Part shown: positions 1-64,000 of the stretch, in pieces | Position numbering within the stretch: the first letter of the stretch is position 1 | Layout: every line of letters begins with the position of its first letter | DNA from: an uncultured delta proteobacterium | Lineage (GTDB): Bacteria > Desulfobacterota > Desulfobulbia > Desulfobulbales > Desulfurivibrionaceae | Length of the DNA: 64,000 nt | Assembly: GCA_903869265.1 (NCBI GenBank) | Contig: CAIPYE010000014.1 | Coordinates: 62,001-126,000 of the forward strand | Direction of reading: 5' to 3' | The notes under the pieces: generated by a model | Database searches by the model: none | What the model was told of the DNA's origin: nothing | The model's input: only the letters and a program-made list of their open reading frames with translations | Program-made: the position numbers and the translations under genes

Positions 1-371
1 GCGTTCTCCCAGAAGGGCAACCCTGTGAAGCGGCAGAAGAGCAGACCGCCCAGCAGCATGCCCACCAGCGCCCCGTGAAAGGACATACCGCCCTGCCAGG
101 TGGCCAGGATATCCTGGGGGTTTGCCAGATAATAGCTGGGGTTGTAGAACAGGACATACCCCAACCGGGCGCCCAGCACCAGGCTGAGGATCAGCACCAG
201 GTTAAGATTTTCAAAATGCTTGGCCAGTACGGTGAGGTTGTATCGCTTGATCTGATGGCGGACCAGCTGATAGGAGGCGATAAAGCCCAGGACATACATG
301 AGGCCGTACCAGCGGACCTGGAGGGGGCCAAGGTGGAGGAGGACAGGGTCGATCTCAGGATAAGGAAGCAT
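1..371 (-). CDS. lgt: Prolipoprotein diacylglyceryl transferase, N-terminal part (runs off the window)
   Basis: Reading the minus strand from an ATG at 371 gives an open frame that continues past base 1, so only about 123 N-terminal residues are visible. It encodes hydrophobic segments and then WQGGMSFHGALVG near residue 105, which matches the conserved Lgt signature containing the histidine of the H-G box. Lgt is an inner-membrane enzyme that transfers diacylglycerol from phosphatidylglycerol to the lipobox cysteine of prolipoproteins, the first step of lipoprotein maturation. The start is not preceded by a strong Shine-Dalgarno; an in-frame GTG four codons upstream (383) is possible. It is divergent from the radical SAM gene at 494. 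Confidence 0.9.
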   Translation of the reverse strand, partial: MLPYPEIDPVLLHLGPLQVRWYGLMYVLGFIASYQLVRHQIKRYNLTVLAKHFENLNLVLILSLVLGARLGYVLFYNPSYYLANPQDILATWQGGMSFHGALVGMLLGGLLFCRFTGLPFWEN

Positions 372-493
372 GATGGGCGGCACAAGGTTAGAAGGTATAA
401 GGGAAAAACAGGCCAGTGACGGGAGCGCAAAAAACCGGTAGTATGGCACCGTTTCGTGTCCCGCTACTCTAACCGTTCCCGGCAGGTGAGACA

Positions 494-2224
494 ATGCAAA
501 TCAGCCTGATCACCCTCAATGCCCGTTACTCCCATTCCTGCCCGGCGTTGTTCCATGTGCGCAACGCCCTGGCGCAGGCCATGCCGGGAAGCCGGCTGCT
601 GCTGCGCCAGTTCACCATCAACGATCCCTATTACCAGACCCTGGTCCGGATCACCTCCGACCAGCCCCAGGCCATCTGTTTTTCCGTGTATATCTGGAAC
701 GCCGAGTACACCATGCGGCTGGTTGGTGACCTGCACCGGATTCTACCCAAAGTCCTGATCATCCTGGGCGGACCGGAGGCAACCTTCATGGCGGTGGAAA
801 GTCTGCCCGCGGGTTGTACCGTGGTCCGGGGCGAGGTGGAGGGGTTGGGGGATGATTTTTTCCGTGATCTGGCGGCCGGGATCCTGCAGGCCGAATACCT
901 GGCCGCCAGCGGCCCCTTGTTTGCCATGCCGTACCGGGAATCCGATTTTGCACCGCATCTTGAAAACCGCAATATCTACTACGAATCATCCCGTGGCTGC
1001 CCGTTTTCGTGCAGCTACTGTCTCTCCTCGGTGGGGCAGGGGGTGCGGTATCGGGAGCTGGGCGAGGTGGAACGGGATCTGGCCCAAATCCTTAGCCATG
1101 GCCCGAAGATTATCCGTTTCGTGGACCGGACCTTCAACGCCTTGCCCGAGCGGGCCCTGGCCATCTGGCGCTGGCTCCTTGCCCAACCGGGCGAGACCCT
1201 CTTTCATTTCGAGATCGCCCCGGATCTGTTCAGCGAAGAGATGCTCTCCTTTCTGGCCGAGGTGCCCCAAGGCCGCTTCCAGTTTGAAATCGGCTTGCAG
1301 TCCACCAACCCAGCCACCCTGGAGGCGGTGAACCGGAGGATGGATTTGGCCAGGGCTGGGGAGAACATCCGTCGTCTGGTGGCCGCAGGCAACATCCACC
1401 TGCATCTTGACCTGATCCTCGGGCTTCCCTGTGAAACCGAGGCAACTTTCCGCACCTCGCTGAACGAGGCCTTTGCCATGGCACCCCACCATCTCCAGAT
1501 GGGGTTGCTCAAGGTTTTGCCAGGCACCGCGATCAGTCGGGCCGCGGAGGAATTTGGCCTCGTCAGCTCGGCCACCCCTCCTTATTCGGTGCTGGCCACC
1601 CGCTGGCTGGACCATGCGGACCTGCGCCGACTTTTTTGGCTGGGTGAGTGTTTGGAGGGTTTTTACAACAACCGGTTTTTTCGGAACATCTTGGAGTACA
1701 TCAGAAAAACAGGAGAGGAGCCCTTCGGTTTTTTTGCGCAACTGCTCACCATCTGCCAGGGGGCGGATTTTTTCGCCTTGGCGAAAACTCAGGAGTTCAT
1801 GACCAGGATGTTGGTTGAGCTTGCCCAGGATAGGACGGATGGCGAGCTGTTTTGCGAACTGGTGCGGTTTGACTGGCTGGTGAGCGGGCAGCGGCTGTCG
1901 GCGCCATTGCTGGATGCGGAGTCGTCCAAGGAGATCAGGGATCACCTCTGGCGCCGTCTGCCGGAAGAGCTGCCGCCCCATTATGCCCGGTTGACCAGAA
2001 ACGAGTTTTTCAAGCGGGGGGTTTTTGCCCGTTTTTCCGCAGCACTGCTAAAGGCCGTGGGATTGGCGGATGGCGATTCGTCCGGCTACGTCTGCTTTCT
2101 CCCGGAGCAGGAGCACGTTGCCGGGCACCAACGCCAGCGGCACACGGTGTTTTTCCTGGAAGAGCAGCCAGGGCCAGGCATCGTTGCTTCGACAGGCTCA
2201 GCACGGGCGGATTTTACGTTATGA
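494..2224 (+). CDS. B12-binding-domain radical SAM protein, DUF4080 type
   Basis: A 576-residue protein. The N-terminal ~140 residues resemble a cobalamin-binding fold (MQISLITLNARYSHSCPALF start, with a GGPEAT loop near 92-97). The radical SAM cluster is CPFSCSYC with C169, C173 and C176. The long C-terminal half resembles the DUF4080 domain that usually follows in this family. Such proteins bind a 4Fe-4S cluster and SAM, and probably cobalamin, for radical methylation or rearrangement chemistry; the substrate is unknown. The final ~13 codons read into a palindromic intergenic repeat (2187-2254), so the native C-terminus may have been replaced or extended by repeat sequence. It lies alone between divergent lgt and the convergent alcohol dehydrogenase. 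Confidence 0.82.
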   Translation: MQISLITLNARYSHSCPALFHVRNALAQAMPGSRLLLRQFTINDPYYQTLVRITSDQPQAICFSVYIWNAEYTMRLVGDLHRILPKVLIILGGPEATFMAVESLPAGCTVVRGEVEGLGDDFFRDLAAGILQAEYLAASGPLFAMPYRESDFAPHLENRNIYYESSRGCPFSCSYCLSSVGQGVRYRELGEVERDLAQILSHGPKIIRFVDRTFNALPERALAIWRWLLAQPGETLFHFEIAPDLFSEEMLSFLAEVPQGRFQFEIGLQSTNPATLEAVNRRMDLARAGENIRRLVAAGNIHLHLDLILGLPCETEATFRTSLNEAFAMAPHHLQMGLLKVLPGTAISRAAEEFGLVSSATPPYSVLATRWLDHADLRRLFWLGECLEGFYNNRFFRNILEYIRKTGEEPFGFFAQLLTICQGADFFALAKTQEFMTRMLVELAQDRTDGELFCELVRFDWLVSGQRLSAPLLDAESSKEIRDHLWRRLPEELPPHYARLTRNEFFKRGVFARFSAALLKAVGLADGDSSGYVCFLPEQEHVAGHQRQRHTVFFLEEQPGPGIVASTGSARADFTL

Positions 2225-2254
2225 GAACAACCGTTCGCCCTGAGCCTGCCGAAG
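2187..2254. repeat. Palindromic REP-like element, copy 1
   Basis: Two 24-base arms, 2187-2210 and 2231-2254, are imperfect inverted repeats with the core CGACAGGCTCAG / CTGAGCCTGCCG, separated by a 20-base loop containing TTACGTTA. A second, more degenerate copy with the same loop motif and the same downstream GGGCTGTTTTT lies at 45038-45113. This resembles widespread small intergenic palindromes. The left arm overlaps the end of the radical SAM frame. Confidence 0.7.
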
Positions 2255-2279
2255 GGCTGTTTTTACGATTTTCTTATTT

Positions 2280-3425
2280 TTACACCGCCAGTCTTAAAAT
2301 CTCGGCAATGGTTTCCCTGGGATAAAGCCCGCCTATTCCCCATTGCTGGGCAAGACCCTCGGCGTTTTCCGCGATTGCCCCGATGTCGGTTGCCGGAATC
2401 CCCACCTCACCCAACCGTACCGGCGATTTGATCGCGACAAACCACTGCTCCAGCGCGCCAATCCCTGCCTCGCCGGAATCCAGTCCGAAAATTTCCTTGG
2501 CAAACCGCGCAAACTGGCTGGGATTTTTTGGCAAATACCACTTCATCCAGGCAGGCATGACAATGGACAACCCCGCCCCGTGCGGGATATTGTAGATCCC
2601 GCTCATGGCATGCTCGATCATGTGGTTGGGAAAGCTGTATGGGCCGATCCCTGCCGGGGTCAACCCGTTGAGGGCCAGGGTGGCCGTCCACATGAAAGAG
2701 GCGCGGGCCTTGGCGTGGTTGGGCTCTGCCATGATCAGGTCGGTGGTTTCGATCACCGTTTTGACGATCCCTTCCACCAGCCGGTCCTGGAGATGGGTGC
2801 CGGGCTGCTTGGTGCAGTAGCCTTCGAGCACATGGGCGATGGCGTCCACCGCGCTGTAGGCCGTGTAATTGAGGGGTACGGAATGGGTCAGCTCCGGGTT
2901 GAGGATGGAGACCTTTGGGTAGACATGGGGCGAGGCGATATTGTATTTCTGGTGCGTTTCCGCATTGGTGATCACCGAGTTGCCGTTCATCTCGCTGCCG
3001 GTGGCGGCCAGGGTCAGGATGGTGAAGATGGGCAGGGCGCGTTCCACCTCCGTGCCGATAAAGAACTGCCAGACATCCGAATCGCTCAGGGCGCCCACCG
3101 CGATGGCCTTGGCCTCGTCCAGCACCGAACCGCCGCCCACTGCCAGGATCGCCTCGACCTTGTCCCGCTTGGCCAGGTTCACGCCTTCCCGGGTATGGGA
3201 AAGGAGCGGATTGGAAACCACCCCGCCAAATTGGGCGCACTCGATACCGCTTGCTGTAAGGCTGGCCAGAACCCGGTCGAGCAGACCGCTTTTGATCACC
3301 GAGTTGCGGCCATGGACCAGCAGCACCTTTTTGATTCCGGCGGTCTTGAGTTCCGAACCGATCAAGGTTTCCTTGCCGGCTCCGAAAATAATCTTGGTAG
3401 GGTTGTGAAAGGTGAAGTCAAACAT
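2280..3425 (-). CDS. Iron-containing alcohol dehydrogenase (butanol dehydrogenase-like)
   Basis: 381 residues from the ATG at 3425, which has a strong GGAGGG Shine-Dalgarno; an upstream in-frame start at 3506 is less likely. The sequence starts MFDFTFHNPTKIIFGAG, typical of the BDH subgroup of group III metal-dependent alcohol dehydrogenases. The nucleotide-binding GGGSVLDEAKA motif lies near 97-107, and the metal-binding Asp/His set is visible as DAIAHVLEGY and FPNHMIEHAMSG ... IPHGAGL. The family reversibly reduces aldehydes to alcohols with NAD(P)H in the cytoplasm. The actual substrate cannot be read from sequence. It is monocistronic and convergent with the radical SAM gene. Confidence 0.9.
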   Translation of the reverse strand: MFDFTFHNPTKIIFGAGKETLIGSELKTAGIKKVLLVHGRNSVIKSGLLDRVLASLTASGIECAQFGGVVSNPLLSHTREGVNLAKRDKVEAILAVGGGSVLDEAKAIAVGALSDSDVWQFFIGTEVERALPIFTILTLAATGSEMNGNSVITNAETHQKYNIASPHVYPKVSILNPELTHSVPLNYTAYSAVDAIAHVLEGYCTKQPGTHLQDRLVEGIVKTVIETTDLIMAEPNHAKARASFMWTATLALNGLTPAGIGPYSFPNHMIEHAMSGIYNIPHGAGLSIVMPAWMKWYLPKNPSQFARFAKEIFGLDSGEAGIGALEQWFVAIKSPVRLGEVGIPATDIGAIAENAEGLAQQWGIGGLYPRETIAEILRLAV

Positions 3426-3623
3426 GAGCCCTCCTTGTGCTGGGTGCCGAAACGATGGTTTTGCTACAAAGAACCTGTCACTGCTGTGGCTGTCAATCGG
3501 TATCATTAAACAATGAGAAGCGCGGGAAAGTCAAATTTCTTCGCGTCTTCCTGTTGTTGCGGCCTTTTCTATGTTGGGTGAAGATTCGACGGATGTCCCC
3601 AGGGGGGTGCTGGAAAAAGGCGC

Positions 3624-3656
3624 AAAAAAGGCCGCCTGTTTTATGCAGGCGGCCTT
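3624..3656 (-). terminator. Rho-independent terminator after tRNA-Asn
   Basis: On the minus strand, an 11-bp perfect stem (AAGGCCGCCTG / CAGGCGGCCTT) with a 7-base loop is followed by a run of T. It lies 10 bases after the tRNA-Asn 3' end. Confidence 0.85.
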
Positions 3657-3666
3657 GAATTTTTCG

Positions 3667-3742
3667 TGGCTCCCGGGGAGGGATTCGAACCCCCGACAGG
3701 GTGATTAACAGTCACCTGCTCTACCGACTGAGCTACCCAGGA
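3667..3742 (-). tRNA. tRNA-Asn (anticodon GTT)
   Basis: The minus strand folds as a 76-base cloverleaf: acceptor TCCTGGG/CCCGGGA, anticodon stem-loop GGTGA-CTGTTAA-TCACC giving anticodon GTT, T arm with GTTCGAATC, and encoded CCA end. Confidence 0.95.
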
Positions 3743-3987
3743 ATAGATATTGAACTGAACGCGGGCAATATAGCAAGTGCGTATCGGGGCGTCAACAATT
3801 TTAGGAGCCGTGGCGAAATAACAGCTACGGTGGCCCTTTCGGTGTGGCTCCCTGTGCCGATCCCGGCGATGCAACGTCACCACTGGCGGTGCTTGTTTTG
3901 CACAATAGAAATCCATCCATCCTAAAAACAATTCTCTTGACCGGCCACGGGCAGAGTGCTAATAAAGCAACTTCCATCATCGTCCGT

Positions 3988-4065
3988 CGGGGCGTAGCGC
4001 AGTCTGGTTAGCGCGCCTGCCTTGGGAGCAGGAGGCCGGAGGTTCGAATCCTCTCGCCCCGACCA
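3988..4065 (+). tRNA. tRNA-Pro (anticodon TGG)
   Basis: A 78-base cloverleaf: acceptor CGGGGCG/CGCCCCG, anticodon stem-loop CCTGC-CTTGGGA-GCAGG giving TGG, T loop TTCGAAT and encoded CCA. Confidence 0.95.
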
Positions 4066-4260
4066 TCTTTTTTCCTTCTCTTCCTCCCCCCCGAATACAC
4101 ACGTTTACCGCGGCGGCCTCAATAAGTTGTTTCAGCGAGGCGCATTATCATTTATATTTGTTGTCCTTGATCTTGTTTTTTCATCCGACACAGGTCTGTA
4201 AAGCCTTGCAATATGGCGGTACCGTGTCGAAGCTGAGAGTTTTTGTCTGAGGAAGAGAGC

Positions 4261-5328
4261 ATGAAATTACACCTGGAAAAAGTCACGGAACACGAAGCAA
4301 AGCCCAAGCCGGACCAAAGCGCCCTGGGTTTTGGCAGATATTTCACCGATCATATGCTGGTCATGCCCTACACCGAAGGGAGGGGTTGGCACGATCTTTC
4401 GATCCAGCCGTACCGGAATTTTTCCCTGGACCCGGCAGCCATGGTGCTGCATTACGGCCAGGCCATTTTCGAAGGAATGAAGGCCTACCGGGGCAAGGAC
4501 GGCGGCATCTATCTCTTTCGTCCGGCGGCGAACATCGAGCGGATGAATATTTCTGCGGCGCGGCTCTGTATGCCGCAGTTGCCGGTGGATGATGTGCTTG
4601 CCGCCTTGAAGGAACTGCTGCGCCTCGATCAGGATTGGATTCCCTCGGCCCAAGGCGCAACCCTCTACCTTCGACCCACCATGATCTCCACCGAGGCCGC
4701 CCTGGGTGTGCGGCCTGCCAAGGAATATCTGTTTTTTGTCATTATGAGTCCGGTGGGCGCCTACTACCCGGAAGGGTTCAACCCGGTCAAGATCTATGTC
4801 ACCGACACCTATGTCCGCGCCGTGCCCGGCGGGGTAGGCCATATCAAGGCGGCGGGCAACTACGCGGCCAGTATCATGGCGGCGGAGGAAGCCAAGAAGA
4901 AAGGCTTTACCCAGGTGCTCTGGCTGGACGCCGTCGAACGGCGGTATATCGAGGAAGTCGGCACCATGAACATCTTCTTCGTGATCGGCGACGAGATCAT
5001 CACTCCGCCCCTGGGCGGCAGCATTCTCCCTGGGGTTACCCGCGACTCGGTCATCCAGATGGCTAAAAGCTGGGGACTCACCGTGGTTGAACGCAGGATT
5101 TCCATCGATGAGGTTCTCGCGGCCCAGGAAAACGGTTCGCTCAAGGAAATTTTCGGCACCGGCACTGCGGCGGTGATCTCGCCGGTTGGCTCCCTGCACT
5201 ACCAAGGGCGGGACTGTCTGATCAACAATGGGAAAATCGGTGCCTTGTCCCAGAGACTTTTTGATGAAATCCTGGCCATCCAGTATGGGGCCAAGGAAGA
5301 CCCCTATGGCTGGGTGACGCGGCTTTGA
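4261..5328 (+). CDS. ilvE: Branched-chain amino acid aminotransferase
   Basis: 355 residues from ATG 4261 with a GAGGAAGAG Shine-Dalgarno; a TTG at 4243 in the same frame is less likely. It is a fold-type IV PLP aminotransferase. The predicted PLP lysine is K196 in GHIKAAGNYAAS, and LHYGQAIFEGMKAYRG near 63-78 is the usual BCAT signature. It interconverts valine, leucine and isoleucine with their 2-oxo acids using glutamate. The length is normal for the large (about 350 aa) BCAT class. It stands alone between tRNA-Pro and groES. Confidence 0.95.
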   Translation: MKLHLEKVTEHEAKPKPDQSALGFGRYFTDHMLVMPYTEGRGWHDLSIQPYRNFSLDPAAMVLHYGQAIFEGMKAYRGKDGGIYLFRPAANIERMNISAARLCMPQLPVDDVLAALKELLRLDQDWIPSAQGATLYLRPTMISTEAALGVRPAKEYLFFVIMSPVGAYYPEGFNPVKIYVTDTYVRAVPGGVGHIKAAGNYAASIMAAEEAKKKGFTQVLWLDAVERRYIEEVGTMNIFFVIGDEIITPPLGGSILPGVTRDSVIQMAKSWGLTVVERRISIDEVLAAQENGSLKEIFGTGTAAVISPVGSLHYQGRDCLINNGKIGALSQRLFDEILAIQYGAKEDPYGWVTRL

Positions 5329-5412
5329 GTTTTTTTCAGGGAAAACCGGTTGTAGCCAGAAATTTAATGCAACAATCTGATATTGTTTGATAAAAAAAGT
5401 AAACAACCACTC

Positions 5413-5441
5413 TTGATTTTTTAAGGCCCGATACATATTGT
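5413..5441 (+). promoter_or_regulatory. Candidate groESL promoter
   Basis: TTGATT (5413-5418), a 17-base spacer and TATTGT (5436-5441) fit a sigma-70 promoter about 145 bases upstream of groES. No CIRCE (HrcA) operator is visible in this interval, and no convincing sigma-32 promoter. Confidence 0.4.
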
Positions 5442-5586
5442 GTGCCATCAAGGCAGGAAAGCGCCGTGCAGAGCGGTCTTCCTGTCGCTTCATTTACGGG
5501 TCGGGAAACGCTTCGGGCACCTGTTGCCCGCTGTCGCGTTTCATGGTTAAACACAATACATTACCAAACACAATTGGAGGCATTAC

Positions 5587-5880
5587 ATGAAAATTCGTCC
5601 GTTGAATGATCGCATCCTGATCAAAAGACTGGAGGAAGAGCTGAAAACCAAGGGTGGGCTCTTTATCCCTGACAGCGCCAAGGAAAAACCAGCCGAGGGC
5701 AAAGTTGTCGCCGTGGGCAAGGGTCGCCTCAACGACAAGGGCGAGCGGGTGGCGGTGGATCTCAAGGCAGGCGACAGGGTTCTGTTTTCCAAGTATGGCG
5801 GCAACGAGATCAAGATCGATGGCGAGGATTACCTCATCATGCGTGAGGACGATGTTCTCGGGGTTCTGGAAGGAAAATAA
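5587..5880 (+). CDS. groES: Co-chaperonin GroES
   Basis: 97 residues, the standard length. It starts [18 protein letters not shown] and includes the mobile loop region ([16 protein letters not shown]) that contacts GroEL, then the roof loop [13 protein letters not shown]. The GroES heptamer caps the GroEL chamber during ATP-driven protein folding in the cytoplasm. A good TTGGAGG Shine-Dalgarno lies 8 bases before the ATG. It is transcribed with groEL 74 bases downstream. Confidence 0.98.
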
Positions 5881-5933
5881 CCGTACCTCTATAAATCGCT
5901 ACTCCGACAAGTTGTGTAATTTTTTGTGATTAG

Positions 5934-7604
<1,671 letters not shown>

Positions 7605-7639
7605 AACCGTACCCAACGCTGTTTCCTTTTGCTACAAGT

Positions 7640-7682
7640 AGCCCTCGGTTTTTTCGTGCGCGGAAACTCCGGGGGCTTTTTT
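7640..7682 (+). terminator. Terminator of the groESL operon
   Basis: Stem AGCCCTCGG / CCGGGGGCT (9 bp with one G-T pair), a 20-base loop, then a T6 run. It ends about 50 bases before tRNA-Met. Confidence 0.75.
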
Positions 7683-7732
7683 GTGGTTGACAATTGCCGC
7701 AAAATCTTGAATATAAGGACTTCTTTTTGTAC

Positions 7733-7809
7733 GGCGATGTAGCTCAGTTGGTTAGAGCATACGGCTCATATCCGTAGTGTCCGGGGTTCAAGTCCCTGCA
7801 TCGCCACCA
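7733..7809 (+). tRNA. tRNA-Met (anticodon CAT, elongator-like)
   Basis: A 77-base cloverleaf: acceptor GGCGATG/CATCGCC, anticodon stem-loop TACGG-CTCATAT-CCGTA with CAT, T loop GTTCAAGTC, encoded CCA. The first acceptor pair G-C argues against initiator tRNA. Elongator Met is most likely; Ile2 (lysidine-modified CAT) cannot be excluded by eye. Confidence 0.88.
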
Positions 7810-7854
7810 TTTAAAAGCATAACCCGTTTAAATTATTGCGGGGTGTAGTATAAT

Positions 7855-7912
7855 AAAAAGCTCTCGCTTCGATCTGGCACATTCGCTGGCACGTCGGACG
7901 GGAGCTTTTTTT
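7855..7912 (+). terminator. Terminator-like hairpin after tRNA-Met
   Basis: AAAAAGCTCTCG (7855-7866) pairs with CGGGAGCTTTTT (7899-7910), with one mismatch and a 32-base interior, followed by T residues. It probably ends the tRNA transcript just before the membrane-protein gene. Confidence 0.6.
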
Positions 7913-7963
7913 GTGTCCAATCCTGCGGTGTTGTTCAGACCTCGCACATACAAGGAGAGCGCT

Positions 7964-8326
7964 GTGTTCAAGAAAGCTATTCTCTGGGTAGTATTTTTTG
8001 CCGCCGTGGCCGCGCTGCTTTTTTATTATTTGGGCGCAGGCCAAGTTGATTATGCAATCACCGTGAATGGCGAACGGCTCGGCGGTCTGCAGGGAATTGC
8101 TGTTGCCACGGGCGGTTTGCTGATTGCCGGGCTCGCGGTGGTGGGGGCATTGGCTCTTGTGGCGCTGGTTCTTGCTGGCACCTCAATGGTCTTGCTGGGG
8201 GTGATGGCGTTTTTTTTCACGGCTCTGCTCTTTGCCTTTTCTCCCCTGTTGGCGCCTGTTGTCGGAATTGCGATTATTGTAGCGCTGGTTTTCAGAAAGC
8301 GTAAGGATAACCTTCCCCCACGATGA
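7964..8326 (+). CDS. Small hydrophobic inner-membrane protein of unknown function
   Basis: 120 residues from GTG 7964, chosen because AAGGAG lies 6 bases upstream; an earlier start at 7913 lies in a terminator tail and lacks such a site. Three or four hydrophobic segments are visible: about residues 4-24, 48-70, 75-95 and 97-112, ending in a basic tail RKRKD. The segment after the first helix (VDYAITVNGERLGGL) would be a short periplasmic loop. I do not recognise a family. It is monocistronic, bounded by terminator-like hairpins on both sides. Confidence 0.7.
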   Translation: MFKKAILWVVFFAAVAALLFYYLGAGQVDYAITVNGERLGGLQGIAVATGGLLIAGLAVVGALALVALVLAGTSMVLLGVMAFFFTALLFAFSPLLAPVVGIAIIVALVFRKRKDNLPPR

Positions 8327-8392
8327 AGCGCGGCGGTTGGCGGGAAATGGGCAAATTTTCCCGCTTGCGGATGGTGGCAATTTTTGGCCAAT

Positions 8393-8422
8393 AAAAAAGC
8401 GCCCCCTTGGGAGCGCTTTTTT
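8393..8422. terminator. Bidirectional terminator
   Basis: AAAAAAGCGC-C-CC and GG-A-GCGCTTTTTT form a hairpin with A/T runs on both sides, between the convergent membrane-protein gene and the acidic-protein gene. Confidence 0.75.
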
Positions 8423-8453
8423 ATGTGTCTTGTGATCCGCCGGGGCGAGGAGT

Positions 8454-8831
8454 TTAGTCGTCATCCTCCAAATCGTCGTCCCCAAGCTCCTCGTCTTCCA
8501 GAGTCTCGGCGTCGTCATCGGTTTCCTCTTCCTCGGTTCCGGCATCATCATCTCCGGGCAAGTCATCGTCTGCGGAGGTGTCGGTTTCCTCTTCCGGTCC
8601 GGCGACAAGGGCGTCTTCATCCTCGGCGCTCGGTTTGCGGATTTTTGATGGGGGCAGGATGATGGCGGTGATTTTTATCACATCTTGTCGCACCAGCGGA
8701 TCTGCAAGACAAAAGGCACATTCGGCAATGTGCTTTTCCATGAAGGAAGCCATGCGGGCGGGCGCCATGGACTCTTCCTGGACTTGGGCATACCATGATT
8801 TGACAAGCCTCTGTAAGCGCTCGCATTCCAT
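8454..8831 (-). CDS. Acidic protein with N-terminal HxxxCxxC motif, unknown function
   Basis: 125 residues from ATG 8831, which has an AAGGAG site. The first ~60 residues are helical and contain HIAECAFC, an H-x3-C-x2-C arrangement like anti-sigma zinc-finger (ZF-HC2) domains. The rest is a low-complexity acidic tail of Asp and Glu (roughly residues 75-125, ending ELGDDDLEDDD). There is no transmembrane helix, so it would not be a membrane anti-sigma factor as is. It is next to selC, on the opposite strand. Function unknown; a metal-binding regulatory role is only a guess. Confidence 0.65.
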   Translation of the reverse strand: MECERLQRLVKSWYAQVQEESMAPARMASFMEKHIAECAFCLADPLVRQDVIKITAIILPPSKIRKPSAEDEDALVAGPEEETDTSADDDLPGDDDAGTEEEETDDDAETLEDEELGDDDLEDDD

Positions 8832-8998
8832 CGTTACATACTCCTTTGTCTGTGCAACACCATCAAGAAGACAAGCCCCATGCATGCCCCAAGTCGAGCC
8901 ATATGTACCGCATTTTTTTCCCGCTGCCCAGACTCTTTTGTCAAAAAAAGAAAAATGTTGTTTCCCTGCGGCCAACATTATATCTTGGCACAGCGGAT

Positions 8999-9096
8999 GG
9001 AAGTGGAAAGGGCTCTGGTGGCTCTCCCGGACTTCAAATCCGGTGCACCGGGTTAACAGCCTGGTGGGTGGGTTCGATTCCCATGCACTTCCGCCA
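8999..9096 (+). tRNA. selC: tRNA-Sec (anticodon TCA), selC
   Basis: A 98-base RNA with the features of bacterial selenocysteine tRNA: acceptor GGAAGTG/CACTTCC, anticodon stem-loop CCGGA-CTTCAAA-TCCGG giving TCA, a long extra arm (GCACCGGGTTAACAGCCTGG region), T loop TTCGATT and encoded GCCA end. It indicates that UGA can be decoded as selenocysteine in this organism, which needs SelA, SelB and SelD elsewhere. No in-frame UGA selenoprotein is apparent in this window. Confidence 0.95.
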
Positions 9097-9111
9097 AAAT
9101 CAACACAGATT

Positions 9112-9987
9112 TCAGGCTGTTGTCTTCAGCAACGGATATCCCATTTTCTCCCGCTGGGCCACGAATTTTTCCGCCACCTTCCTCGCAATATTCCTGATCC
9201 TGCCGATATACCGGGTCCGCTCCGCCACGCTGATGGCCTTTCTGGCGTCCAGCAGGTTGAAGGTGTGCGAGCACTTGAGGCAATAGTCGTACGCCGGCAG
9301 GATCAGCTCCGCATCCAGCAACCGGTGGGCCTCGGATTCAAAGGTGTCGAAAAACGAGAGCAGGGCCGTCACATTTGCCTGTTCGAAGTTGAAGGTGGAA
9401 AACTCCACCTCGGCCTGATGAAAGATGTTGCCGTAGGATACCTCGCGGTTCCAGGCGATATCGTAAACGCTGTCCACTTTTTGCAGATACATGGCGATGC
9501 GTTCCAGCCCGTAGGTCACCTCCACCGAGATCGGAGAAAGCTCCAGGCTGCCCGCCTGTTGGAAATAGGTGAACTGGGTGATCTCCATCCCGTCCAGCCA
9601 CACCTCCCAGCCCAACCCCGAAGCGCCCAGGGTCGGGGATTCCCAGTCATCCTCGACAAAGCGGATGTCGTGCTCCAGCGGGTCCAGGCCAAAGCGGGTG
9701 AGGCTCTCGATATAGAGGTCCTGGATGTTGGGGGGCGACGGCTTGATCATCACCTGGAACTGGTAGTAATGCTGGAGCCGGTTGGGGTTTTCGCCATACC
9801 GGCCATCGGTGGGCCGCCGCGAGGGCTGGACATAGGCGACCTTCCACGGCTCCGGCCCCAAGGCCCGCAACAGGGTGGCGGGATGGAAGGTGCCAGCCCC
9901 CACTTCCATGTCGTACGGCTGTTGCAGCGCGCAACCCTGTTCTGCCCAGAATTTGCTGAGTTTGAGAATGATATCCTGAAAATACAT
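9112..9987 (-). CDS. glyQ: Glycyl-tRNA synthetase alpha subunit
   Basis: 291 residues, normal for GlyQ. It starts [20 protein letters not shown] and contains the class II catalytic-domain blocks [19 protein letters not shown] and [14 protein letters not shown]. GlyQ forms a heterotetramer with the beta subunit GlyS and charges tRNA-Gly. AAGGAAACCAC precedes the ATG. Unusually, glyS does not follow: the stop lies 15 bases from the selC 3' end, which is convergent. The beta subunit must be encoded elsewhere. Confidence 0.97.
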
Positions 9988-10012
9988 GTGGTTTCCTTGT
10001 GTTTTCTACTCT

Positions 10013-10033
10013 CCCCTCCTCATGCGGGAGGGG
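10013..10033. repeat. Small intergenic palindrome upstream of glyQ
   Basis: CCCCTCC and GGAGGGG (7 bp perfect, 7-base loop) followed by a G-rich CAGGGTGGGGG stretch. This format resembles short palindromic repeats that occur between genes in many proteobacteria. Only this copy was noticed here. Confidence 0.45.
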
Positions 10034-10381
10034 GCAGGGTGGGGGGAAAACCCAGACCGTCTCCAACCAAACAGCACCGGGCATTTTTAACGCGAAAATG
10101 AAGACAAAAATCTCAGGCCTTCATCCTTTAATACATAGCACACAGGGCTGGCAAGATTTTTTTCGAAGAACAGGGGAGATAGCGCGGCAGAAGAGGAAAC
10201 GCGCGGCGGGCGGGGGTGGCCGAACAAACGGTGTTAACATTGCTTCGGGTGTCAAAAGTGATGGTCGCCCTGCACAAATATCGGAACAATTGTGCGGGAA
10301 AATTCAAACACGCTGACTGCTACTCCTTGATAGTTTTCAATTTTTTCCTGAAGGGGGATTCATATTTTATGCATTTTTATT

Positions 10382-10410
10382 TTGACAACCGCGCCAGAGT
10401 GCGGTAACAA
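10382..10410 (+). promoter_or_regulatory. Sigma-70 promoter of the porin gene
   Basis: TTGACA (10382-10387), a 17-base spacer, TAACAA (10405-10410). The predicted transcript starts near 10417, inside a 10-bp perfect inverted repeat, and gives a leader of about 200 bases before the ATG at 10618. Confidence 0.6.
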
Positions 10411-10446
10411 AGTACAATTCTTTGTATTTTTATGAGGAATTGTACT
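10411..10446 (+). promoter_or_regulatory. Inverted repeat at the porin transcription start
   Basis: AGTACAATTC (10411-10420) and GAATTGTACT (10437-10446) are perfect 10-bp inverted repeats with a 16-base spacer. The repeat sits directly after the -10 box, so it could be an operator or, if transcribed, a leader hairpin. Confidence 0.5.
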
Positions 10447-10617
10447 GATAGCCGCCAGCTTAAAGCTATCAGCTAAAAATTATTCACAATCTTGCTGCCT
10501 ACCATTCGAGGGGGGAGCATGAACCATAGGGGGCATGTGGACGTCGCATGCCACCGAAGAGGGAGGGGATGGAGTTTTCATCCCGAATTACCAATATTTT
10601 CTTAAGGAGAAAGTGGG

Positions 10618-12384
10618 ATGGTAAAGAAAATTTCTGTATTGGCACTGGCCGGTCTTTTGGCTCTACCTGCCATGGCTTCCGCGGGTGCGGGTGGCGCTGC
10701 TGCCACCGCGGACGTGCAGGCACAGGTGGATGCCCTGACCAAGCAACTCAATGCCCTCAAGGCACAGATGGCGGATATCAAAAACGCCCAGGACGCGAAG
10801 TTCGAGGATTTTGATGCAAAATCCGAAAAATGGGACCTGGCATCCCGCATCCAGTTTTCCGGCGATTTTCGTGCCCGCATGGACTATGTAAGCGCTGACA
10901 CACCGGCGCATTACACCGCGTTGGATGTTGGTCAGGGTTTTTATAATGCCCTCGCCGTTGGTGGTATGTTAAACGCGGATAAATCTATTAATTATGCGAA
11001 CGCGCAGGCATTGGCTGCGAATATGAAGACTTTCACCCCAGCTCAACGCGTAACAATGTTTAGTGGTCTGGGGTTTAACCCAACTCCTGCGATGGACTAT
11101 AACAACGACACCATCTGGACCAATCGCTTCCGTCTGGACATGCGGGCCAAGGCTCTGGAGAATGTCGAGTTCAAGGGCCGGTTGGCCATGTACAAGGCCT
11201 GGGGCATGCAGAACAATCCGGAAGACAATTCCAATAACGGCATGGGCGGCGGGCCTTTCGCCCTGTCCGGCTACATGAGCAACTTTGACGGCGCCACCAC
11301 CCGGACCCCCAGCGACTCCACCCTCAAGGTTGACCGCGCCTTTGTCAACTGGAACGCCATTGGCGGTTCGCCGGTATGGTTCTCCATCGGCCGTCGTCCC
11401 ACCACCGATGGTCCTCCTGCCAACCTGAAGCTCGGTTCCGATGAGCGGATGGCCACCCCCAGTGCGGTTATGGACTATGCCTTTGACGGTATCTCCGTGG
11501 GCTATGCCTACAACAACCTGTTCGGCCTCGCCGACGCCCCTGGCCGGATTCGGGTCTGCTACGGTCGCGGTTTTGAGTCCGGCCCGCAGACCGATAACCT
11601 CCGCACCCTGAACGATGTGGATTTTGCCGGGGTGAGCTGGGACATCTACAAGAAGGGCAACCGCTTCCTCTACCTGCAGTCCTTTGGCGCCTTCAACCTC
11701 TTCAACGTGCCGGACAACGTCAACTTTGGCAACCCGTTGGAGTATGCAGCATGGGTAAGTGACCCCGGCACTCCAGGCACTAGCACTTATGACCCGATGG
11801 ACCCCTCGAAAGACCTGAAGCTGGGCCGGGCCAATCTGGGCAACATCTACCACACCTCCGGTGTGTACATGGACAAGTATCAGGACCTGAACTACTTCCT
11901 GGCCGGAGCCTGGAGCCGGACCCAGGTTGATGGGCAGATGGATGAAATGGGCAACAGCCTGTTGGGTTCCTGGTGGGATACGCCGGAGAACCATAGCGGC
12001 TACAATGTTCATGCTGGCGTGCGTTACGACATCAACGACCGCGGCTTGAAGCTTGGCGCCGAGTACAACCATGGATCCAAGTACTGGATTTCCATGACCC
12101 CTGGCCATGACGATCTGTATGTCTCCAAGCTGGCCACTCGCGGTAACGTGTACGAGGTGTACGGAATCTACGACATCCCGGGCGGCGAGGCCATCTCCAA
12201 GTACGGCAAGGCCTGGATGCGTCTTGGCTTCCAGCATTACGACTATAACTACACCGGCAGCGGCTTTTGGCTGGGAGCTCCCCAGAAGATCGACGAGCTG
12301 GCCATGGATCCTTTGAGTGCCCAGTTCTACACCCCCATCGACAAGATGGACCAGGTGTACCTGACCTTCGAGGCTTCTTTCTAA
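10618..12384 (+). CDS. Outer-membrane beta-barrel protein, DUF3373-like porin
   Basis: 588 residues with a clear signal peptide (MVKKISVLALAGLLALPAMA, cleavage after ASA near 22). A short coiled coil follows at about 31-55 (VQAQVDALTKQLNALKAQM), then a long region of alternating aromatic and polar residues ending in EASF, with the terminal Phe typical of Omp85-dependent barrels. This layout matches the DUF3373 family of outer-membrane proteins in delta- and epsilon-proteobacteria; the coiled coil may trimerise or bind the cell wall. The transported substrate is unknown. A TAAGGAG site lies 8 bases before the ATG, and a long structured leader and strong terminator flank the gene. It is probably highly expressed. 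Confidence 0.8.
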   Translation: MVKKISVLALAGLLALPAMASAGAGGAAATADVQAQVDALTKQLNALKAQMADIKNAQDAKFEDFDAKSEKWDLASRIQFSGDFRARMDYVSADTPAHYTALDVGQGFYNALAVGGMLNADKSINYANAQALAANMKTFTPAQRVTMFSGLGFNPTPAMDYNNDTIWTNRFRLDMRAKALENVEFKGRLAMYKAWGMQNNPEDNSNNGMGGGPFALSGYMSNFDGATTRTPSDSTLKVDRAFVNWNAIGGSPVWFSIGRRPTTDGPPANLKLGSDERMATPSAVMDYAFDGISVGYAYNNLFGLADAPGRIRVCYGRGFESGPQTDNLRTLNDVDFAGVSWDIYKKGNRFLYLQSFGAFNLFNVPDNVNFGNPLEYAAWVSDPGTPGTSTYDPMDPSKDLKLGRANLGNIYHTSGVYMDKYQDLNYFLAGAWSRTQVDGQMDEMGNSLLGSWWDTPENHSGYNVHAGVRYDINDRGLKLGAEYNHGSKYWISMTPGHDDLYVSKLATRGNVYEVYGIYDIPGGEAISKYGKAWMRLGFQHYDYNYTGSGFWLGAPQKIDELAMDPLSAQFYTPIDKMDQVYLTFEASF

Positions 12385-12425
12385 TCCGGTCTCTCGTGTA
12401 GTACTTGTTGTTTCTGTAATAACTG

Positions 12426-12458
12426 AAGAGGGAAGGGCGCAAGCCCTTCCCTCTTTTT
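12426..12458 (+). terminator. Porin gene terminator
   Basis: AGAGGGAAGGG / CCCTTCCCTCT perfect stem with a CGCAAG loop, then T5. Confidence 0.92.
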
Positions 12459-12521
12459 GTTTGGTGTAGTGTGCGATCTGGGGATGTGATGTCGCTATGC
12501 CTGCAAGCATGTAATCTTTGG

Positions 12522-12550
12522 TTGACAACATGTAGTCCACGACTTACATT
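12522..12550 (+). promoter_or_regulatory. Promoter and half-sites of the HigB/HigA-like operon
   Basis: TTGACA (12522-12527), a 17-base spacer, TACATT (12545-12550). Related half-sites CATGTAATC (upstream), CATGTAGTC and GACTTACAT (across the spacer and -10) suggest autoregulation by the antitoxin. The predicted start of transcription coincides with the toxin ATG at 12557, so the toxin message may be leaderless. Confidence 0.6.
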
Positions 12551-12556
12551 ATTTCC

Positions 12557-12847
12557 ATGCTCACGATCAGCGAAGCAGAGAATTTTTCCCGGTGGTTTAC
12601 CGGACTGCGCGACACGATAGCAAAGGCCAGAATCAAGGCGCGACTGCGTTCTGTTGAGATGGGAAATTTCGGCGATTGCAAGCCGATGGGAGAAGGCGTG
12701 TCGGAGATGAGGATTCACTGTGGGCCTGGATATCGCGTGTATTTCGTCCAGCGAGGTCTTGAGGTGGTGATTCTGCTGGCGGGCGGTGACAAAGGAACGC
12801 AGGACAAGGACATCAAGACCGCGTTGAAGCTGGCGCGGCAGGTATAG
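12557..12847 (+). CDS. RelE/ParE-superfamily toxin, HigB-like addiction-module killer
   Basis: 96 residues. The pattern GDCKPMGEGVSEMRIHCGPGYRVYF is characteristic of the Gp49/HigB-like addiction-module killer family (RelE superfamily mRNA interferases), and LLAGGDKGTQDKDIKTA is the family C-terminal block. It should cleave mRNA at the ribosome and be neutralised by the product of the next gene. It is the first gene of a toxin-antitoxin operon and has no Shine-Dalgarno. The antitoxin begins 9 bases after the stop. Confidence 0.9.
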   Translation: MLTISEAENFSRWFTGLRDTIAKARIKARLRSVEMGNFGDCKPMGEGVSEMRIHCGPGYRVYFVQRGLEVVILLAGGDKGTQDKDIKTALKLARQV

Positions 12848-12856
12848 GAGGGAAAA

Positions 12857-13168
12857 ATGGGCACCAAGATCGCTTTGCGTAAATGGGATGTGCTTGATCA
12901 TCTGAAGACAGAAGAGGACATCGAGCTGTACTTTGATGCCTGCGTGGAGGAAGACCCTGGAGACGGCAGCCTGATCCGCGCAGCCCTTGGCGATATCGCT
13001 CGCGCCCGTGGCATGAGCCAACTGGCCCGCGATACCGGTCTGGCGAGGGAAGGGCTGTACAAGGCGCTTTCCGCCGAGGGTAACCCTGAATTCGCCACGG
13101 TGATGAAGGTCATCAAGGCCTTGGGACTGAAGCTGCACGGCCATGCCACCACGACTTCCGCCGCGTAA
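12857..13168 (+). CDS. HigA-like addiction-module antidote protein
   Basis: 103 residues. The C-terminal half is a helix-turn-helix (ARGMSQLARDTGLAREGLYKALS, then the FATVMKVIKALGLKL helix) typical of the antidote family paired with HigB-like killers. The N-terminal ~45 residues should bind the toxin. A strong AGGAGGG site precedes the ATG, in contrast to the toxin gene. It probably also represses the promoter at 12522. Confidence 0.9.
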   Translation: MGTKIALRKWDVLDHLKTEEDIELYFDACVEEDPGDGSLIRAALGDIARARGMSQLARDTGLAREGLYKALSAEGNPEFATVMKVIKALGLKLHGHATTTSAA

Positions 13169-13170
13169 AT

Positions 13171-13485
13171 ATGATTATGGACACCATGCGCGCCAAAAAA
13201 CGCAGGCCCACTCACCCCGGTGAGGTGCTGCGGGAAGATGTTCTGCCAGCTCTGGGGCTGACGCAATTGGAGTTTGCCAATCGTCTTGGCGCATCCCGGC
13301 GAACCGTATCCGAGTTGCTACACGAACGTCGTCCAGTGACTCCGGATATGGCGATCCGGCTGGGAAAGTTGCTGGGCAATGGTCCCGAGATATGGTTGAG
13401 AATGCAACAAACCCTGGACATATGGGAACTGGAACGCGGACAGCGCTACAGCCATATCAAGCCAGTGGAAATGGCAGCTTATTGA
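13171..13485 (+). CDS. higA: HigA-family antitoxin, third gene of the operon
   Basis: 104 residues. PTHPGEVLREDVLPALGLTQ followed by an XRE helix-turn-helix (ANRLGASRRTVSELLHERR) and the GNGPEIWLRMQQTLDIWE block are the HigA/VapI signature. It starts 2 bases after the preceding antidote stop, so it is co-transcribed. Its usual HigB partner (a RelE-type toxin directly upstream) is missing; the nearby toxin belongs to a different subfamily. It may be an orphan antitoxin acting as anti-toxin decoy or regulator. The start could also be the ATG at 13177. Confidence 0.85.
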   Translation: MIMDTMRAKKRRPTHPGEVLREDVLPALGLTQLEFANRLGASRRTVSELLHERRPVTPDMAIRLGKLLGNGPEIWLRMQQTLDIWELERGQRYSHIKPVEMAAY

Positions 13486-13501
13486 CCCGGCGATTAAATA
13501 C

Positions 13502-13534
13502 GTCATGCCCGAATGCTTTCGTCGGGCATCCATC
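13502..13534. repeat. Small palindromic intergenic repeat
   Basis: ATGCCCGA (13505-13512) and TCGGGCAT (13522-13529) form a perfect 8-bp stem within a CGTCATGCCCGA...TCGGGCATCCA unit, which resembles the widespread CGTCATTCCCG-type palindromes found between genes in many proteobacteria. There is no T run, so it is not a canonical terminator. Confidence 0.5.
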
Positions 13535-13573
13535 CCTCTGGACGCCCAGCCCTCACCGCTGCACACCTTGACT

Positions 13574-13606
13574 TTTTGTATTGCCCGTGTTACTTGTAAT
13601 ACAAAA
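13574..13606 (+). promoter_or_regulatory. relBE operator
   Basis: TTTTGTATT (13574-13582) and AATACAAAA (13598-13606) are perfect 9-bp inverted repeats directly after a TTGACT -35-like box (13568-13573) and 10 bases before the relB ATG. A ribbon-helix-helix antitoxin dimer pair could bind here to repress the operon. Confidence 0.6.
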
Positions 13607-13616
13607 GGAGATTGCT

Positions 13617-13841
13617 ATGCTGACCGTTAGACTGCCAGACGACATTGAAGACAGGCTTAATGCTCTTGCCAAGACTACGAATAGGCCAAAGAGTTTTTAT
13701 GTGCGCGAAGCACTTGAAAGGTCCCTTGAGGACATTGAGGACATCTACTTGGCCGAAAAACGGCTTGAAGACCTTCGCGCCGGGAAAAGCAAGACTGTAC
13801 CGCTTGAAGAGATATTGAAACGCTATGGCATGGAAGGTTGA
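13617..13841 (+). CDS. relB: RelB/DinJ-type ribbon-helix-helix antitoxin
   Basis: 74 residues from ATG 13617, with AAAAGGAG 6 bases before it (an earlier in-frame start at 13581 lies in the operator). MLTVRLPDDIEDRLNALAKTT is a ribbon-helix-helix DNA-binding domain, and the C-terminal half (EDIYLAEKRLEDLRAGKSKT) is the toxin-wrapping segment. It overlaps the relE start by 17 bases, indicating translational coupling. Confidence 0.9.
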   Translation: MLTVRLPDDIEDRLNALAKTTNRPKSFYVREALERSLEDIEDIYLAEKRLEDLRAGKSKTVPLEEILKRYGMEG

Positions 13842-14097
13842 ATTCGACACGGTAGCGGAACGCGACCTCGACAGGCTTGACCCCCAATATGCTCGGAAAA
13901 TTCTGAAATTTCTTGCTCAGCGGATCGCCAAGGATGAAGACCCACGCCGGTTTGGCACCCCGTTACGCTCGAATCTTGCTGGACTGTGGAAATATCGCAT
14001 CGAAGACTACCGCCTTATCTGTGAGATTCAAGACGAAAAAATTCTTGTTCTGGTGCTTCACGTTGGGCATAGAAGCACGGTGTATGGAGGACATTAG
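13825..14097 (+). CDS. relE: RelE-type mRNA interferase toxin
   Basis: 90 residues. It starts MAWKVEFDTVAERDLDRLD and contains RFGTPLRSNLAGLWKYRIEDYRLICEI and LVLHVGHRSTVY, the classical RelE core with catalytic Arg and Lys/Tyr candidates. It cleaves mRNA in the ribosomal A site. Its ATG lies within the 3' end of relB, so antitoxin is made first. The gene looks intact. Confidence 0.93.
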   Translation: MAWKVEFDTVAERDLDRLDPQYARKILKFLAQRIAKDEDPRRFGTPLRSNLAGLWKYRIEDYRLICEIQDEKILVLVLHVGHRSTVYGGH

Positions 14098-14139
14098 CTT
14101 TCGGTCGTCTACCCGGATCGAATTCGCATCAAGTTCAAG

Positions 14140-14316
14140 AGGGCGGCCAAAACAGCACTTTGTGGACGTCCACCGGTAGCGGCCCCCGCGTAAGGCGATC
14201 AATATCAGGCTGTCGCAGGTATTCTGGACACCTTCAAGGCGACCGGCAAGGGCTGGCAGACCCGTGTTAACGAAGCCCTGCGCGAATGGCTAAAAAAAAC
14301 ACACAATCCGGCATGA
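14140..14316 (+). pseudogene. Degenerate BrnA-like antitoxin remnant
   Basis: The in-frame end 14212-14316 encodes VAGILDTFKATGKGWQTRVN and then EALREWLKKTHNPA, a typical C-terminus of BrnA-family antitoxins. The immediately upstream sequence encodes RKAINIRLSQ in a different frame (about 14188-14217), and before it PPVAAP in yet another frame, so at least two small indels (one at the C5 run near 14183, one near 14217) break the gene. No start codon or BrnT toxin gene is visible. This looks like a decayed toxin-antitoxin module. Confidence 0.6.
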
Positions 14317-14359
14317 TTGCGACACAATAGCAACCGGTAACGGTTGGAAAAATCACTCT

Positions 14360-14394
14360 TTGCGAAACACCCATGGTATGATAATATGTCATAC
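14360..14394 (+). promoter_or_regulatory. mazEF promoter with operator
   Basis: TTGCGA (14360-14365), a 16-base spacer, TAATAT (14382-14387). The palindrome GTATGA-TAATATG-TCATAC (14376-14394) covers the -10 box, the expected place for autorepression by the MazE-like antitoxin. The leader to ATG 14408 is about 14 bases and contains a good ribosome site. Confidence 0.65.
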
Positions 14395-14407
14395 TGGAGG
14401 TGGCATT

Positions 14408-14650
14408 ATGGGACAGGCAAAGGTAGCAATAACCATGGATGAAATGCTCTTGGCCGAGCTTGACGCACTGGTCAAGAGGCATTTTTTCCCCAATCGTAGC
14501 AGGGCGATACAGATTGCTGTCGCTGAAAAACTGCAACGTCTTGCCAAAAAACGTCTTGCCGCGGAACTGGCCAAATTGGACATGGCGGAAGAGCGCTCTT
14601 TTGCGGAAGAAGGAATGGGGCTGGAGCATGATGCATGGCCCACATATTGA
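14408..14650 (+). CDS. MazE-like ribbon-helix-helix antitoxin
   Basis: 80 residues from ATG 14408, preceded by TGGAGG. MGQAKVAITMDEMLLAELDA and the following FFPNRSRAIQIAVAEKLQ form a ribbon-helix-helix domain. The C-terminal AKLDMAEERSFAEEGM is the acidic helix that usually binds a MazF toxin. It overlaps the toxin gene by 16 bases. Confidence 0.88.
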   Translation: MGQAKVAITMDEMLLAELDALVKRHFFPNRSRAIQIAVAEKLQRLAKKRLAAELAKLDMAEERSFAEEGMGLEHDAWPTY

Positions 14651-14973
14651 GAGGCGAAATCCGTTGGGCTGACCTGAATCCGGTGCGTGGTTCAGAGCAG
14701 GCCGGAACCCGGCCAGTCCTCGTCATCAGTAACGATATTTTCAATGCACGCGCGGGCGTCGTCATTGCCCTGGCTCTTACCAGTCAACCCCAGCGTGCCG
14801 GCTTTCCTCTTACCTTCGAGCTTGAGCATCCTGATCTCCCAAAGAAATCATGGGTTAAAATCAGCCAGATTCGCACCCTTGCCGTGGAGCGCATCGGGGC
14901 GCGGATATGCAGGCTTGCGCCTGAAACCCTTGGTCAGATCGTTGAGGGTTTGAATGAAATAGTTGGAGGTTAG
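14635..14973 (+). CDS. mazF: MazF/PemK-type endoribonuclease toxin
   Basis: 112 residues. GEIRWADLNPVRGSEQAGTR followed by PVLVISND is the MazF N-terminal signature with the conserved G-x-R-P. VKISQIRTLAVERI matches the second conserved block. MazF cleaves single-stranded RNA at short motifs; specificity cannot be read from sequence. It is translationally coupled to the antitoxin gene. Confidence 0.93.
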   Translation: MAHILRGEIRWADLNPVRGSEQAGTRPVLVISNDIFNARAGVVIALALTSQPQRAGFPLTFELEHPDLPKKSWVKISQIRTLAVERIGARICRLAPETLGQIVEGLNEIVGG

Positions 14974-15034
14974 GGTTTCAAAAAGAGAGATATCCCGTGT
15001 TTTTCATGTTGTATCCTGCCATGTTTTTTTGTGA

Positions 15035-15081
15035 TTGCCAAAACCTTGGCCCAAGCTTATAGTGATCATGTGCAGCACATG
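15035..15081 (+). promoter_or_regulatory. Promoter and palindrome of the RHH/coiled-coil pair
   Basis: TTGCCA (15035-15040), a 17-base spacer, TATAGT (15058-15063), then the perfect palindrome CATGTG-CAG-CACATG (15067-15081) at the expected transcription start. This layout is what autoregulated toxin-antitoxin operons show. Confidence 0.55.
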
Positions 15082-15102
15082 TCCATATGATAAGGAGACA
15101 CA

Positions 15103-15381
15103 ATGGCAACCGCAACCGAACGCATACCTGTGTTGGTATCGAGGGAAGAAAAGATCAATCTTGCCCAAAAAGCCAGGCAGTCCCGTGTTTCACTGGGTGA
15201 ATACTTGCGCAGGGCTGCCGCTGCATACCGAACGACAGACGATGATGCGGTGCTTGAAGGGATGATCTCGCAAATGCTCAAAACCACCGAACAGGCAGAG
15301 CACGCCATTGATAATGCCTTGGCGTTGGTTGAGGCATCCAATCAGCGAATTGCCGCCATGGAATCGAACAGGCGAGGATAG
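15103..15381 (+). CDS. Ribbon-helix-helix-like small protein, unknown cassette
   Basis: 92 residues with AAGGAG before the ATG. Residues 8-45 (RIPVLVSREEKINLAQKARQ, then SRVSLGEYLRRAA) fit a CopG/Arc-like ribbon-helix-helix domain. The remainder (about 48-88) is a long amphipathic helix rich in Ala, Glu and Gln, which could oligomerise or contact a partner. It is followed 6 bases later by a small coiled-coil gene. The position directly after mazEF and its own palindromic promoter suggest a regulatory or antitoxin-like role. Not matched to a named family. Confidence 0.65.
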   Translation: MATATERIPVLVSREEKINLAQKARQSRVSLGEYLRRAAAAYRTTDDDAVLEGMISQMLKTTEQAEHAIDNALALVEASNQRIAAMESNRRG

Positions 15382-15387
15382 ATAGCC

Positions 15388-15588
15388 ATGGGCGTTACGG
15401 ACAAAATGTGGGACGCGCTTACCACTGTTATCAAGATGAACGACAAGGTAGAACGGTTGGCCGGAACCGTTGTGGCTCAACAAGCCAAGATAGAAAACCT
15501 GACCGAACGGGTGATCCGTCTTGAAACAACCCTGGAAATCGCCCTTGCGCCGCGGCAATCCCCCTCTCGGCGTGTTGAGAAGCAATAG
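15388..15588 (+). CDS. Small coiled-coil protein, partner of the RHH gene
   Basis: 66 residues. Residues 12-55 show regular heptads (MNDKVERLAGTVVAQQAKIE, then NLTERVIRLETTLEIAL) and predict a single coiled coil; the tail is basic and Pro/Ser-rich (APRQSPSRRVEK). No signal peptide or membrane helix. It begins 6 bases after the RHH stop, so the two are co-transcribed. It could be a toxin, a co-regulator or a structural adaptor; there is no evidence to choose. Confidence 0.6.
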   Translation: MGVTDKMWDALTTVIKMNDKVERLAGTVVAQQAKIENLTERVIRLETTLEIALAPRQSPSRRVEKQ

Positions 15589-15616
15589 AATTTCCCTGCC
15601 ACTATAGCCCCTCTCC

Positions 15617-16339
15617 GTGATTTTTTTCCCTCATCTTCCGACAGTTTCCAGTGCAACCTTTTCGCGCCATGGCGGCGCAAGTGAACCCCCATATCATTCG
15701 CGCAATGTCGGCCTGCATGTTGGCGACGATGAGGTGCGGGTTTTGCGAAACCGGGCGTTGATTAGGGAAGAGCTTGGGCTGGCGCGTCTGGTTTCGGCGC
15801 ACCAGGTGCACGGGAACAGCATTCTCCTTGTGGACTGGCTGCCTAAAACGGATGAAGAGCATGCGGGGTATGACGCCCTCATGACAAACATCCCCGAGGT
15901 CGGCCTGATGATCCAGCAGGCCGATTGCCAGGCAATCATGCTGTATGATCCGGAACACGGGGCTGTGGCCAATATCCATTCCGGCTGGCGGGGCAGCGTG
16001 GCGAACATCATCGCTAAAACCGTGGTCGCCATGACCGCAGCCTACGGGACAAAACCTTCGGCGCTTGTTGCCGGGATCAGCCCATCGTTAGGGCCATGCT
16101 GCGGGGAATTTGTCAACTACCGCAGCGAATTGCCGCTCGCGTTTCATGTCTACCAGACGCAGCCCAATCATTTTGATTTTTGGGCCATCAGCCGCGATCA
16201 ACTTCGCGACACCGGGGTGCGCCTCGAACAGATCGAGATCGCGGGGCGTTGCACGGTCTGCGGTGGGGATTATTTTTCCTATCGCCGCGACAAAGTTACC
16301 GGCCGTTTTGCCTCGGTAATAGGGATGGTTATTAGCTGA
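15617..16339 (+). CDS. pgeF: Laccase-domain (YfiH/PgeF-like) protein
   Basis: 240 residues from GTG 15617. The conserved HQVHG (near 62), GYDALMTN, ADCQAIMLYDP, HSGWRGSVANI and GISPSLGPCCGEF blocks identify the multicopper-polyphenol-oxidase-like YfiH family. Members have purine nucleoside phosphorylase/adenosine deaminase activity with a zinc site, and PgeF edits peptidoglycan by correcting L-Ser misincorporation. No strong Shine-Dalgarno is visible. The stop codon lies inside a palindromic repeat (16332-16367). Confidence 0.92.
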   Translation: MIFFPHLPTVSSATFSRHGGASEPPYHSRNVGLHVGDDEVRVLRNRALIREELGLARLVSAHQVHGNSILLVDWLPKTDEEHAGYDALMTNIPEVGLMIQQADCQAIMLYDPEHGAVANIHSGWRGSVANIIAKTVVAMTAAYGTKPSALVAGISPSLGPCCGEFVNYRSELPLAFHVYQTQPNHFDFWAISRDQLRDTGVRLEQIEIAGRCTVCGGDYFSYRRDKVTGRFASVIGMVIS

Positions 16340-16367
16340 TAGCCTTTAGGAGTCAGCTGTCAGCTAA
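16332..16367. repeat. Palindromic GCTGATAGC-type repeat before the four-helix-bundle gene
   Basis: TTAGCTGATAGC (16332-16343) and GCTGTCAGCTAA (16356-16367) are 12-base inverted repeats with one mismatch. Related sequence (CTGATAGC ... GCTATCAGCTAAAA) lies at 10445-10476 in the porin leader, and AGCTGTCGGCTGATC at the 3' end of the four-helix-bundle gene (about 16739-16753). Confidence 0.6.
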
Positions 16368-16378
16368 AAGGAGGGGCG

Positions 16379-16765
16379 ATGAGTAATTTTCGTGAGTTGG
16401 CAGTTTGGGAGAAAGCGCATGTTTTGGCTGTGCAAATCTACAAAATATCCCAAAAAATTCCGCAGACAGAGTTGTATGGACTGACCAGCCAGATGCGGCG
16501 TGCTTGTGTCTCCATCCCTGCTAATATTGCGGAAGGATGCGGGCGTGGAAGCGATGTCGATTTTGCGAGATTTTTATACATTGCTATGGGTTCGGCATGT
16601 GAGTTGGAATATCACCTGCTGCTTGCGTGTGAACTGAAATTCTTGGAAAAAGAGGCGGCTGATGCGGTGATAGCTGGACTCTCTGAAATAAAAAAGATGC
16701 TTTCCGGTCTTATAAAAAAGCTGAAAAATGTCAACTGCAAGCTGTCGGCTGATCCTTTATGCTAA
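16379..16765 (+). CDS. Four-helix-bundle protein (23S rRNA intervening-sequence family)
   Basis: 128 residues with an AGGAGG ribosome site. MSNFRELAVWEKAHVLAVQI, QMRRACVSIPANIAEGCGRG and ARFLYIAMGSACELEYHLLL are the hallmark blocks of the S23/IVP four-helix-bundle family (related to Avd of diversity-generating retroelements). Members form pentameric bundles of unknown role, with occasional positions inside 23S rRNA genes. Here it sits between pgeF and rsmB, flanked by repeat sequence; its last codons (VNCKLSADPLC) are in the repeat-like part. It overlaps the rsmB start by 7 bases. It looks like an inserted mobile-like gene. Confidence 0.92.
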   Translation: MSNFRELAVWEKAHVLAVQIYKISQKIPQTELYGLTSQMRRACVSIPANIAEGCGRGSDVDFARFLYIAMGSACELEYHLLLACELKFLEKEAADAVIAGLSEIKKMLSGLIKKLKNVNCKLSADPLC

Positions 16766-18114
16766 ATTCCCGCGCCATAGCCATGGACACGCTCCTTGCC
16801 TGGGAGAAATCGCAGGAGCCGTTGGACCAGGTGCTGGAAGCCATGCTGTCCGGGGCGGCTGCGGATGATTCGCGCGACAGGCAGCTTGTCATGGCCCTGG
16901 TCTACGGGGTTGTTCGCTGGCAGGGGTATCTGGATGCAACTATCCAGAAATTTTCCAGCCATCCCCTGCGGCAAATGAAGCCCCTTACTGTTGCGGCACT
17001 GCGGATTGGCCTGTATCAGCTTGTTTTCTTGGATCGGGTGCCGGAATCGGCTGCCATCAATGAAACGGTGCAGGCTTTGAAACTGGCCCGGCAACCGAAA
17101 TGGCTTACCGGCTTTGTCAACGGGGTGCTCCGCGCCATGGTCCGGCAGAGAGCGGCCCTGGCCGCGCCCGATGAGGCGGCGGCGGTGCTGAGCCACCCGG
17201 CTTGGCTGGCGGCGCGCTGGGAAGCGCTTTTCGGCCCGGAACGGACCAGGCGGATCTGCTGGATAAACAACATCCTGCCGCTGCTGGTGGTGCGGGTGAA
17301 CAGCCACCGTATCTCCGCAGACGATTGGATGAACCTTTTGCGGGAAAAGGGGATTGATTGCGAGCGCACCCTTTTTGCCCAGGAGGCGCTGCGGATCAAT
17401 AATTTTCAGGGCAGCATCATCGCTCTGCCCGGCTATGGGGAGGGTTTTTTTGTGGTGCAGGATGAGGCGGCCCAGTTGGTCACGCAACTGCTGGCCCCAT
17501 TTACCAGCGGCAGCTATCTTGACGCTTGCGCCGGGCTTGGCGGCAAGACCCTGCATCTGACCCAACTGCTGCCGGAAGGCGGTCGGGTGGTGGCGGTGGA
17601 GCCAAGCTTAAAACGGCAAGCCCTGCTCAAGGCCAACCTGCAGCGCCTTGGCGGGCCCGAGATAGAAATCCACGGCACGACACTCCAGGAGTTTGCCGCA
17701 CAGCGCCAAGGTGCCTTTGCGGGCGTCCTCGTTGATGCGCCCTGTTCCGGCCTGGGCGTTGTCCGGCGGCAGCCCGATATCCGCTGGAAGAGAACGCTGG
17801 AGGCCCTGCAAGGGTATCAGGTTAAGCAACGGGAGTTGCTGGCATCTGCGGCAGGGCTTGTGGAACAAGGCGGCGTGCTCGTCTATGCGACCTGCAGCAT
17901 TGATCCAAGAGAAAACGACGAGGTGATTGCTGTATTTTTGAGCGAGCATCCCGAATTTTCCATTGCCCCGGCGCAGGAGTATCTTCCCGAAGCAGCCAGG
18001 AGTTTGTGCGATGCAAAGGGATTTTTTAAAACCACGCCCGAGCAGGGGTTGGATGGTTTTTTTGCTGCGCGGATGGAGAGAAAGGGACAGGAGTTGTTGT
18101 GCGCTCGCGATTGA
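16759..18114 (+). CDS. rsmB: 16S rRNA (cytosine-967-C5) methyltransferase
   Basis: 451 residues. The N-terminal ~140 residues form a NusB-like RNA-binding domain (RDRQLVMALVYGVVRWQGYL). The C-terminal SAM domain has DACAGLGGKTLHL (motif I), DAPCSGLG with C329 and YATCSIDPREND with C379, the two cysteines of m5C RNA methyltransferases, of which the second is the expected nucleophile. It methylates C967 of 16S rRNA. It overlaps the preceding four-helix-bundle gene by 7 bases. Confidence 0.95.
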   Translation: MLNSRAIAMDTLLAWEKSQEPLDQVLEAMLSGAAADDSRDRQLVMALVYGVVRWQGYLDATIQKFSSHPLRQMKPLTVAALRIGLYQLVFLDRVPESAAINETVQALKLARQPKWLTGFVNGVLRAMVRQRAALAAPDEAAAVLSHPAWLAARWEALFGPERTRRICWINNILPLLVVRVNSHRISADDWMNLLREKGIDCERTLFAQEALRINNFQGSIIALPGYGEGFFVVQDEAAQLVTQLLAPFTSGSYLDACAGLGGKTLHLTQLLPEGGRVVAVEPSLKRQALLKANLQRLGGPEIEIHGTTLQEFAAQRQGAFAGVLVDAPCSGLGVVRRQPDIRWKRTLEALQGYQVKQRELLASAAGLVEQGGVLVYATCSIDPRENDEVIAVFLSEHPEFSIAPAQEYLPEAARSLCDAKGFFKTTPEQGLDGFFAARMERKGQELLCARD

Positions 18115-18183
18115 TGCTTACAGTGAGTTATCGCGGCGCTCAAAAAGCAGCGCAATCCGTTGTGAACCGCTAACTGGTGTTCC

Positions 18184-21021
18184 ATGGAACCAAAATACAT
18201 CAGCATCCGTGGTGCGCGGATGCACAATTTGAAAAATATCAGTGTGGATCTGCCCCGCAACCGGCTGGTGGTTTTCACCGGCCTGAGCGGCTCGGGCAAA
18301 TCCTCCCTGGCTTTTGACACCCTCTATGCCGAGGGGCAGCGCCGTTACGTGGAGTCGCTGTCCACCTACGCCAGGCAGTTTCTGGGGCAGATGGAAAAGC
18401 CCGAGGTGGATTCGCTGGAGGGGTTGAGCCCGGCGGTGTCCATCGAGCAGCGGACCACCAGCCGCAACCCCCGATCCACGGTGGGGACCATCACCGAGAT
18501 TTACGATCATCTGCGCTTGCTCTTTGCCCGAGCGGGCAGGCCCTATTGCCCGGAGTGCGGCGAGGAGATTCGGCCCCAGTCCGTGCAGGACATGGTGGCA
18601 AGCCTGCTCGCCCTTGAGGAGGGGACCAAGATTGTCCTGCTGGCTCCGCTGCTGGACGGGAAAAAGGGCGAGCACCAGGCGGTGCTGCAGAAACTTCGGC
18701 GGGAGGGTTATGTCCGGGCGCGGATTGACGGCGAGATCCGCGATCTGGGTGAGGAGATTGTTTTGGAAAAGAACAAGCGCCATGCCATCCAGGCGGTGGT
18801 GGACCGGCTGGTGATAAAGCCCTCGGTTGCCAGGCGGTTGTCCGATTCGGTGGCCACCACCGTGCAGTTGGGTTTGGGTTTTTTGTTGGTGCAGCTGGTG
18901 GAGTCCGGAAAAGAGATTCTCTACAGCGAGCATGCCGCCTGTGTCCGTTGCGGCAAAAGTCTGCCGGAACTGAGTACCCAGCTGTTTTCCTTCAACAACC
19001 CCAAGGGCGCCTGCCCGGAATGCGGCGGCTTGGGGGTGAAACAGTTTTTTGATCCCGAGCTGGTGGTGCCCAACCCGCAGCTCAGCCTCAACCAGGGCGC
19101 CATCCTCCCCTGGCAGACCAACTCCCCATCCACCTATACCCAGGAACTCATGGCCGGGCTTGCCCGGCAATATGGCTTTTCGCTGGATACCCCGTTTGCC
19201 GAGCTGCCCGAACGGGCTCGTGAGGTTATTCTGCACGGGAGCGGGTTTGAGGATGTTGTCTTCGACTATGTGCGGTTCCGCAGGCTCCATACCCACCGCA
19301 AGCCCTTTGGAGGGATTCTTCCGCAGTTGGGTCGGCGGTACCTGGAGACCGGTTCCGGCTCGGTGCGGGAAGAGCTGGAACAGTACATGAACGAGCAGGA
19401 CTGCCCGTCCTGCCATGGGGCGAGGCTTCGTCCCGAGGCCCTGGCCGTGCGGATTGGGGAATGGAATATCCATGGCTTGACCAGCCAGAGCATCGGGGGG
19501 CTGCTGGAAATCCTGCCAGCCCTTGCCTGGACGGATCAGGAGCTGTTCATTGCCGAGCGGATCCTCAAAGAGATTATGGATCGGCTCACATTTTTGCACG
19601 ATGTGGGGCTGGGCTATATCTCGCTGGCCCGCAAGGCGGCAACCCTCTCCGGCGGCGAGGCCCAGCGGATTCGCCTGGCCTCCCAGATCGGCTCACGGTT
19701 GGCCGGGGTCTTGTACATTCTCGATGAGCCCAGCATCGGTCTGCACCAGCGGGACAATGCCCGGCTGATCAGCACCCTGAATCGGCTGCGGGATCTTGGC
19801 AATACCGTGCTGGTGGTGGAGCATGACGAGGACACCATCCGGGCGGCGGATCATGTGCTGGACATGGGGCCGGGCGCTGGGGTGCACGGCGGGGAGGTGG
19901 TTTACAACGGCGAGGTGGCTGGGCTCTTGCGCCACAAAGCGTCCATCACCGGCGGCTATCTCTCCGGGCGGTTGTCCATCCCGATTCCCAAGAAGCGGCG
20001 GAAACCTGCCTCGAAAAAGGGTTGGCTCACCATCCGGCAGGCCACGGCCAATAACCTGCAAAAAATCGATGTTCGCATCCCTCTTGGCCTGATGACCTGT
20101 GTCACCGGGGTTTCCGGCTCGGGCAAGAGCTCGCTGGTGATCGAAACCCTGTTCAAGGGGGCAATCAACTTCCTCGCACATCCACAGGGACAATCCGGTA
20201 AAGGCGGTGCCTTTGAAGGTTTGGAGCAGATCGACAAGGTGATCGACATCGACCAGAGTCCCATTGGCCGGACGCCCCGCTCCAATCCCGCCACCTATAC
20301 CGGAGTGCTCACGCCGGTGCGCGAACTCCTGGCCCGTTTGCCCGAGGCGCGTGCCAGGGGGTATCAGCCGGGCCGCTTCAGCTTTAACCTGAAGGGGGGG
20401 CGGTGCGAGGCCTGCGAAGGCGAGGGCGTGATCAAGATTGCCATGCATTTTCTACCGGATATTTATGTGACCTGCGAGGCCTGCGGCGGCAAACGGTATA
20501 ACCAGGACACCCTGGATATTGCCTATCGGGGCAAGAATATCGCCGAGATCCTGGCCATGAACGTGGAGGAGGCTCTGGCCTTTTTCGCCAAGGTCCCTCA
20601 GATCAAGGGCAAGCTGCAAACCTTGCTGGAGGTAGGGTTGTCGTATCTTGCCCTGGGCCAGTCCTCGGTGACCCTGTCCGGCGGCGAGGCGCAACGGATA
20701 AAGCTCGCCAAGGAGCTGAGCAAAAGAAGCACCGGCAGAACCCTGTACATCATGGACGAACCCACAACCGGGCTCCACCCGGCCGATATCCAGCATCTTC
20801 TCCATGTGCTGAACCGGCTGGTGGAGAGCGGCAATACCGTGGTTATCATTGAACATAATCTCGATGTGATCAAAACCGCTGACCACCTCATCGACCTCGG
20901 CCCAGAGGGCGGAGATCAGGGCGGCGCTATTGTCGCCCAAGGCACCCCGGAGGAGGTGGCCCGCGTTAAGGAATCGTACACCGGGCAATTTCTTAAGAAG
21001 ATTCTGGCAAGACAGGGTTAG
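18184..21021 (+). CDS. uvrA: Excinuclease ABC subunit A
   Basis: 945 residues, standard length. Two ABC modules: Walker A GLSGSGKS at 33-40 and a second GVSGSGKSS near 645; signature LSGGEAQRI in both halves; Walker B ILDEPSIGLHQRD and IMDEPTTGLHPAD. Zinc-binding cysteines are visible in CPECGEEI, CVRCGKS...CPECGG and CEACEGEG...CEACGGKRY. UvrA2 scans DNA for lesions and loads UvrB in nucleotide excision repair. It stands alone; no SOS box was identified by eye. Confidence 0.98.
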   Translation: MEPKYISIRGARMHNLKNISVDLPRNRLVVFTGLSGSGKSSLAFDTLYAEGQRRYVESLSTYARQFLGQMEKPEVDSLEGLSPAVSIEQRTTSRNPRSTVGTITEIYDHLRLLFARAGRPYCPECGEEIRPQSVQDMVASLLALEEGTKIVLLAPLLDGKKGEHQAVLQKLRREGYVRARIDGEIRDLGEEIVLEKNKRHAIQAVVDRLVIKPSVARRLSDSVATTVQLGLGFLLVQLVESGKEILYSEHAACVRCGKSLPELSTQLFSFNNPKGACPECGGLGVKQFFDPELVVPNPQLSLNQGAILPWQTNSPSTYTQELMAGLARQYGFSLDTPFAELPERAREVILHGSGFEDVVFDYVRFRRLHTHRKPFGGILPQLGRRYLETGSGSVREELEQYMNEQDCPSCHGARLRPEALAVRIGEWNIHGLTSQSIGGLLEILPALAWTDQELFIAERILKEIMDRLTFLHDVGLGYISLARKAATLSGGEAQRIRLASQIGSRLAGVLYILDEPSIGLHQRDNARLISTLNRLRDLGNTVLVVEHDEDTIRAADHVLDMGPGAGVHGGEVVYNGEVAGLLRHKASITGGYLSGRLSIPIPKKRRKPASKKGWLTIRQATANNLQKIDVRIPLGLMTCVTGVSGSGKSSLVIETLFKGAINFLAHPQGQSGKGGAFEGLEQIDKVIDIDQSPIGRTPRSNPATYTGVLTPVRELLARLPEARARGYQPGRFSFNLKGGRCEACEGEGVIKIAMHFLPDIYVTCEACGGKRYNQDTLDIAYRGKNIAEILAMNVEEALAFFAKVPQIKGKLQTLLEVGLSYLALGQSSVTLSGGEAQRIKLAKELSKRSTGRTLYIMDEPTTGLHPADIQHLLHVLNRLVESGNTVVIIEHNLDVIKTADHLIDLGPEGGDQGGAIVAQGTPEEVARVKESYTGQFLKKILARQG

Positions 21022-21288
21022 GTCGGAGGGCGAAGATTCGCACCGCAATGCTTCTGGGATTCGGCGAAAGCCGTTGTTAAAAATGTTGGTTATTGAGTAT
21101 GGTCAAAAAGGTATAAGGGGCTGTAAAGGAACGACCAAAACTGGACAAGTTATTTTGTGACGGCTCCTAAATTGTAAAAGACCGTTGAAGTTTCGGCATA
21201 TTTCATTATAAAGAATGAAGCGTAGTACTGAAAGCAGGTCGAACCGTGGCGTGTGCCATACAGAAACCCAAACAAGGAATTGCGAATC

Positions 21289-21765
21289 ATGGCGGAAGAG
21301 AATAACGAGGGCGCTCAGGCGCCGCAGCCCCCTATTTTTCGGTTGCAGAAGATGTATCTCAAGGATTTGTCATTTGAAAATCCCGAGGCTCCCGATGTTT
21401 TTCTGGCTAAAGGCGAACCCAAGGTTGATGTGAATCTGGGCTTGAAGCACCGGAAGCTGGAGACGGAAGATCATTATGAGGTCACCCTGGCCATTACCGC
21501 CAAAGTGACCAACAGCCAGACCGAGAAAACGCTGTTTATCATCGAAATCGAGCATGCCGGGGTATTTTTGCTGAAAAATATTCCGGAGAAGCATATGGCA
21601 CCGGTCTTGTCGGTGGAATGCGCGGCGCTGCTTTTCCCGTTTACTCGGCAGATAATCAGCCAGGTTTCGGTGGATGGCGGGTTTATTCCCTTCCTCATGG
21701 AGCCGATCAATTTTCATGCTCTGTATGAGAATTCAAAAAAGCAGAAGGCGACCGAACAGCAATAG
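21289..21765 (+). CDS. secB: Protein-export chaperone SecB
   Basis: 158 residues from ATG 21289 with AAGGAA upstream. FRLQKMYLKDLSFENPEAP and the C-terminal FPFTRQIISQVSVDGGF...MEPINFHALYE blocks are diagnostic for SecB. The tetramer keeps preproteins unfolded and delivers them to SecA. In this window the outer-membrane porin and the lipoprotein secretin are plausible clients. The 267 bases upstream contain no gene. Confidence 0.95.
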   Translation: MAEENNEGAQAPQPPIFRLQKMYLKDLSFENPEAPDVFLAKGEPKVDVNLGLKHRKLETEDHYEVTLAITAKVTNSQTEKTLFIIEIEHAGVFLLKNIPEKHMAPVLSVECAALLFPFTRQIISQVSVDGGFIPFLMEPINFHALYENSKKQKATEQQ

Positions 21766-21784
21766 ATTTTTGGGAGAGTTGAGC

Positions 21785-21822
21785 AATAAAAAAGGCCCGG
21801 CATTCGCCGGGCCTTTTTTATT
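21785..21822. terminator. Bidirectional terminator between secB and the pilus secretin
   Basis: A perfect 17-bp inverted repeat (AATAAAAAAGGCCCGGC / GCCGGGCCTTTTTTATT) with a 4-base loop. It has T runs on both strands and serves the convergent secB and pilus operons. Confidence 0.95.
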
Positions 21823-21841
21823 GCGCTAACGCCAGAAAAAT

Positions 21842-23572
21842 TTAGAGAATTTTAGGCTGGAGCATGATGACCAGTTCGTTATTCTTGGTAGTCTTGGCAG
21901 AATGGGAGAAGAGTTTCCCAATTCCAGGGATGTCGCCCAAGAACGGAACTTTTGTGCTCGTATCGCTTTCGGCATTATCGATAAGCCCCCCGATAACCAA
22001 AACCTCTCCACTCTTGATCCGTACGGTGGTGTTCATCTCCCTAAGCTTTATTCTTGGCACGCCGACCGTACCCAGCCCAATAGGGATGTAATCTACAGTA
22101 TTATTATTGAGTTTTGAGGTTACTGGGGTGAGGGTGAGGATTATCTCGTCGTTATCCATGATCACTGCAATTACCGACATGCCCAAGCCTGACATGAGGG
22201 TTGCCGTTGTCGCGCTATAGGTAACAGCGCCTGTGGTGCCGTCGGTGCGTGATTCTATTTTGTCGATATACTTGATACTATCACCCGCAGATATCAGGGC
22301 TGGTTGACCGTTCATCACGCTCAACTTGGGATTGGCCAGCACCTTGGAAGGGCCTTGGGTGTCTAGAAAATCGAGAGCGAGAGAGAAGGGGTTGGCCAGA
22401 TCAAGGCTGATATTGCTTACCCCTCGGCCTCGCAGATCACGGTTGGGATCATAGATAATTCCGTTTGAGACGGAAGCAGCCCCTGCAGCCGCAGGGGTAC
22501 CGAATAGGGTGAAATTAATCACCTTGCCGGAGCCGTCCTTGCTGGACAGAAATTTAGTCCAGTCGATTCCTCGGGTAGAGGTATCCTCGAAGCCAACTTC
22601 AACAATTTTTGCCTCAATGGAGATCTGCCGGTACACTTCTGATTTGAGATTGTCAATATAGGTGGCAATTTTTTCAACAAGGGGTCTCGGGGCTGTTACG
22701 GTGATCAGGCCGATGGGTTTGTCGATGCTATAATATCCCTTCCCTGCCTGGACATTGCGCTTGGTTGGTGTTGCTGCTGCAGGGGGAGGGGCGGGGGGGG
22801 CGGCGGCAGCGCCAGCCTGGGGCGCAGGGCCAGCTGCTCCAGCTGCCCCAACTGTTGGCGGAGAAGTGGTTTCCTCCCAGATTTCAAGCATCTGGTCGAG
22901 ATTTTTCTTGATATTCTCCCATATATCAAATTGGTTATCAGCGCTGACGAGCTGGATGTTGCCTTTAACGCCGCTGGCAGCATTGGCCGCAGCGCTGCTT
23001 CCCAGGACATCGCCACCGACTCCGGTGTTATAGGTGGATTTTATAAATGGCATGGCCACATGGAATTTTCGGGTTTCCCGGTATTTGACCACGATGGTGT
23101 TGCCTTGGACTTCGTGGAAATAATCCTTCTGCCGGAGGATATTTTCCAGGGATTTGAAAAAGTCGTCCTCCGCCCGGATATCCACATCCACCTCGGCCAT
23201 CTGATCAACATCGCTTGCCCAGCTGATGTTCATGCCTTTCAGAGCGGCCAGCCGTTTCATGATGTCGCGCAGCGCCACCGGGCCGGTATTGGAGGAAATA
23301 TCGGCGCCAACCGGGATTGTAAGGCTTTCGGCATTCCCCGCCCCAATATTTTGGGCAGAAGTATCTCCCAGCATATAAGCCGGTTTCTGGAAGCGGACCG
23401 GCAACTGGCCAGCTTCCAGAGTCTTAGCCTGTTTTGCTGAGGCCGAAGCCTTTGTTGCAAGCGGATCTTGCGTGGCCGCAGTGTTGGCGGCAGGCGCGCA
23501 GGCAGAAATGAGCAGCAGACAGATCGCTGCACTGACAAAAAAGGTAACTAGGTTTCGAGTTTTCTTTTTCAT
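21842..23572 (-). CDS. pilQ: Lipoprotein secretin of the type IV pilus system (MshL/PilQ-like)
   Basis: 576 residues from ATG 23572. A lipoprotein signal with lipobox LISAC (C25) is followed by short secretin N domains (about 85-190), a Pro/Ala-rich linker near 262-285, and a complete secretin barrel domain with VEVGFEDTSTRGIDW, the VLANPKLSVMNGQPA block and the VPFLGDIPGIGKLFSH block near the C-terminus. Secretins form the outer-membrane gate for the pilus. The lipidated form with its own N domains resembles MshL more than canonical AMIN-containing PilQ; AMIN domains are instead on the upstream gene. The linker is encoded partly by a C8 tract (22793-22800), in frame here. Confidence 0.85.
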   Translation of the reverse strand: MKKKTRNLVTFFVSAAICLLLISACAPAANTAATQDPLATKASASAKQAKTLEAGQLPVRFQKPAYMLGDTSAQNIGAGNAESLTIPVGADISSNTGPVALRDIMKRLAALKGMNISWASDVDQMAEVDVDIRAEDDFFKSLENILRQKDYFHEVQGNTIVVKYRETRKFHVAMPFIKSTYNTGVGGDVLGSSAAANAASGVKGNIQLVSADNQFDIWENIKKNLDQMLEIWEETTSPPTVGAAGAAGPAPQAGAAAAPPAPPPAAATPTKRNVQAGKGYYSIDKPIGLITVTAPRPLVEKIATYIDNLKSEVYRQISIEAKIVEVGFEDTSTRGIDWTKFLSSKDGSGKVINFTLFGTPAAAGAASVSNGIIYDPNRDLRGRGVSNISLDLANPFSLALDFLDTQGPSKVLANPKLSVMNGQPALISAGDSIKYIDKIESRTDGTTGAVTYSATTATLMSGLGMSVIAVIMDNDEIILTLTPVTSKLNNNTVDYIPIGLGTVGVPRIKLREMNTTVRIKSGEVLVIGGLIDNAESDTSTKVPFLGDIPGIGKLFSHSAKTTKNNELVIMLQPKIL

Positions 23573-23751
23573 GGTGGCAGTCTTTATACTTTTTTTGAGG
23601 TGAAAGAAATTTGTTGAAATCGCAAAAGTCGCGCTTGCAACAGTGGTCACTCTGTAACTTTTTGAATTATGTTACGGACCTGTGTCATCGTTACCTTTTT
23701 CACGAGACTATCAAAATTCAGGTAAAAACCGAAAACGTCCCAACCTGTATG

Positions 23752-25858
23752 TTAATTTGCCGCGGTAATTCGTCCTTTAATGAACTGCTGCAAATCTTCC
23801 GGCACCGTGTACCCGGAAAGCAGAACCGCGTTGTATGCCGTTACGGCCTGGGCGGAAAGGCCAAGCTTGTCAAGAATGCGGGCCTTGGCCACCAAGGTGT
23901 CAAGGGTATCGCCGAACAGGGCTTCATGTCTGGCAAGCAGGGCAAGGGCGCCATTATAACTCTGGTACTCTTCGGCAAAGGAAGCGTAGCTGATCAGCGC
24001 TTCGCTTGGAGGTGTTTCCCCGCTGATGGCCAAGTCAAAATATGCTTTGGCCGCTTCGGTTTTCTTCATGTTGGCCGAGCCAATGGCAGCCTGCAGGGCA
24101 GCTCCTGCGTTGGCTGGCTCAAGGGTTAGTGTTGCCTTGGCATAGTGTACGGCCTTGGCGTTCAGCCCTAACTGGGTAAGGCAGAGCGAGGCGATGCGGC
24201 TTGCGAGCTGGGCATTTTCTGGCCAGTTGCTGAAGGCTGTTTCGTAGAGAGACAAGGCCTTTTCGAGCTGGCCGCTTTTTTCGGCGGCAGTGGCTTGCTG
24301 GATGAGGGTTTTCGCTTCAATAACCCCTTTGGGCGTTTCCAAGCGCCGCTTTACGGAGATGGCTTCAAGCTTTTCGCCACCCGTGACGGCAACTGCATCC
24401 GTGGCGCCTTTCGGCCAGTGGAACTGTTTGGATTTTGGCGAGATGACTATGGTGTTGAAACGTTCTTCTTTCTGGAGGTCCTTGAGGTTGAGAATGATAT
24501 CCAGGGCAAAATCCCAGGGGATATCGTTGAGCGCAAGAGTCAGGGTGCCGTTGACCCCCTCGTCCACAACAATATTCTGGCCGCTTATTTCGCCAAAAAG
24601 CCTGAACACGTTGTGGAGATCAATTTTAAAGAAATCCACGGTGATTTTTTGTTTTTCATATCCTGCGAAGGCAAAGGAGTCCGCCTTGCTGGTTTTCTCA
24701 GAAGCTTTCTGGGCAGAAGGCGCAGCTGCCTTGGCTGTCTTGGGCTCCTGGGCCAGCTTGGCTGCAACGGTTTTGGTTTTTGTCTTTGCGCTGGAGAACT
24801 TGGGAACGATCAGCTCCGGAGCGATTGTCTCGGGGGGAGCAGGGGGGGCGGCCATTTCCTCCGGAGGTGCTGCCGCCTCTACAGGCAGGGAAGGCGCAGG
24901 TTCTGGCTGCGAGGGAAGCATTGTTGCCGCCTGTTGCCGGGGCTCTGGTTTTTTGGCGGCATTTTGTTTGAGGAGACCTGCCACGATGGGCGCGGCCACG
25001 GAGGCCGACGGCTCCGCGATCTTGACCAGCAAGCCATCGGGTCTGTTTTCCACCTCATAGGTGAACAGCTCCTTGAGTCCGGAATCAAAAACGATGCGGA
25101 CCGTTGAATTACGCTGGGCCGCACGAATTTTTGCCAAGGCAGTTCCAACCGAGTGCTGTAACATCTTTCCAGGGAGCGCGACGTTGGCAATATCAATATA
25201 CATTCTGGCCGGGAGCCTGCCGCTTTTAGCGAGATGGGCTTTCTGGAATTTCGCGATCGGGCCGTTTGTTTGGATAAAGACGCGGGTCTCGGCCGGGTTG
25301 GTGGTGTCAATTTCAATGTCCTGAAGCAGTGAGGCCGGATGAGCAGCCGGGCTGGCAATGGTTGCGGAATGTTGTTCCGCTTCGGGTTCGGTTGCCGCCT
25401 CTACGAGTTGGGGGGGGGGTGGGCATTGTCTTTGCAAAACAGACGACAATATTGTTCCCCTTTCTTTCGATGGTATAGGCCGGGTCGTCGGTGAGGTAGA
25501 TCTCCAGCCGGGCGATGGCCGGTTCCTGATCGGTCAAGGTGATATTTTTAATGTCCTGTACCGGCCCTTGCGGCAGATTTACCGGAATCGCCGTGGAGTC
25601 AAGGAGTTTGGCATCGGCAATGTCCAGTACGATCCGTAGGGGATCGAAGAGCTCGTACATCGTGTAGGTGGGTGGCGTGCGCCCTTGGATAACCAGTTGC
25701 AAGCCATCGGCTGTCTGGTCAAGGGTAATGCCTGATATTGTGTAGGTCGTTTTTGTCTGGGGGGCGGTTTTTTGGGCAAAAGTTGTCCCGGTCAAAAGAA
25801 AACAAAATATCATCAGCCCGGTAGAGATACATTTCAGGCGGGTAATAAGGGGTGTCAT
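23752..25858 (-). pseudogene. AMIN-AMIN-STN-TPR pilus-assembly protein, frame broken at a C10 tract
   Basis: The first part (25858 down to 25313) reads a signal peptide (MTPLITRLKCISTGLMIFCF) and one AMIN domain up to AKTMPTPPP, then leaves frame after the C10 run (25410-25419) and stops after 181 residues. The second part (from about 25430 down to 23752) resumes in the next frame with QLVEAATEPEAEQ, a second AMIN domain, a Pro/Ala linker, a secretin/TonB short N-terminal domain (KITVDFFKIDLHNVF...) and TPR repeats to the end. A tract of 9 or 12 C would join them into one protein of roughly 700 residues. AMIN domains bind peptidoglycan, so the product should anchor the secretin. It is either phase-variable, frameshifted by slippage, or a sequencing error. 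Confidence 0.75.
25410..25419. repeat. C10 homopolymer (G10 on + strand) at the frame break
   Basis: Ten identical bases within a coding linker of the pilus gene. Slipped-strand mispairing at such tracts changes the reading frame; the two flanking frames are both well-conserved domain sequence. Confidence 0.85.
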
Positions 25859-26385
25859 TATTTTTCTCCCTCTTTGCTTAAGATCATCTCAATTTTGCGG
25901 GATGTCCGTTCACCGGTCACACTTTTAAATGATTGCTCGATGATTACCTTGTCTTGGGCTATTTGTATCACTTCTCCCTTTTCCCCAATTTTAGTGCCCT
26001 TGCGGAGCACATAGCCAACGCCGGAGGAGTCCTGCACCATGGCCAGCAATCCGCGCTTGCCTGAAACGATGGCCACCAGGGTCAACTGGGCTGGCTCAAA
26101 TTTTTGTGTTCCAGTGAGTTCTGCCTTGGCCTTGGCCTCGGCTTTCATAATTTCCTGGGTGAGAAACGGGAAAAAAGGATCTGGTCTTTCGCGATTATAC
26201 ACAAAAGGCGGCGTTTTTCCGCTTGCAAGGGTTGTTTCCAAAGCCTGGGCCGGGTTGATGGTGGCAACGTCTGGCGTGACAGCCTCGGGCTGGGCAGATG
26301 CCGCATCCCATGCGCCCATGCAGCAGATGCTTGTAACAAGGGCAATTGCGAGAAAAATATTCTTTGAGGACACGCTGTTCATCAT
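25858..26385 (-). CDS. pilP: Type IV pilus assembly lipoprotein-like protein PilP
   Basis: 175 residues from ATG 26385. An N-terminal signal-like segment (NIFLAIALVTSICCMGAW) is followed by a Pro/Ala stretch and the PilP-type beta domain: RPDPFFPF, LTLVAIVSGKRGLLAMVQDS, GVGYVLRKGTKIGEKGEVIQI and VIIEQ. PilP links the inner-membrane PilM-N-O platform to the secretin. The signal has Cys-Cys but no clean lipobox. The stop overlaps the next gene start by one base (TAATG), and the start lies inside pilO's 3' side spacing of about 37 bases. Confidence 0.88.
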   Translation of the reverse strand: MMNSVSSKNIFLAIALVTSICCMGAWDAASAQPEAVTPDVATINPAQALETTLASGKTPPFVYNRERPDPFFPFLTQEIMKAEAKAKAELTGTQKFEPAQLTLVAIVSGKRGLLAMVQDSSGVGYVLRKGTKIGEKGEVIQIAQDKVIIEQSFKSVTGERTSRKIEMILSKEGEK

Positions 26386-26422
26386 GATGTGTGGTTCTCG
26401 TAATTTCGTGGTGCTCACCTGG

Positions 26423-27073
26423 TTACTTCTTACCTTTTGCATTTTTCTTCGCATTGGCTTCAATTTCAGCAGGATCGAGAAAGCGATAGGTGACAAGCTG
26501 AAATGTTGAATTCAGGATCATTTCCCCACCCATCTGCTTTGGGGAATCCATCTTGATGTTGCTCACGGAGACAATCCGGGGAAGCTTGCTTATCTTGTCA
26601 AGAAAGATGCCCACATTATGGTATGGCCCCTGTACTCCGATATCAACTGGAATTTCCGCATAAAATTGCTGCGGTTTTTCGGCAAGCGGTTTGAAGGAAA
26701 GAACATCCAGACCCGAAGCGGTGGCTTGCCCTGAAATGGTGGACAGGAGCGAGGGGATTTCTTTTTCATCGGGCAGCAACATGGATGCCTCGGCAAACTG
26801 CCGTTGCACTTCCGCCATTTCCGACTTGTGCTTGTCAAGGTCGCGGGCGATTTTTTCTACTTTCCGAAGTTCTTCTTCGATCCCGGACTTTTTTGTTTCA
26901 AGACCCTTTATTTCTTCATTTTTCGGGGAATAGGCAAGGAAAAAAAAGGCCACGCACGGCAGGATGCAGGCTGCGGCGGCGATCAGCATCTTTTGCTTCA
27001 TGTCAAGCAGGCTTACCTTGCTGTCGAGAAATTTCTCGATGCTGGCCTGGATTTGTTTTACGTCAAGCGCCAT
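26423..27073 (-). CDS. pilO: Type IV pilus inner-membrane platform protein PilO
   Basis: 216 residues with a GGGAGAAG ribosome site. One transmembrane helix at about 29-48 (LIAAAACILPCVAFFFLAYS), a coiled coil at about 50-95 (EEELRKVEKIARDLDKHKSE), and a ferredoxin-like C-terminal domain (IPVDIGVQGPYHNVGIFLDK) characterise PilO. It dimerises with PilN and aligns the motor with the secretin. The Lys-rich C-terminus (AKKNAKGKK) is unusual but minor. Confidence 0.93.
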   Translation of the reverse strand: MALDVKQIQASIEKFLDSKVSLLDMKQKMLIAAAACILPCVAFFFLAYSPKNEEIKGLETKKSGIEEELRKVEKIARDLDKHKSEMAEVQRQFAEASMLLPDEKEIPSLLSTISGQATASGLDVLSFKPLAEKPQQFYAEIPVDIGVQGPYHNVGIFLDKISKLPRIVSVSNIKMDSPKQMGGEMILNSTFQLVTYRFLDPAEIEANAKKNAKGKK

Positions 27074-27093
27074 GGCTTCTCCCGCCCAAGGTG

Positions 27094-27645
27094 TTAACTG
27101 TTCGGTGTGACAACATTTGTCGTGAGAGAAAAAGATTTCAGCTTCTGCTTGGCAACGTCCGTTTGCGCAGAACTGGTCAATTCCGTTTTTTCAAAATACT
27201 CCGAGGCTTCCAGCTGCTGCATGTACTGGGCAATGGTTTCGTTATCCAGGGCAATGCCTTGTAGTTGTAGGCGTCCGGTGGACTGTTGCAGGGAGTTGAG
27301 CCACATGCGACTTGTCGGGGTGCGTGACGCCACTTCATCGAGAACGCGCACCGTAACTTGGGCGCCGGCTTGGAGTTTTTTTATGGAGTCCAGTTTTTGC
27401 TCCACCAGCTGCTTCTCTTTTTTCAGGGTATCAATCTGCTTCAGGATGGGCTGGAATGACTGCTTTTTTTGTTCAAGCGCAACAAGCTTCTCCTGCAGGT
27501 TGTTGATTTTTCCTGCCAAGGCAAACCAGCCGACAACAAGAACGAGCAACACCAGAACAAGGGCGGCGGAAAACCCCAGAAGCTCGGTCTTCAGGCGCGC
27601 TCTTTTTTTTAGCTGCCTGATCGGCAGGAGGTTGATGCGGATCAT
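27094..27645 (-). CDS. pilN: Type IV pilus inner-membrane protein PilN
   Basis: 183 residues. MIRINLLPIRQLKKRARLK is the conserved PilN cytoplasmic peptide (INLLP) that binds PilM. A transmembrane helix follows at about 23-44, then a coiled coil and a small periplasmic domain (SLQQSTGRLQLQGIALDNET). A GGAGG site lies upstream. It follows pilM by 5 bases. Confidence 0.95.
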   Translation of the reverse strand: MIRINLLPIRQLKKRARLKTELLGFSAALVLVLLVLVVGWFALAGKINNLQEKLVALEQKKQSFQPILKQIDTLKKEKQLVEQKLDSIKKLQAGAQVTVRVLDEVASRTPTSRMWLNSLQQSTGRLQLQGIALDNETIAQYMQQLEASEYFEKTELTSSAQTDVAKQKLKSFSLTTNVVTPNS

Positions 27646-27650
27646 GGCGG

Positions 27651-28748
27651 CTATACCTCCACCGGTCTTGTTGCCAGACCTGCGGCAAGGGTCATTTCCG
27701 GAGCAATGTTTTTCAGATAGGAGGGATCAATGGTTTTGCTATCCACCGATGCTTGCTTGAAAGGGTTGAAAATCTCCACAGGGATCTCTGTCTCTTTTTC
27801 GAAAAACTCGGTAAGACCCTGTATCTTTGCGCCGCCGCCGCTCAGGACAATTTTTGAAATTGTTTCGTCTGGATGATTGGAATAATAAAAATCAATGGCG
27901 CGCTTTACCTCTGTTACCCACTGGTTACAGGTATTCGCAAAAAGGCCTTCAAGCTCCGCCCGTTTTTCTTGAGAGACGATTTCTCCAGTTTTCAAGGCTT
28001 CAGCCTCTTCGAAACTGATCCCAAAAAGATTTTCTATCTGCTCGGTCAATTGCCGACTGCCAAGAACAACGTCCCGGGCCAGAATTGAAGAGCCATGGGA
28101 GATGATATTGATGTTCATTTTTGAGGCGCCAATATCCACCAGGGCGACATTGTCCGCCAGACTAAAATTTGCCTCAAAGGCGTTTTCCAGGGCAAAGGCA
28201 TCCACGTCAACAACAACCGGTTGGAGGCCAGCCGTCCGCAACATGTTGAGATATCCGTCCACAACATCCCGTTTGGCCGCAACCAGCATGACATCCGTGC
28301 GGTCTTCGCTTGCGGTGTTGGTTTTCAAATCCTGAAAATCCAGATAGACGTCTTCAATATCAAAAGGGATATACTGTTCTGCCTCGGATTCGATATGTTT
28401 TTCAAGCTCCTCTTCGGTCATCACGGCCAGATTTATTTTTTTGACGATGACAGAGTATCCTGAAATGGAGATGGCGACCTTTTTATTCTTGATTTTCAGG
28501 TTGCTGACCAGGGCTGTGATGACTTTGCCCACGGCTGCCGGATCCTGCAAGGCACCGTCTTCAAGAGAATCGGGCGGGAGCAGAGCGCTTCCCAGGGCTA
28601 CGAGTTGATAGCCGTTGCCTGTTTCCGCAAATTCACAGATCTTCACGGCATGGGAGCCAATATCAAGGCCGATGGAGAGTGTTTGTCTTTTGAAAAAAGG
28701 GATATGCAAGGATGGCAATTGTAATTTTTTAAAACCGGACTTGCCCAT
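27651..28748 (-). CDS. pilM: Type IV pilus actin-like ATPase PilM
   Basis: 365 residues. SIGLDIGSHAVKICEFAETG is the phosphate-1 motif of the FtsA/actin fold; LVDIGASKMNINIISHGSS is phosphate 2 and KIVLSGGGAKIQGLTEFFEK the adenosine motif. PilM binds the INLLP peptide of PilN in the cytoplasm. It is the first gene of the operon, with a 115-base leader and a likely promoter at 28870-28899. No Shine-Dalgarno of note precedes the ATG. Confidence 0.96.
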   Translation of the reverse strand: MGKSGFKKLQLPSLHIPFFKRQTLSIGLDIGSHAVKICEFAETGNGYQLVALGSALLPPDSLEDGALQDPAAVGKVITALVSNLKIKNKKVAISISGYSVIVKKINLAVMTEEELEKHIESEAEQYIPFDIEDVYLDFQDLKTNTASEDRTDVMLVAAKRDVVDGYLNMLRTAGLQPVVVDVDAFALENAFEANFSLADNVALVDIGASKMNINIISHGSSILARDVVLGSRQLTEQIENLFGISFEEAEALKTGEIVSQEKRAELEGLFANTCNQWVTEVKRAIDFYYSNHPDETISKIVLSGGGAKIQGLTEFFEKETEIPVEIFNPFKQASVDSKTIDPSYLKNIAPEMTLAAGLATRPVEV

Positions 28749-29225
28749 GAGCGCCCCGTGACCTAGACCTATTGGTTTCTAACGGCGTAACTTCGCAGGC
28801 CGACAGCGATTGCCGCGCGGAATACTTTCTAACTATGCTTAGTGATTATAATTTTATCTATTTTATTGCATTAGAGACACAAAAAAAACATGGTGTCAAG
28901 AATAAAGTAAGGGGTAGATCATGGATTTCTCTCATAAAAATTAAGTAATTGATCGGGTGGGGCTGAGGATGGCATGGTGAAAAACTTAAAAATAACGATA
29001 TGTTGTGTTTTTCACAAATGCTTGTCACTACATGTGGTTGGTAGTTCTGGAAATAATTAAAGATATTATGGGGGGCGGGATTCAGACAATTTCTTGGCCA
29101 GATGCATTCCGCCCCTTGTATTTATTTCGGTCTTCGCTTATTTTGTGGCCACCTTTCCGGGAGATGGTCGCCACGGGGTGGCTCTTGTGTTCCTGGATGA
29201 ACAGATTGTGAGACGAGGATTCAAC
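28749..29225. other. Divergent intergenic region between pilM and lepB
   Basis: About 480 bases without a credible gene. It holds the predicted pilM promoter (28870-28899, minus), an AT-rich stretch around 28840-28990, and a GGGGCGG/CCGCCCC pair (29072-29078 and 29109-29115) upstream of lepB. No second promoter for lepB was clear by eye. Confidence 0.5.
28870..28899 (-). promoter_or_regulatory. Candidate promoter of the pilMNOP operon
   Basis: On the minus strand TTGACA (28899-28894), an 18-base spacer and TCTAAT (28875-28870). No sigma-54 -24/-12 element was seen here. Confidence 0.5.
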
Positions 29226-29849
29226 GTGTTGAAGAAAAATCCTGGCAAGATCATGGAAAAATCTGTTGTGCGTGAATACGTTGAGGCAATCATTATTGCC
29301 TTGCTGCTTGCTTTTTTCATCCGGACTTTTGTGGTGCAGGCTTTCAAGATCCCTTCCGGGTCCATGATTCCCACTTTGTTGATCGGCGATCACATCCTGG
29401 TCAACAAATTTGTCTATGGCGTGAAAAATCCTTTGAATGGGACCGATTGGATCACAGTGGGAGATCCCCAGCGGCATGATGTCATTGTTTTCAAGTACCC
29501 GCAAAACCCTTCCCAGGATTTTATCAAGCGGGTTGTGGGGGTTCCCGGAGACCGGATTGAAGTTGTGCGTAAAAAGGTATTTGTCAATGGCGAGCCCTTT
29601 GTGGAGCCAAATGCTGTTAACATGGACCCGGAGATTATTCCTTCTCCCCGAGACAATATGGCACAGATAACCGTGCCGCCCGGTTCCGTCTTTGTCATGG
29701 GGGATAACCGCGACAATAGCCACGATAGCCGGTTTTGGGGTTTTGTCGATCTCAAGGCCATCAGGGGCAAAGCCTTTATGCTGTACTGGTCGTGGGACAG
29801 TGCGAATTTCACGGTGCGCTGGAGTCGAATCGGCAAAATAATTCCCTGA
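29226..29849 (+). CDS. lepB: Signal peptidase I
   Basis: 207 residues from GTG 29226 (CGAGGA ribosome site 6 bases upstream); an ATG at 29253 would give 198. One N-terminal membrane helix (about 19-38), then PSGSMIPTL with catalytic Ser46, FIKRVVGVPGDR with catalytic Lys101, and GDNRDNSHDSRFWGF, the S26 family box. It removes signal peptides from exported proteins, cutting in the periplasm. It stands upstream of pyrBC but is separated by 122 bases. Confidence 0.95.
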   Translation: MLKKNPGKIMEKSVVREYVEAIIIALLLAFFIRTFVVQAFKIPSGSMIPTLLIGDHILVNKFVYGVKNPLNGTDWITVGDPQRHDVIVFKYPQNPSQDFIKRVVGVPGDRIEVVRKKVFVNGEPFVEPNAVNMDPEIIPSPRDNMAQITVPPGSVFVMGDNRDNSHDSRFWGFVDLKAIRGKAFMLYWSWDSANFTVRWSRIGKIIP

Positions 29850-29971
29850 TAAAAAAAGTTCTGGACCAAAGGCGACCGTTTTTTCTATTCTGAATTGATG
29901 CGGCGTTACTCCTCATATTTCAGTGCTGGTTCTCCCTTCGGGTGCGCTGATATTTTCACGGAAAGAATCGT

Positions 29972-30904
29972 ATGAATCCTGAGTACCGATTCAGCCACAA
30001 ACATGTTCTTGGGCTTGCCGATTTTTCCGTGGAAGATATTCAGTCCGTTTTGCAGACTGCAGAATCGTTCAAGGAAATTTCTTCCCGAGCCATAAAAAAA
30101 GTCCCAACCCTCCGTGGCAAAACCATTATCAATTTTTTCTTTGAGCCAAGCACCCGGACCCGTCTCTCTTTTGAGGTGGCCGCAAAGCGCATGAGCGCAG
30201 ACACCTTCAACATCTCCAACTCGGGCAGCAGCACAGTGAAGGGGGAAACCCTCATTGACACTGCACGCAATCTCGCCGCCATGAATCCGGACTGCATCAT
30301 CCTCCGGCATCCCCGCTCAGGCTCGGCTCGTCTGCTGGCCGATCATATCAACGCCTCCGTGATCAATGCCGGGGACGGAACCCACGAGCATCCAAGCCAG
30401 GGTCTTCTCGACCTGATGACGGTGCGGGAAGCCAAGGGTGGGATCGCAGGCCTCAAGATTGCCATTATCGGCGATATAGCCCACAGCCGGGTGGCGCACT
30501 CAAATATCATCGGGTTTTCCAAGATGGGGGCGTCTGTTACGGTGAGCGGCCCGGCGACGCTGATCCCGCCGGGTATTGCGGAATTGGGCGCCCAGGTCAG
30601 TCGGAGCGTGCTGGAGGCGGTTGACGGGGCCGATGTGATTATGGCCCTGCGGATTCAAAAAGAGCGGCAGCAGGATCCACTGTTCCCGTCCCTGCGGGAA
30701 TATGCGAAATTTTTTGGAGTTTCGCAAAAGGTGGCGGACGCAGCCTCGCCCGAAGCGATCATCATGCACCCCGGCCCGATAAACCGGGGGGTTGAACTCG
30801 ATCCGAAGCTTGCCGACGGCAGCCGTTCGGTGATTCTGGAACAGGTCACCAACGGGGTGGCGGTACGGATGGCCTTGTTGTATCTGATAATGGGAGGCGA
30901 TTAG
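29972..30904 (+). CDS. pyrB: Aspartate carbamoyltransferase catalytic subunit
   Basis: 310 residues. FFEPSTRTRLSFE is the carbamoyl-phosphate site, HEHPSQGLLDLMT contributes the HPxQ loop, and MHPGPINRGVELD is the aspartate-side loop. It catalyses the first committed step of pyrimidine synthesis. No pyrI is present, so it is likely the type associated with PyrC. The pyrC ATG follows one base after the stop. Confidence 0.97.
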   Translation: MNPEYRFSHKHVLGLADFSVEDIQSVLQTAESFKEISSRAIKKVPTLRGKTIINFFFEPSTRTRLSFEVAAKRMSADTFNISNSGSSTVKGETLIDTARNLAAMNPDCIILRHPRSGSARLLADHINASVINAGDGTHEHPSQGLLDLMTVREAKGGIAGLKIAIIGDIAHSRVAHSNIIGFSKMGASVTVSGPATLIPPGIAELGAQVSRSVLEAVDGADVIMALRIQKERQQDPLFPSLREYAKFFGVSQKVADAASPEAIIMHPGPINRGVELDPKLADGSRSVILEQVTNGVAVRMALLYLIMGGD

Positions 30905-30905
30905 C

Positions 30906-32207
30906 ATGCCCGGACTTATACTTTTAAAGAATGGGCGGGTGATTGATCCGGCAAACGGAATCGATCAGATCCAAGATGTGCTGATCGTCGATGGCAGAAT
31001 AAGCGCGGTGGCCCAGCCAGGCACACTTTCCGAGCAGACAGAGGGCCTTGTTTTTGACTTGACGGGGAAGTGGGTGGTGCCGGGGCTGATCGACATGCAT
31101 GTGCACTTGCGTGAACCAGGCCAAGAGTACAAGGAAACCATAGAAACGGGAACCCGTGCCGCTGCAGCCGGGGGCTTTACCGCTGTGGCTGCCATGCCGA
31201 ACACCAAACCGGTCAATGATAACCAGACCGTGACCACATTTATTTTGGCAAAGGCGGCGGAAGCCGGTTTTGCCAGGGTCTACCCCGTGGGTGCAATCAG
31301 TAGCGGGAGTAACGGAGAGCATCTCGCCGAGTTTGGCGAATTGCGCCAAGCCGGGGCGGTTGCCGTAACCGACGACGGCTTGCCGGTGGGCAACAGCCAG
31401 CTCATGCGCCGCGCTCTCGAGTATGCGGGCAACCACGATTTGCTGGTTATTTCCCATGCCGAGGAGATGACACTCAGTCACAGTGGCGCAATGAACGATG
31501 GATCGCTGGCCACCCGGCTTGGTTTGCGGGGAATTCCCCATATCGCCGAAGAAATCATGGTGTATCGCGATCTGGCCCTGGCTGAATTTACCGGGCGGCC
31601 CATCCATATTGCCCACGTCAGCACCAGGGAATCGCTGGCTCTGATCAAAAGGGCCAAGGAAAAAGGCGTGGCCGTTACCGCGGAAACAGCGCCGCATTAT
31701 TTTACCCTCACCGAGATGGCGGTGGATGGCTACAACACCCTGGCGAAAATGAACCCTCCCCTGCGAACCGAGGCGGATGTGGCTGCGGTCCGGGAGGCTT
31801 TGCGGGAGGGAACCCTCGACGCCATTGCCACGGATCATGCGCCGCACGGCGAGCTTGACAAGGATATGGAGTTTGACTTGGCGGCCAATGGCATAATCGG
31901 CTTGGAAACAGCAGTGCCGTTAACCTTGCGGCTTGTTCGGGAAAACCAGCTTGATGCCCGGAGGATGGTGGAGCTGCTGTCGGTGAATCCGGCCAGGATT
32001 CTCGGGGTGCCCGGCGGCACACTTTCCGTTGGCGCACCGGCGGATATAACGGTTATTGATCCGGAGAAAAAGTTTGTTTTCACCGAGGAGAGCATTCAGT
32101 CCAAGAGCAGAAATTCCCCGTTTCTTGGCTGGGAATTGCAGGGAAAGGCAGTGTTGACCATTCTGGCCGGCAGGATTACCTGGGGCCAGGAAACCTTCAG
32201 CTCTTGA
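30906..32207 (+). CDS. pyrC: Dihydroorotase
   Basis: 433 residues, a class I dihydroorotase by length and motifs. DMHVHLREPGQEYKETI gives the HxH metal site, and ATDHAPHGELDKDMEFD the substrate loop and catalytic Asp. It closes carbamoyl aspartate to dihydroorotate. It is co-transcribed with pyrB; the pair may form a PyrB-PyrC complex as in Aquifex. Its 3' end overlaps the convergent rod-protein gene by 11 bases. Confidence 0.96.
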   Translation: MPGLILLKNGRVIDPANGIDQIQDVLIVDGRISAVAQPGTLSEQTEGLVFDLTGKWVVPGLIDMHVHLREPGQEYKETIETGTRAAAAGGFTAVAAMPNTKPVNDNQTVTTFILAKAAEAGFARVYPVGAISSGSNGEHLAEFGELRQAGAVAVTDDGLPVGNSQLMRRALEYAGNHDLLVISHAEEMTLSHSGAMNDGSLATRLGLRGIPHIAEEIMVYRDLALAEFTGRPIHIAHVSTRESLALIKRAKEKGVAVTAETAPHYFTLTEMAVDGYNTLAKMNPPLRTEADVAAVREALREGTLDAIATDHAPHGELDKDMEFDLAANGIIGLETAVPLTLRLVRENQLDARRMVELLSVNPARILGVPGGTLSVGAPADITVIDPEKKFVFTEESIQSKSRNSPFLGWELQGKAVLTILAGRITWGQETFSS

Positions 32208-32550
32208 TGTCCAGTAGATTTCCAAGCATTTCATTTTGAACCTGCACGGTTTTCAGGTTGGCCTGAAAAAAGCGGCGGCTCAGCATCATATTGGGCAGCT
32301 CTTCGCTCAGTTCCACGTTTGATTTTTCAACCAGAGTCTCTCCCGCGGACGTTTGTTCATACACCATCGGTCCGGGCGTCTGAATCTGCTGCACAACCGC
32401 CTCTATGCCCTGCGGGTCTTGTTCGTGCAGGGTGACTCGCGTTTTTTTGTAGCCATCGGTATTGATGTTGGCCACATTATTGGCGTTTGATTCAATCTTT
32501 TTTTGGATGGCGATCAGGCCGGAAAGTGCCGAATGGATGCCGGAAATCAT
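32197..32550 (-). CDS. Orphan flagellar basal-body rod-like protein (FlgC-like)
   Basis: 117 residues with GGAGGAG upstream. The N-terminal SALSGLIAIQKKIESNANNVAN block is the flagellar rod/hook N domain, and the C-terminal VELSEELPNMMLSRRFFQAN plus LKTVQVQNEMLGNLLDI is the Flg_bbr_C domain. It is shorter than FlgC (about 140), with little between the two helical ends. No other flagellar genes are nearby, so it is a stand-alone paralog, perhaps not part of the flagellum. It is convergent with pyrC, overlapping by 11 bases. Confidence 0.85.
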   Translation of the reverse strand: MISGIHSALSGLIAIQKKIESNANNVANINTDGYKKTRVTLHEQDPQGIEAVVQQIQTPGPMVYEQTSAGETLVEKSNVELSEELPNMMLSRRFFQANLKTVQVQNEMLGNLLDIKS

Positions 32551-32772
32551 GGGAGCTCCTCCTGGTCTCTTTGCGCAATATATACCCTATCATATTTCCT
32601 TATCGGTCTTTTTTGCAAGCAGCTTTATTTTTGTTGCTGGCAATGGGCCGATTTTGCAGGTATATCTGATACGGTTCCTTACGCCGCGGCGCTGCTGCTG
32701 TTTTTGCTTAACCAAAAGGCCTAGTTCTCTTTGTTCAACGGCTTTCTTTGATGATGCACAATGAGGGTTGCT

Positions 32773-33549
32773 ATGCCTTTTTATACCCCCCAGGATGTGG
32801 CCCGGTTTTTTCTTAACCCGCTCTTCCCGGTATTTTTTATCGGCCTGGTCCTGCTGCTCAAGAAAGAGCGAACCCGCTTTGGCCTGCTGTGGCTTTTGGT
32901 CTACCTCTATGGCGTTAGCATCCCTTATACTTCACAAATTGTCATGGGCAAATGGGCGGTGGCGGACACGGTGGACCGGCATAGCAGGTACGATGCCGCC
33001 GTGGTATTGGGGGGGATGGTTGATTATAAATGGTATGTGCGGCATGCGGCGGAGAATGAAGAAGAGATCTTCAAATATGTTTCCGACTACCAGCAGTTGG
33101 GGCAGAGTTCTGCGCGGATTCTCATGGGGGCTGCGGCGATAAAAAGCGGCCTGGCCGACACCTTGCTTCTCAGCGATGTGAGTATCAAAGGGGTCAACGA
33201 GACCAGAATCCTCCTTGATCTTTTGGAAAGGCAGGGGATTGATCCCGGAAAGATCGCAGTCCACGGCAAGGTTCGCAATACCCTGGCCGAGGCAAAAAGC
33301 GTCAAGGCATACTGCGAGAGCAAGGGGATCAAGCGGATTCTGCTCATTACCTCGGCCAGCCACATGCGGCGGGCGGCGGCGCTGTTCCAGAAGCAGGGGT
33401 TGAATCCGGACCTGCTGTCTGTTTCCAGGGACAACACACCCATAACCCGGGAGAGTTTTGTTCCTTCCGGAGATGGTTTGGAGGATACCTACGGGATGCT
33501 CTATGAGATTGTCGGCTACACCGCCTATTTGATCCAGGGCAAGCTGTAA
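32773..33549 (+). CDS. YdcF/ElyC-like DUF218 membrane protein
   Basis: 258 residues from ATG 32773 (GAGGG site; an ATG at 32761 is alternative). Two membrane helices at about 14-32 and 37-55, then a DUF218 domain with AAVVLGGM, DTLLLSDVSIKGVNETRILL, NTLAEAKSVKAYC and ILLITSASHMRRAAALF. The family includes ElyC and SanA, envelope proteins that affect cell-wall precursor flow and barrier function. The C-terminus YGMLYEIVGY is typical. Monocistronic. Confidence 0.9.
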   Translation: MPFYTPQDVARFFLNPLFPVFFIGLVLLLKKERTRFGLLWLLVYLYGVSIPYTSQIVMGKWAVADTVDRHSRYDAAVVLGGMVDYKWYVRHAAENEEEIFKYVSDYQQLGQSSARILMGAAAIKSGLADTLLLSDVSIKGVNETRILLDLLERQGIDPGKIAVHGKVRNTLAEAKSVKAYCESKGIKRILLITSASHMRRAAALFQKQGLNPDLLSVSRDNTPITRESFVPSGDGLEDTYGMLYEIVGYTAYLIQGKL

Positions 33550-33561
33550 CCTTTTCTTTCC

Positions 33562-35853
33562 TTATTCTTCCTCGCCGATCTTCTTTGTATAGCCGCATTC
33601 CTTGTTCGGGCAATGCAGCTGTAGGCCGCTTTTTTTCGTTTCCCGTTCGAGAAGATAGGCAGCCCCGCACTGCGGACACGGTTCATTGACCGGCCGGTCC
33701 CACAGGGCGAAGGTGCATTTTGGATAGCGGTTGCAGCTGTAAAAGACCTTGCCGCGCTTGGATATCTTTTGGATGAGTTCTCCGGTGCACCCCTCTTCCG
33801 GGCAGGGAACCCCGGTGGTGGTGGCGCGGATGTTTTTACAGGCCGGATAGCCGGAACAGGCCAAAAATTTGCCATAGCGTCCATTTTTAAAGACCATGGG
33901 CTTGCCGCATTTTTCACAGAGTTCGCCTGATTCGGCTGGCTGCTCCCTTTCAACGGGCACGATCTTGCCCTCGTCGTTTCTGGTGAAATCCTGGGTGTGT
34001 TTGCACTCCGGATATTTCTCGCAGGCCAAAAAGTCGCCGTTTTTCCCCCACTTGATCACCATTGTTCCTGCACAAAGGGGGCAGGGGAGTTCGGTGGGAA
34101 TGGCCATTTTCTTGACCGACTTCATCTCCTCCTTGGCTACGTCCAGGGTCTTGCTGAACGGGCCGTAAAAATCTCGCAGAACCTTCAGCCACTGGGTGTT
34201 TCCGGCCTCGACCTCATCAAGCTTTTCCTCCATGGAGGCGGTGAATTCTATGTCTAAAATATCCGGGAAATGGGCGACAAGCAGTTCGTTGACCAGCTTG
34301 CCCAGGTCGGTGGGCATGAATTTTCGCTGGACCAGGAGGGCGTATTCCTTGTCCTGGATGGTGGAAAGGATGGAGGCATAGGTGGAGGGGCGGCCCACCC
34401 CGTTTTCTTCCAGGGCTTTCACCAGGGTTGCCTCCGTATACCGGGGAGGGGGCTGGGTGAAATGCTGCTTTGGCTCAATGGCCAAGAGGGAGACGGTATC
34501 GCCTTTTTTCAGGTCCGGCAAAGTGGCATTATCGCCTTCCGCGCCATCCGGGGAGGTACTCTCATCCACCGCCTCTTCGTACAGAGCCATGAAGCCCTGA
34601 AAACGCATGATGGAGCCCACGGTCTTGAAAACAAAGTCTTTGGTCGCCACCAGGGTGATGGTGGTCTGATCATATTCCGCCGGGGCCATCTGACAGGCGA
34701 GAAAGCGCTTCCAGATCAGAGAGTACAGGGCCAACATGTCTTTTTCCAGAAAGGGCGCGAGTTTTTCCGGGGTGTTGCGCACATCGGTGGGGCGGATGGC
34801 TTCGTGGGCGTCCTGGGCGGATTTGCTGGTTTTGAAGATATTGGGTTTGGCAGGGAGGAATTGTTCCCCGAAGGTTTCGGTGATATATCCACGGGCCTCT
34901 TCCAGGGCCTCGTTGCTGATCCGGGTGGAGTCGGTTCGCATGTAGGTGATCAGGCCGGTGGGACCGTCGGCGCCCAATTCGATGCCCTCATAAAGCTTTT
35001 GGGCAAGGGTCATGGTTTTTTTTGCGGAAAAGCGGAGCTTGCGGTTGGCGTCCATCTGCATGGTGCTGGTGATGAACGGCGGGCTGGGGTTGCGTTTTTT
35101 CTTTTTCTTTTCCAGGCGTTCCACCAGAAAAGAAGCGTCCCGCACTGCTTTGACAATGGCTTGGGCCTCGGCATCGGTGCCGATCTTGTTTTTTTTGAGA
35201 TCAATCTTTTTGCCGTACGCCTGGTCGAGCTGGGCGACAAAGGGCGGGGGCATTTTTCCTTCCAGGGTGGCGTGGATGGACCAGTACTCTTCCGAAACAA
35301 AGGCCTCGATGGCCTGCTCGCGCTCACAGACCATGCGGACCGCGACGGACTGCACCCTCCCTGCGCTCAAGCCCCGGCGGACCTTGTCCCACAGCAGCGG
35401 AGATATCTGGTAGCCCACCAGACGATCCAGGATACGGCGGGTCTGCTGGGCCTCGAAACGCTGCTGGTTGACCTCGCTGGCCTGCTCGATGGCGGCGAGG
35501 ATGGCTTTTTTGGTGAGTTCATGGAAGAGCACCCGTTGGATGGGCTTGTGGGTGGATTGTAAAAATTCGGCGATATGGTGGGCAATGGCTTCCCCCTCGC
35601 GGTCCGGATCAGGGGCCAGGTATATCCTGTCCGCTTTCTCCGCTGCGCTTTTCAGGTCGCTGATGATTTTGCCCTTGCCCCGGATCGTGACGTATTGGGG
35701 GGCAAAATCATTGGCAATATCAACGCCCAGGGTTTTTACCGGCAGATCGATGATATGGCCGACCGAAGCCTTGACGGTAAAGGTTTTGCCGAGATATTTC
35801 TGCAAGGTCCGGGCTTTGGCCGGAGACTCAACAATGATAAGCGATTGTGACAT
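33562..35853 (-). CDS. topA: DNA topoisomerase I
   Basis: 763 residues. TOPRIM domain at 1-~125 (IIVESPAKARTLQKYLG, DPDREGEAIAHH), active-site Tyr304 in GLITYMRTDST, and four C-terminal zinc-ribbon modules: CPLCAGTM...CEKYPEC, CEKCGKPM...CSGYPAC, CPEEGCTG...CNRYPKC and CPQCGAAY...CPNKEC. It relaxes negative supercoils in a single-strand mechanism. It lies 59 bases after dprA, an association conserved in many bacteria. Confidence 0.97.
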   Translation of the reverse strand: MSQSLIIVESPAKARTLQKYLGKTFTVKASVGHIIDLPVKTLGVDIANDFAPQYVTIRGKGKIISDLKSAAEKADRIYLAPDPDREGEAIAHHIAEFLQSTHKPIQRVLFHELTKKAILAAIEQASEVNQQRFEAQQTRRILDRLVGYQISPLLWDKVRRGLSAGRVQSVAVRMVCEREQAIEAFVSEEYWSIHATLEGKMPPPFVAQLDQAYGKKIDLKKNKIGTDAEAQAIVKAVRDASFLVERLEKKKKKRNPSPPFITSTMQMDANRKLRFSAKKTMTLAQKLYEGIELGADGPTGLITYMRTDSTRISNEALEEARGYITETFGEQFLPAKPNIFKTSKSAQDAHEAIRPTDVRNTPEKLAPFLEKDMLALYSLIWKRFLACQMAPAEYDQTTITLVATKDFVFKTVGSIMRFQGFMALYEEAVDESTSPDGAEGDNATLPDLKKGDTVSLLAIEPKQHFTQPPPRYTEATLVKALEENGVGRPSTYASILSTIQDKEYALLVQRKFMPTDLGKLVNELLVAHFPDILDIEFTASMEEKLDEVEAGNTQWLKVLRDFYGPFSKTLDVAKEEMKSVKKMAIPTELPCPLCAGTMVIKWGKNGDFLACEKYPECKHTQDFTRNDEGKIVPVEREQPAESGELCEKCGKPMVFKNGRYGKFLACSGYPACKNIRATTTGVPCPEEGCTGELIQKISKRGKVFYSCNRYPKCTFALWDRPVNEPCPQCGAAYLLERETKKSGLQLHCPNKECGYTKKIGEEE

Positions 35854-35912
35854 GGTGTCCTGGTGGTCTGTTTTGGTAAGCTGGCGCAGCTGCGACCCTT
35901 TCTCTAGGGGCC

Positions 35913-37031
35913 TTATACACTGGACGCATGGGGTTCTGCAAGCCTTTGGTACTGATTGCCCGGCAAAGAGGCCACCAACCCCCGCAGTTCCAGGTGGAGC
36001 AGGATCTCGGTTATCCTCTGGGGTGGCAGTTGCGCCGCCTGGATAATTTCTTCGATGTTTCTGGGGTAGACCTCAAGCAGGGAGAAAACCTTGCCCTCTT
36101 CCGGGGGCAGCAGGGGCTGGGTCTGCGGTTTTGACTCTGTCGGGGAGGCAGCAGGGGCGCTCAGGGCCAGTTCCTCAAGGATGTCGGCGGCGCTGTGCAC
36201 GAGTTTGGCTCCTTCCTGGATCAGGCGGTGGCAGCCTTCGCTTTTCGGGGAGTCGATCCTGCCGGGAACGGCAAAAACATCCCTCCCCTGCTCCAGGGCC
36301 TGGTGCGCGGTGATCAGGGTGCCGGAACGGTGGGCCGCTTCGACAACCACGACACCCAAAGATAAGCCGCTGATAATCCGGTTTCGGGCGGGGAAGCGAA
36401 ACCCTTCTGGCGGGGTACCCAGAGGGCTTTCGCTGATTATCGCACCGTGGGCGACTATCTGCCCATGGAGTTTTTTGTTCTGGTTGGGATAGATTATATC
36501 CAGGCCGCAGCCCATGACCGCGATGGTCTTGCCCTCTGCCGCCAGCGCTCCTCTGTGGGCAACGGTGTCTATCCCCAGGGCGAAGCCGCTGGTGATGACA
36601 AGATCGTGGCGGGCCAGTTCTGTGGCCAACCGTTCCGCCACTTGCAATCCGTACGAGGAGGCGGCCCGTGCCCCGACCATGGCGATGCCTGGGGCGCTGA
36701 GGAGTTGCGGGGAGCCCAAGACATAGAGAATCGGCGGCGGGTCGTTTATTTCCTTGAGCAGGGGAGGAAAAAGCGGATCGTCCCAGCAGAGCAGGGATAT
36801 ACCGGCTTTATCCGCCAGGCGAAGTTCATGGTCTGCCGCCTTGGCAATCGTCCCCTGGTCGCAAAGGGAGGCGATGCTGTCTTTGCGCAAAAAAGGGCAT
36901 TCTTCAAGAGCCTTGCGGTTGGCCGCGAGAATTTGCTGGGCGGAGCCGAACCGTTGGACAAGCTTTTTGAGGGTGGCGGGGCCAAGCCCCGGGGTAAGGG
37001 CGAGGGAGAGCCACTGGTTTCTGGTGTCCAT
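35913..37031 (-). CDS. dprA: DNA-processing protein DprA
   Basis: 372 residues from ATG 37031; an upstream start at 37154 lies in a region without family similarity. Helix-hairpin-helix/SAM-like N-terminus (ALTPGLGPATLKKLVQRFGS), then the Rossmann domain with IAMVGARAASSYGLQVAERL, SGFALGIDTVAHRGAL, TIAVMGCGLDIIYP and SLGVVVVEAAHRSGTLITA, and a C-terminal winged-helix segment (NIEEIIQAAQLPPQRITEIL). DprA loads RecA on incoming single-stranded DNA. A type IV pilus system is encoded in the same window, so natural uptake is possible. Confidence 0.96.
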   Translation of the reverse strand: MDTRNQWLSLALTPGLGPATLKKLVQRFGSAQQILAANRKALEECPFLRKDSIASLCDQGTIAKAADHELRLADKAGISLLCWDDPLFPPLLKEINDPPPILYVLGSPQLLSAPGIAMVGARAASSYGLQVAERLATELARHDLVITSGFALGIDTVAHRGALAAEGKTIAVMGCGLDIIYPNQNKKLHGQIVAHGAIISESPLGTPPEGFRFPARNRIISGLSLGVVVVEAAHRSGTLITAHQALEQGRDVFAVPGRIDSPKSEGCHRLIQEGAKLVHSAADILEELALSAPAASPTESKPQTQPLLPPEEGKVFSLLEVYPRNIEEIIQAAQLPPQRITEILLHLELRGLVASLPGNQYQRLAEPHASSV

Positions 37032-37159
37032 GTCAACAAGACCGCAAGGAATGGATGGAGTGAACGGTGCGGAAAGTAGCTTGGTTTTGGCAAAAATATT
37101 GTCAGGCGCGGGCGCCGAAGAACAGGATCGGAGGCCCTGTTCTTCGGCTTGCAAGCCGT

Positions 37160-38764
37160 CTAATCGTTATAAAAGGCAAAAAGCAGATTGCGCCGGGTTG
37201 GGTGTTTGAGTTTTTTCAGCGCCTTGGCTTCGATCTGGCGAATCCGTTCCCTGGTTACGGCGAAGTTGTCGCCAACCTCCTCCAGAGTCAGGTCAACCGA
37301 GGTGTCGATACCAAAACGCATACGCAGGACCAGCTCCTCCCGCGGAGAGAGGGTGCGCAACACATTGCGGAGATTTTCCCGCAGGCTTTCCATGGCGGTG
37401 GCCTCGTCCGGCGACAGAGAGTCCACGTCTTCAATGAAATCGGAAAGATAGCTGTCTTCGCTGCTGCCGATGGGGGTGTCCAGGGACAGGGGCTCCTTGG
37501 CGATTTTCAGGATATTCTTGACCTTGCTCAGATCGACATCAAGGCGTTCGGCCATTTCCTCGGGGGTGGGTTCACGGCCTGTTTCCCGCAGGAAATCCTT
37601 GGCGCCCTTGAGAAGGCGGTTGATGGTGTCGATCATGTGTACGGGGATGCGGATGGTGCGGCCCTGGTCGGCAATGGCCCGGGTGATGGCCTGCCTGATC
37701 CACCAGGTGGCGTAGGTGCTGAATTTGTAGCCCCTCCGGTATTCGAATTTTTCTACGGCCTTCATCAGACCGATGTTGCCTTCCTGGATAAGGTCGAGCA
37801 GCTGCAACCCCCGATTGGCATACTTTTTCGCCACGCTGACCACGAGACGCAGATTGGCTTGCACCAGGGCGTTTTTTGATTCCCGGCTGACTTTTTCCCC
37901 ATCGGTGATTTCGGCAAGCAGGATGGTCAGGGATTCAGTGTCGATGCCATGGGTTTTGACGCAGCCCTGCAAAAAGAGGGGATACTTGACAGTGTCTTCC
38001 CGGAGTTGGGCTGGCGGGGTGAGTTTTGCCCCTTGTTTGCGCAGTCTGGAGATGATGGCGGAGAGATGTTTGGCGCTGATACGATCGTGCTCAAAAAGCT
38101 TGGCGATCGCCTTGCCGTTACGCTTGACACGGATTCTGATTTTTTGGGCTTCCGCCTTGGTTATTGCGGGATCCATCAGGTCGAGACGGAAGGCCGAGAG
38201 CTCCTCGTTGAGCCGGTGCGCTTCGCTGATCTGCCAGAGGAAGCGCTCTTTTTTTTCTTCATTGACCTGGGTCTCTGTTTCATCCAGACCGCGGAGAATA
38301 TCGGCGATGGAACGTTTTCCAGCGAGCATCTTGTTCGCCACTTCGCGCAGGTATTCAACGGCCATCGGCGTTGTCAGGAGGGTGTCCTGGATAAGTTTTT
38401 CCCCGTCTTCGATTTTTTTGGCGATCTCGGTTTCTTCGTCCGAGGAAAGCAGGCCGACGGAGCCCATTTCCTGGAGATACGCCTTGACCGGATCCAACTG
38501 GTTTCCGGAAAGATCCCGTGCCTTTGAAATCAAGCCACCGCCCGGGTTATCATCCTCAACCGGATGCAAGCTTTCCTCCAGATCTCCCTCGGTGTCCAGA
38601 TCCAGATCAAAAATGGCGGTCAGATTACTCGGACGCTCAACCGACCAACTGCTTTCCTCTTCCCCCCCACTTTCCAGCAAGGCATCCTCGGCCAGCAGGA
38701 CGCTGGTCATTTCTTTGGCTGCGGTTATCTGTGGTTGTTTGGATCCTTTCTCGTGCCTCGCCAT
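37160..38764 (-). CDS. rpoD: RNA polymerase primary sigma factor
   Basis: 534 residues, with TTAGGAGGG before the ATG. Region 1.2 ([18 protein letters not shown]), the central non-conserved region, region 2 ([20 protein letters not shown] and [20 protein letters not shown]), region 3 and region 4 ([39 protein letters not shown]) are all present. It directs housekeeping transcription. Region 1.1 is short and unlike E. coli. It lies 74 bases after dnaG, the conserved macromolecular-synthesis pairing. Confidence 0.97.
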
Positions 38765-38838
38765 AGCTTTTTCACCCTCCTAAGTTAATTCGCCCCACCT
38801 TTTTAACTTAACAAAAGCTGTCGATCAAAGTTCTGGTC

Positions 38839-40602
38839 CTAAGAATGCAACGCCTCGTCCATTTGGATTTTTTTGGTCATCAGCTCCTTCAGGAGCTGTT
38901 CATTCTTGCTGTGCTGCGCTTCCCTGATTTGCTGCGTAAGCCGTTCATGCTTCGCCTTCAGGCTGGTTGCTGTAAGCCACCCAAGCATTCCCTGAGCCAT
39001 CTGCTCTCGCATCTCTTCGGAGTGCGAAGGCGCGGAGATAAGCGTTCTGGAAATAAAAGATCGTTCCTGGCCGGTGGCAAGCTCAAGGAGCTGCTCCGAC
39101 CCGCCGGAGAGTTCCGGCTGCCTTTTGAGCAGATGGAGAATCGCCAAACCGAATTGATTCATGATAATTTCTTCAAGGCCCGCTTCCAGGAAGGCGGGCA
39201 GATACTCGGGGTAGGCCACCAGGAATTCAAGCAGCTGCCGTTGTTTCATCGGGAGCTGGGCCTCGCCCTTTCCCTGGGAGGCGGTGGGCTTTGGCGTCTG
39301 GCTGCTTGCTGCGGGAACGACTCCCTCAAGGAGCTGCTGCGGAGCAAGGCCAAGTTTTTTGGCAAAGTGCGAGACAAAAAGAGTGCGCTGGAGCTGCTGA
39401 TTGCCAATGGCCTTGATCAGCTCCTGCAACTCTGCCACGATCTTGGTCTTGCCTGCCACGGTCAGGCCATACTGGGCAACGAGCTTGTCAAAAACAAACT
39501 CCGGCAGCGGCATGGCGGTTTCAAGGTGCTTGTATAATCCATCCCGGCCAAACTCCCGGACAAAGGTGTCCGGATCATGGGCTTCGGGCAGCACGGCGAT
39601 TCTGGCCGTGACCTGTTCGCTCAAAAAGAGCGGGACCGAGCGCATGGCTGCCTTGAGTCCTGCCTGGTCGCCGTCAAAAAGGAGGATCACCTCATCGGTG
39701 TAGCCCTTGAGCGAGCGGACATGGGCCTGGGTCAGGGCGGTGCCCAGGGGGGCGACCACATTGCGCACTCCATGCACGACCAGGGACAACAGGTCGAAGT
39801 TGCCTTCAACCACCAGGCAGTTTTTTGCCTGTCGGATGTGCTCCCGGTTCTGGTAGAGGCCAAACAGAGTCCGACTTTTGTCAAAGACCGGGGATTCCGG
39901 CGAGTTCATGTACTTGGGCTGGCCATCGTCCAGAATCCGGCCGCCAAAGGCGACAACCCTGCCGGTCAGACCGATAATGGGAAACATGACCCGGTTGCGG
40001 AAGCGGTCATAAAAGCCGCCGTTATCCCGGGCTACGATCAGGCCGGCTTCCCTGGCCGTTTCGGTGGCGATCTTCTGCTTTGGCAGACCGTTGACGAGAA
40101 AATTCCAGCTGTCCGGGGCAAAGCCCAGGCGAAATTCGTTGATGATTTCTTCGGGGATGCCCCGTTTGCCAAGATACTCGCGGGCTTTGTGCGCGCCCGG
40201 ATCGGAAAGCAGGAGCTGGTGGAAGAGCTCGGCCGCTTTTTCGTTGGCGAGATGCAACGCCTCCCGCTTCTGGGCTTTTTCCAGCTCCTGCGGATTCAGA
40301 GGTTTTTCCGGCATGGCGATCTGGTATTTGCGGGCCAGCTCCTTCAGCGCCTCGGCAAAGCTCAGGCGGTGAAAGTTCATCATGAAGCTGATGGCGTCTC
40401 CGCCCTCGCCGCAACCAAAGCAGTGGTATGTTTTGCGTTCTGGGTTGACGGTGAAGGACGGTGTTTTTTCGGAATGAAAGGGGCAGAGCCCCTTGAGATT
40501 GGTGCCTGCACGCTTGAGGGAGACATGTTCGCCGATGATTTCAGCGATGTCCGCGGCGTCCTTAATGAGCTGGACTGTATCTTCACCCTGATATACAGCC
40601 AT
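38839..40602 (-). CDS. dnaG: DNA primase
   Basis: 587 residues from ATG 40602. Zinc-binding domain with C40, H43, C61 and C64 (LCPFHSEKTPSF ... TYHCFGCGEGG), the RNA-polymerase domain with RVVAFGGRIL, TOPRIM EGNFDLLSLVVHGVRNVVAP and DGDQAGLKAA, and a C-terminal DnaB-interaction region from about 440. It synthesises RNA primers at the fork. AAGGAG lies upstream, with a rather long spacing. It is first in the dnaG-rpoD-dprA-topA run. Confidence 0.96.
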   Translation of the reverse strand: MAVYQGEDTVQLIKDAADIAEIIGEHVSLKRAGTNLKGLCPFHSEKTPSFTVNPERKTYHCFGCGEGGDAISFMMNFHRLSFAEALKELARKYQIAMPEKPLNPQELEKAQKREALHLANEKAAELFHQLLLSDPGAHKAREYLGKRGIPEEIINEFRLGFAPDSWNFLVNGLPKQKIATETAREAGLIVARDNGGFYDRFRNRVMFPIIGLTGRVVAFGGRILDDGQPKYMNSPESPVFDKSRTLFGLYQNREHIRQAKNCLVVEGNFDLLSLVVHGVRNVVAPLGTALTQAHVRSLKGYTDEVILLFDGDQAGLKAAMRSVPLFLSEQVTARIAVLPEAHDPDTFVREFGRDGLYKHLETAMPLPEFVFDKLVAQYGLTVAGKTKIVAELQELIKAIGNQQLQRTLFVSHFAKKLGLAPQQLLEGVVPAASSQTPKPTASQGKGEAQLPMKQRQLLEFLVAYPEYLPAFLEAGLEEIIMNQFGLAILHLLKRQPELSGGSEQLLELATGQERSFISRTLISAPSHSEEMREQMAQGMLGWLTATSLKAKHERLTQQIREAQHSKNEQLLKELMTKKIQMDEALHS

Positions 40603-40835
40603 ACCGGCAAAAAGACTCCTTACTGCAAAAGGAAAGGTGCAAGATTCGCAACATCTGTTGTATGATAACAACTGTCTTTTCTGTGTAATCTATCTGGGGG
40701 GTGTGTCAAGGAAAAAACATAGAAAAGTCAGCTTTTTAGCTGCTTTTTCGCGTAAAGATTTTATTAAATAATTAAACCGTTGAAGACTTTGCCCTTGGCT
40801 TGCAGGCTGCCGCATTTTCAGGAGAAGCTGTTTTT

Positions 40836-42926
40836 ATGAAGAATCGTTATGAGGAAAAAGAGGCCCAGGCCTTTGTGGGGGCCTATCCCCAGTGCTCGCC
40901 GGAACTTGCTCTCAGGGTTTATACCTCGCGGCTCCTTGGTGCCGAAGCCGATCTTGTTTTGCATGGCGGCGGCAATACCTCGGTGAAGTGCGTCATCACC
41001 AATTTGGTGGGGGAAGAGCAGGAGATTCTCTATATCAAGGGCAGCGGCTGGGATCTGGGGGTCATCGCGCCCCAGGGATTTCCCGGCCTTGATCTGGCCT
41101 ATCTGCGCAAGCTCCGTCTGGTTCGGGATTTGAGCGATGCGGAGATGGTCAACCAGTTCCGCACCCATCTTCTCGACGCGGCCTCGCCCAATCCTTCCAT
41201 CGAAACCCTGGTGCATGCTTTTCTGCCCCACCGGTTCATCGATCATACCCATGCCGACGCCATTGTTACCCTGACCAACCGGGAAGAGGCGGAAAAGCAT
41301 CTGCACGAGGCCTTGGGCGAAAATATCGGCATCCTGCCCTTTATCATGCCTGGGTTGCCCCTGGCCCTGGCCATGGCCGAGCTCTATGAAAGCAGGCCCG
41401 GCATCGACTGCATCATTCTCAAAAATCATGGCATCTTCACCTTCGGCGATGACGCAAAAACCGCCTACGACAGGATGATCGATTACGTGGGCCGGGCCGA
41501 GGCCTATCTTGCCAGATGCGGTACCAAGGCAACGCCAGGCCCTGCGATTGATCCGGGGCTGGTGCAACCCTCGGTGGTGCTGCCTATCCTGCGGGGGGCT
41601 TTGAGTTTTGTCGAGGAATCGGGCCGCCGCCGCACCATGCAACTGGACGTCCGCCGGAATGAAGACATCCTCGCCGCCCTTGCCCGACCGGATGCCAAGG
41701 AGCTTCTCGTGGGCGGGGTGCTCACCCCGGACCATGTGATCCGCACCAAGAATTACCCCCTGTGGCTTGAGGCTGGGGGGTTGGATGAGGACGAGACCTT
41801 TGGGGCGGTGCGCAAGGCCCTTGCCCGATATCAGGAAGAGTATGACCGGTACTTCGCGGCCCAGGTGGCGGCGAAAAAGGTCGCCCGCACCATGCTCGAT
41901 TCCATGCCGCGGGTTGTGCTGGTGCCGGGCCTGGGCCTGGTCGCGGCCGGTTTCACCCAGAAGGACGCCGGGATTGCCGCGGACATCGCCGAGCATACCA
42001 TCGCGGCAAAACTGCGGGGCGCTGGCCTTGGCCCGTACCACGAGCTTGGCCAGGATTCTATTTTCGACATGGAATATTGGCCCCTGGAGCAGGCCAAGCT
42101 GGGCAAGACAAAGCCCAAGCCCCTTGAGGGGAGGACCGCTCTGGTGACCGGCGGGGGCGGGGCCATTGCCATGGGGATCGGCCGCAAGCTTCTGGAGGCC
42201 GGAGCCAGGGTCTTCATGACCGATATCAATCAGGAGCGGCTGGAAACCGTCTGCCATAACCTGGCCGACACCTTTGGCAGTCGTCTGGTTTCCCCGCTAC
42301 TCATGGATGTGACCAACGAAGAATCGGTGCGGCTCGGCATGGAGCAACTGGTCATGGACTGCGGCGGCCTGGATATCCTGGTGCCCAACGCCGGCATCGC
42401 CCATGTGGCGAAGCTTGCCGACCTCAGCGAGGCGGCTTTCACGCAGGTCATGGAGGTCAACTGCCTCGGAGTGTTTCAGGTGATCAAGGGGGCGATTCCG
42501 ATTTTCAAGCGCCAGACCACCGGCGGCTCCATCGTGATCAACAGCTCGAAAAATGTCTTTGCCCCGGGCGCGGCCTTTGGCGCCTACAGCGCCTCCAAGG
42601 CCGGGGCGCATCAGCTGGGCAAGGTTGCCGCCTTGGAGCTGGCGGAGTTCGGGGTGCGGGTCAACATGATCAATGCCGATGCGATCTTTGACGACGCCGG
42701 GGTTTCCTCGGGCCTCTGGGATGTGGTGGGGCCGGAGCGGATGCGTTCTCGCAATCTCAACCCCGAAGGGCTCAAGGATTATTACCGCCAGCGCAATCTG
42801 CTGAAGGTCACGGTGCATGCCGACCATGTCGGCAATGCGGTGGTTTTTTTCGCCAGCGAGCAGACACCCACCACCGGCGCCACCCTGCCGGTGGATGGCG
42901 GGATCATGGCCGCCTTCCCACGCTAA
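40836..42926 (+). CDS. Bifunctional class II aldolase / short-chain dehydrogenase
   Basis: 696 residues from ATG 40836 (AGGAG upstream). The N-terminal ~420 residues are a class II aldolase-like domain (LVLHGGGNTSVKC, FIDHTHADAIVTLTN, IILKNHGIFTFGDD). From about 430 an SDR domain follows: ALVTGGGGAIAMGIG nucleotide loop, LVPNAGIAHV and the catalytic YSASKAGAHQLGK. Relatives are annotated as rhamnulose-1-phosphate aldolase/alcohol dehydrogenase. The natural substrate here is not evident because no sugar-uptake or kinase genes are adjacent. Monocistronic. Confidence 0.93.
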   Translation: MKNRYEEKEAQAFVGAYPQCSPELALRVYTSRLLGAEADLVLHGGGNTSVKCVITNLVGEEQEILYIKGSGWDLGVIAPQGFPGLDLAYLRKLRLVRDLSDAEMVNQFRTHLLDAASPNPSIETLVHAFLPHRFIDHTHADAIVTLTNREEAEKHLHEALGENIGILPFIMPGLPLALAMAELYESRPGIDCIILKNHGIFTFGDDAKTAYDRMIDYVGRAEAYLARCGTKATPGPAIDPGLVQPSVVLPILRGALSFVEESGRRRTMQLDVRRNEDILAALARPDAKELLVGGVLTPDHVIRTKNYPLWLEAGGLDEDETFGAVRKALARYQEEYDRYFAAQVAAKKVARTMLDSMPRVVLVPGLGLVAAGFTQKDAGIAADIAEHTIAAKLRGAGLGPYHELGQDSIFDMEYWPLEQAKLGKTKPKPLEGRTALVTGGGGAIAMGIGRKLLEAGARVFMTDINQERLETVCHNLADTFGSRLVSPLLMDVTNEESVRLGMEQLVMDCGGLDILVPNAGIAHVAKLADLSEAAFTQVMEVNCLGVFQVIKGAIPIFKRQTTGGSIVINSSKNVFAPGAAFGAYSASKAGAHQLGKVAALELAEFGVRVNMINADAIFDDAGVSSGLWDVVGPERMRSRNLNPEGLKDYYRQRNLLKVTVHADHVGNAVVFFASEQTPTTGATLPVDGGIMAAFPR

Positions 42927-43018
42927 AGAAAAACACAGGGCTGGAAATGGTGCGTGCCTTGGTGTATGTTTGCCCCAAGGGACAAGCAAAAAAAGAAGAA
43001 TCAAGGAGGATTTTTCCC

Positions 43019-43621
43019 ATGGCGGAAATAAAGAGCACCATGGATATGGTGATGGAGCGGGCGGCACGGATGGCTGCCGGGGCCGAGGAAACCAATTATC
43101 TCGCCGACGAACAGCTTAAAGAAGGCATGCGTCTTGGCGCCGCCTACATGCGCGGGGAACCAGGCCTGGGAGAAAGGCTTACCGCCTTGCCGGAGGCGGA
43201 AAAAGGCCCGTTGCGGAAAGGCGCGGTGCAGGCCATGCTGCGCAATATCTTCTTGGCCCGCGAGTCGGAAAAGCAGGAGTTGGCTGAAAAGGCCATGCAT
43301 GGTCTGGTTGAAATCGGGCAGGGGGATGGAGAGCTGCTCAAGATTTTGGCTGAAATGAAAAAGATTCTTGATGGCTACCGGCAGCATGGCGAGCAACTGA
43401 AAGAGCAGCTCGAGGCCCAGTTCAGCCAGCAGATGGCTTTGATGGAACAGAATCTGGCCAAGCAGACCGGCCAGGCCATGAAGCTGCAACCCTCTCAGCA
43501 CCCCAAGTTTCAGGAGGAATGGGCCCGAATTCAAGGCCAGCTCAATGAGCAGTACGGCAAGGCCCTGCAACAGCTCAAAGATCTGGTCGAGCAGCATCTG
43601 GTCATGGAGGTTGCTCCGTAA
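43019..43621 (+). CDS. Helical protein of unknown function
   Basis: 200 residues from ATG 43019, with AAGGAGG upstream. Almost entirely alpha-helical by composition, with a Gln/Glu/Leu-rich heptad region (about 118-160: KILDGYRQHGEQLKEQLEAQ). No signal peptide or Cys. I do not recognise the family with confidence. It is followed 36 bases later by another small gene and then the M24 peptidase, so the three may be an operon. Confidence 0.6.
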   Translation: MAEIKSTMDMVMERAARMAAGAEETNYLADEQLKEGMRLGAAYMRGEPGLGERLTALPEAEKGPLRKGAVQAMLRNIFLARESEKQELAEKAMHGLVEIGQGDGELLKILAEMKKILDGYRQHGEQLKEQLEAQFSQQMALMEQNLAKQTGQAMKLQPSQHPKFQEEWARIQGQLNEQYGKALQQLKDLVEQHLVMEVAP

Positions 43622-43657
43622 GCGAGGGGCGATAGTTTCAGGAAAGGAGAGAGAGGC

Positions 43658-43918
43658 ATGGAAGCAGAAATTTGGCTCGACGTGGAAGAGGCCGATCCCA
43701 AGGATCTGCCCGAGATTGAAAAAAGGTTCAAGGACTGGTACGCGACCGGGGCGGAGGCGCGCTACAACAAGCCGTGCTTTGCCTTTCTTTCGGTGTTGGA
43801 CAAGCCATTTCGCTACCAGGTGGATTTCGGCCAGGCCGACCTTACCCTGGCTATTCAGGGCTTGCATGGCAAGCTTTTTCGGTATGGGGTAAAGGTTTTT
43901 GTCCACTTCATGCATTGA
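43658..43918 (+). CDS. Small conserved-looking protein of unknown function
   Basis: 86 residues with an AGGAAAGGAGAG site. MEAEIWLDVEEADPKDLPEI start, one Cys (CFAFLSVLDKP), mixed alpha/beta composition and a C-terminal FRYGVKVFVHFM. It lies between the helical protein and the M24 peptidase, whose probable start is 5 bases after its stop. No function can be assigned. Confidence 0.65.
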   Translation: MEAEIWLDVEEADPKDLPEIEKRFKDWYATGAEARYNKPCFAFLSVLDKPFRYQVDFGQADLTLAIQGLHGKLFRYGVKVFVHFMH

Positions 43919-43922
43919 GCCC

Positions 43923-45023
43923 ATGCCGGTGCCGGGGGTCGTTGATCGGATCAGACGCAGCCTCAAGCGCCGCCAGCTTGACGCCATCCTGGTGACCCAG
44001 CCGGAAAACCGCAGGTACCTGAGCGGCTATACGGCCAGGGACCATGCGATCAACGAAAGCGCTGGCGTCCTGCTCATCCCCTGCGAGGGCGAGCCCTATC
44101 TGCTCACCGACTCCCGGTTTCACTTGCAGGCGGAAGACGAGGCCAGGGAGTTTCGGGTCAAGCTCTATCCCCGTGGGCTGTTCCCCCTGTTGCGCTTGCT
44201 GCTCAAGAAGCTTCGCATCAAACGACTGGCCTTTGAGAGCCATTATTTTCTGCATTCCACCTCCCAGACTCTGACCAAGCTGGCTGGTGACCTTAAGGTG
44301 GAGCTTGAGCCGCTCACCGGGTTTATCGAGGAGCTGCGGCTGGAAAAAAATGCGGCGGAGCTGGCCAGGATTGAACGGGCGGTGCTCCTCAACGAAGCGG
44401 TATTTCAGGAGATCTACCCCACCCTGCGGCCCGGCCAGACCGAGAAAGAGGTGGCCTTAGCCATCGAAAACGGTATGCGGCTTAAGGGCGCGGAGCGGCC
44501 GAGTTTCGAGACCATCGTCGCTTCCGGACCCAACGCGGCCCTGCCCCACGCGACTCCCTCCGACCGTCCCCTGGCAACAGGGGAAACCATTGTCATCGAC
44601 ATGGGCCTCGTGTTGGACGGCTACTGTTCGGACATGACCCGCACCGTGGTGCTGGGAACCCCGGACGCCAAGACGGTTGCGCTGTTTCGTTTGGTGCGCA
44701 AGGCGCAACTGGCCGGGCTCAATAGCCTGCGGGCCGGGATAAGCGGGATGGTGGTGGACAAGATTGCCCGTAACGTGATAGAACGGGCGGGCTTAGGCGA
44801 GCGGTTCGGCCATGGCCTTGGCCACGGGGTGGGACTCAATGTCCACGAAGGCCCCTCGCTCAACTACCGCAACCGGAAGCCCCTTGCCGCAGGGATGGTG
44901 GTCACGGTGGAGCCGGGGGTGTATATTCCGGACTGGGGCGGGATTCGCTTGGAAAACATGGCGGTGGTTGAAGAAGACGGGTGTAGGGTGTTGAATCGGG
45001 ACACCACCTTTTTGGATCTGTAA
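43923..45023 (+). CDS. M24-family Xaa-Pro aminopeptidase
   Basis: 366 residues from ATG 43923; an in-frame TTG at 43899 overlaps the upstream gene. The N-terminal creatinase-like domain ([20 protein letters not shown]) precedes a pita-bread domain with metal ligands in [19 protein letters not shown] (two Asp), [17 protein letters not shown] (His), [14 protein letters not shown] and IRLENM (two Glu). It removes N-terminal residues before proline. Typical length for PepQ/YpdF-like members. It may be co-transcribed with the two small genes upstream. Confidence 0.93.
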
Positions 45024-45037
45024 GCTACTCGGAATTT

Positions 45038-45113
45038 GCTCCAAGCAGGTGCTCAGCACGAGCGGAATATGATTACGTTAAGACAACTTCCGTTCGGCCT
45101 GAGCCTGTCGAAG
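45038..45113. repeat. Palindromic REP-like element, copy 2
   Basis: The right arm TTCGGCCTGAGCCTGTCGAA (45094-45113) matches copy 1 at 2231-2254. The left arm (45038-45064, AAGCAGGTGCTCAGCACG) is more degenerate. The loop again contains TTACGTTA and the element is again followed by GGGCTGTTTTTGCGA, as at 2187-2270. Confidence 0.6.
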
Positions 45114-45172
45114 GGCTGTTTTTGCGAGACCATCTAACAAGCACCATTTTTATTATTTCCAGGAAATCAATC

Positions 45173-46986
<1,814 letters not shown>

Positions 46987-47045
46987 TAAGGGAGCAGGCG
47001 GATTAAGGTCTGCCAGAGAAATTTAAACTGAATCGGAGGGGAATT

Positions 47046-47411
47046 ATGGTTGGTTTAGCTTATGCCGCAGACGCTGCGGCTGGTGCAGGTGGGGCGCAAG
47101 GGTTGATGAGCTTCTTGCCGCTTGTTCTGATTTTTGTCGTGTTCTATTTCCTCCTGATCCGGCCTCAGCAAAAAAAGGCTAAGGAGCATCAGGAATTTAT
47201 TAACAATCTCAAGAAGGGTGATGAGGTCCTCACCAGCGGCGGACTTCAGGGCAAGATCACCGGTCTGACCGACCGGGTGGCGACCCTTGAGATTGCCGAC
47301 AACGTACGGGTGAAGATCGCCCGCCCCTATATCCTGGGCTCGGTTGCGGCCATGGAAGGTGGGGATAAAAAAGAGGGTGCGGCTTGCGCCATCGGTGGGA
47401 GCAAGGGCTGA
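47046..47411 (+). CDS. yajC: Preprotein translocase subunit YajC
   Basis: 121 residues with TCGGAGGGG upstream. One N-terminal membrane helix (LPLVLIFVVFYFLLIRPQQK) and a small cytoplasmic domain (GDEVLTSGGLQGKITGLTD), followed by a short tail with one Cys. It associates with SecDF-YidC. It follows tgt in the usual order, but secD and secF do not follow here: a terminator comes next. Confidence 0.96.
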   Translation: MVGLAYAADAAAGAGGAQGLMSFLPLVLIFVVFYFLLIRPQQKKAKEHQEFINNLKKGDEVLTSGGLQGKITGLTDRVATLEIADNVRVKIARPYILGSVAAMEGGDKKEGAACAIGGSKG

Positions 47412-47458
47412 GGTTGAGCTAACCCTTCACCGGGCGTGAAGCGAAAGATGAGATTTTC

Positions 47459-47494
47459 GGCCTGCCTGGGTTTTCCAGGCAGGCCTTTTTTTTT
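47459..47494 (+). terminator. Terminator after yajC
   Basis: GGCCTGCCTGG / CCAGGCAGGCC perfect 11-bp stem, 5-base loop and T9. Confidence 0.95.
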
Positions 47495-47553
47495 GCGGTT
47501 GGTAGGGGGAAACTTTTGGCAAGCGGACGTTTAGCGCGTCTTGCTTGATGGAT

Positions 47554-47952
47554 TTACTTGTCTCCAACACAAGCTTCGCGAGCCTTGAGAGTGTTGTCGA
47601 TTAGTTGTTTTGTTTCCTTGTCCGCTTTTGAATATCCAAGTTCATCTTTTGTGGTGGTAACTACCTTTACATAATCGGCAAAGTCAATGCCTATTGGCGA
47701 TTGGTCACGTAAACATTGACAGAACGCATGGTTTCCGAATGCTTTGAGGCAGTCCGAATATTTTTTTTGCGCATTTCGCTCCGCCATTAATTTCATATCT
47801 TCAAGGAGTCCGCTTACCTTTTGCATAGTATCAATTTGTTGAAGAGTTTCAACCTGCGTGGGTTTCTGACTAGGTGCACTCTTTTCTCCTGCGACGGAAG
47901 AGTTGGACAGGAGGAGCAACGCGGCTAAAGAAATCAAAAATAATCGGATCAT
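47554..47952 (-). CDS. Exported cysteine-containing protein, unknown function
   Basis: 132 residues. A clear signal peptide (MIRLFLISLAALLLLSNSSVA) precedes a helical domain with Cys at 68, 78 and 80 (YSDCLKAFGNHAFCQCLRDQ) and 128 (REACVGDK), giving two potential disulfides in a periplasmic protein. AT-richer than neighbours, and placed beside hicAB, consistent with an acquired segment. No family recognised. Confidence 0.7.
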   Translation of the reverse strand: MIRLFLISLAALLLLSNSSVAGEKSAPSQKPTQVETLQQIDTMQKVSGLLEDMKLMAERNAQKKYSDCLKAFGNHAFCQCLRDQSPIGIDFADYVKVVTTTKDELGYSKADKETKQLIDNTLKAREACVGDK

Positions 47953-48030
47953 TGTGTTTTTCCTTTTTGTTATGGCCCGATTATTATCGGGAAAATTGGG
48001 AACATCCCCAGTTTCTTCGGCCTGCCTGAC

Positions 48031-48369
48031 CTACGAGTGGGCATGCACAACTTTGGCAAGTGCGTCGGCTACCCATTTGTTGACGCTTTTCCCTGCATTG
48101 ACGGCGGCAGCGACAATCTCGCCGTGCAGCGAGGACTCCACCCGGACGACAAATTTCCCGGAAAATGGCTTGTCGGGAACGCGTCCGGATTTCTCGCAAC
48201 TTTCAAGGTAGAAATCAACCGCCTCGCGGAAGGCGTCTTTAAGTTCGGCCACTGTCTCACCATGAAAGCCAACCGTGTCACGGATGCCGACGATGTTGCC
48301 AAACAGAAGGTTGTCGTCGGGGTCAAATTCGATTTTGGCTGTATAACCCTTGTAACTGAGAGTGTTCAT
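48031..48369 (-). CDS. hicB: HicB-type antitoxin
   Basis: 112 residues. The N-terminal partial RNase H-like fold (MNTLSYKGYTAKIEFDPDDN, GFHGETVAELKDAFREAVDF) and a C-terminal ribbon-helix-helix (FVVRVESSLHGEIVAAAVNA, GKSVNKWVADAL) form the typical HicB of the RHH class. It binds HicA and the operon promoter. It overlaps hicA by 4 bases. Confidence 0.93.
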   Translation of the reverse strand: MNTLSYKGYTAKIEFDPDDNLLFGNIVGIRDTVGFHGETVAELKDAFREAVDFYLESCEKSGRVPDKPFSGKFVVRVESSLHGEIVAAAVNAGKSVNKWVADALAKVVHAHS

Positions 48370-48620
48370 GGGGTGACTCCTGCTCTGGTTAGAAAATCCT
48401 TGGCGTTTCGCACTTGGTACCGCTTGGCGTCCTTGCCCGGATGGGGCCGGTGGAAGTCGGCCTTTTCGTTGTTGAGGATAAAAGAGACTCGTGATCCATC
48501 GCCTTCGATGAGCACTGAACCCAATGCCATCAACAGCGCCTCAATCCTCCGCCATTCAATAGCGGCAGGGGTGGGCTGGGAAAAGATAGCGGCAAGTGTC
48601 TTGCGGTGCGTGCTGTTCAT
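48366..48620 (-). CDS. hicA: HicA-type mRNA interferase toxin
   Basis: 84 residues. The dsRBD-like HicA fold: WRRIEALLMALGS, EGDGSRVSFILNN, and HRPHPGKDAKRYQVRNAKDF, where the HxPH segment holds the catalytic histidine. It degrades mRNA independently of ribosomes. It is first in the operon; no Shine-Dalgarno is possible because the predicted transcript starts only about 4 bases before the ATG. Confidence 0.92.
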   Translation of the reverse strand: MNSTHRKTLAAIFSQPTPAAIEWRRIEALLMALGSVLIEGDGSRVSFILNNEKADFHRPHPGKDAKRYQVRNAKDFLTRAGVTP

Positions 48621-48630
48621 ATTTTATATT

Positions 48631-48659
48631 ATGATACTGACTTGTAGTATCACTGTCAA
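48631..48659 (-). promoter_or_regulatory. hicAB promoter with operator palindrome
   Basis: On the minus strand TTGACA (48659-48654), a 17-base spacer and TATCAT (48636-48631). The perfect palindrome TGATACT-GACTTGT-AGTATCA (48632-48652) spans the spacer and -10, the expected HicB site. Confidence 0.72.
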
Positions 48660-48741
48660 GGGCGGGAAATTAAGTCGCCCTCTAGTTTTTTCGGAAGCGT
48701 TCCCGGTGCTCGGTTGCGTGCCAATGGGAAATCTCCCCCGT

Positions 48742-49161
48742 TCAGCCCCGCTCGTGGCCCAGGCAATGATGCACCGTCTTGATGCAGCGGTCCATCACCA
48801 CCACCAGCCCTGCCGTCTTCGCGGTTCGGGCTGCCTCGGCGTGGATCACCCCTTCTTGCATCCAAATCATCCTGGCGCCGATGGCAATGGCCTCGGCCAC
48901 GATTGGGGGCACATCCTCGGAGCGGCGGAAGATATCGACAATATCCACCGGGTCGGGGATTGCGCTCAGGTCGGGGTAGCATGGCAGGCCGAGGATTTCT
49001 TCCTGTCCGGGATTGACCGGGATAACGGTGTAGCCCGCCTCGATCAGGTAGCGGGCCACCATGTTGCTGGGCCTGGATTCCTTGGGGGAGAGGCCGACCA
49101 CCGCGATGGTTTTGGCTGTGGCCAGCAGTTTTTTTATGGCCGGGAGGTCGTCAAGGAGCAT
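48742..49161 (-). CDS. CoA-binding protein (YccU-like)
   Basis: 139 residues from ATG 49161, the usual length. TIAVVGLSPKESRPSNMVAR is the Rossmann CoA loop and VDIVDIFRRSEDVPPIVAEA plus MIWMQEGV follow the acetyl-CoA-synthetase-like CoA-binding fold. Function in the family is not established. Longer starts up to 49251 lack a ribosome site. Confidence 0.88.
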   Translation of the reverse strand: MLLDDLPAIKKLLATAKTIAVVGLSPKESRPSNMVARYLIEAGYTVIPVNPGQEEILGLPCYPDLSAIPDPVDIVDIFRRSEDVPPIVAEAIAIGARMIWMQEGVIHAEAARTAKTAGLVVVMDRCIKTVHHCLGHERG

Positions 49162-49280
49162 GGGGGTGTCTCGCGCTGTGGGTGTGTGCTTCTGCAAATC
49201 TGCATGATAAAGCCGGGAAAAGGTATTATATTGTTTTTTCACCTGCGGCAAAGCGAAAAATATAACGAATGAGGCAGAGC

Positions 49281-49484
49281 ATGTGCCAGATGAGCATAGT
49301 CCTTGAGCAGGACGGCAAGGAAGAGGTGATTTTGGAAAACGCCTCGTTGCTTGAGGTTGTCGATGATGGGGTGCGGGTTTCCGCCCTTTTTGAAGAACCG
49401 AAGCTTATCCTTCAAGCGTCGGTTCGCGCCATTGATTTTCTCCATGGCAAGGTAACCGTGACAAAAACAAAAGGAACAGCCTGA
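49281..49484 (+). CDS. cooT: CooT-family nickel-binding protein
   Basis: 67 residues from ATG 49281, chosen because the family starts Met-Cys (MCQMSIVLEQDGKEEVILEN). LLEVVDDGVRVSALFEEPKL and VRAIDFLHGKVTV complete the CooT pattern. In Rhodospirillum CooT is a dimeric nickel protein used in maturation of carbon monoxide dehydrogenase, with Cys2 at the metal site. A histidine-tailed partner gene starts 1 base after the stop. Confidence 0.88.
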   Translation: MCQMSIVLEQDGKEEVILENASLLEVVDDGVRVSALFEEPKLILQASVRAIDFLHGKVTVTKTKGTA

Positions 49485-49485
49485 G

Positions 49486-49743
49486 ATGGACCAGAAAACC
49501 ACGATGGAAAAGCTGCAGATTCTTCTGCCCCACTGGATTGAACATAATCACAACCACGAGACCGAGTTCAAGAAATGGGCGGATCTGGCGCGGGCTGAGG
49601 GGCAGGATCCGCTGGCGGAGCTTTTAGATAAGGCCGTGGCCAGCATGGGTGAGACCGATACCATTCTGAAAAAGGCGCTGGCTGAGATCGGTGGCCCAGG
49701 CGAAGGCCATTGCCACGATCACCATCACCACCATCACGATTGA
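49486..49743 (+). CDS. Histidine-tailed putative metal-binding protein
   Basis: 85 residues. The body contains LLPHWIEHNHNHETEFKKWA, itself His-rich, and a helical region; the C-terminus is CHDHHHHHHD, a natural six-histidine run. The combination with cooT one base upstream suggests a nickel storage or delivery protein, as with other His-rich nickel chaperones. That function is inferred from composition and context. Confidence 0.78.
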   Translation: MDQKTTMEKLQILLPHWIEHNHNHETEFKKWADLARAEGQDPLAELLDKAVASMGETDTILKKALAEIGGPGEGHCHDHHHHHHD

Positions 49744-49746
49744 GCC

Positions 49747-50244
49747 CTATTTCTCAAAGGAGCGCAGACCGGCAATGGTTTGGTGCTTCAAGGATTCCAG
49801 GGTGGCCACCACCGTAATCAGCCAGAAGTCTTCCGGGTCTGTCTCAATCTGTCTTCGCAGGCTTGGTTCCAGCCAGTGGGAATCATCGGGCAAATTGTAA
49901 AACTGGCTGTCGATGCCGAAAAAGCCGTCGAGCAGATGGGCCATGGTGTGGAAGATCTTGCTTTGAAAGCCCTGCGGCATGGTGAGCAGGTCGCTGAACT
50001 CCTTGGTGCCTGCCGCCCGTAATTCCCCGGTTAATTGTGTCAGCACCTTTCGGTTGTCGGCCAGACCCTGTTCAAGCCAGGGCCAGAAGCGCGGATCCGC
50101 GCCGGAGCAGGATTGGTCCGCCACAATCCGCACCGCATCGTACTGCACCAGGGAGGTGTGGCCGAGAAAGCGCAGGACATGGGCGGAACTTTTTTCAAAG
50201 TCCGGCTCCATGGCCAGGATTTTGTGGGTCACTTCAAGTTTCAT
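49747..50244 (-). CDS. Hypothetical protein beside a HAD phosphatase
   Basis: 165 residues with AAAAGGAGGAAA upstream. Mixed alpha/beta composition with one Cys (SCSGADPRFWPWLEQGL) and several His/Trp; no signal peptide or helix-turn-helix. It overlaps the HAD phosphatase gene by 4 bases (the phosphatase is upstream in the operon). I do not recognise a family. Confidence 0.7.
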   Translation of the reverse strand: MKLEVTHKILAMEPDFEKSSAHVLRFLGHTSLVQYDAVRIVADQSCSGADPRFWPWLEQGLADNRKVLTQLTGELRAAGTKEFSDLLTMPQGFQSKIFHTMAHLLDGFFGIDSQFYNLPDDSHWLEPSLRRQIETDPEDFWLITVVATLESLKHQTIAGLRSFEK

Positions 50245-50885
50245 TTTCCTCCTTTTCCAACCTCACCAAATATCGGCAATCGGGTAATTTCCATGAAGCT
50301 CTGCACATGGTATTCCGCAGGCAGTGCCTGGTTTTTGAAGGCGATGAGCCGCATACCCAGGGCTGCGGTATGCTCCCGATCCACCATGGAGTCGCCGATG
50401 TACACCGCCTCGTCCACCTTGAAGCCGAAATGGGCCAGGATCTGCTCCAGCGCTTCGGGGTGGGGTTTGGACTGGGCCACATCAAAGGCGGTGACCACCT
50501 TGTCGAACCGGTCTGCCAGGGAAAACATTTGTAGCACCGGTGCCATGGTGGAGGTCCGGTTGGTGCTGATCGCGGTTTTGTAATCGGGCTGGAGAAAATC
50601 GAGAAACTCGAAAAGATCCGGTTCCATGAGCAGGTATTGCAGGTAGGGGGTGTAATCGAGAGTCTTGCGGTAGGCATCAGCCCGTTCCAGGTCCGCCGGG
50701 TAAGCGCGGAAAAGATGGCGGGTGGAATCCATGACATGGTGCATGTGGACGTATTCCAGCTCCTCCTCGTCCATGGGCGGGTGGCCAAAGGTCTCGCGGA
50801 GATGATTGTAGTAGACCCGGTTGGCGTTTTTGGAGTCGAACATCACGCCATCGCAGTCAAACACGACGAGTTTTAAAGGGGTCAT
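50241..50885 (-). CDS. HAD-superfamily hydrolase, phosphoglycolate-phosphatase-like
   Basis: 214 residues. Motif I LVVFDCDGVMFD, motif II AISTNRT, motif III Lys in SKPHPEALEQIL and motif IV VYIGDSMVDREHTAAL are all in place. The cap is alpha-helical (class C1). Substrate unknown. AAGGA precedes the ATG and the gene is first of two. Confidence 0.9.
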   Translation of the reverse strand: MTPLKLVVFDCDGVMFDSKNANRVYYNHLRETFGHPPMDEEELEYVHMHHVMDSTRHLFRAYPADLERADAYRKTLDYTPYLQYLLMEPDLFEFLDFLQPDYKTAISTNRTSTMAPVLQMFSLADRFDKVVTAFDVAQSKPHPEALEQILAHFGFKVDEAVYIGDSMVDREHTAALGMRLIAFKNQALPAEYHVQSFMEITRLPIFGEVGKGGK

Positions 50886-51059
50886 GGTGAAGAATCCTTG
50901 CCATCTTCCCAGGTCCGCGCTATGTAAAATCCTTTACCAGGATGGGCGAATCAGGGCGTTGGGCAGATAAGGTTGCAGTGGATGCTGTGCTGATGAGCCT
51001 CATCTTTACTGAACAATGCCGGGTGATGTCAAGCTGTTAACCGCAGGGGCTGGGTGGCC

Positions 51060-52709
51060 ATGAAACAGAGCACCGATTTTCTCGTGATTGGCAGCGGCAT
51101 CTCCGGGCTTTCCTTTGCCATCAAGGCGGCGCGCTTGGGATCGGTGACCATTATCACCAAGAAGGCCAAGGTGGACACCGCCACCAATCTTGCCCAGGGC
51201 GGAATCGCCGCCGTGCTGTCGCCGGATGATTCCTTTGCCCTGCATATCGAGGACACCCTGCGTTCCGGGGCTGGGCTCTGCCACGAAGACATCGTCCAAC
51301 TAGTGGTGGAGAACGGTCCGGCCCGCATCGAGGAGCTGATCCGCCTCGGGGTCCAATTCCAGAGCGAGGCCAGCGACCCCAGTCATCTTGATCTGGGCAA
51401 GGAGGGCGGCCACTCGGCCCGCCGCATCGCCCATGCCATGGATCTCACCGGCCGCAAGATCGAAGAGGGGCTCCTGGCCCAGGTGGCGGCGAACCCCAAG
51501 ATCACGGTGCTGGAAAACCATCTGGCTGTGGACCTTCTGGTCAGTTCCAAAACCGGCACCCCGTACCAGCCCCACGACAGCTTCAGCGACCAGTGCCTGG
51601 GCGCCTATGTCTTTGACCGGGAAACCGGGCGGATCGACACCTACCAGGCCAAGGTGACTGTGCTCTGCACCGGCGGCACCGGCAAGGTCTATCTCTACAC
51701 CACCAATCCCGATATTGCCACCGGCGACGGCATTGCCATGGCTTACCGGGCCGGGGGCAGGGTCGGGAACCTGGAGTTTGTCCAGTTTCACCCCACCTGC
51801 CTCTATCACCCCCAGGTGAAAAATTTCCTGATCTCGGAAGCGGTGCGCGGCGAAGGAGGACGGCTCATTGACCAGCGCGGCCAAGCCTTCATGCACAAGT
51901 ATGACGCCCGGGGGGATCTGGCCACCCGCGACACCGTGGCCAGGGCCATTGACAGCGAGATGAAGGCGAGCGGCGATGATTGCGTCTATCTGGACATCAC
52001 CCACCAGCCTGCGGAGTTTCTTAAGAACAGGTTCCCCACCATCTATAATAAATGCCTTTCCCTGGGGATCGACATGACCCAGGTGCCCATTCCGGTGGTG
52101 CCCGCGGCCCACTACATGTGCGGCGGGGTGGTCACGGACCAGTGGGGCAGAACTAACATCGAAGGCCTGTTTGCCTTTGGCGAGGCCGCCTGCACCGGGT
52201 TGCATGGTGGCAACCGGCTGGCCAGCAATTCCCTGCTCGAGGCGGTGGTCTTCGCCCATCAGGCCTATTTGGAGTGCGAACGGGAATGGCCCAAGCTGCG
52301 GGAAGCCACGCTGCCCGAGGTGGCGGAATGGTCGGCTGGTGAGGCCCAGCGCATCGAAGAGAATGTCCTGGTCAGCCATAACTGGGACCAGATCCGCCGT
52401 TTGATGTGGAACTACGTCGGCATTGTCCGCACCGAGAAGCGTCTTGCCCTGGTGCAGGAAAGGCTCCGGGTTATCGTAGGCGAGGTGAACCAGCATTATC
52501 ACGACTATATCCTGACCCCGGATCTCATCGAGCTGCGCAACATCGCCCAGGTTGCCGAGCTTATCGTGCGCTGCGCCTGCATCCGCAAGGAGTCCCGCGG
52601 CCTCCACTATCTGGTGGATTTTCCCAAACCAGACGATGTGCACTGGAAAAAGGACACCATCCTCCAGCGGCAGGACGGGGAGCCTGGCCTGGCTGCCTGC
52701 TCCAAGTAG
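51060..52709 (+). CDS. nadB: L-aspartate oxidase
   Basis: 549 residues from ATG 51060 (an upstream GTG at 51054 is possible). FAD loop FLVIGSGISGLSFAI, NLAQGGIAAVLS, GKVYLYTTNPDIATGDGIAM, FVQFHPTCLYHP, and HYMCGGVVTDQWGRTNIEGL are the NadB/succinate-dehydrogenase flavoprotein signatures. It oxidises aspartate to iminoaspartate for NAD synthesis; in an anaerobe fumarate is the expected acceptor. nadA and nadC are not adjacent. Confidence 0.96.
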   Translation: MKQSTDFLVIGSGISGLSFAIKAARLGSVTIITKKAKVDTATNLAQGGIAAVLSPDDSFALHIEDTLRSGAGLCHEDIVQLVVENGPARIEELIRLGVQFQSEASDPSHLDLGKEGGHSARRIAHAMDLTGRKIEEGLLAQVAANPKITVLENHLAVDLLVSSKTGTPYQPHDSFSDQCLGAYVFDRETGRIDTYQAKVTVLCTGGTGKVYLYTTNPDIATGDGIAMAYRAGGRVGNLEFVQFHPTCLYHPQVKNFLISEAVRGEGGRLIDQRGQAFMHKYDARGDLATRDTVARAIDSEMKASGDDCVYLDITHQPAEFLKNRFPTIYNKCLSLGIDMTQVPIPVVPAAHYMCGGVVTDQWGRTNIEGLFAFGEAACTGLHGGNRLASNSLLEAVVFAHQAYLECEREWPKLREATLPEVAEWSAGEAQRIEENVLVSHNWDQIRRLMWNYVGIVRTEKRLALVQERLRVIVGEVNQHYHDYILTPDLIELRNIAQVAELIVRCACIRKESRGLHYLVDFPKPDDVHWKKDTILQRQDGEPGLAACSK

Positions 52710-52863
52710 CCGGATAGGCGTTGTAACTTATCCCTCCGCAGCGCAAAACCCCTCAAAACGTAAGTTTTTCGTTAAGCGCTTTCGCTTCGCATTCCCTTGA
52801 TTTTCCGCGCAAAAAACCCCATCAATTTTTCTTCTTCTTCGGTCCATTTTTGCTTGCATGTAT

Positions 52864-52922
52864 ACTACCGGTAGTGCGATAATGGCTTCCGAAACACAAC
52901 CTGTCGTGTTTCAAGGGAAGCC
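52864..52922 (+). promoter_or_regulatory. Palindrome and strong hairpin in the nrdD leader
   Basis: The perfect 12-base palindrome ACTACCGGTAGT (52864-52875) is followed by a large hairpin: GGCTTCC-GAAACAC (52884-52897), loop, GTGTTTC-AAG-GGAAGCC (52906-52922). No T run follows, so it is not a terminator. It may be an operator plus a regulatory leader for nrdD; I do not recognise a known riboswitch. Confidence 0.5.
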
Positions 52923-52972
52923 AGAGGGGAAGGCTTTAATTAATATCTTAATCACCAACGAGGAGTAAGGGT

Positions 52973-55099
52973 ATGGGAGTTGTGATGCCACTCAATGCGG
53001 AGACCGCCCAGGCCAGAACACAACGGGTTGTGAACGAGGACAGCACCGATATTGCCCTCTTTGTCCGTTCCTCCCAGGATGACATGACCGGCTGGAACCG
53101 GCAGCGCATCGTCGATGCCCTGCTGCGCGAGACCTTTATTGACCGCGGCACCGCAGAGAAGATCAGCCGGGATATCGAGGTGACCATCCAGGCCGGCAAG
53201 GTGAAAACCATCACCGGTCCGCTGATCCGCGAAATGGTAAACGCCAAGCTCCTGGAGATGGGGTTGGAGGAGGCCCGGCGCATGCACACCCGCCTCGGGG
53301 TGCCGCTGTACGACGTGGACCAGCTGCTGGTCCAGCATAACAAGGAAAACGCCAATGTTCCCCACGGGCCGGAGGCCACCAACCTCACCCTGGCCGAGGG
53401 GATTAAGAAGGAGTACGCCCTGCTCCATGTCTTTTCCCCGGATGTGGCCGATGCCCACTTAAGCGGCGATCTGCACCTGCATGACCTGGGCTTTATTGAC
53501 CGGCCCTATTGTTCCGGACAGTCGCTGGAATATATCAAGAAATTCGGCCTCAACCTGCCCCACGCCCTGTCCATGGCCAAGCCGGCCAAGCATGCCGAGG
53601 TGCTCCTTGCCCATATGGTCAAGTTCGCCGCCTCCCTGCAGAGCCATTTTGCCGGGGCCATCGGTTGGGATGCGATCAACCTCTTTTACGCCCCTTATCT
53701 CGAAGAGCTTTCCGACGACGGGGTCAAGCAGCTGGCCCAGATGATGATCTACGAGTTTTCCCAGCAGGCCGTGGCCAGGGGCGGGCAGGCCATCTTTTCC
53801 GACGTCAATATCTACTGGGAGGTGCCCAAGCATTTCGTGGACGTGCCTGCCATCGGCCCGGGTGGGGTGTATACCGGCAAGACCTATGGCGAGTACGAAA
53901 AGCAGGCCCAGCGGTTCGCCTGGGCGTTGTTCGAGGTCTATAAAGAGGGCGATGCCGCGGGTCGGCCCTTCTTTTTCCCCAAACCGCTGGTCCACATCAC
54001 TGAGAAGTTCTTCAAAACCGACGGCCACATGGACTTTCTGCACCATATCTGCGAAGTGGCTTCGGTGAAGGGCAACACCTATTTTGTCTTTGACCGGGGC
54101 GATACGGCCAAAATCTCCGAATGCTGCCGCTTGAGCTTCAAGCTGGAGGCTTCGGATATCGAAGACGCCAAGCAGCCCTGGAAGATGCGCTACTCGGCCC
54201 TGCAGAATGTCACTATCAATTTGCCGCGTCTTGCCTTCAAGGCCCAGGGCGATGACACCAAACTCTTTGCCCTGCTCACCGAAAAGATCCAACTTGCGGC
54301 CAAGGCCCACGGGCAGAAGAAGAAGTTCATCGAACGGCTGATGAGTCTGGGCAAGGGCGGGCCGCTCTCCCTGCTGGCCATGGACCTTGACGGCGAACCC
54401 TACCTCAAGCTGCACCGCTGCTCCTATCTCATCGGCATGGTGGGCCTCAACGAGTTGATCAGGGTGCATCTGGGCCAGGAACTGCACGATTCGGATGAAT
54501 CCATCAAGTTCGGCCTCAAGGTCATTGCCCACATGAACATCGTCTGCAACAAGCTGGCCGAGTCCATGGACATGAAGTTTGTCCTGGAGCAGACTCCGGC
54601 CGAGTCCACCTCCTTCCGCTTTGCCAAGCTTGATCTTGCCCATTTTACCACGGACGCGGAGAAGGTTGTCCAGGGCAACCGGGAAAAGGGGGAGGTATAC
54701 TACAGCAACTCCACCCTCTTTAACGTTGGCGCCACCATGAGTCCCATCGCCAGGGTGGAGAAGGAGGGCTTGTTCCATCCGCTCATCGAGGCGGGCTCCA
54801 TCACCCATATCTGGTTGGGCGAGGCCCAGCCGGACAAGGAGGCCCTGGCCAGCTTTGTGATCAATGTATTCAAGTACACCCAGAACGACCAGATCGCTTT
54901 TTCTCCGGAGTTCACCGCCTGCCTTGCCTGCGGCAAGACGAGCAGGGGCTTGAGCGAGGTCTGTCCCTACTGTGAGTCGAAAGACGTGGATGGAATCACT
55001 CGAATCACCGGGTATTTCACCAAGATCTCGAGCTGGAACAAGGGCAAACTCGGCGAGTTGCACGACCGCTACCGGAATGTCGATCGCTTCAATCAATAA
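52973..55099 (+). CDS. nrdD: Anaerobic ribonucleoside-triphosphate reductase
   Basis: 708 residues with GAGGAG upstream. ATP-cone at about 20-110 (MTGWNRQRIVDALLRETFID), the catalytic barrel with DLHLHDLGFIDRPYCSGQSL, zinc site CLACGKTSRGLSEVCPYC near 651-668, and the glycyl-radical loop RITGYF with Gly680. It reduces ribonucleotides anaerobically after activation by NrdG, encoded two genes downstream. Confidence 0.97.
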   Translation: MGVVMPLNAETAQARTQRVVNEDSTDIALFVRSSQDDMTGWNRQRIVDALLRETFIDRGTAEKISRDIEVTIQAGKVKTITGPLIREMVNAKLLEMGLEEARRMHTRLGVPLYDVDQLLVQHNKENANVPHGPEATNLTLAEGIKKEYALLHVFSPDVADAHLSGDLHLHDLGFIDRPYCSGQSLEYIKKFGLNLPHALSMAKPAKHAEVLLAHMVKFAASLQSHFAGAIGWDAINLFYAPYLEELSDDGVKQLAQMMIYEFSQQAVARGGQAIFSDVNIYWEVPKHFVDVPAIGPGGVYTGKTYGEYEKQAQRFAWALFEVYKEGDAAGRPFFFPKPLVHITEKFFKTDGHMDFLHHICEVASVKGNTYFVFDRGDTAKISECCRLSFKLEASDIEDAKQPWKMRYSALQNVTINLPRLAFKAQGDDTKLFALLTEKIQLAAKAHGQKKKFIERLMSLGKGGPLSLLAMDLDGEPYLKLHRCSYLIGMVGLNELIRVHLGQELHDSDESIKFGLKVIAHMNIVCNKLAESMDMKFVLEQTPAESTSFRFAKLDLAHFTTDAEKVVQGNREKGEVYYSNSTLFNVGATMSPIARVEKEGLFHPLIEAGSITHIWLGEAQPDKEALASFVINVFKYTQNDQIAFSPEFTACLACGKTSRGLSEVCPYCESKDVDGITRITGYFTKISSWNKGKLGELHDRYRNVDRFNQ

Positions 55100-55114
55100 A
55101 AGGGGGGAGAACCT

Positions 55115-55429
55115 ATGACATTATTTACCACGGATGACTGTGTGCTCTGCGCCCAGCTGAAAAAACAATTTGATCTCTCCGCCATGGATGTCCAGGTGGA
55201 GGTGCTCGGCAACAACGACGCCGGAGCCCTGGCCCACCTTGCCTGGCACGGCTTGGTGGAAAAGGCGCGGAAGGGACTGCCCATTCTGGTGCTGGATGAT
55301 TCTTCCGCCCTGCATGAATTTCCCCATATCGAAAGCCATTTGCTGGACCGCGCCGCCCGTTGCGGGGTAGCGGCGAGGCATGCAGGCAACCAGGCAGGCT
55401 GCGAGTCCGGCAGCTGCGCCCTGCAGTAG
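55115..55429 (+). CDS. Small thioredoxin-fold-like CxxC protein
   Basis: 104 residues. MTLFTTDDCVLCAQLKKQFD puts a CxxC motif at residues 9-12 after a short beta strand, like glutaredoxins and NrdH; LPILVLDDSSALHEFPHIE resembles the cis-Pro region. A second cysteine pair ends the protein (CESGSCALQ). It lies between nrdD and nrdG, so a role as electron donor or metal/thiol helper for the reductase is plausible. It may overlap nrdG's 5' end. Confidence 0.8.
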   Translation: MTLFTTDDCVLCAQLKKQFDLSAMDVQVEVLGNNDAGALAHLAWHGLVEKARKGLPILVLDDSSALHEFPHIESHLLDRAARCGVAARHAGNQAGCESGSCALQ

Positions 55430-56171
55430 TCTTGTCGTGGGAGCTGGTGTGCAGCAGTCTCAGGCAGTATCCGGCTCATGTGGTTCCGCAGCTTGCCTGC
55501 CGCCGATCAAGGGGTTTCTGGAAACCTCCTTTATCGATTGGCCCGGCAAGCTGTGCGCCATCCTCTTTGTGGGCGGCTGCAACTTCCGCTGCCCCTTCTG
55601 CCACAATCACCCGCTGGTCCTCGCCCCGGAAGGCATGGAAACCATTGCCTTCGAGGAGATCATGAGCCGCCTGGCAGCCCGGAAAAACTGGCTGGCAGGG
55701 GTCTGTATCTCCGGCGGCGAGCCGACCCTGTCCCCAGGTCTTCCCGCAATGATCACCCGGCTCAAGGCAGAGGGCTGGGCGATCAAACTCGACACCAACG
55801 GCAGCAGGCCTGCGGTACTGGCGCAGCTGCTTGCTGATAATCTTTTGGACATGGTGGCCATGGACGTCAAGACGGTGCTGGTGCAGGAAAAATACGAACG
55901 CTGCACCGGTGGGCCGGTGGATTTGGGGGAGATTCAAAAAAGCATTGACCTGTTGCGTCAGAGCGGTATCCCCCATGAGTTTCGCATGACCATTACCCCA
56001 AGCCTGCATACGGAAGAAGACATCGTTGCCTGGGGCAAACAGTTTGACCGCTCCTGTTCCCGCCTCACCCTGCAGAATTTTAATCCCAGGACCACCCTTG
56101 ATGCATTGTTCGAGAAAAAGCAGGGTTTTGCTCCGGAAATATTTTCCCGCCTGTCGGCCCTGGTCGCCTGA
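55380..56171 (+). CDS. nrdG: Anaerobic ribonucleotide reductase activating protein (radical SAM)
   Basis: 263 residues as read. The radical SAM cluster is GGCNFRCPFCHNH with C67, C71 and C74, followed by CISGGEPTLSPG (the GGE motif). The N-terminal ~40 residues (several Cys, Ala and Ser) are not typical and overlap the CxxC gene by 50 bases; a downstream GTG around 55449-55452 preceded by GGGAG is a likely alternative start. It generates the glycyl radical on NrdD using SAM. Confidence 0.88.
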   Translation: MQATRQAASPAAAPCSSLVVGAGVQQSQAVSGSCGSAACLPPIKGFLETSFIDWPGKLCAILFVGGCNFRCPFCHNHPLVLAPEGMETIAFEEIMSRLAARKNWLAGVCISGGEPTLSPGLPAMITRLKAEGWAIKLDTNGSRPAVLAQLLADNLLDMVAMDVKTVLVQEKYERCTGGPVDLGEIQKSIDLLRQSGIPHEFRMTITPSLHTEEDIVAWGKQFDRSCSRLTLQNFNPRTTLDALFEKKQGFAPEIFSRLSALVA

Positions 56172-56259
56172 GAAGGAAGCATTTCCCAAGGAAAAGATAG
56201 AGTTAAATCAGTAAGTTTTACAGAGCGACCATGTCGAATAAAAAAATAAAACCCTCTGC

Positions 56260-56288
56260 TTGACAAAGGGGAAAGCATATAGTAATAA
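56260..56288 (+). promoter_or_regulatory. Strong promoter of dsrC
   Basis: TTGACA (56260-56265), a 17-base spacer and TAATAA (56283-56288), a near-consensus sigma-70 promoter, with a leader of about 70 bases to the ATG at 56364. Confidence 0.7.
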
Positions 56289-56363
56289 GTGGCATCCTGA
56301 ATTAGCGAATACGTTACATTTCATAATAATTTTAGTTCAAATTTTACTGCAAGGAGAACAGAT

Positions 56364-56684
56364 ATGCCTACAATCGAGCATAATGGTTCCGTTTTCACCG
56401 TTGACGAAGACGGCTTCCTCACTGGCAACATGGATGCCTGGGACCAGAACTGGGTTGACTACGTAAAGGGTGTTGAAGGTATCGGCGACATGACCGACGA
56501 GCATCACAAGGTTATCGATACCCTCCGCGACTACTACAAGAAGAACGGTATCGCTCCGATGGTTCGGATTCTTTCCAAGACCACCGGCTTCCCGTTGAAG
56601 CGGATTTACGAGCTGTTCCCCTCCGGTCCCGGCAAGGGCGCTTGCAAAATGGCAGGGCTGCCGAAACCGACCGGTTGTGTGTAA
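56364..56684 (+). CDS. dsrC: DsrC, sulfur-carrier trisulfide protein of dissimilatory sulfite reduction
   Basis: 106 residues with AAGGAG upstream. It carries both conserved C-terminal cysteines, C94 in KGACKMAG and C105 in the terminal GCV, which distinguishes true DsrC from TusE/RspA relatives. In sulfate reducers DsrC accepts sulfur from DsrAB as a trisulfide and is reduced by DsrMKJOP. It is monocistronic, away from dsrAB, with a strong promoter and terminator, as usual for this highly expressed gene. Confidence 0.96.
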   Translation: MPTIEHNGSVFTVDEDGFLTGNMDAWDQNWVDYVKGVEGIGDMTDEHHKVIDTLRDYYKKNGIAPMVRILSKTTGFPLKRIYELFPSGPGKGACKMAGLPKPTGCV

Positions 56685-56718
56685 TCACCACGACAGTCGA
56701 TTTGTTCAGGGTTGAATG

Positions 56719-56755
56719 AAAAAAGGAGAAGGCATTTGCCTTCTCCTTTTTTTTT
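56719..56755 (+). terminator. dsrC terminator
   Basis: AAAAAAGGAGAAGGC / GCCTTCTCCTTTTTT near-perfect stem with a 4-base loop and a T9 run. Confidence 0.95.
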
Positions 56756-56815
56756 CGTCCAAAATCGCACCAGCCTCCCATCCCCAATCAAGCGGATGCT
56801 CGAAAAGTCTCCCCG

Positions 56816-57079
56816 TTAGAAAAGCATTTCCAGAAAGTGGTTGTGATACTCGGAAAGATCCTGGTTGCACTCGCCGCAAAAAAACTTGATCTCGCCCAGC
56901 ACCTGGGATTCGTCGCCTTCCTGGATAAAGCTTCCATCTTCATTCTGAAGATAGCGGGTGGTCAGAACAACCCCGTCTGCGATCTCAAAGAAATCGGTGT
57001 CGTTGCCGCAGTGCGGACAACGGATGCGCGCCCGGCTTTTGGGGGGAACCCTGCGGGAGGTTTCCATTTCGGTTTCCAT
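56816..57079 (-). CDS. Small zinc-ribbon protein, unknown function
   Basis: 87 residues. Two CxxC pairs, CPHCGND (21-24) and CGECNQD (68-71), form a probable zinc ribbon. The central part is TTRYLQNEDGSFIQEGDESQ. The start has an AGGAATGGA site. It is convergent with dsrC. Not recognised as a named family; RNA- or protein-binding roles are equally possible. Confidence 0.75.
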   Translation of the reverse strand: METEMETSRRVPPKSRARIRCPHCGNDTDFFEIADGVVLTTRYLQNEDGSFIQEGDESQVLGEIKFFCGECNQDLSEYHNHFLEMLF

Positions 57080-57268
57080 TCCATTCCTCGCCAGAAAAAA
57101 AGGGAGATTGTTTCCCTTATGATAAAAGGGCGGATTCTACGGCAGATGCCGGAAAATGTCAATTTAGAGCGTGTTTGGTAAAAAACTTTTCTGTTCGCCG
57201 GGCAATCTCTCCCGTATTCGGCTGGCGTGGCAATGGGGTTTGACTGCCATGAGAGCAAGGCCTCTGTT

Positions 57269-57550
57269 TCAGTTATACCGGATGGCAAAGGCGGTCTTGT
57301 CGTTCAGGGGTTGTTCCTCCGTCACCTGCACCTCTTGCACCTCGGCTTGGGGCGGACCGGTGTGCAGCCAGGCGATCATAGCCTCGACCTTTTCGGCCTC
57401 ACCCTCAAGCACTGCCTCCACCGAGCCATCCGGCCGGTTCCGCACCCAGCCGCTCAATGCAAGGGCTCGCGCTTCTTTCTGGGCATAATCACGAAAATAG
57501 ACGCCCTGCACCAACCCTTCAACCCTTGCCACTACACGTTTTCTTGCCAT
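57269..57550 (-). CDS. acyP: Acylphosphatase
   Basis: 93 residues from ATG 57550. [13 protein letters not shown] contains the catalytic Arg loop and [19 protein letters not shown] the catalytic Asn, the two defining motifs. It hydrolyses acyl phosphates such as carbamoyl phosphate. It lies 42 bases downstream of ligA on the same strand. Confidence 0.95.
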
Positions 57551-57591
57551 ATACGGTTCCCCTCTCTTCTGTGCCAACAATCAGAGCATGG

Positions 57592-59871
<2,280 letters not shown>

Positions 59872-60007
59872 TCAGCCAATATACCGTACAAGTCATAAAA
59901 AATGAAGAAGGAGAGTGGAGTCAGCTTTTTTAAAGGCAGTGTTCAAGAAAAGCTCCCCCTTTCCGGAAAAGATGACTAGATTGTGGGCTGATGCGAGGAT
60001 AAGAAAA

Positions 60008-60763
60008 ATGACGCCACTGATACTTGTGACCAACGATGACGGGGTTCGTGCTCCTGGCCTTGCCATTCTCGCCCAGGCCTTGCAGGGTATAGGCCAGATC
60101 GTGATTGTCGCCCCGGATCAGGACAACAGCGCAGCCAGCCACTCGCTCACCATGAAGCGGCCGCTGAGGGTGAAAGACCTTGGCCAGGATCGGTATTCCG
60201 TGGACGGCACCCCCACCGATTGCGTGACCCTGGCCATGGGCAAGATTCTGCCGCACAAGCCGCAGCTGGTTGTTTCCGGCATCAATCCAGGGTCGAATCT
60301 GGGTGACGATGTCAGCTACTCCGGCACGGTTTCCGCTGCGGTGGAAGGCACCATGCTCGGCGCTCCCTCCCTGGCGGTTTCCCTGGCCGGAGAAGAGCCC
60401 TTCTGTTTTGAAACCGCTGCCGCCTTTGCCGCAAAACTGGCCCGGACCATTCTCGACAAGGGGTTGCCCAAGGACACCCTCCTCAACGTCAATGTCCCCA
60501 ACCGCAGGCCGGAAGAAATACAGGGGGTGCGGTTTACCAGGCAGGGAAGGCGGGTCTATGATGGCGCGATCAAGGAGACCTTTGACCCGTGGGGCAGGCA
60601 GCATTACTGGATCGGCGGCGGCACCCCCTTCTGGGACGAGGGCGAAGATACCGATGCCCAGGCTGTTTTGGCGGGGTATGTCTCCGTCACCCCGCTGCAT
60701 CTTGATCTCACCAACCACGCGGCCTTACGGAAACTCGGGGCGGAATGGAAGCTGAGTATCTGA
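60008..60763 (+). CDS. surE: 5'-nucleotidase SurE
   Basis: 251 residues from ATG 60008 (GAGGATAAG site). LILVTNDDGVRAPG contains the metal-binding Asp10-Asp11, then SGINPGSNLGDDVSYSGTVS and VNVPNR, all SurE signatures. It dephosphorylates nucleoside monophosphates and is linked to stationary-phase survival. No pcm gene follows. Confidence 0.95.
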   Translation: MTPLILVTNDDGVRAPGLAILAQALQGIGQIVIVAPDQDNSAASHSLTMKRPLRVKDLGQDRYSVDGTPTDCVTLAMGKILPHKPQLVVSGINPGSNLGDDVSYSGTVSAAVEGTMLGAPSLAVSLAGEEPFCFETAAAFAAKLARTILDKGLPKDTLLNVNVPNRRPEEIQGVRFTRQGRRVYDGAIKETFDPWGRQHYWIGGGTPFWDEGEDTDAQAVLAGYVSVTPLHLDLTNHAALRKLGAEWKLSI

Positions 60764-60810
60764 GGCAAGAGTCTATCTCCGCAGCTCCCGCATCCATCTG
60801 AAATTCACGG

Positions 60811-61974
60811 CTATTTCCCTTCCGCTTGGTCAACCAGGGCGCATTGCTTCAAAAAAGGCTGGTCGCTTTCCGCATGGATTTCCTGGAGGAGGTGGTCCGG
60901 GGTATGCAGAAACTCTTCGGCCCGCCTGCGGGGGTCAAAAAACACCTTGTTGAACGGCTCGATGAGGTTCAGGTGCTCCCAACGGGTCACATAATATTCA
61001 ATAAGCGCGGGGAGTTCGGTGAAGATCGTCGCCTCCGGGTCGGGATCGGAAAAGCTTGAGCGCCGCAATTTGTCGGCGGACAGGGTTTGGGTTTCGTAGA
61101 AGTTTTTCAAAAACATCAACTCGGCCGGCATGCGCGCTTCGATGCCGAGCCGGGTTATCAGCCGCACCAGTCGGGCCATGATCCCCATGCCGAATTTCGC
61201 CACAGGGTAAGGCAGGTATATCTCCCGTGGGGTTTTCAGTTCAAGATACGACTTGATGGTGAGGATGAGCTGGCTTAAGGACACAGGGTTGGGGTCGACG
61301 AAGTTGTAGGTCTGGCCGGAAAATTCGCGCCGGTTGGTCAAAACATGGTCGATGAAATAGGGCAGTTTCCAGGCGTTGGAATAGGAGTGTAAAGCTCCTT
61401 GTCTGGTAAAGAGCACTGGCATGGATCGATCGACAATGGCGAAGAATAACCGGTGGAAGCCCTGTATTTTATGGTCGTGGGCGCCATAGACGATGCCAAG
61501 CCGGATACAGGTGTAGTCAAGGCCTCCGATACTGCGCAGATGTTCAAGGGTCAGCTCGGCCATGAGCTTGGCCTTGGTGTAGTTGGGCAGGTCCGGGCGC
61601 AAAAGCAGGCGGTATTCTTCGTCCAGATTTTGGCCATTTGGCATGACTGCGGCCGAGCTCAGGTGGATGTAGGGGATGCCCAGCTCCTGGGCGGCCTTGG
61701 CAAGATAGACTGTGCCCTGATAGTTTATCTCGTAGGCAAGCTGCGGGTCGCTGTCGATGGCGGCAATGGCGCAGTTGATGACAAAGGCGGGTTTGGACCG
61801 TTCAAAATAGCGGCGGATGTCCTCGGGGTCGCGCAGGCTGAGCTTTTTGCTGTTGGGGGCAAGGACGTTGATCCTCCCTTCTGCCTGGGTTTTGAGATAG
61901 TGCAGCAGGGTACCGCCGATCAGGCCCGAGCCGCCGAGGAGCACCCCTGTTTTTTCAGATACGGATGGCGTCAT
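60811..61974 (-). CDS. NAD-dependent epimerase/dehydratase-family protein
   Basis: 387 residues from ATG 61974; a TTG at 62049 would give 412. GVLLGGSGLIGGTLLHYL is the nucleotide loop, INCAIAAIDSDPQLAYEINY and the active-site region NYTKAKLMAELTLEHLR (YxxxK) follow the extended SDR pattern. The C-terminal ~110 residues form a long helical extension unlike small epimerases. Sugar-nucleotide or sterol-like substrates are both possible. Monocistronic. Confidence 0.85.
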   Translation of the reverse strand: MTPSVSEKTGVLLGGSGLIGGTLLHYLKTQAEGRINVLAPNSKKLSLRDPEDIRRYFERSKPAFVINCAIAAIDSDPQLAYEINYQGTVYLAKAAQELGIPYIHLSSAAVMPNGQNLDEEYRLLLRPDLPNYTKAKLMAELTLEHLRSIGGLDYTCIRLGIVYGAHDHKIQGFHRLFFAIVDRSMPVLFTRQGALHSYSNAWKLPYFIDHVLTNRREFSGQTYNFVDPNPVSLSQLILTIKSYLELKTPREIYLPYPVAKFGMGIMARLVRLITRLGIEARMPAELMFLKNFYETQTLSADKLRRSSFSDPDPEATIFTELPALIEYYVTRWEHLNLIEPFNKVFFDPRRRAEEFLHTPDHLLQEIHAESDQPFLKQCALVDQAEGK

Positions 61975-62140
61975 GGCTGTTTTTTGTGGCGATCGCTTGT
62001 TGATAAAGGATGCCCGGTTTGTCAGGGATTTTTTCAGTGACAAGGGCAACGAGACACATTACTTACTATTGAGAGTAGCAATAAGGACCGGACCAGTCAA
62101 CAGGAAGCGCGTTCGGCCCGTGGGCGTGTAAGGAAAAGGG

Positions 62141-63544
62141 ATGGCGGTTTATAAACGACAGGAAGTGCATACGCTGCTCAAGGGGGTGGAGCGAGGGGAA
62201 ACCGCGCCGGTCTATCTGCTGTTTGGCGAGCGCTATCTCTGCCAGGAGATCGCCAACGATTTGGTCTGCCGCCTACTGCCCGATGAAGTCCGCCGCCAGA
62301 GCAGCCTCAAGGGTATTGATGGCGACCAGGAAGAGATCGGCGCCACGGTGAACATGCTCAAAACCTACAGCCTGTTCGGTACCAGGCAGGTCATCCGGGT
62401 GATGGATTCCCAAATTCTCTTTTCCAAGGTTGTGGCCAGCGTCCTCTGGGACAAGGCGCGCAAGGCGTGGGAAGGAAAAGAGCTGAAAAAGACCCTGCGT
62501 TTTTTGACCCAGATGCTGGCCTTGGCCGAGCTTGTCCCGGCGGATTGGGAGAAAGAGGAGATGGCTGCCTGTGCGCCAAGCCGCTGGCAGGAGTTGTTCG
62601 GCTTTGCCAAGCCCGATGAGCTTGCCTGGGTGCAAGAGGTTTGTGCGGCAAGCGATGGCACGGTTTCCGTGGCCGCGCCCAAGGCTGATGGAGCAGAGCT
62701 GCTCATGGCTGCTCTGGAGACGGGGATTCCTGCGGGCAACACCCTGATTCTGGTGGCCGAAGCTGCGGATAAGCGCAAAAAGCTCTTCAAGTATCTGGAA
62801 AAAAATTGCGTGGTGGTTGATCTCTCGGTGGACACCGGGGGTAGTTCCGCCGCGCGCAAGGATCAGGAGGGACTGCTCAAGGATATTGTCCAGCAAAGTC
62901 TGGCCCGATTCGGCAAGAAACTGGAACCGCGGGCCTTGCCAGTGCTGCTCGAGCGGGTGGGTTTTCATCCGGTTGCCGTGGCCATGGAGGCGGAAAAACT
63001 GGCCCTCTCCGTGGGCGAGGCAGAGACCGTCACCATGGATGACCTTAACGCCATGGTCGGCCGAACCAGGGAAGAAGCCCTGTACGAGCTGAACGAGGCC
63101 TTTGGCAATCATGATTTGGCCGCCTCGCTGACCATTTCCCAGAGGTTACAGGAAAACGGGGTGCATCCCCTCATCGTGGTGGCGGGGTTGCGTAATTTCC
63201 TGCGCAAGTTGCTGCTGGTGCGGGCCATCATCGAGTACCCTGCTTTCGCCTATCCTGAAGGCATCTCCTATGCCGCTTTCCAAAAAGAGTTGTTGCCGCA
63301 ACTGCAAGAGAGCCTTGGGCCGCAGCAGAAGGCGTTGGCGGGGCACCCATTTGCCGTGTACAAAAGTTTTCAGCAGGGTGAGCGCTTTACCCTGGCAGTC
63401 TTGAACCAGGCCCGAACCGCCCTGCTTGAAGCCGAATACCGGCTGAAAGGCTCCGGTCTGCCGGAATATTTGATTCTGGAAGATTTTCTGTTCTCCGTCT
63501 TGCAGGACCCGAAGCGGGCCAGGCAAGGCGTCGTGGCCGGATAA
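62141..63544 (+). CDS. holA: DNA polymerase III delta subunit, with an internal insertion
   Basis: 467 residues, longer than the usual ~340. The N-terminal VYLLFGERYLCQEIANDLVC, the C-terminal AVYKSFQQGERFTLAVLNQA and the SLARFGKKLEPRALPVLLER blocks match HolA. About 100 extra residues (roughly 100-195, including LTQMLALAELVPADWEKEEM) lie between the nucleotide-fold halves. HolA opens the sliding clamp in the clamp loader. It precedes clpS by 106 bases. Confidence 0.9.
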   Translation: MAVYKRQEVHTLLKGVERGETAPVYLLFGERYLCQEIANDLVCRLLPDEVRRQSSLKGIDGDQEEIGATVNMLKTYSLFGTRQVIRVMDSQILFSKVVASVLWDKARKAWEGKELKKTLRFLTQMLALAELVPADWEKEEMAACAPSRWQELFGFAKPDELAWVQEVCAASDGTVSVAAPKADGAELLMAALETGIPAGNTLILVAEAADKRKKLFKYLEKNCVVVDLSVDTGGSSAARKDQEGLLKDIVQQSLARFGKKLEPRALPVLLERVGFHPVAVAMEAEKLALSVGEAETVTMDDLNAMVGRTREEALYELNEAFGNHDLAASLTISQRLQENGVHPLIVVAGLRNFLRKLLLVRAIIEYPAFAYPEGISYAAFQKELLPQLQESLGPQQKALAGHPFAVYKSFQQGERFTLAVLNQARTALLEAEYRLKGSGLPEYLILEDFLFSVLQDPKRARQGVVAG

Positions 63545-63650
63545 GACTGGGTCATTAAAAAGATGCGCGCCGAACGTGCGGATCAAAAAAAAATGATTAT
63601 TTTTATCAAACGGAAATGACCGGAGTTGATTGGAAGGGAGCAGGGGAAGC

Positions 63651-63965
63651 ATGGGCGGTGCAGGCAGGGAGAGTGAAGGTTCGGTCGTCACCGAAAAAAA
63701 ACAGCAGACCAAGCATCCTTCCATGTACAAGGTGCTGCTGCACAATGACGACTATACCACCATGGATTTCGTGGTGATGGTGCTGGAAAAAATATTTCAT
63801 AAGAGCGGGGAAGAGGCCACCCGGATCATGCTCAATGTCCACGAGCAGGGGGTGGGGGTGGCTGGAGTGTACTCCCGCGATGTTGCGGAAACCAAGGCGA
63901 TTTTGGTGCATGACTTGGCCCGCAAGAACGAATATCCTTTAAAATGTTCTGTTGAAAAGGCGTAA
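63651..63965 (+). CDS. clpS: ATP-dependent Clp protease adaptor ClpS
   Basis: 104 residues from ATG 63651 (AGGGGAAG site). After a disordered N-terminus, YKVLLHNDDYTTMDFVVMVL is the canonical ClpS core with the N-degron pocket, and VHEQGVGVAGVYSRDVAETK completes it. It delivers N-end-rule substrates to ClpAP. A probable clpA begins 24 bases downstream. Confidence 0.96.
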   Translation: MGGAGRESEGSVVTEKKQQTKHPSMYKVLLHNDDYTTMDFVVMVLEKIFHKSGEEATRIMLNVHEQGVGVAGVYSRDVAETKAILVHDLARKNEYPLKCSVEKA

Positions 63966-63989
63966 CGGGTTTCCCGGGAGGAGCGCGAG

Positions 63990-64000
63990 ATGATAAATGC
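63990..64000 (+). CDS. Probable clpA start (only three full codons visible)
   Basis: ATG ATA AAT (Met-Ile-Asn) with GGGAGGAGCG upstream, directly after clpS. ClpA usually begins with a similar short peptide and follows clpS, so this is most likely the ClpA ATPase running off the window. Identity rests on context. Confidence 0.55.

Follow-up and report, generated by a model that had tools for sequence, protein, structure and literature searches.

A ten-base C tract interrupts a conserved pilus-assembly gene in an uncultured deltaproteobacterium

The window, as we call the whole 64-kb stretch of DNA analysed, carries a type IV pilus-assembly operon on its minus strand, in the order pilM (27651..28748), pilN (27094..27645), pilO (26423..27073), a pilP-like gene (25858..26496), a gene split between two open reading frames, and a secretin gene (21842..23650). 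Pfam models identify pilM, pilN, and pilO. The pilP-like gene adjoins the split gene upstream, its stop overlapping the start of the 5' frame, and is assigned by this position together with a Pfam PilP match of 23.8 bits, just below the cut-off of 25.6. The secretin, immediately downstream of the split gene, scores 138 bits against the Pfam Secretin model and 257.6 bits against NCBIfam model TIGR02519 (MshL), over the equivalog cut-off of 250.2. With PilP just under its cut-off, the arrangement is that of a pilMNOP(Q) operon, four pil genes in order upstream and a secretin downstream, and an earlier note that placed the gene in pilus assembly is borne out by these Pfam and NCBIfam assignments. 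The same genome encodes two large and two PilT-sized ATPases of the T2SSE family, all with intact frames. Outside the window, contig C14:156098-156549 (L135 9099-9550) holds what is left of a type II secretion ATPase, spread over three frames, fused with an apparent secretin C-terminus and lying beside a GspG-like ORF; this is an apparent deletion-scarred T2SS operon.

The 5' frame of the split gene (25313..25858, minus strand, 181 amino acids) encodes a signal peptide and a first AMIN domain, scoring 33.5 bits against a Pfam cut-off of 20.5. The 3' frame (23752..25449, minus strand, 565 amino acids) encodes a second AMIN domain (26.9 bits), an STN/N0 domain (32.0 bits), and weakly scoring TPR repeats, and lacks a separate signal peptide. 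The two ORFs overlap at 25313-25449, and within the overlap lies a G10 run on the plus strand at 25410-25419, which reads as C10 on the coding strand. This is the longest C/G run in the window, and it exceeds the length of about 8 or more that we use as the criterion for a long homopolymer inside a reading frame. Homology of the 5' ORF to relatives stops at the tract, its last 30 or so codons past that point being out of frame and non-homologous, while the relative-homologous part of the 3' ORF begins at the tract. The frames are offset by one base, such that joining them requires a +1 shift on a series of CCC codons followed by C. The earlier note had described two open frames, of this domain content, meeting at a ten-base C run that nine or twelve C would convert to a single frame; its coordinates, domain assignments (the TPR match being weak), and arithmetic all agree with the sequence, the ORF list, and Pfam.

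A homopolymer of this length is not in itself remarkable. At least one C/G run of 10 per 64 kb appeared in 18% of simulated sequences from order-3 or order-5 Markov models, and in 60% from an order-1 model; taken alone, the run is too common to carry weight. What goes beyond chance is that homologous halves of one conserved gene join precisely at the C10 tract.

By its predicted domains, the gene encodes a PilQ-N-terminal-type periplasmic protein for the base of type IV pili, with a signal peptide, two AMIN domains, STN/N0, and TPR repeats. The STN part aligns to positions 2-77 of NCBIfam model TIGR02515, and the AMIN domains are expected to bind peptidoglycan. Pfam finds the secretin domain (PF00263) in neither frame but in the next gene; the split gene is thus distinct from the MshL-type secretin, with which its protein presumably acts. 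No paralogue of the split gene occurs elsewhere in its own genome. The parts of PilQ are naturally separate in this genus, as an AMIN-AMIN-STN-TPR protein and an MshL-type secretin (window 21842-25858).

A search of 58 related genomes found a match to the split gene in 56. We designated as readable those genomes of the same genus with sequence legible across the tract position, 13 in number, and in all 13 the protein is encoded by one uninterrupted frame of 660-705 amino acids, running from signal peptide to TPR. Both window frames align to this single frame, and thus the region is coding on both sides of the tract, as the earlier note had it, and the flanking frames belong to one conserved protein. 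That relatives might instead encode the halves as separate genes, the observation the note named as refuting its proposal, is contradicted by every readable congener. Since all of these show one frame, the two frames in the window descend from a single ancestral gene, a conclusion that the sequence comparison supports well. The relatives that a second collection names are without exception metagenome-assembled genomes, labelled Deltaproteobacteria, Proteobacteria, Desulfobulbaceae, and once Desulfurivibrio. In two congeners, G009 and G012, the protein is shorter and the second AMIN domain is missing, and in a third, G016, the gene is cut by a contig end. An apparent second break, in G012, was taken as a gap, as that locus includes 176 N, at which the alignment fails.

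At the position of the tract, the congeners encode a variable, short proline linker, typically K-T-M-P-L-P-P-Q-L, in which stretches of C are usually broken by a Leu or Met codon. C runs at this spot measure 4-7 in the 13 readable congeners, none exceeding 7 and none out of frame; the long tract is not retained in related species. Among these genomes, the one analysed here is alone in having the long tract, and alone in having the break.

To the mechanical ORF list the locus appears as two genes, but a reading of it as two genuine genes, or as one decaying pseudogene, is largely refuted, and we assign it almost no probability. The single frame in congeners leads us to reject separate genes, and the 3' part has no signal peptide; decay is rejected on the pattern of substitution. 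Nei-Gojobori estimates were made for each half separately on the window's own branch. The 3' half gave dN/dS of 0.15-0.19, and the 5' half about 0.17 with two outgroups and 0.35 with a third, for which dS is only 0.07. Neighbouring pil genes range from 0.06 to 0.20. Purifying selection still acts on both halves in this lineage, and the break must therefore be recent, reversible, or absent from living cells.

The last of these would hold if the tract length were an error of sequencing or assembly, the gene of the living cells being whole and its tract in frame. The earlier note, too, listed sequencing error as an alternative. This explanation has a substantial but minority share of the probability in our assessment. 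The break sits exactly in the window's longest C/G run, the likeliest place for a length error; every readable relative is intact; both halves are under purifying selection; and homopolymer indels arise even in Illumina data (PMC8808543). Against it, a comparison with three congeners, spanning about 54 kb of the window, yields the tract break as the sole true frameshift, other flagged candidates having proved to be adjacent genes or gene boundaries, or antisense frames, and no widespread assembly indel errors were found. Pattern searches of the whole genome, with overlapping matches merged, count 26 C/G runs of 9 or more, and in at least eight other genes a Pfam domain reads in frame across a C/G run of 9-10, the run being 10 long in one of them; such runs inside intact genes lie, for example, on contigs C5, C10, C13, and C15. 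This sample leans toward intact genes, because broken genes show no crossing domain. The intact genes nevertheless disfavour wholesale sequencing error, and the assembly is broadly trustworthy at C/G runs of 9-10, while the single C10 tract stays uncleared. Elsewhere in the genus, C/G runs of 35 (G016, L102 1501-1535) and 24 (G009, L100 1501-1524, adjoining an N gap) are probably assembly artefacts, and a caution for homopolymer counts in these genomes.

If the ten-base length is real, as we infer, some full-length protein might still be made by recoding, through ribosomal +1 slippage on the run of proline CCC codons or through transcriptional slippage. The geometry suits the former, in that the needed shift is +1 and the break falls on CCC codons in succession, with a C after them. 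The tRNA-Pro(UGG) of Escherichia coli is naturally frameshift-prone on slippery CCC-C (PMC4519876), which makes a small full-length leak plausible. A stimulatory structure, however, is absent, the region folding no better than shuffled sequences (z -0.65), and a tract that is not conserved is not an old programmed signal. Lacking both a slippery site conserved in congeners and a stable structure, the locus does not resemble a programmed frameshift site, and recoding as the explanation is very improbable.

The earlier note's principal proposal was phase variation, in which slipped-strand mispairing in the C tract would toggle the pilus-assembly protein, as poly-G tracts do for Neisseria pili. 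Its premise of one gene split at the tract stands; its switch does not find the same support, no readable congener having more than 7 C or being out of frame. A tract kept among relatives is a usual mark of a selected contingency locus, and this one is not kept. Several features fit such a switch: the length and C/G composition of the run, its placement in a gene for a surface appendage, some 150 codons in and within a linker that tolerates change, and the retention of both halves. On the other side, the window shows no excess of C runs of 8, with 4 observed against 10.6 in shuffles. Congener runs of 11 or more vary in their surroundings, several of them adjoining N gaps or contig ends; they are uninformative about poly-C contingency loci across the genus and show no genus-wide habit. 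No report of phase variation in Desulfobulbus relatives was found among the literature matches listed. Selected phase variation of the pilus gene is, on balance, unlikely. An evolved switch at this locus is possible, without comparative support there, and the tract could yet be a young, species-specific one.

A better candidate region for phase variation than the window tract is a pseudaminic-acid/surface-sugar cluster outside the window, on the contig labelled C10 (56182-76365; L086, L137, L087). PseI and PseG score above NCBIfam cut-offs, and PseF-like and PseC-like proteins, methyltransferases, and DegT are also present. This 20-kb segment (contig C10:56-76 kb) holds five of the 26 genomic C/G runs of 9 or more, an association that counts in favour of phase variation in this organism; for a fixed 20 kb the probability is 1e-6, or about 1.5e-4 once roughly corrected for the choice of location. 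One of the runs, a G12 at contig C10:65284-65295, splits an ORF that has no homologues in 194 genomes of the order, while at least one other, in an SDR gene, is no more than the coding sequence of a glycine-rich nucleotide-binding motif. With long G tracts so unusually frequent in this cluster, and one of them splitting an ORF, the genome may have a real switching system. That this bacterium, an environmental one of Desulfobulbaceae type, exploits slippage in C/G tracts as a contingency mechanism for its surface, switching both the pilus assembly gene and the pseudaminic-acid glycan cluster, is a speculative proposition that we think probably wrong.

The account we favour, tentatively and at somewhat below an even chance, is a recent slippage event in a mutable tract private to this lineage, rather than a selected switch. 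Substitutions in the poorly conserved proline linker would have fused short C runs into one slippery tract, and a slip of one base, recent on the evolutionary scale, would then have put the sequenced cells out of frame. The tract is, in our best reading, an incidental mutable site, grown by chance. As written, the sequence would yield a secreted single-AMIN fragment, and the STN/TPR part would not be exported; without the latter, this pilus system would be expected to be inactive or impaired. Further slippage could in principle reverse the lesion. If the slip is fixed, or if the break is an error, the proper annotation of the locus is a single interrupted pilus-assembly gene, not two proteins. 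If the C10 tract is both real and polymorphic, homopolymer phase variation of pili would be extended beyond host-associated bacteria to an environmental, uncultured lineage.

Three known systems bear comparison. The pilC gene of Neisseria is a poly-G phase-variable gene, and flagellin-glycosylation genes of Campylobacter are poly-G phase-variable as well (PMC3068675). The locus described here resembles such genes in that a C/G run of about 10 lies in a gene for a surface organelle and the frame is broken there, but differs in that its tract is not conserved, the corresponding runs in the 13 congeners being 4-7 C. The second likeness is to the N-terminal region of PilQ (TIGR02515), where two AMIN domains are followed by STN/N0 and the gene lies in a pilMNOP operon. 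The split gene, however, has TPR repeats in the place of the secretin domain, its whole-protein score against TIGR02515 is 63 where the cut-off is 284, and the secretin is a separate gene of MshL type. That secretin provides the third likeness, to MshL of MSHA-type pili, passing the TIGR02519 cut-off, but in the window it stands behind pilMNOP and the split AMIN gene.
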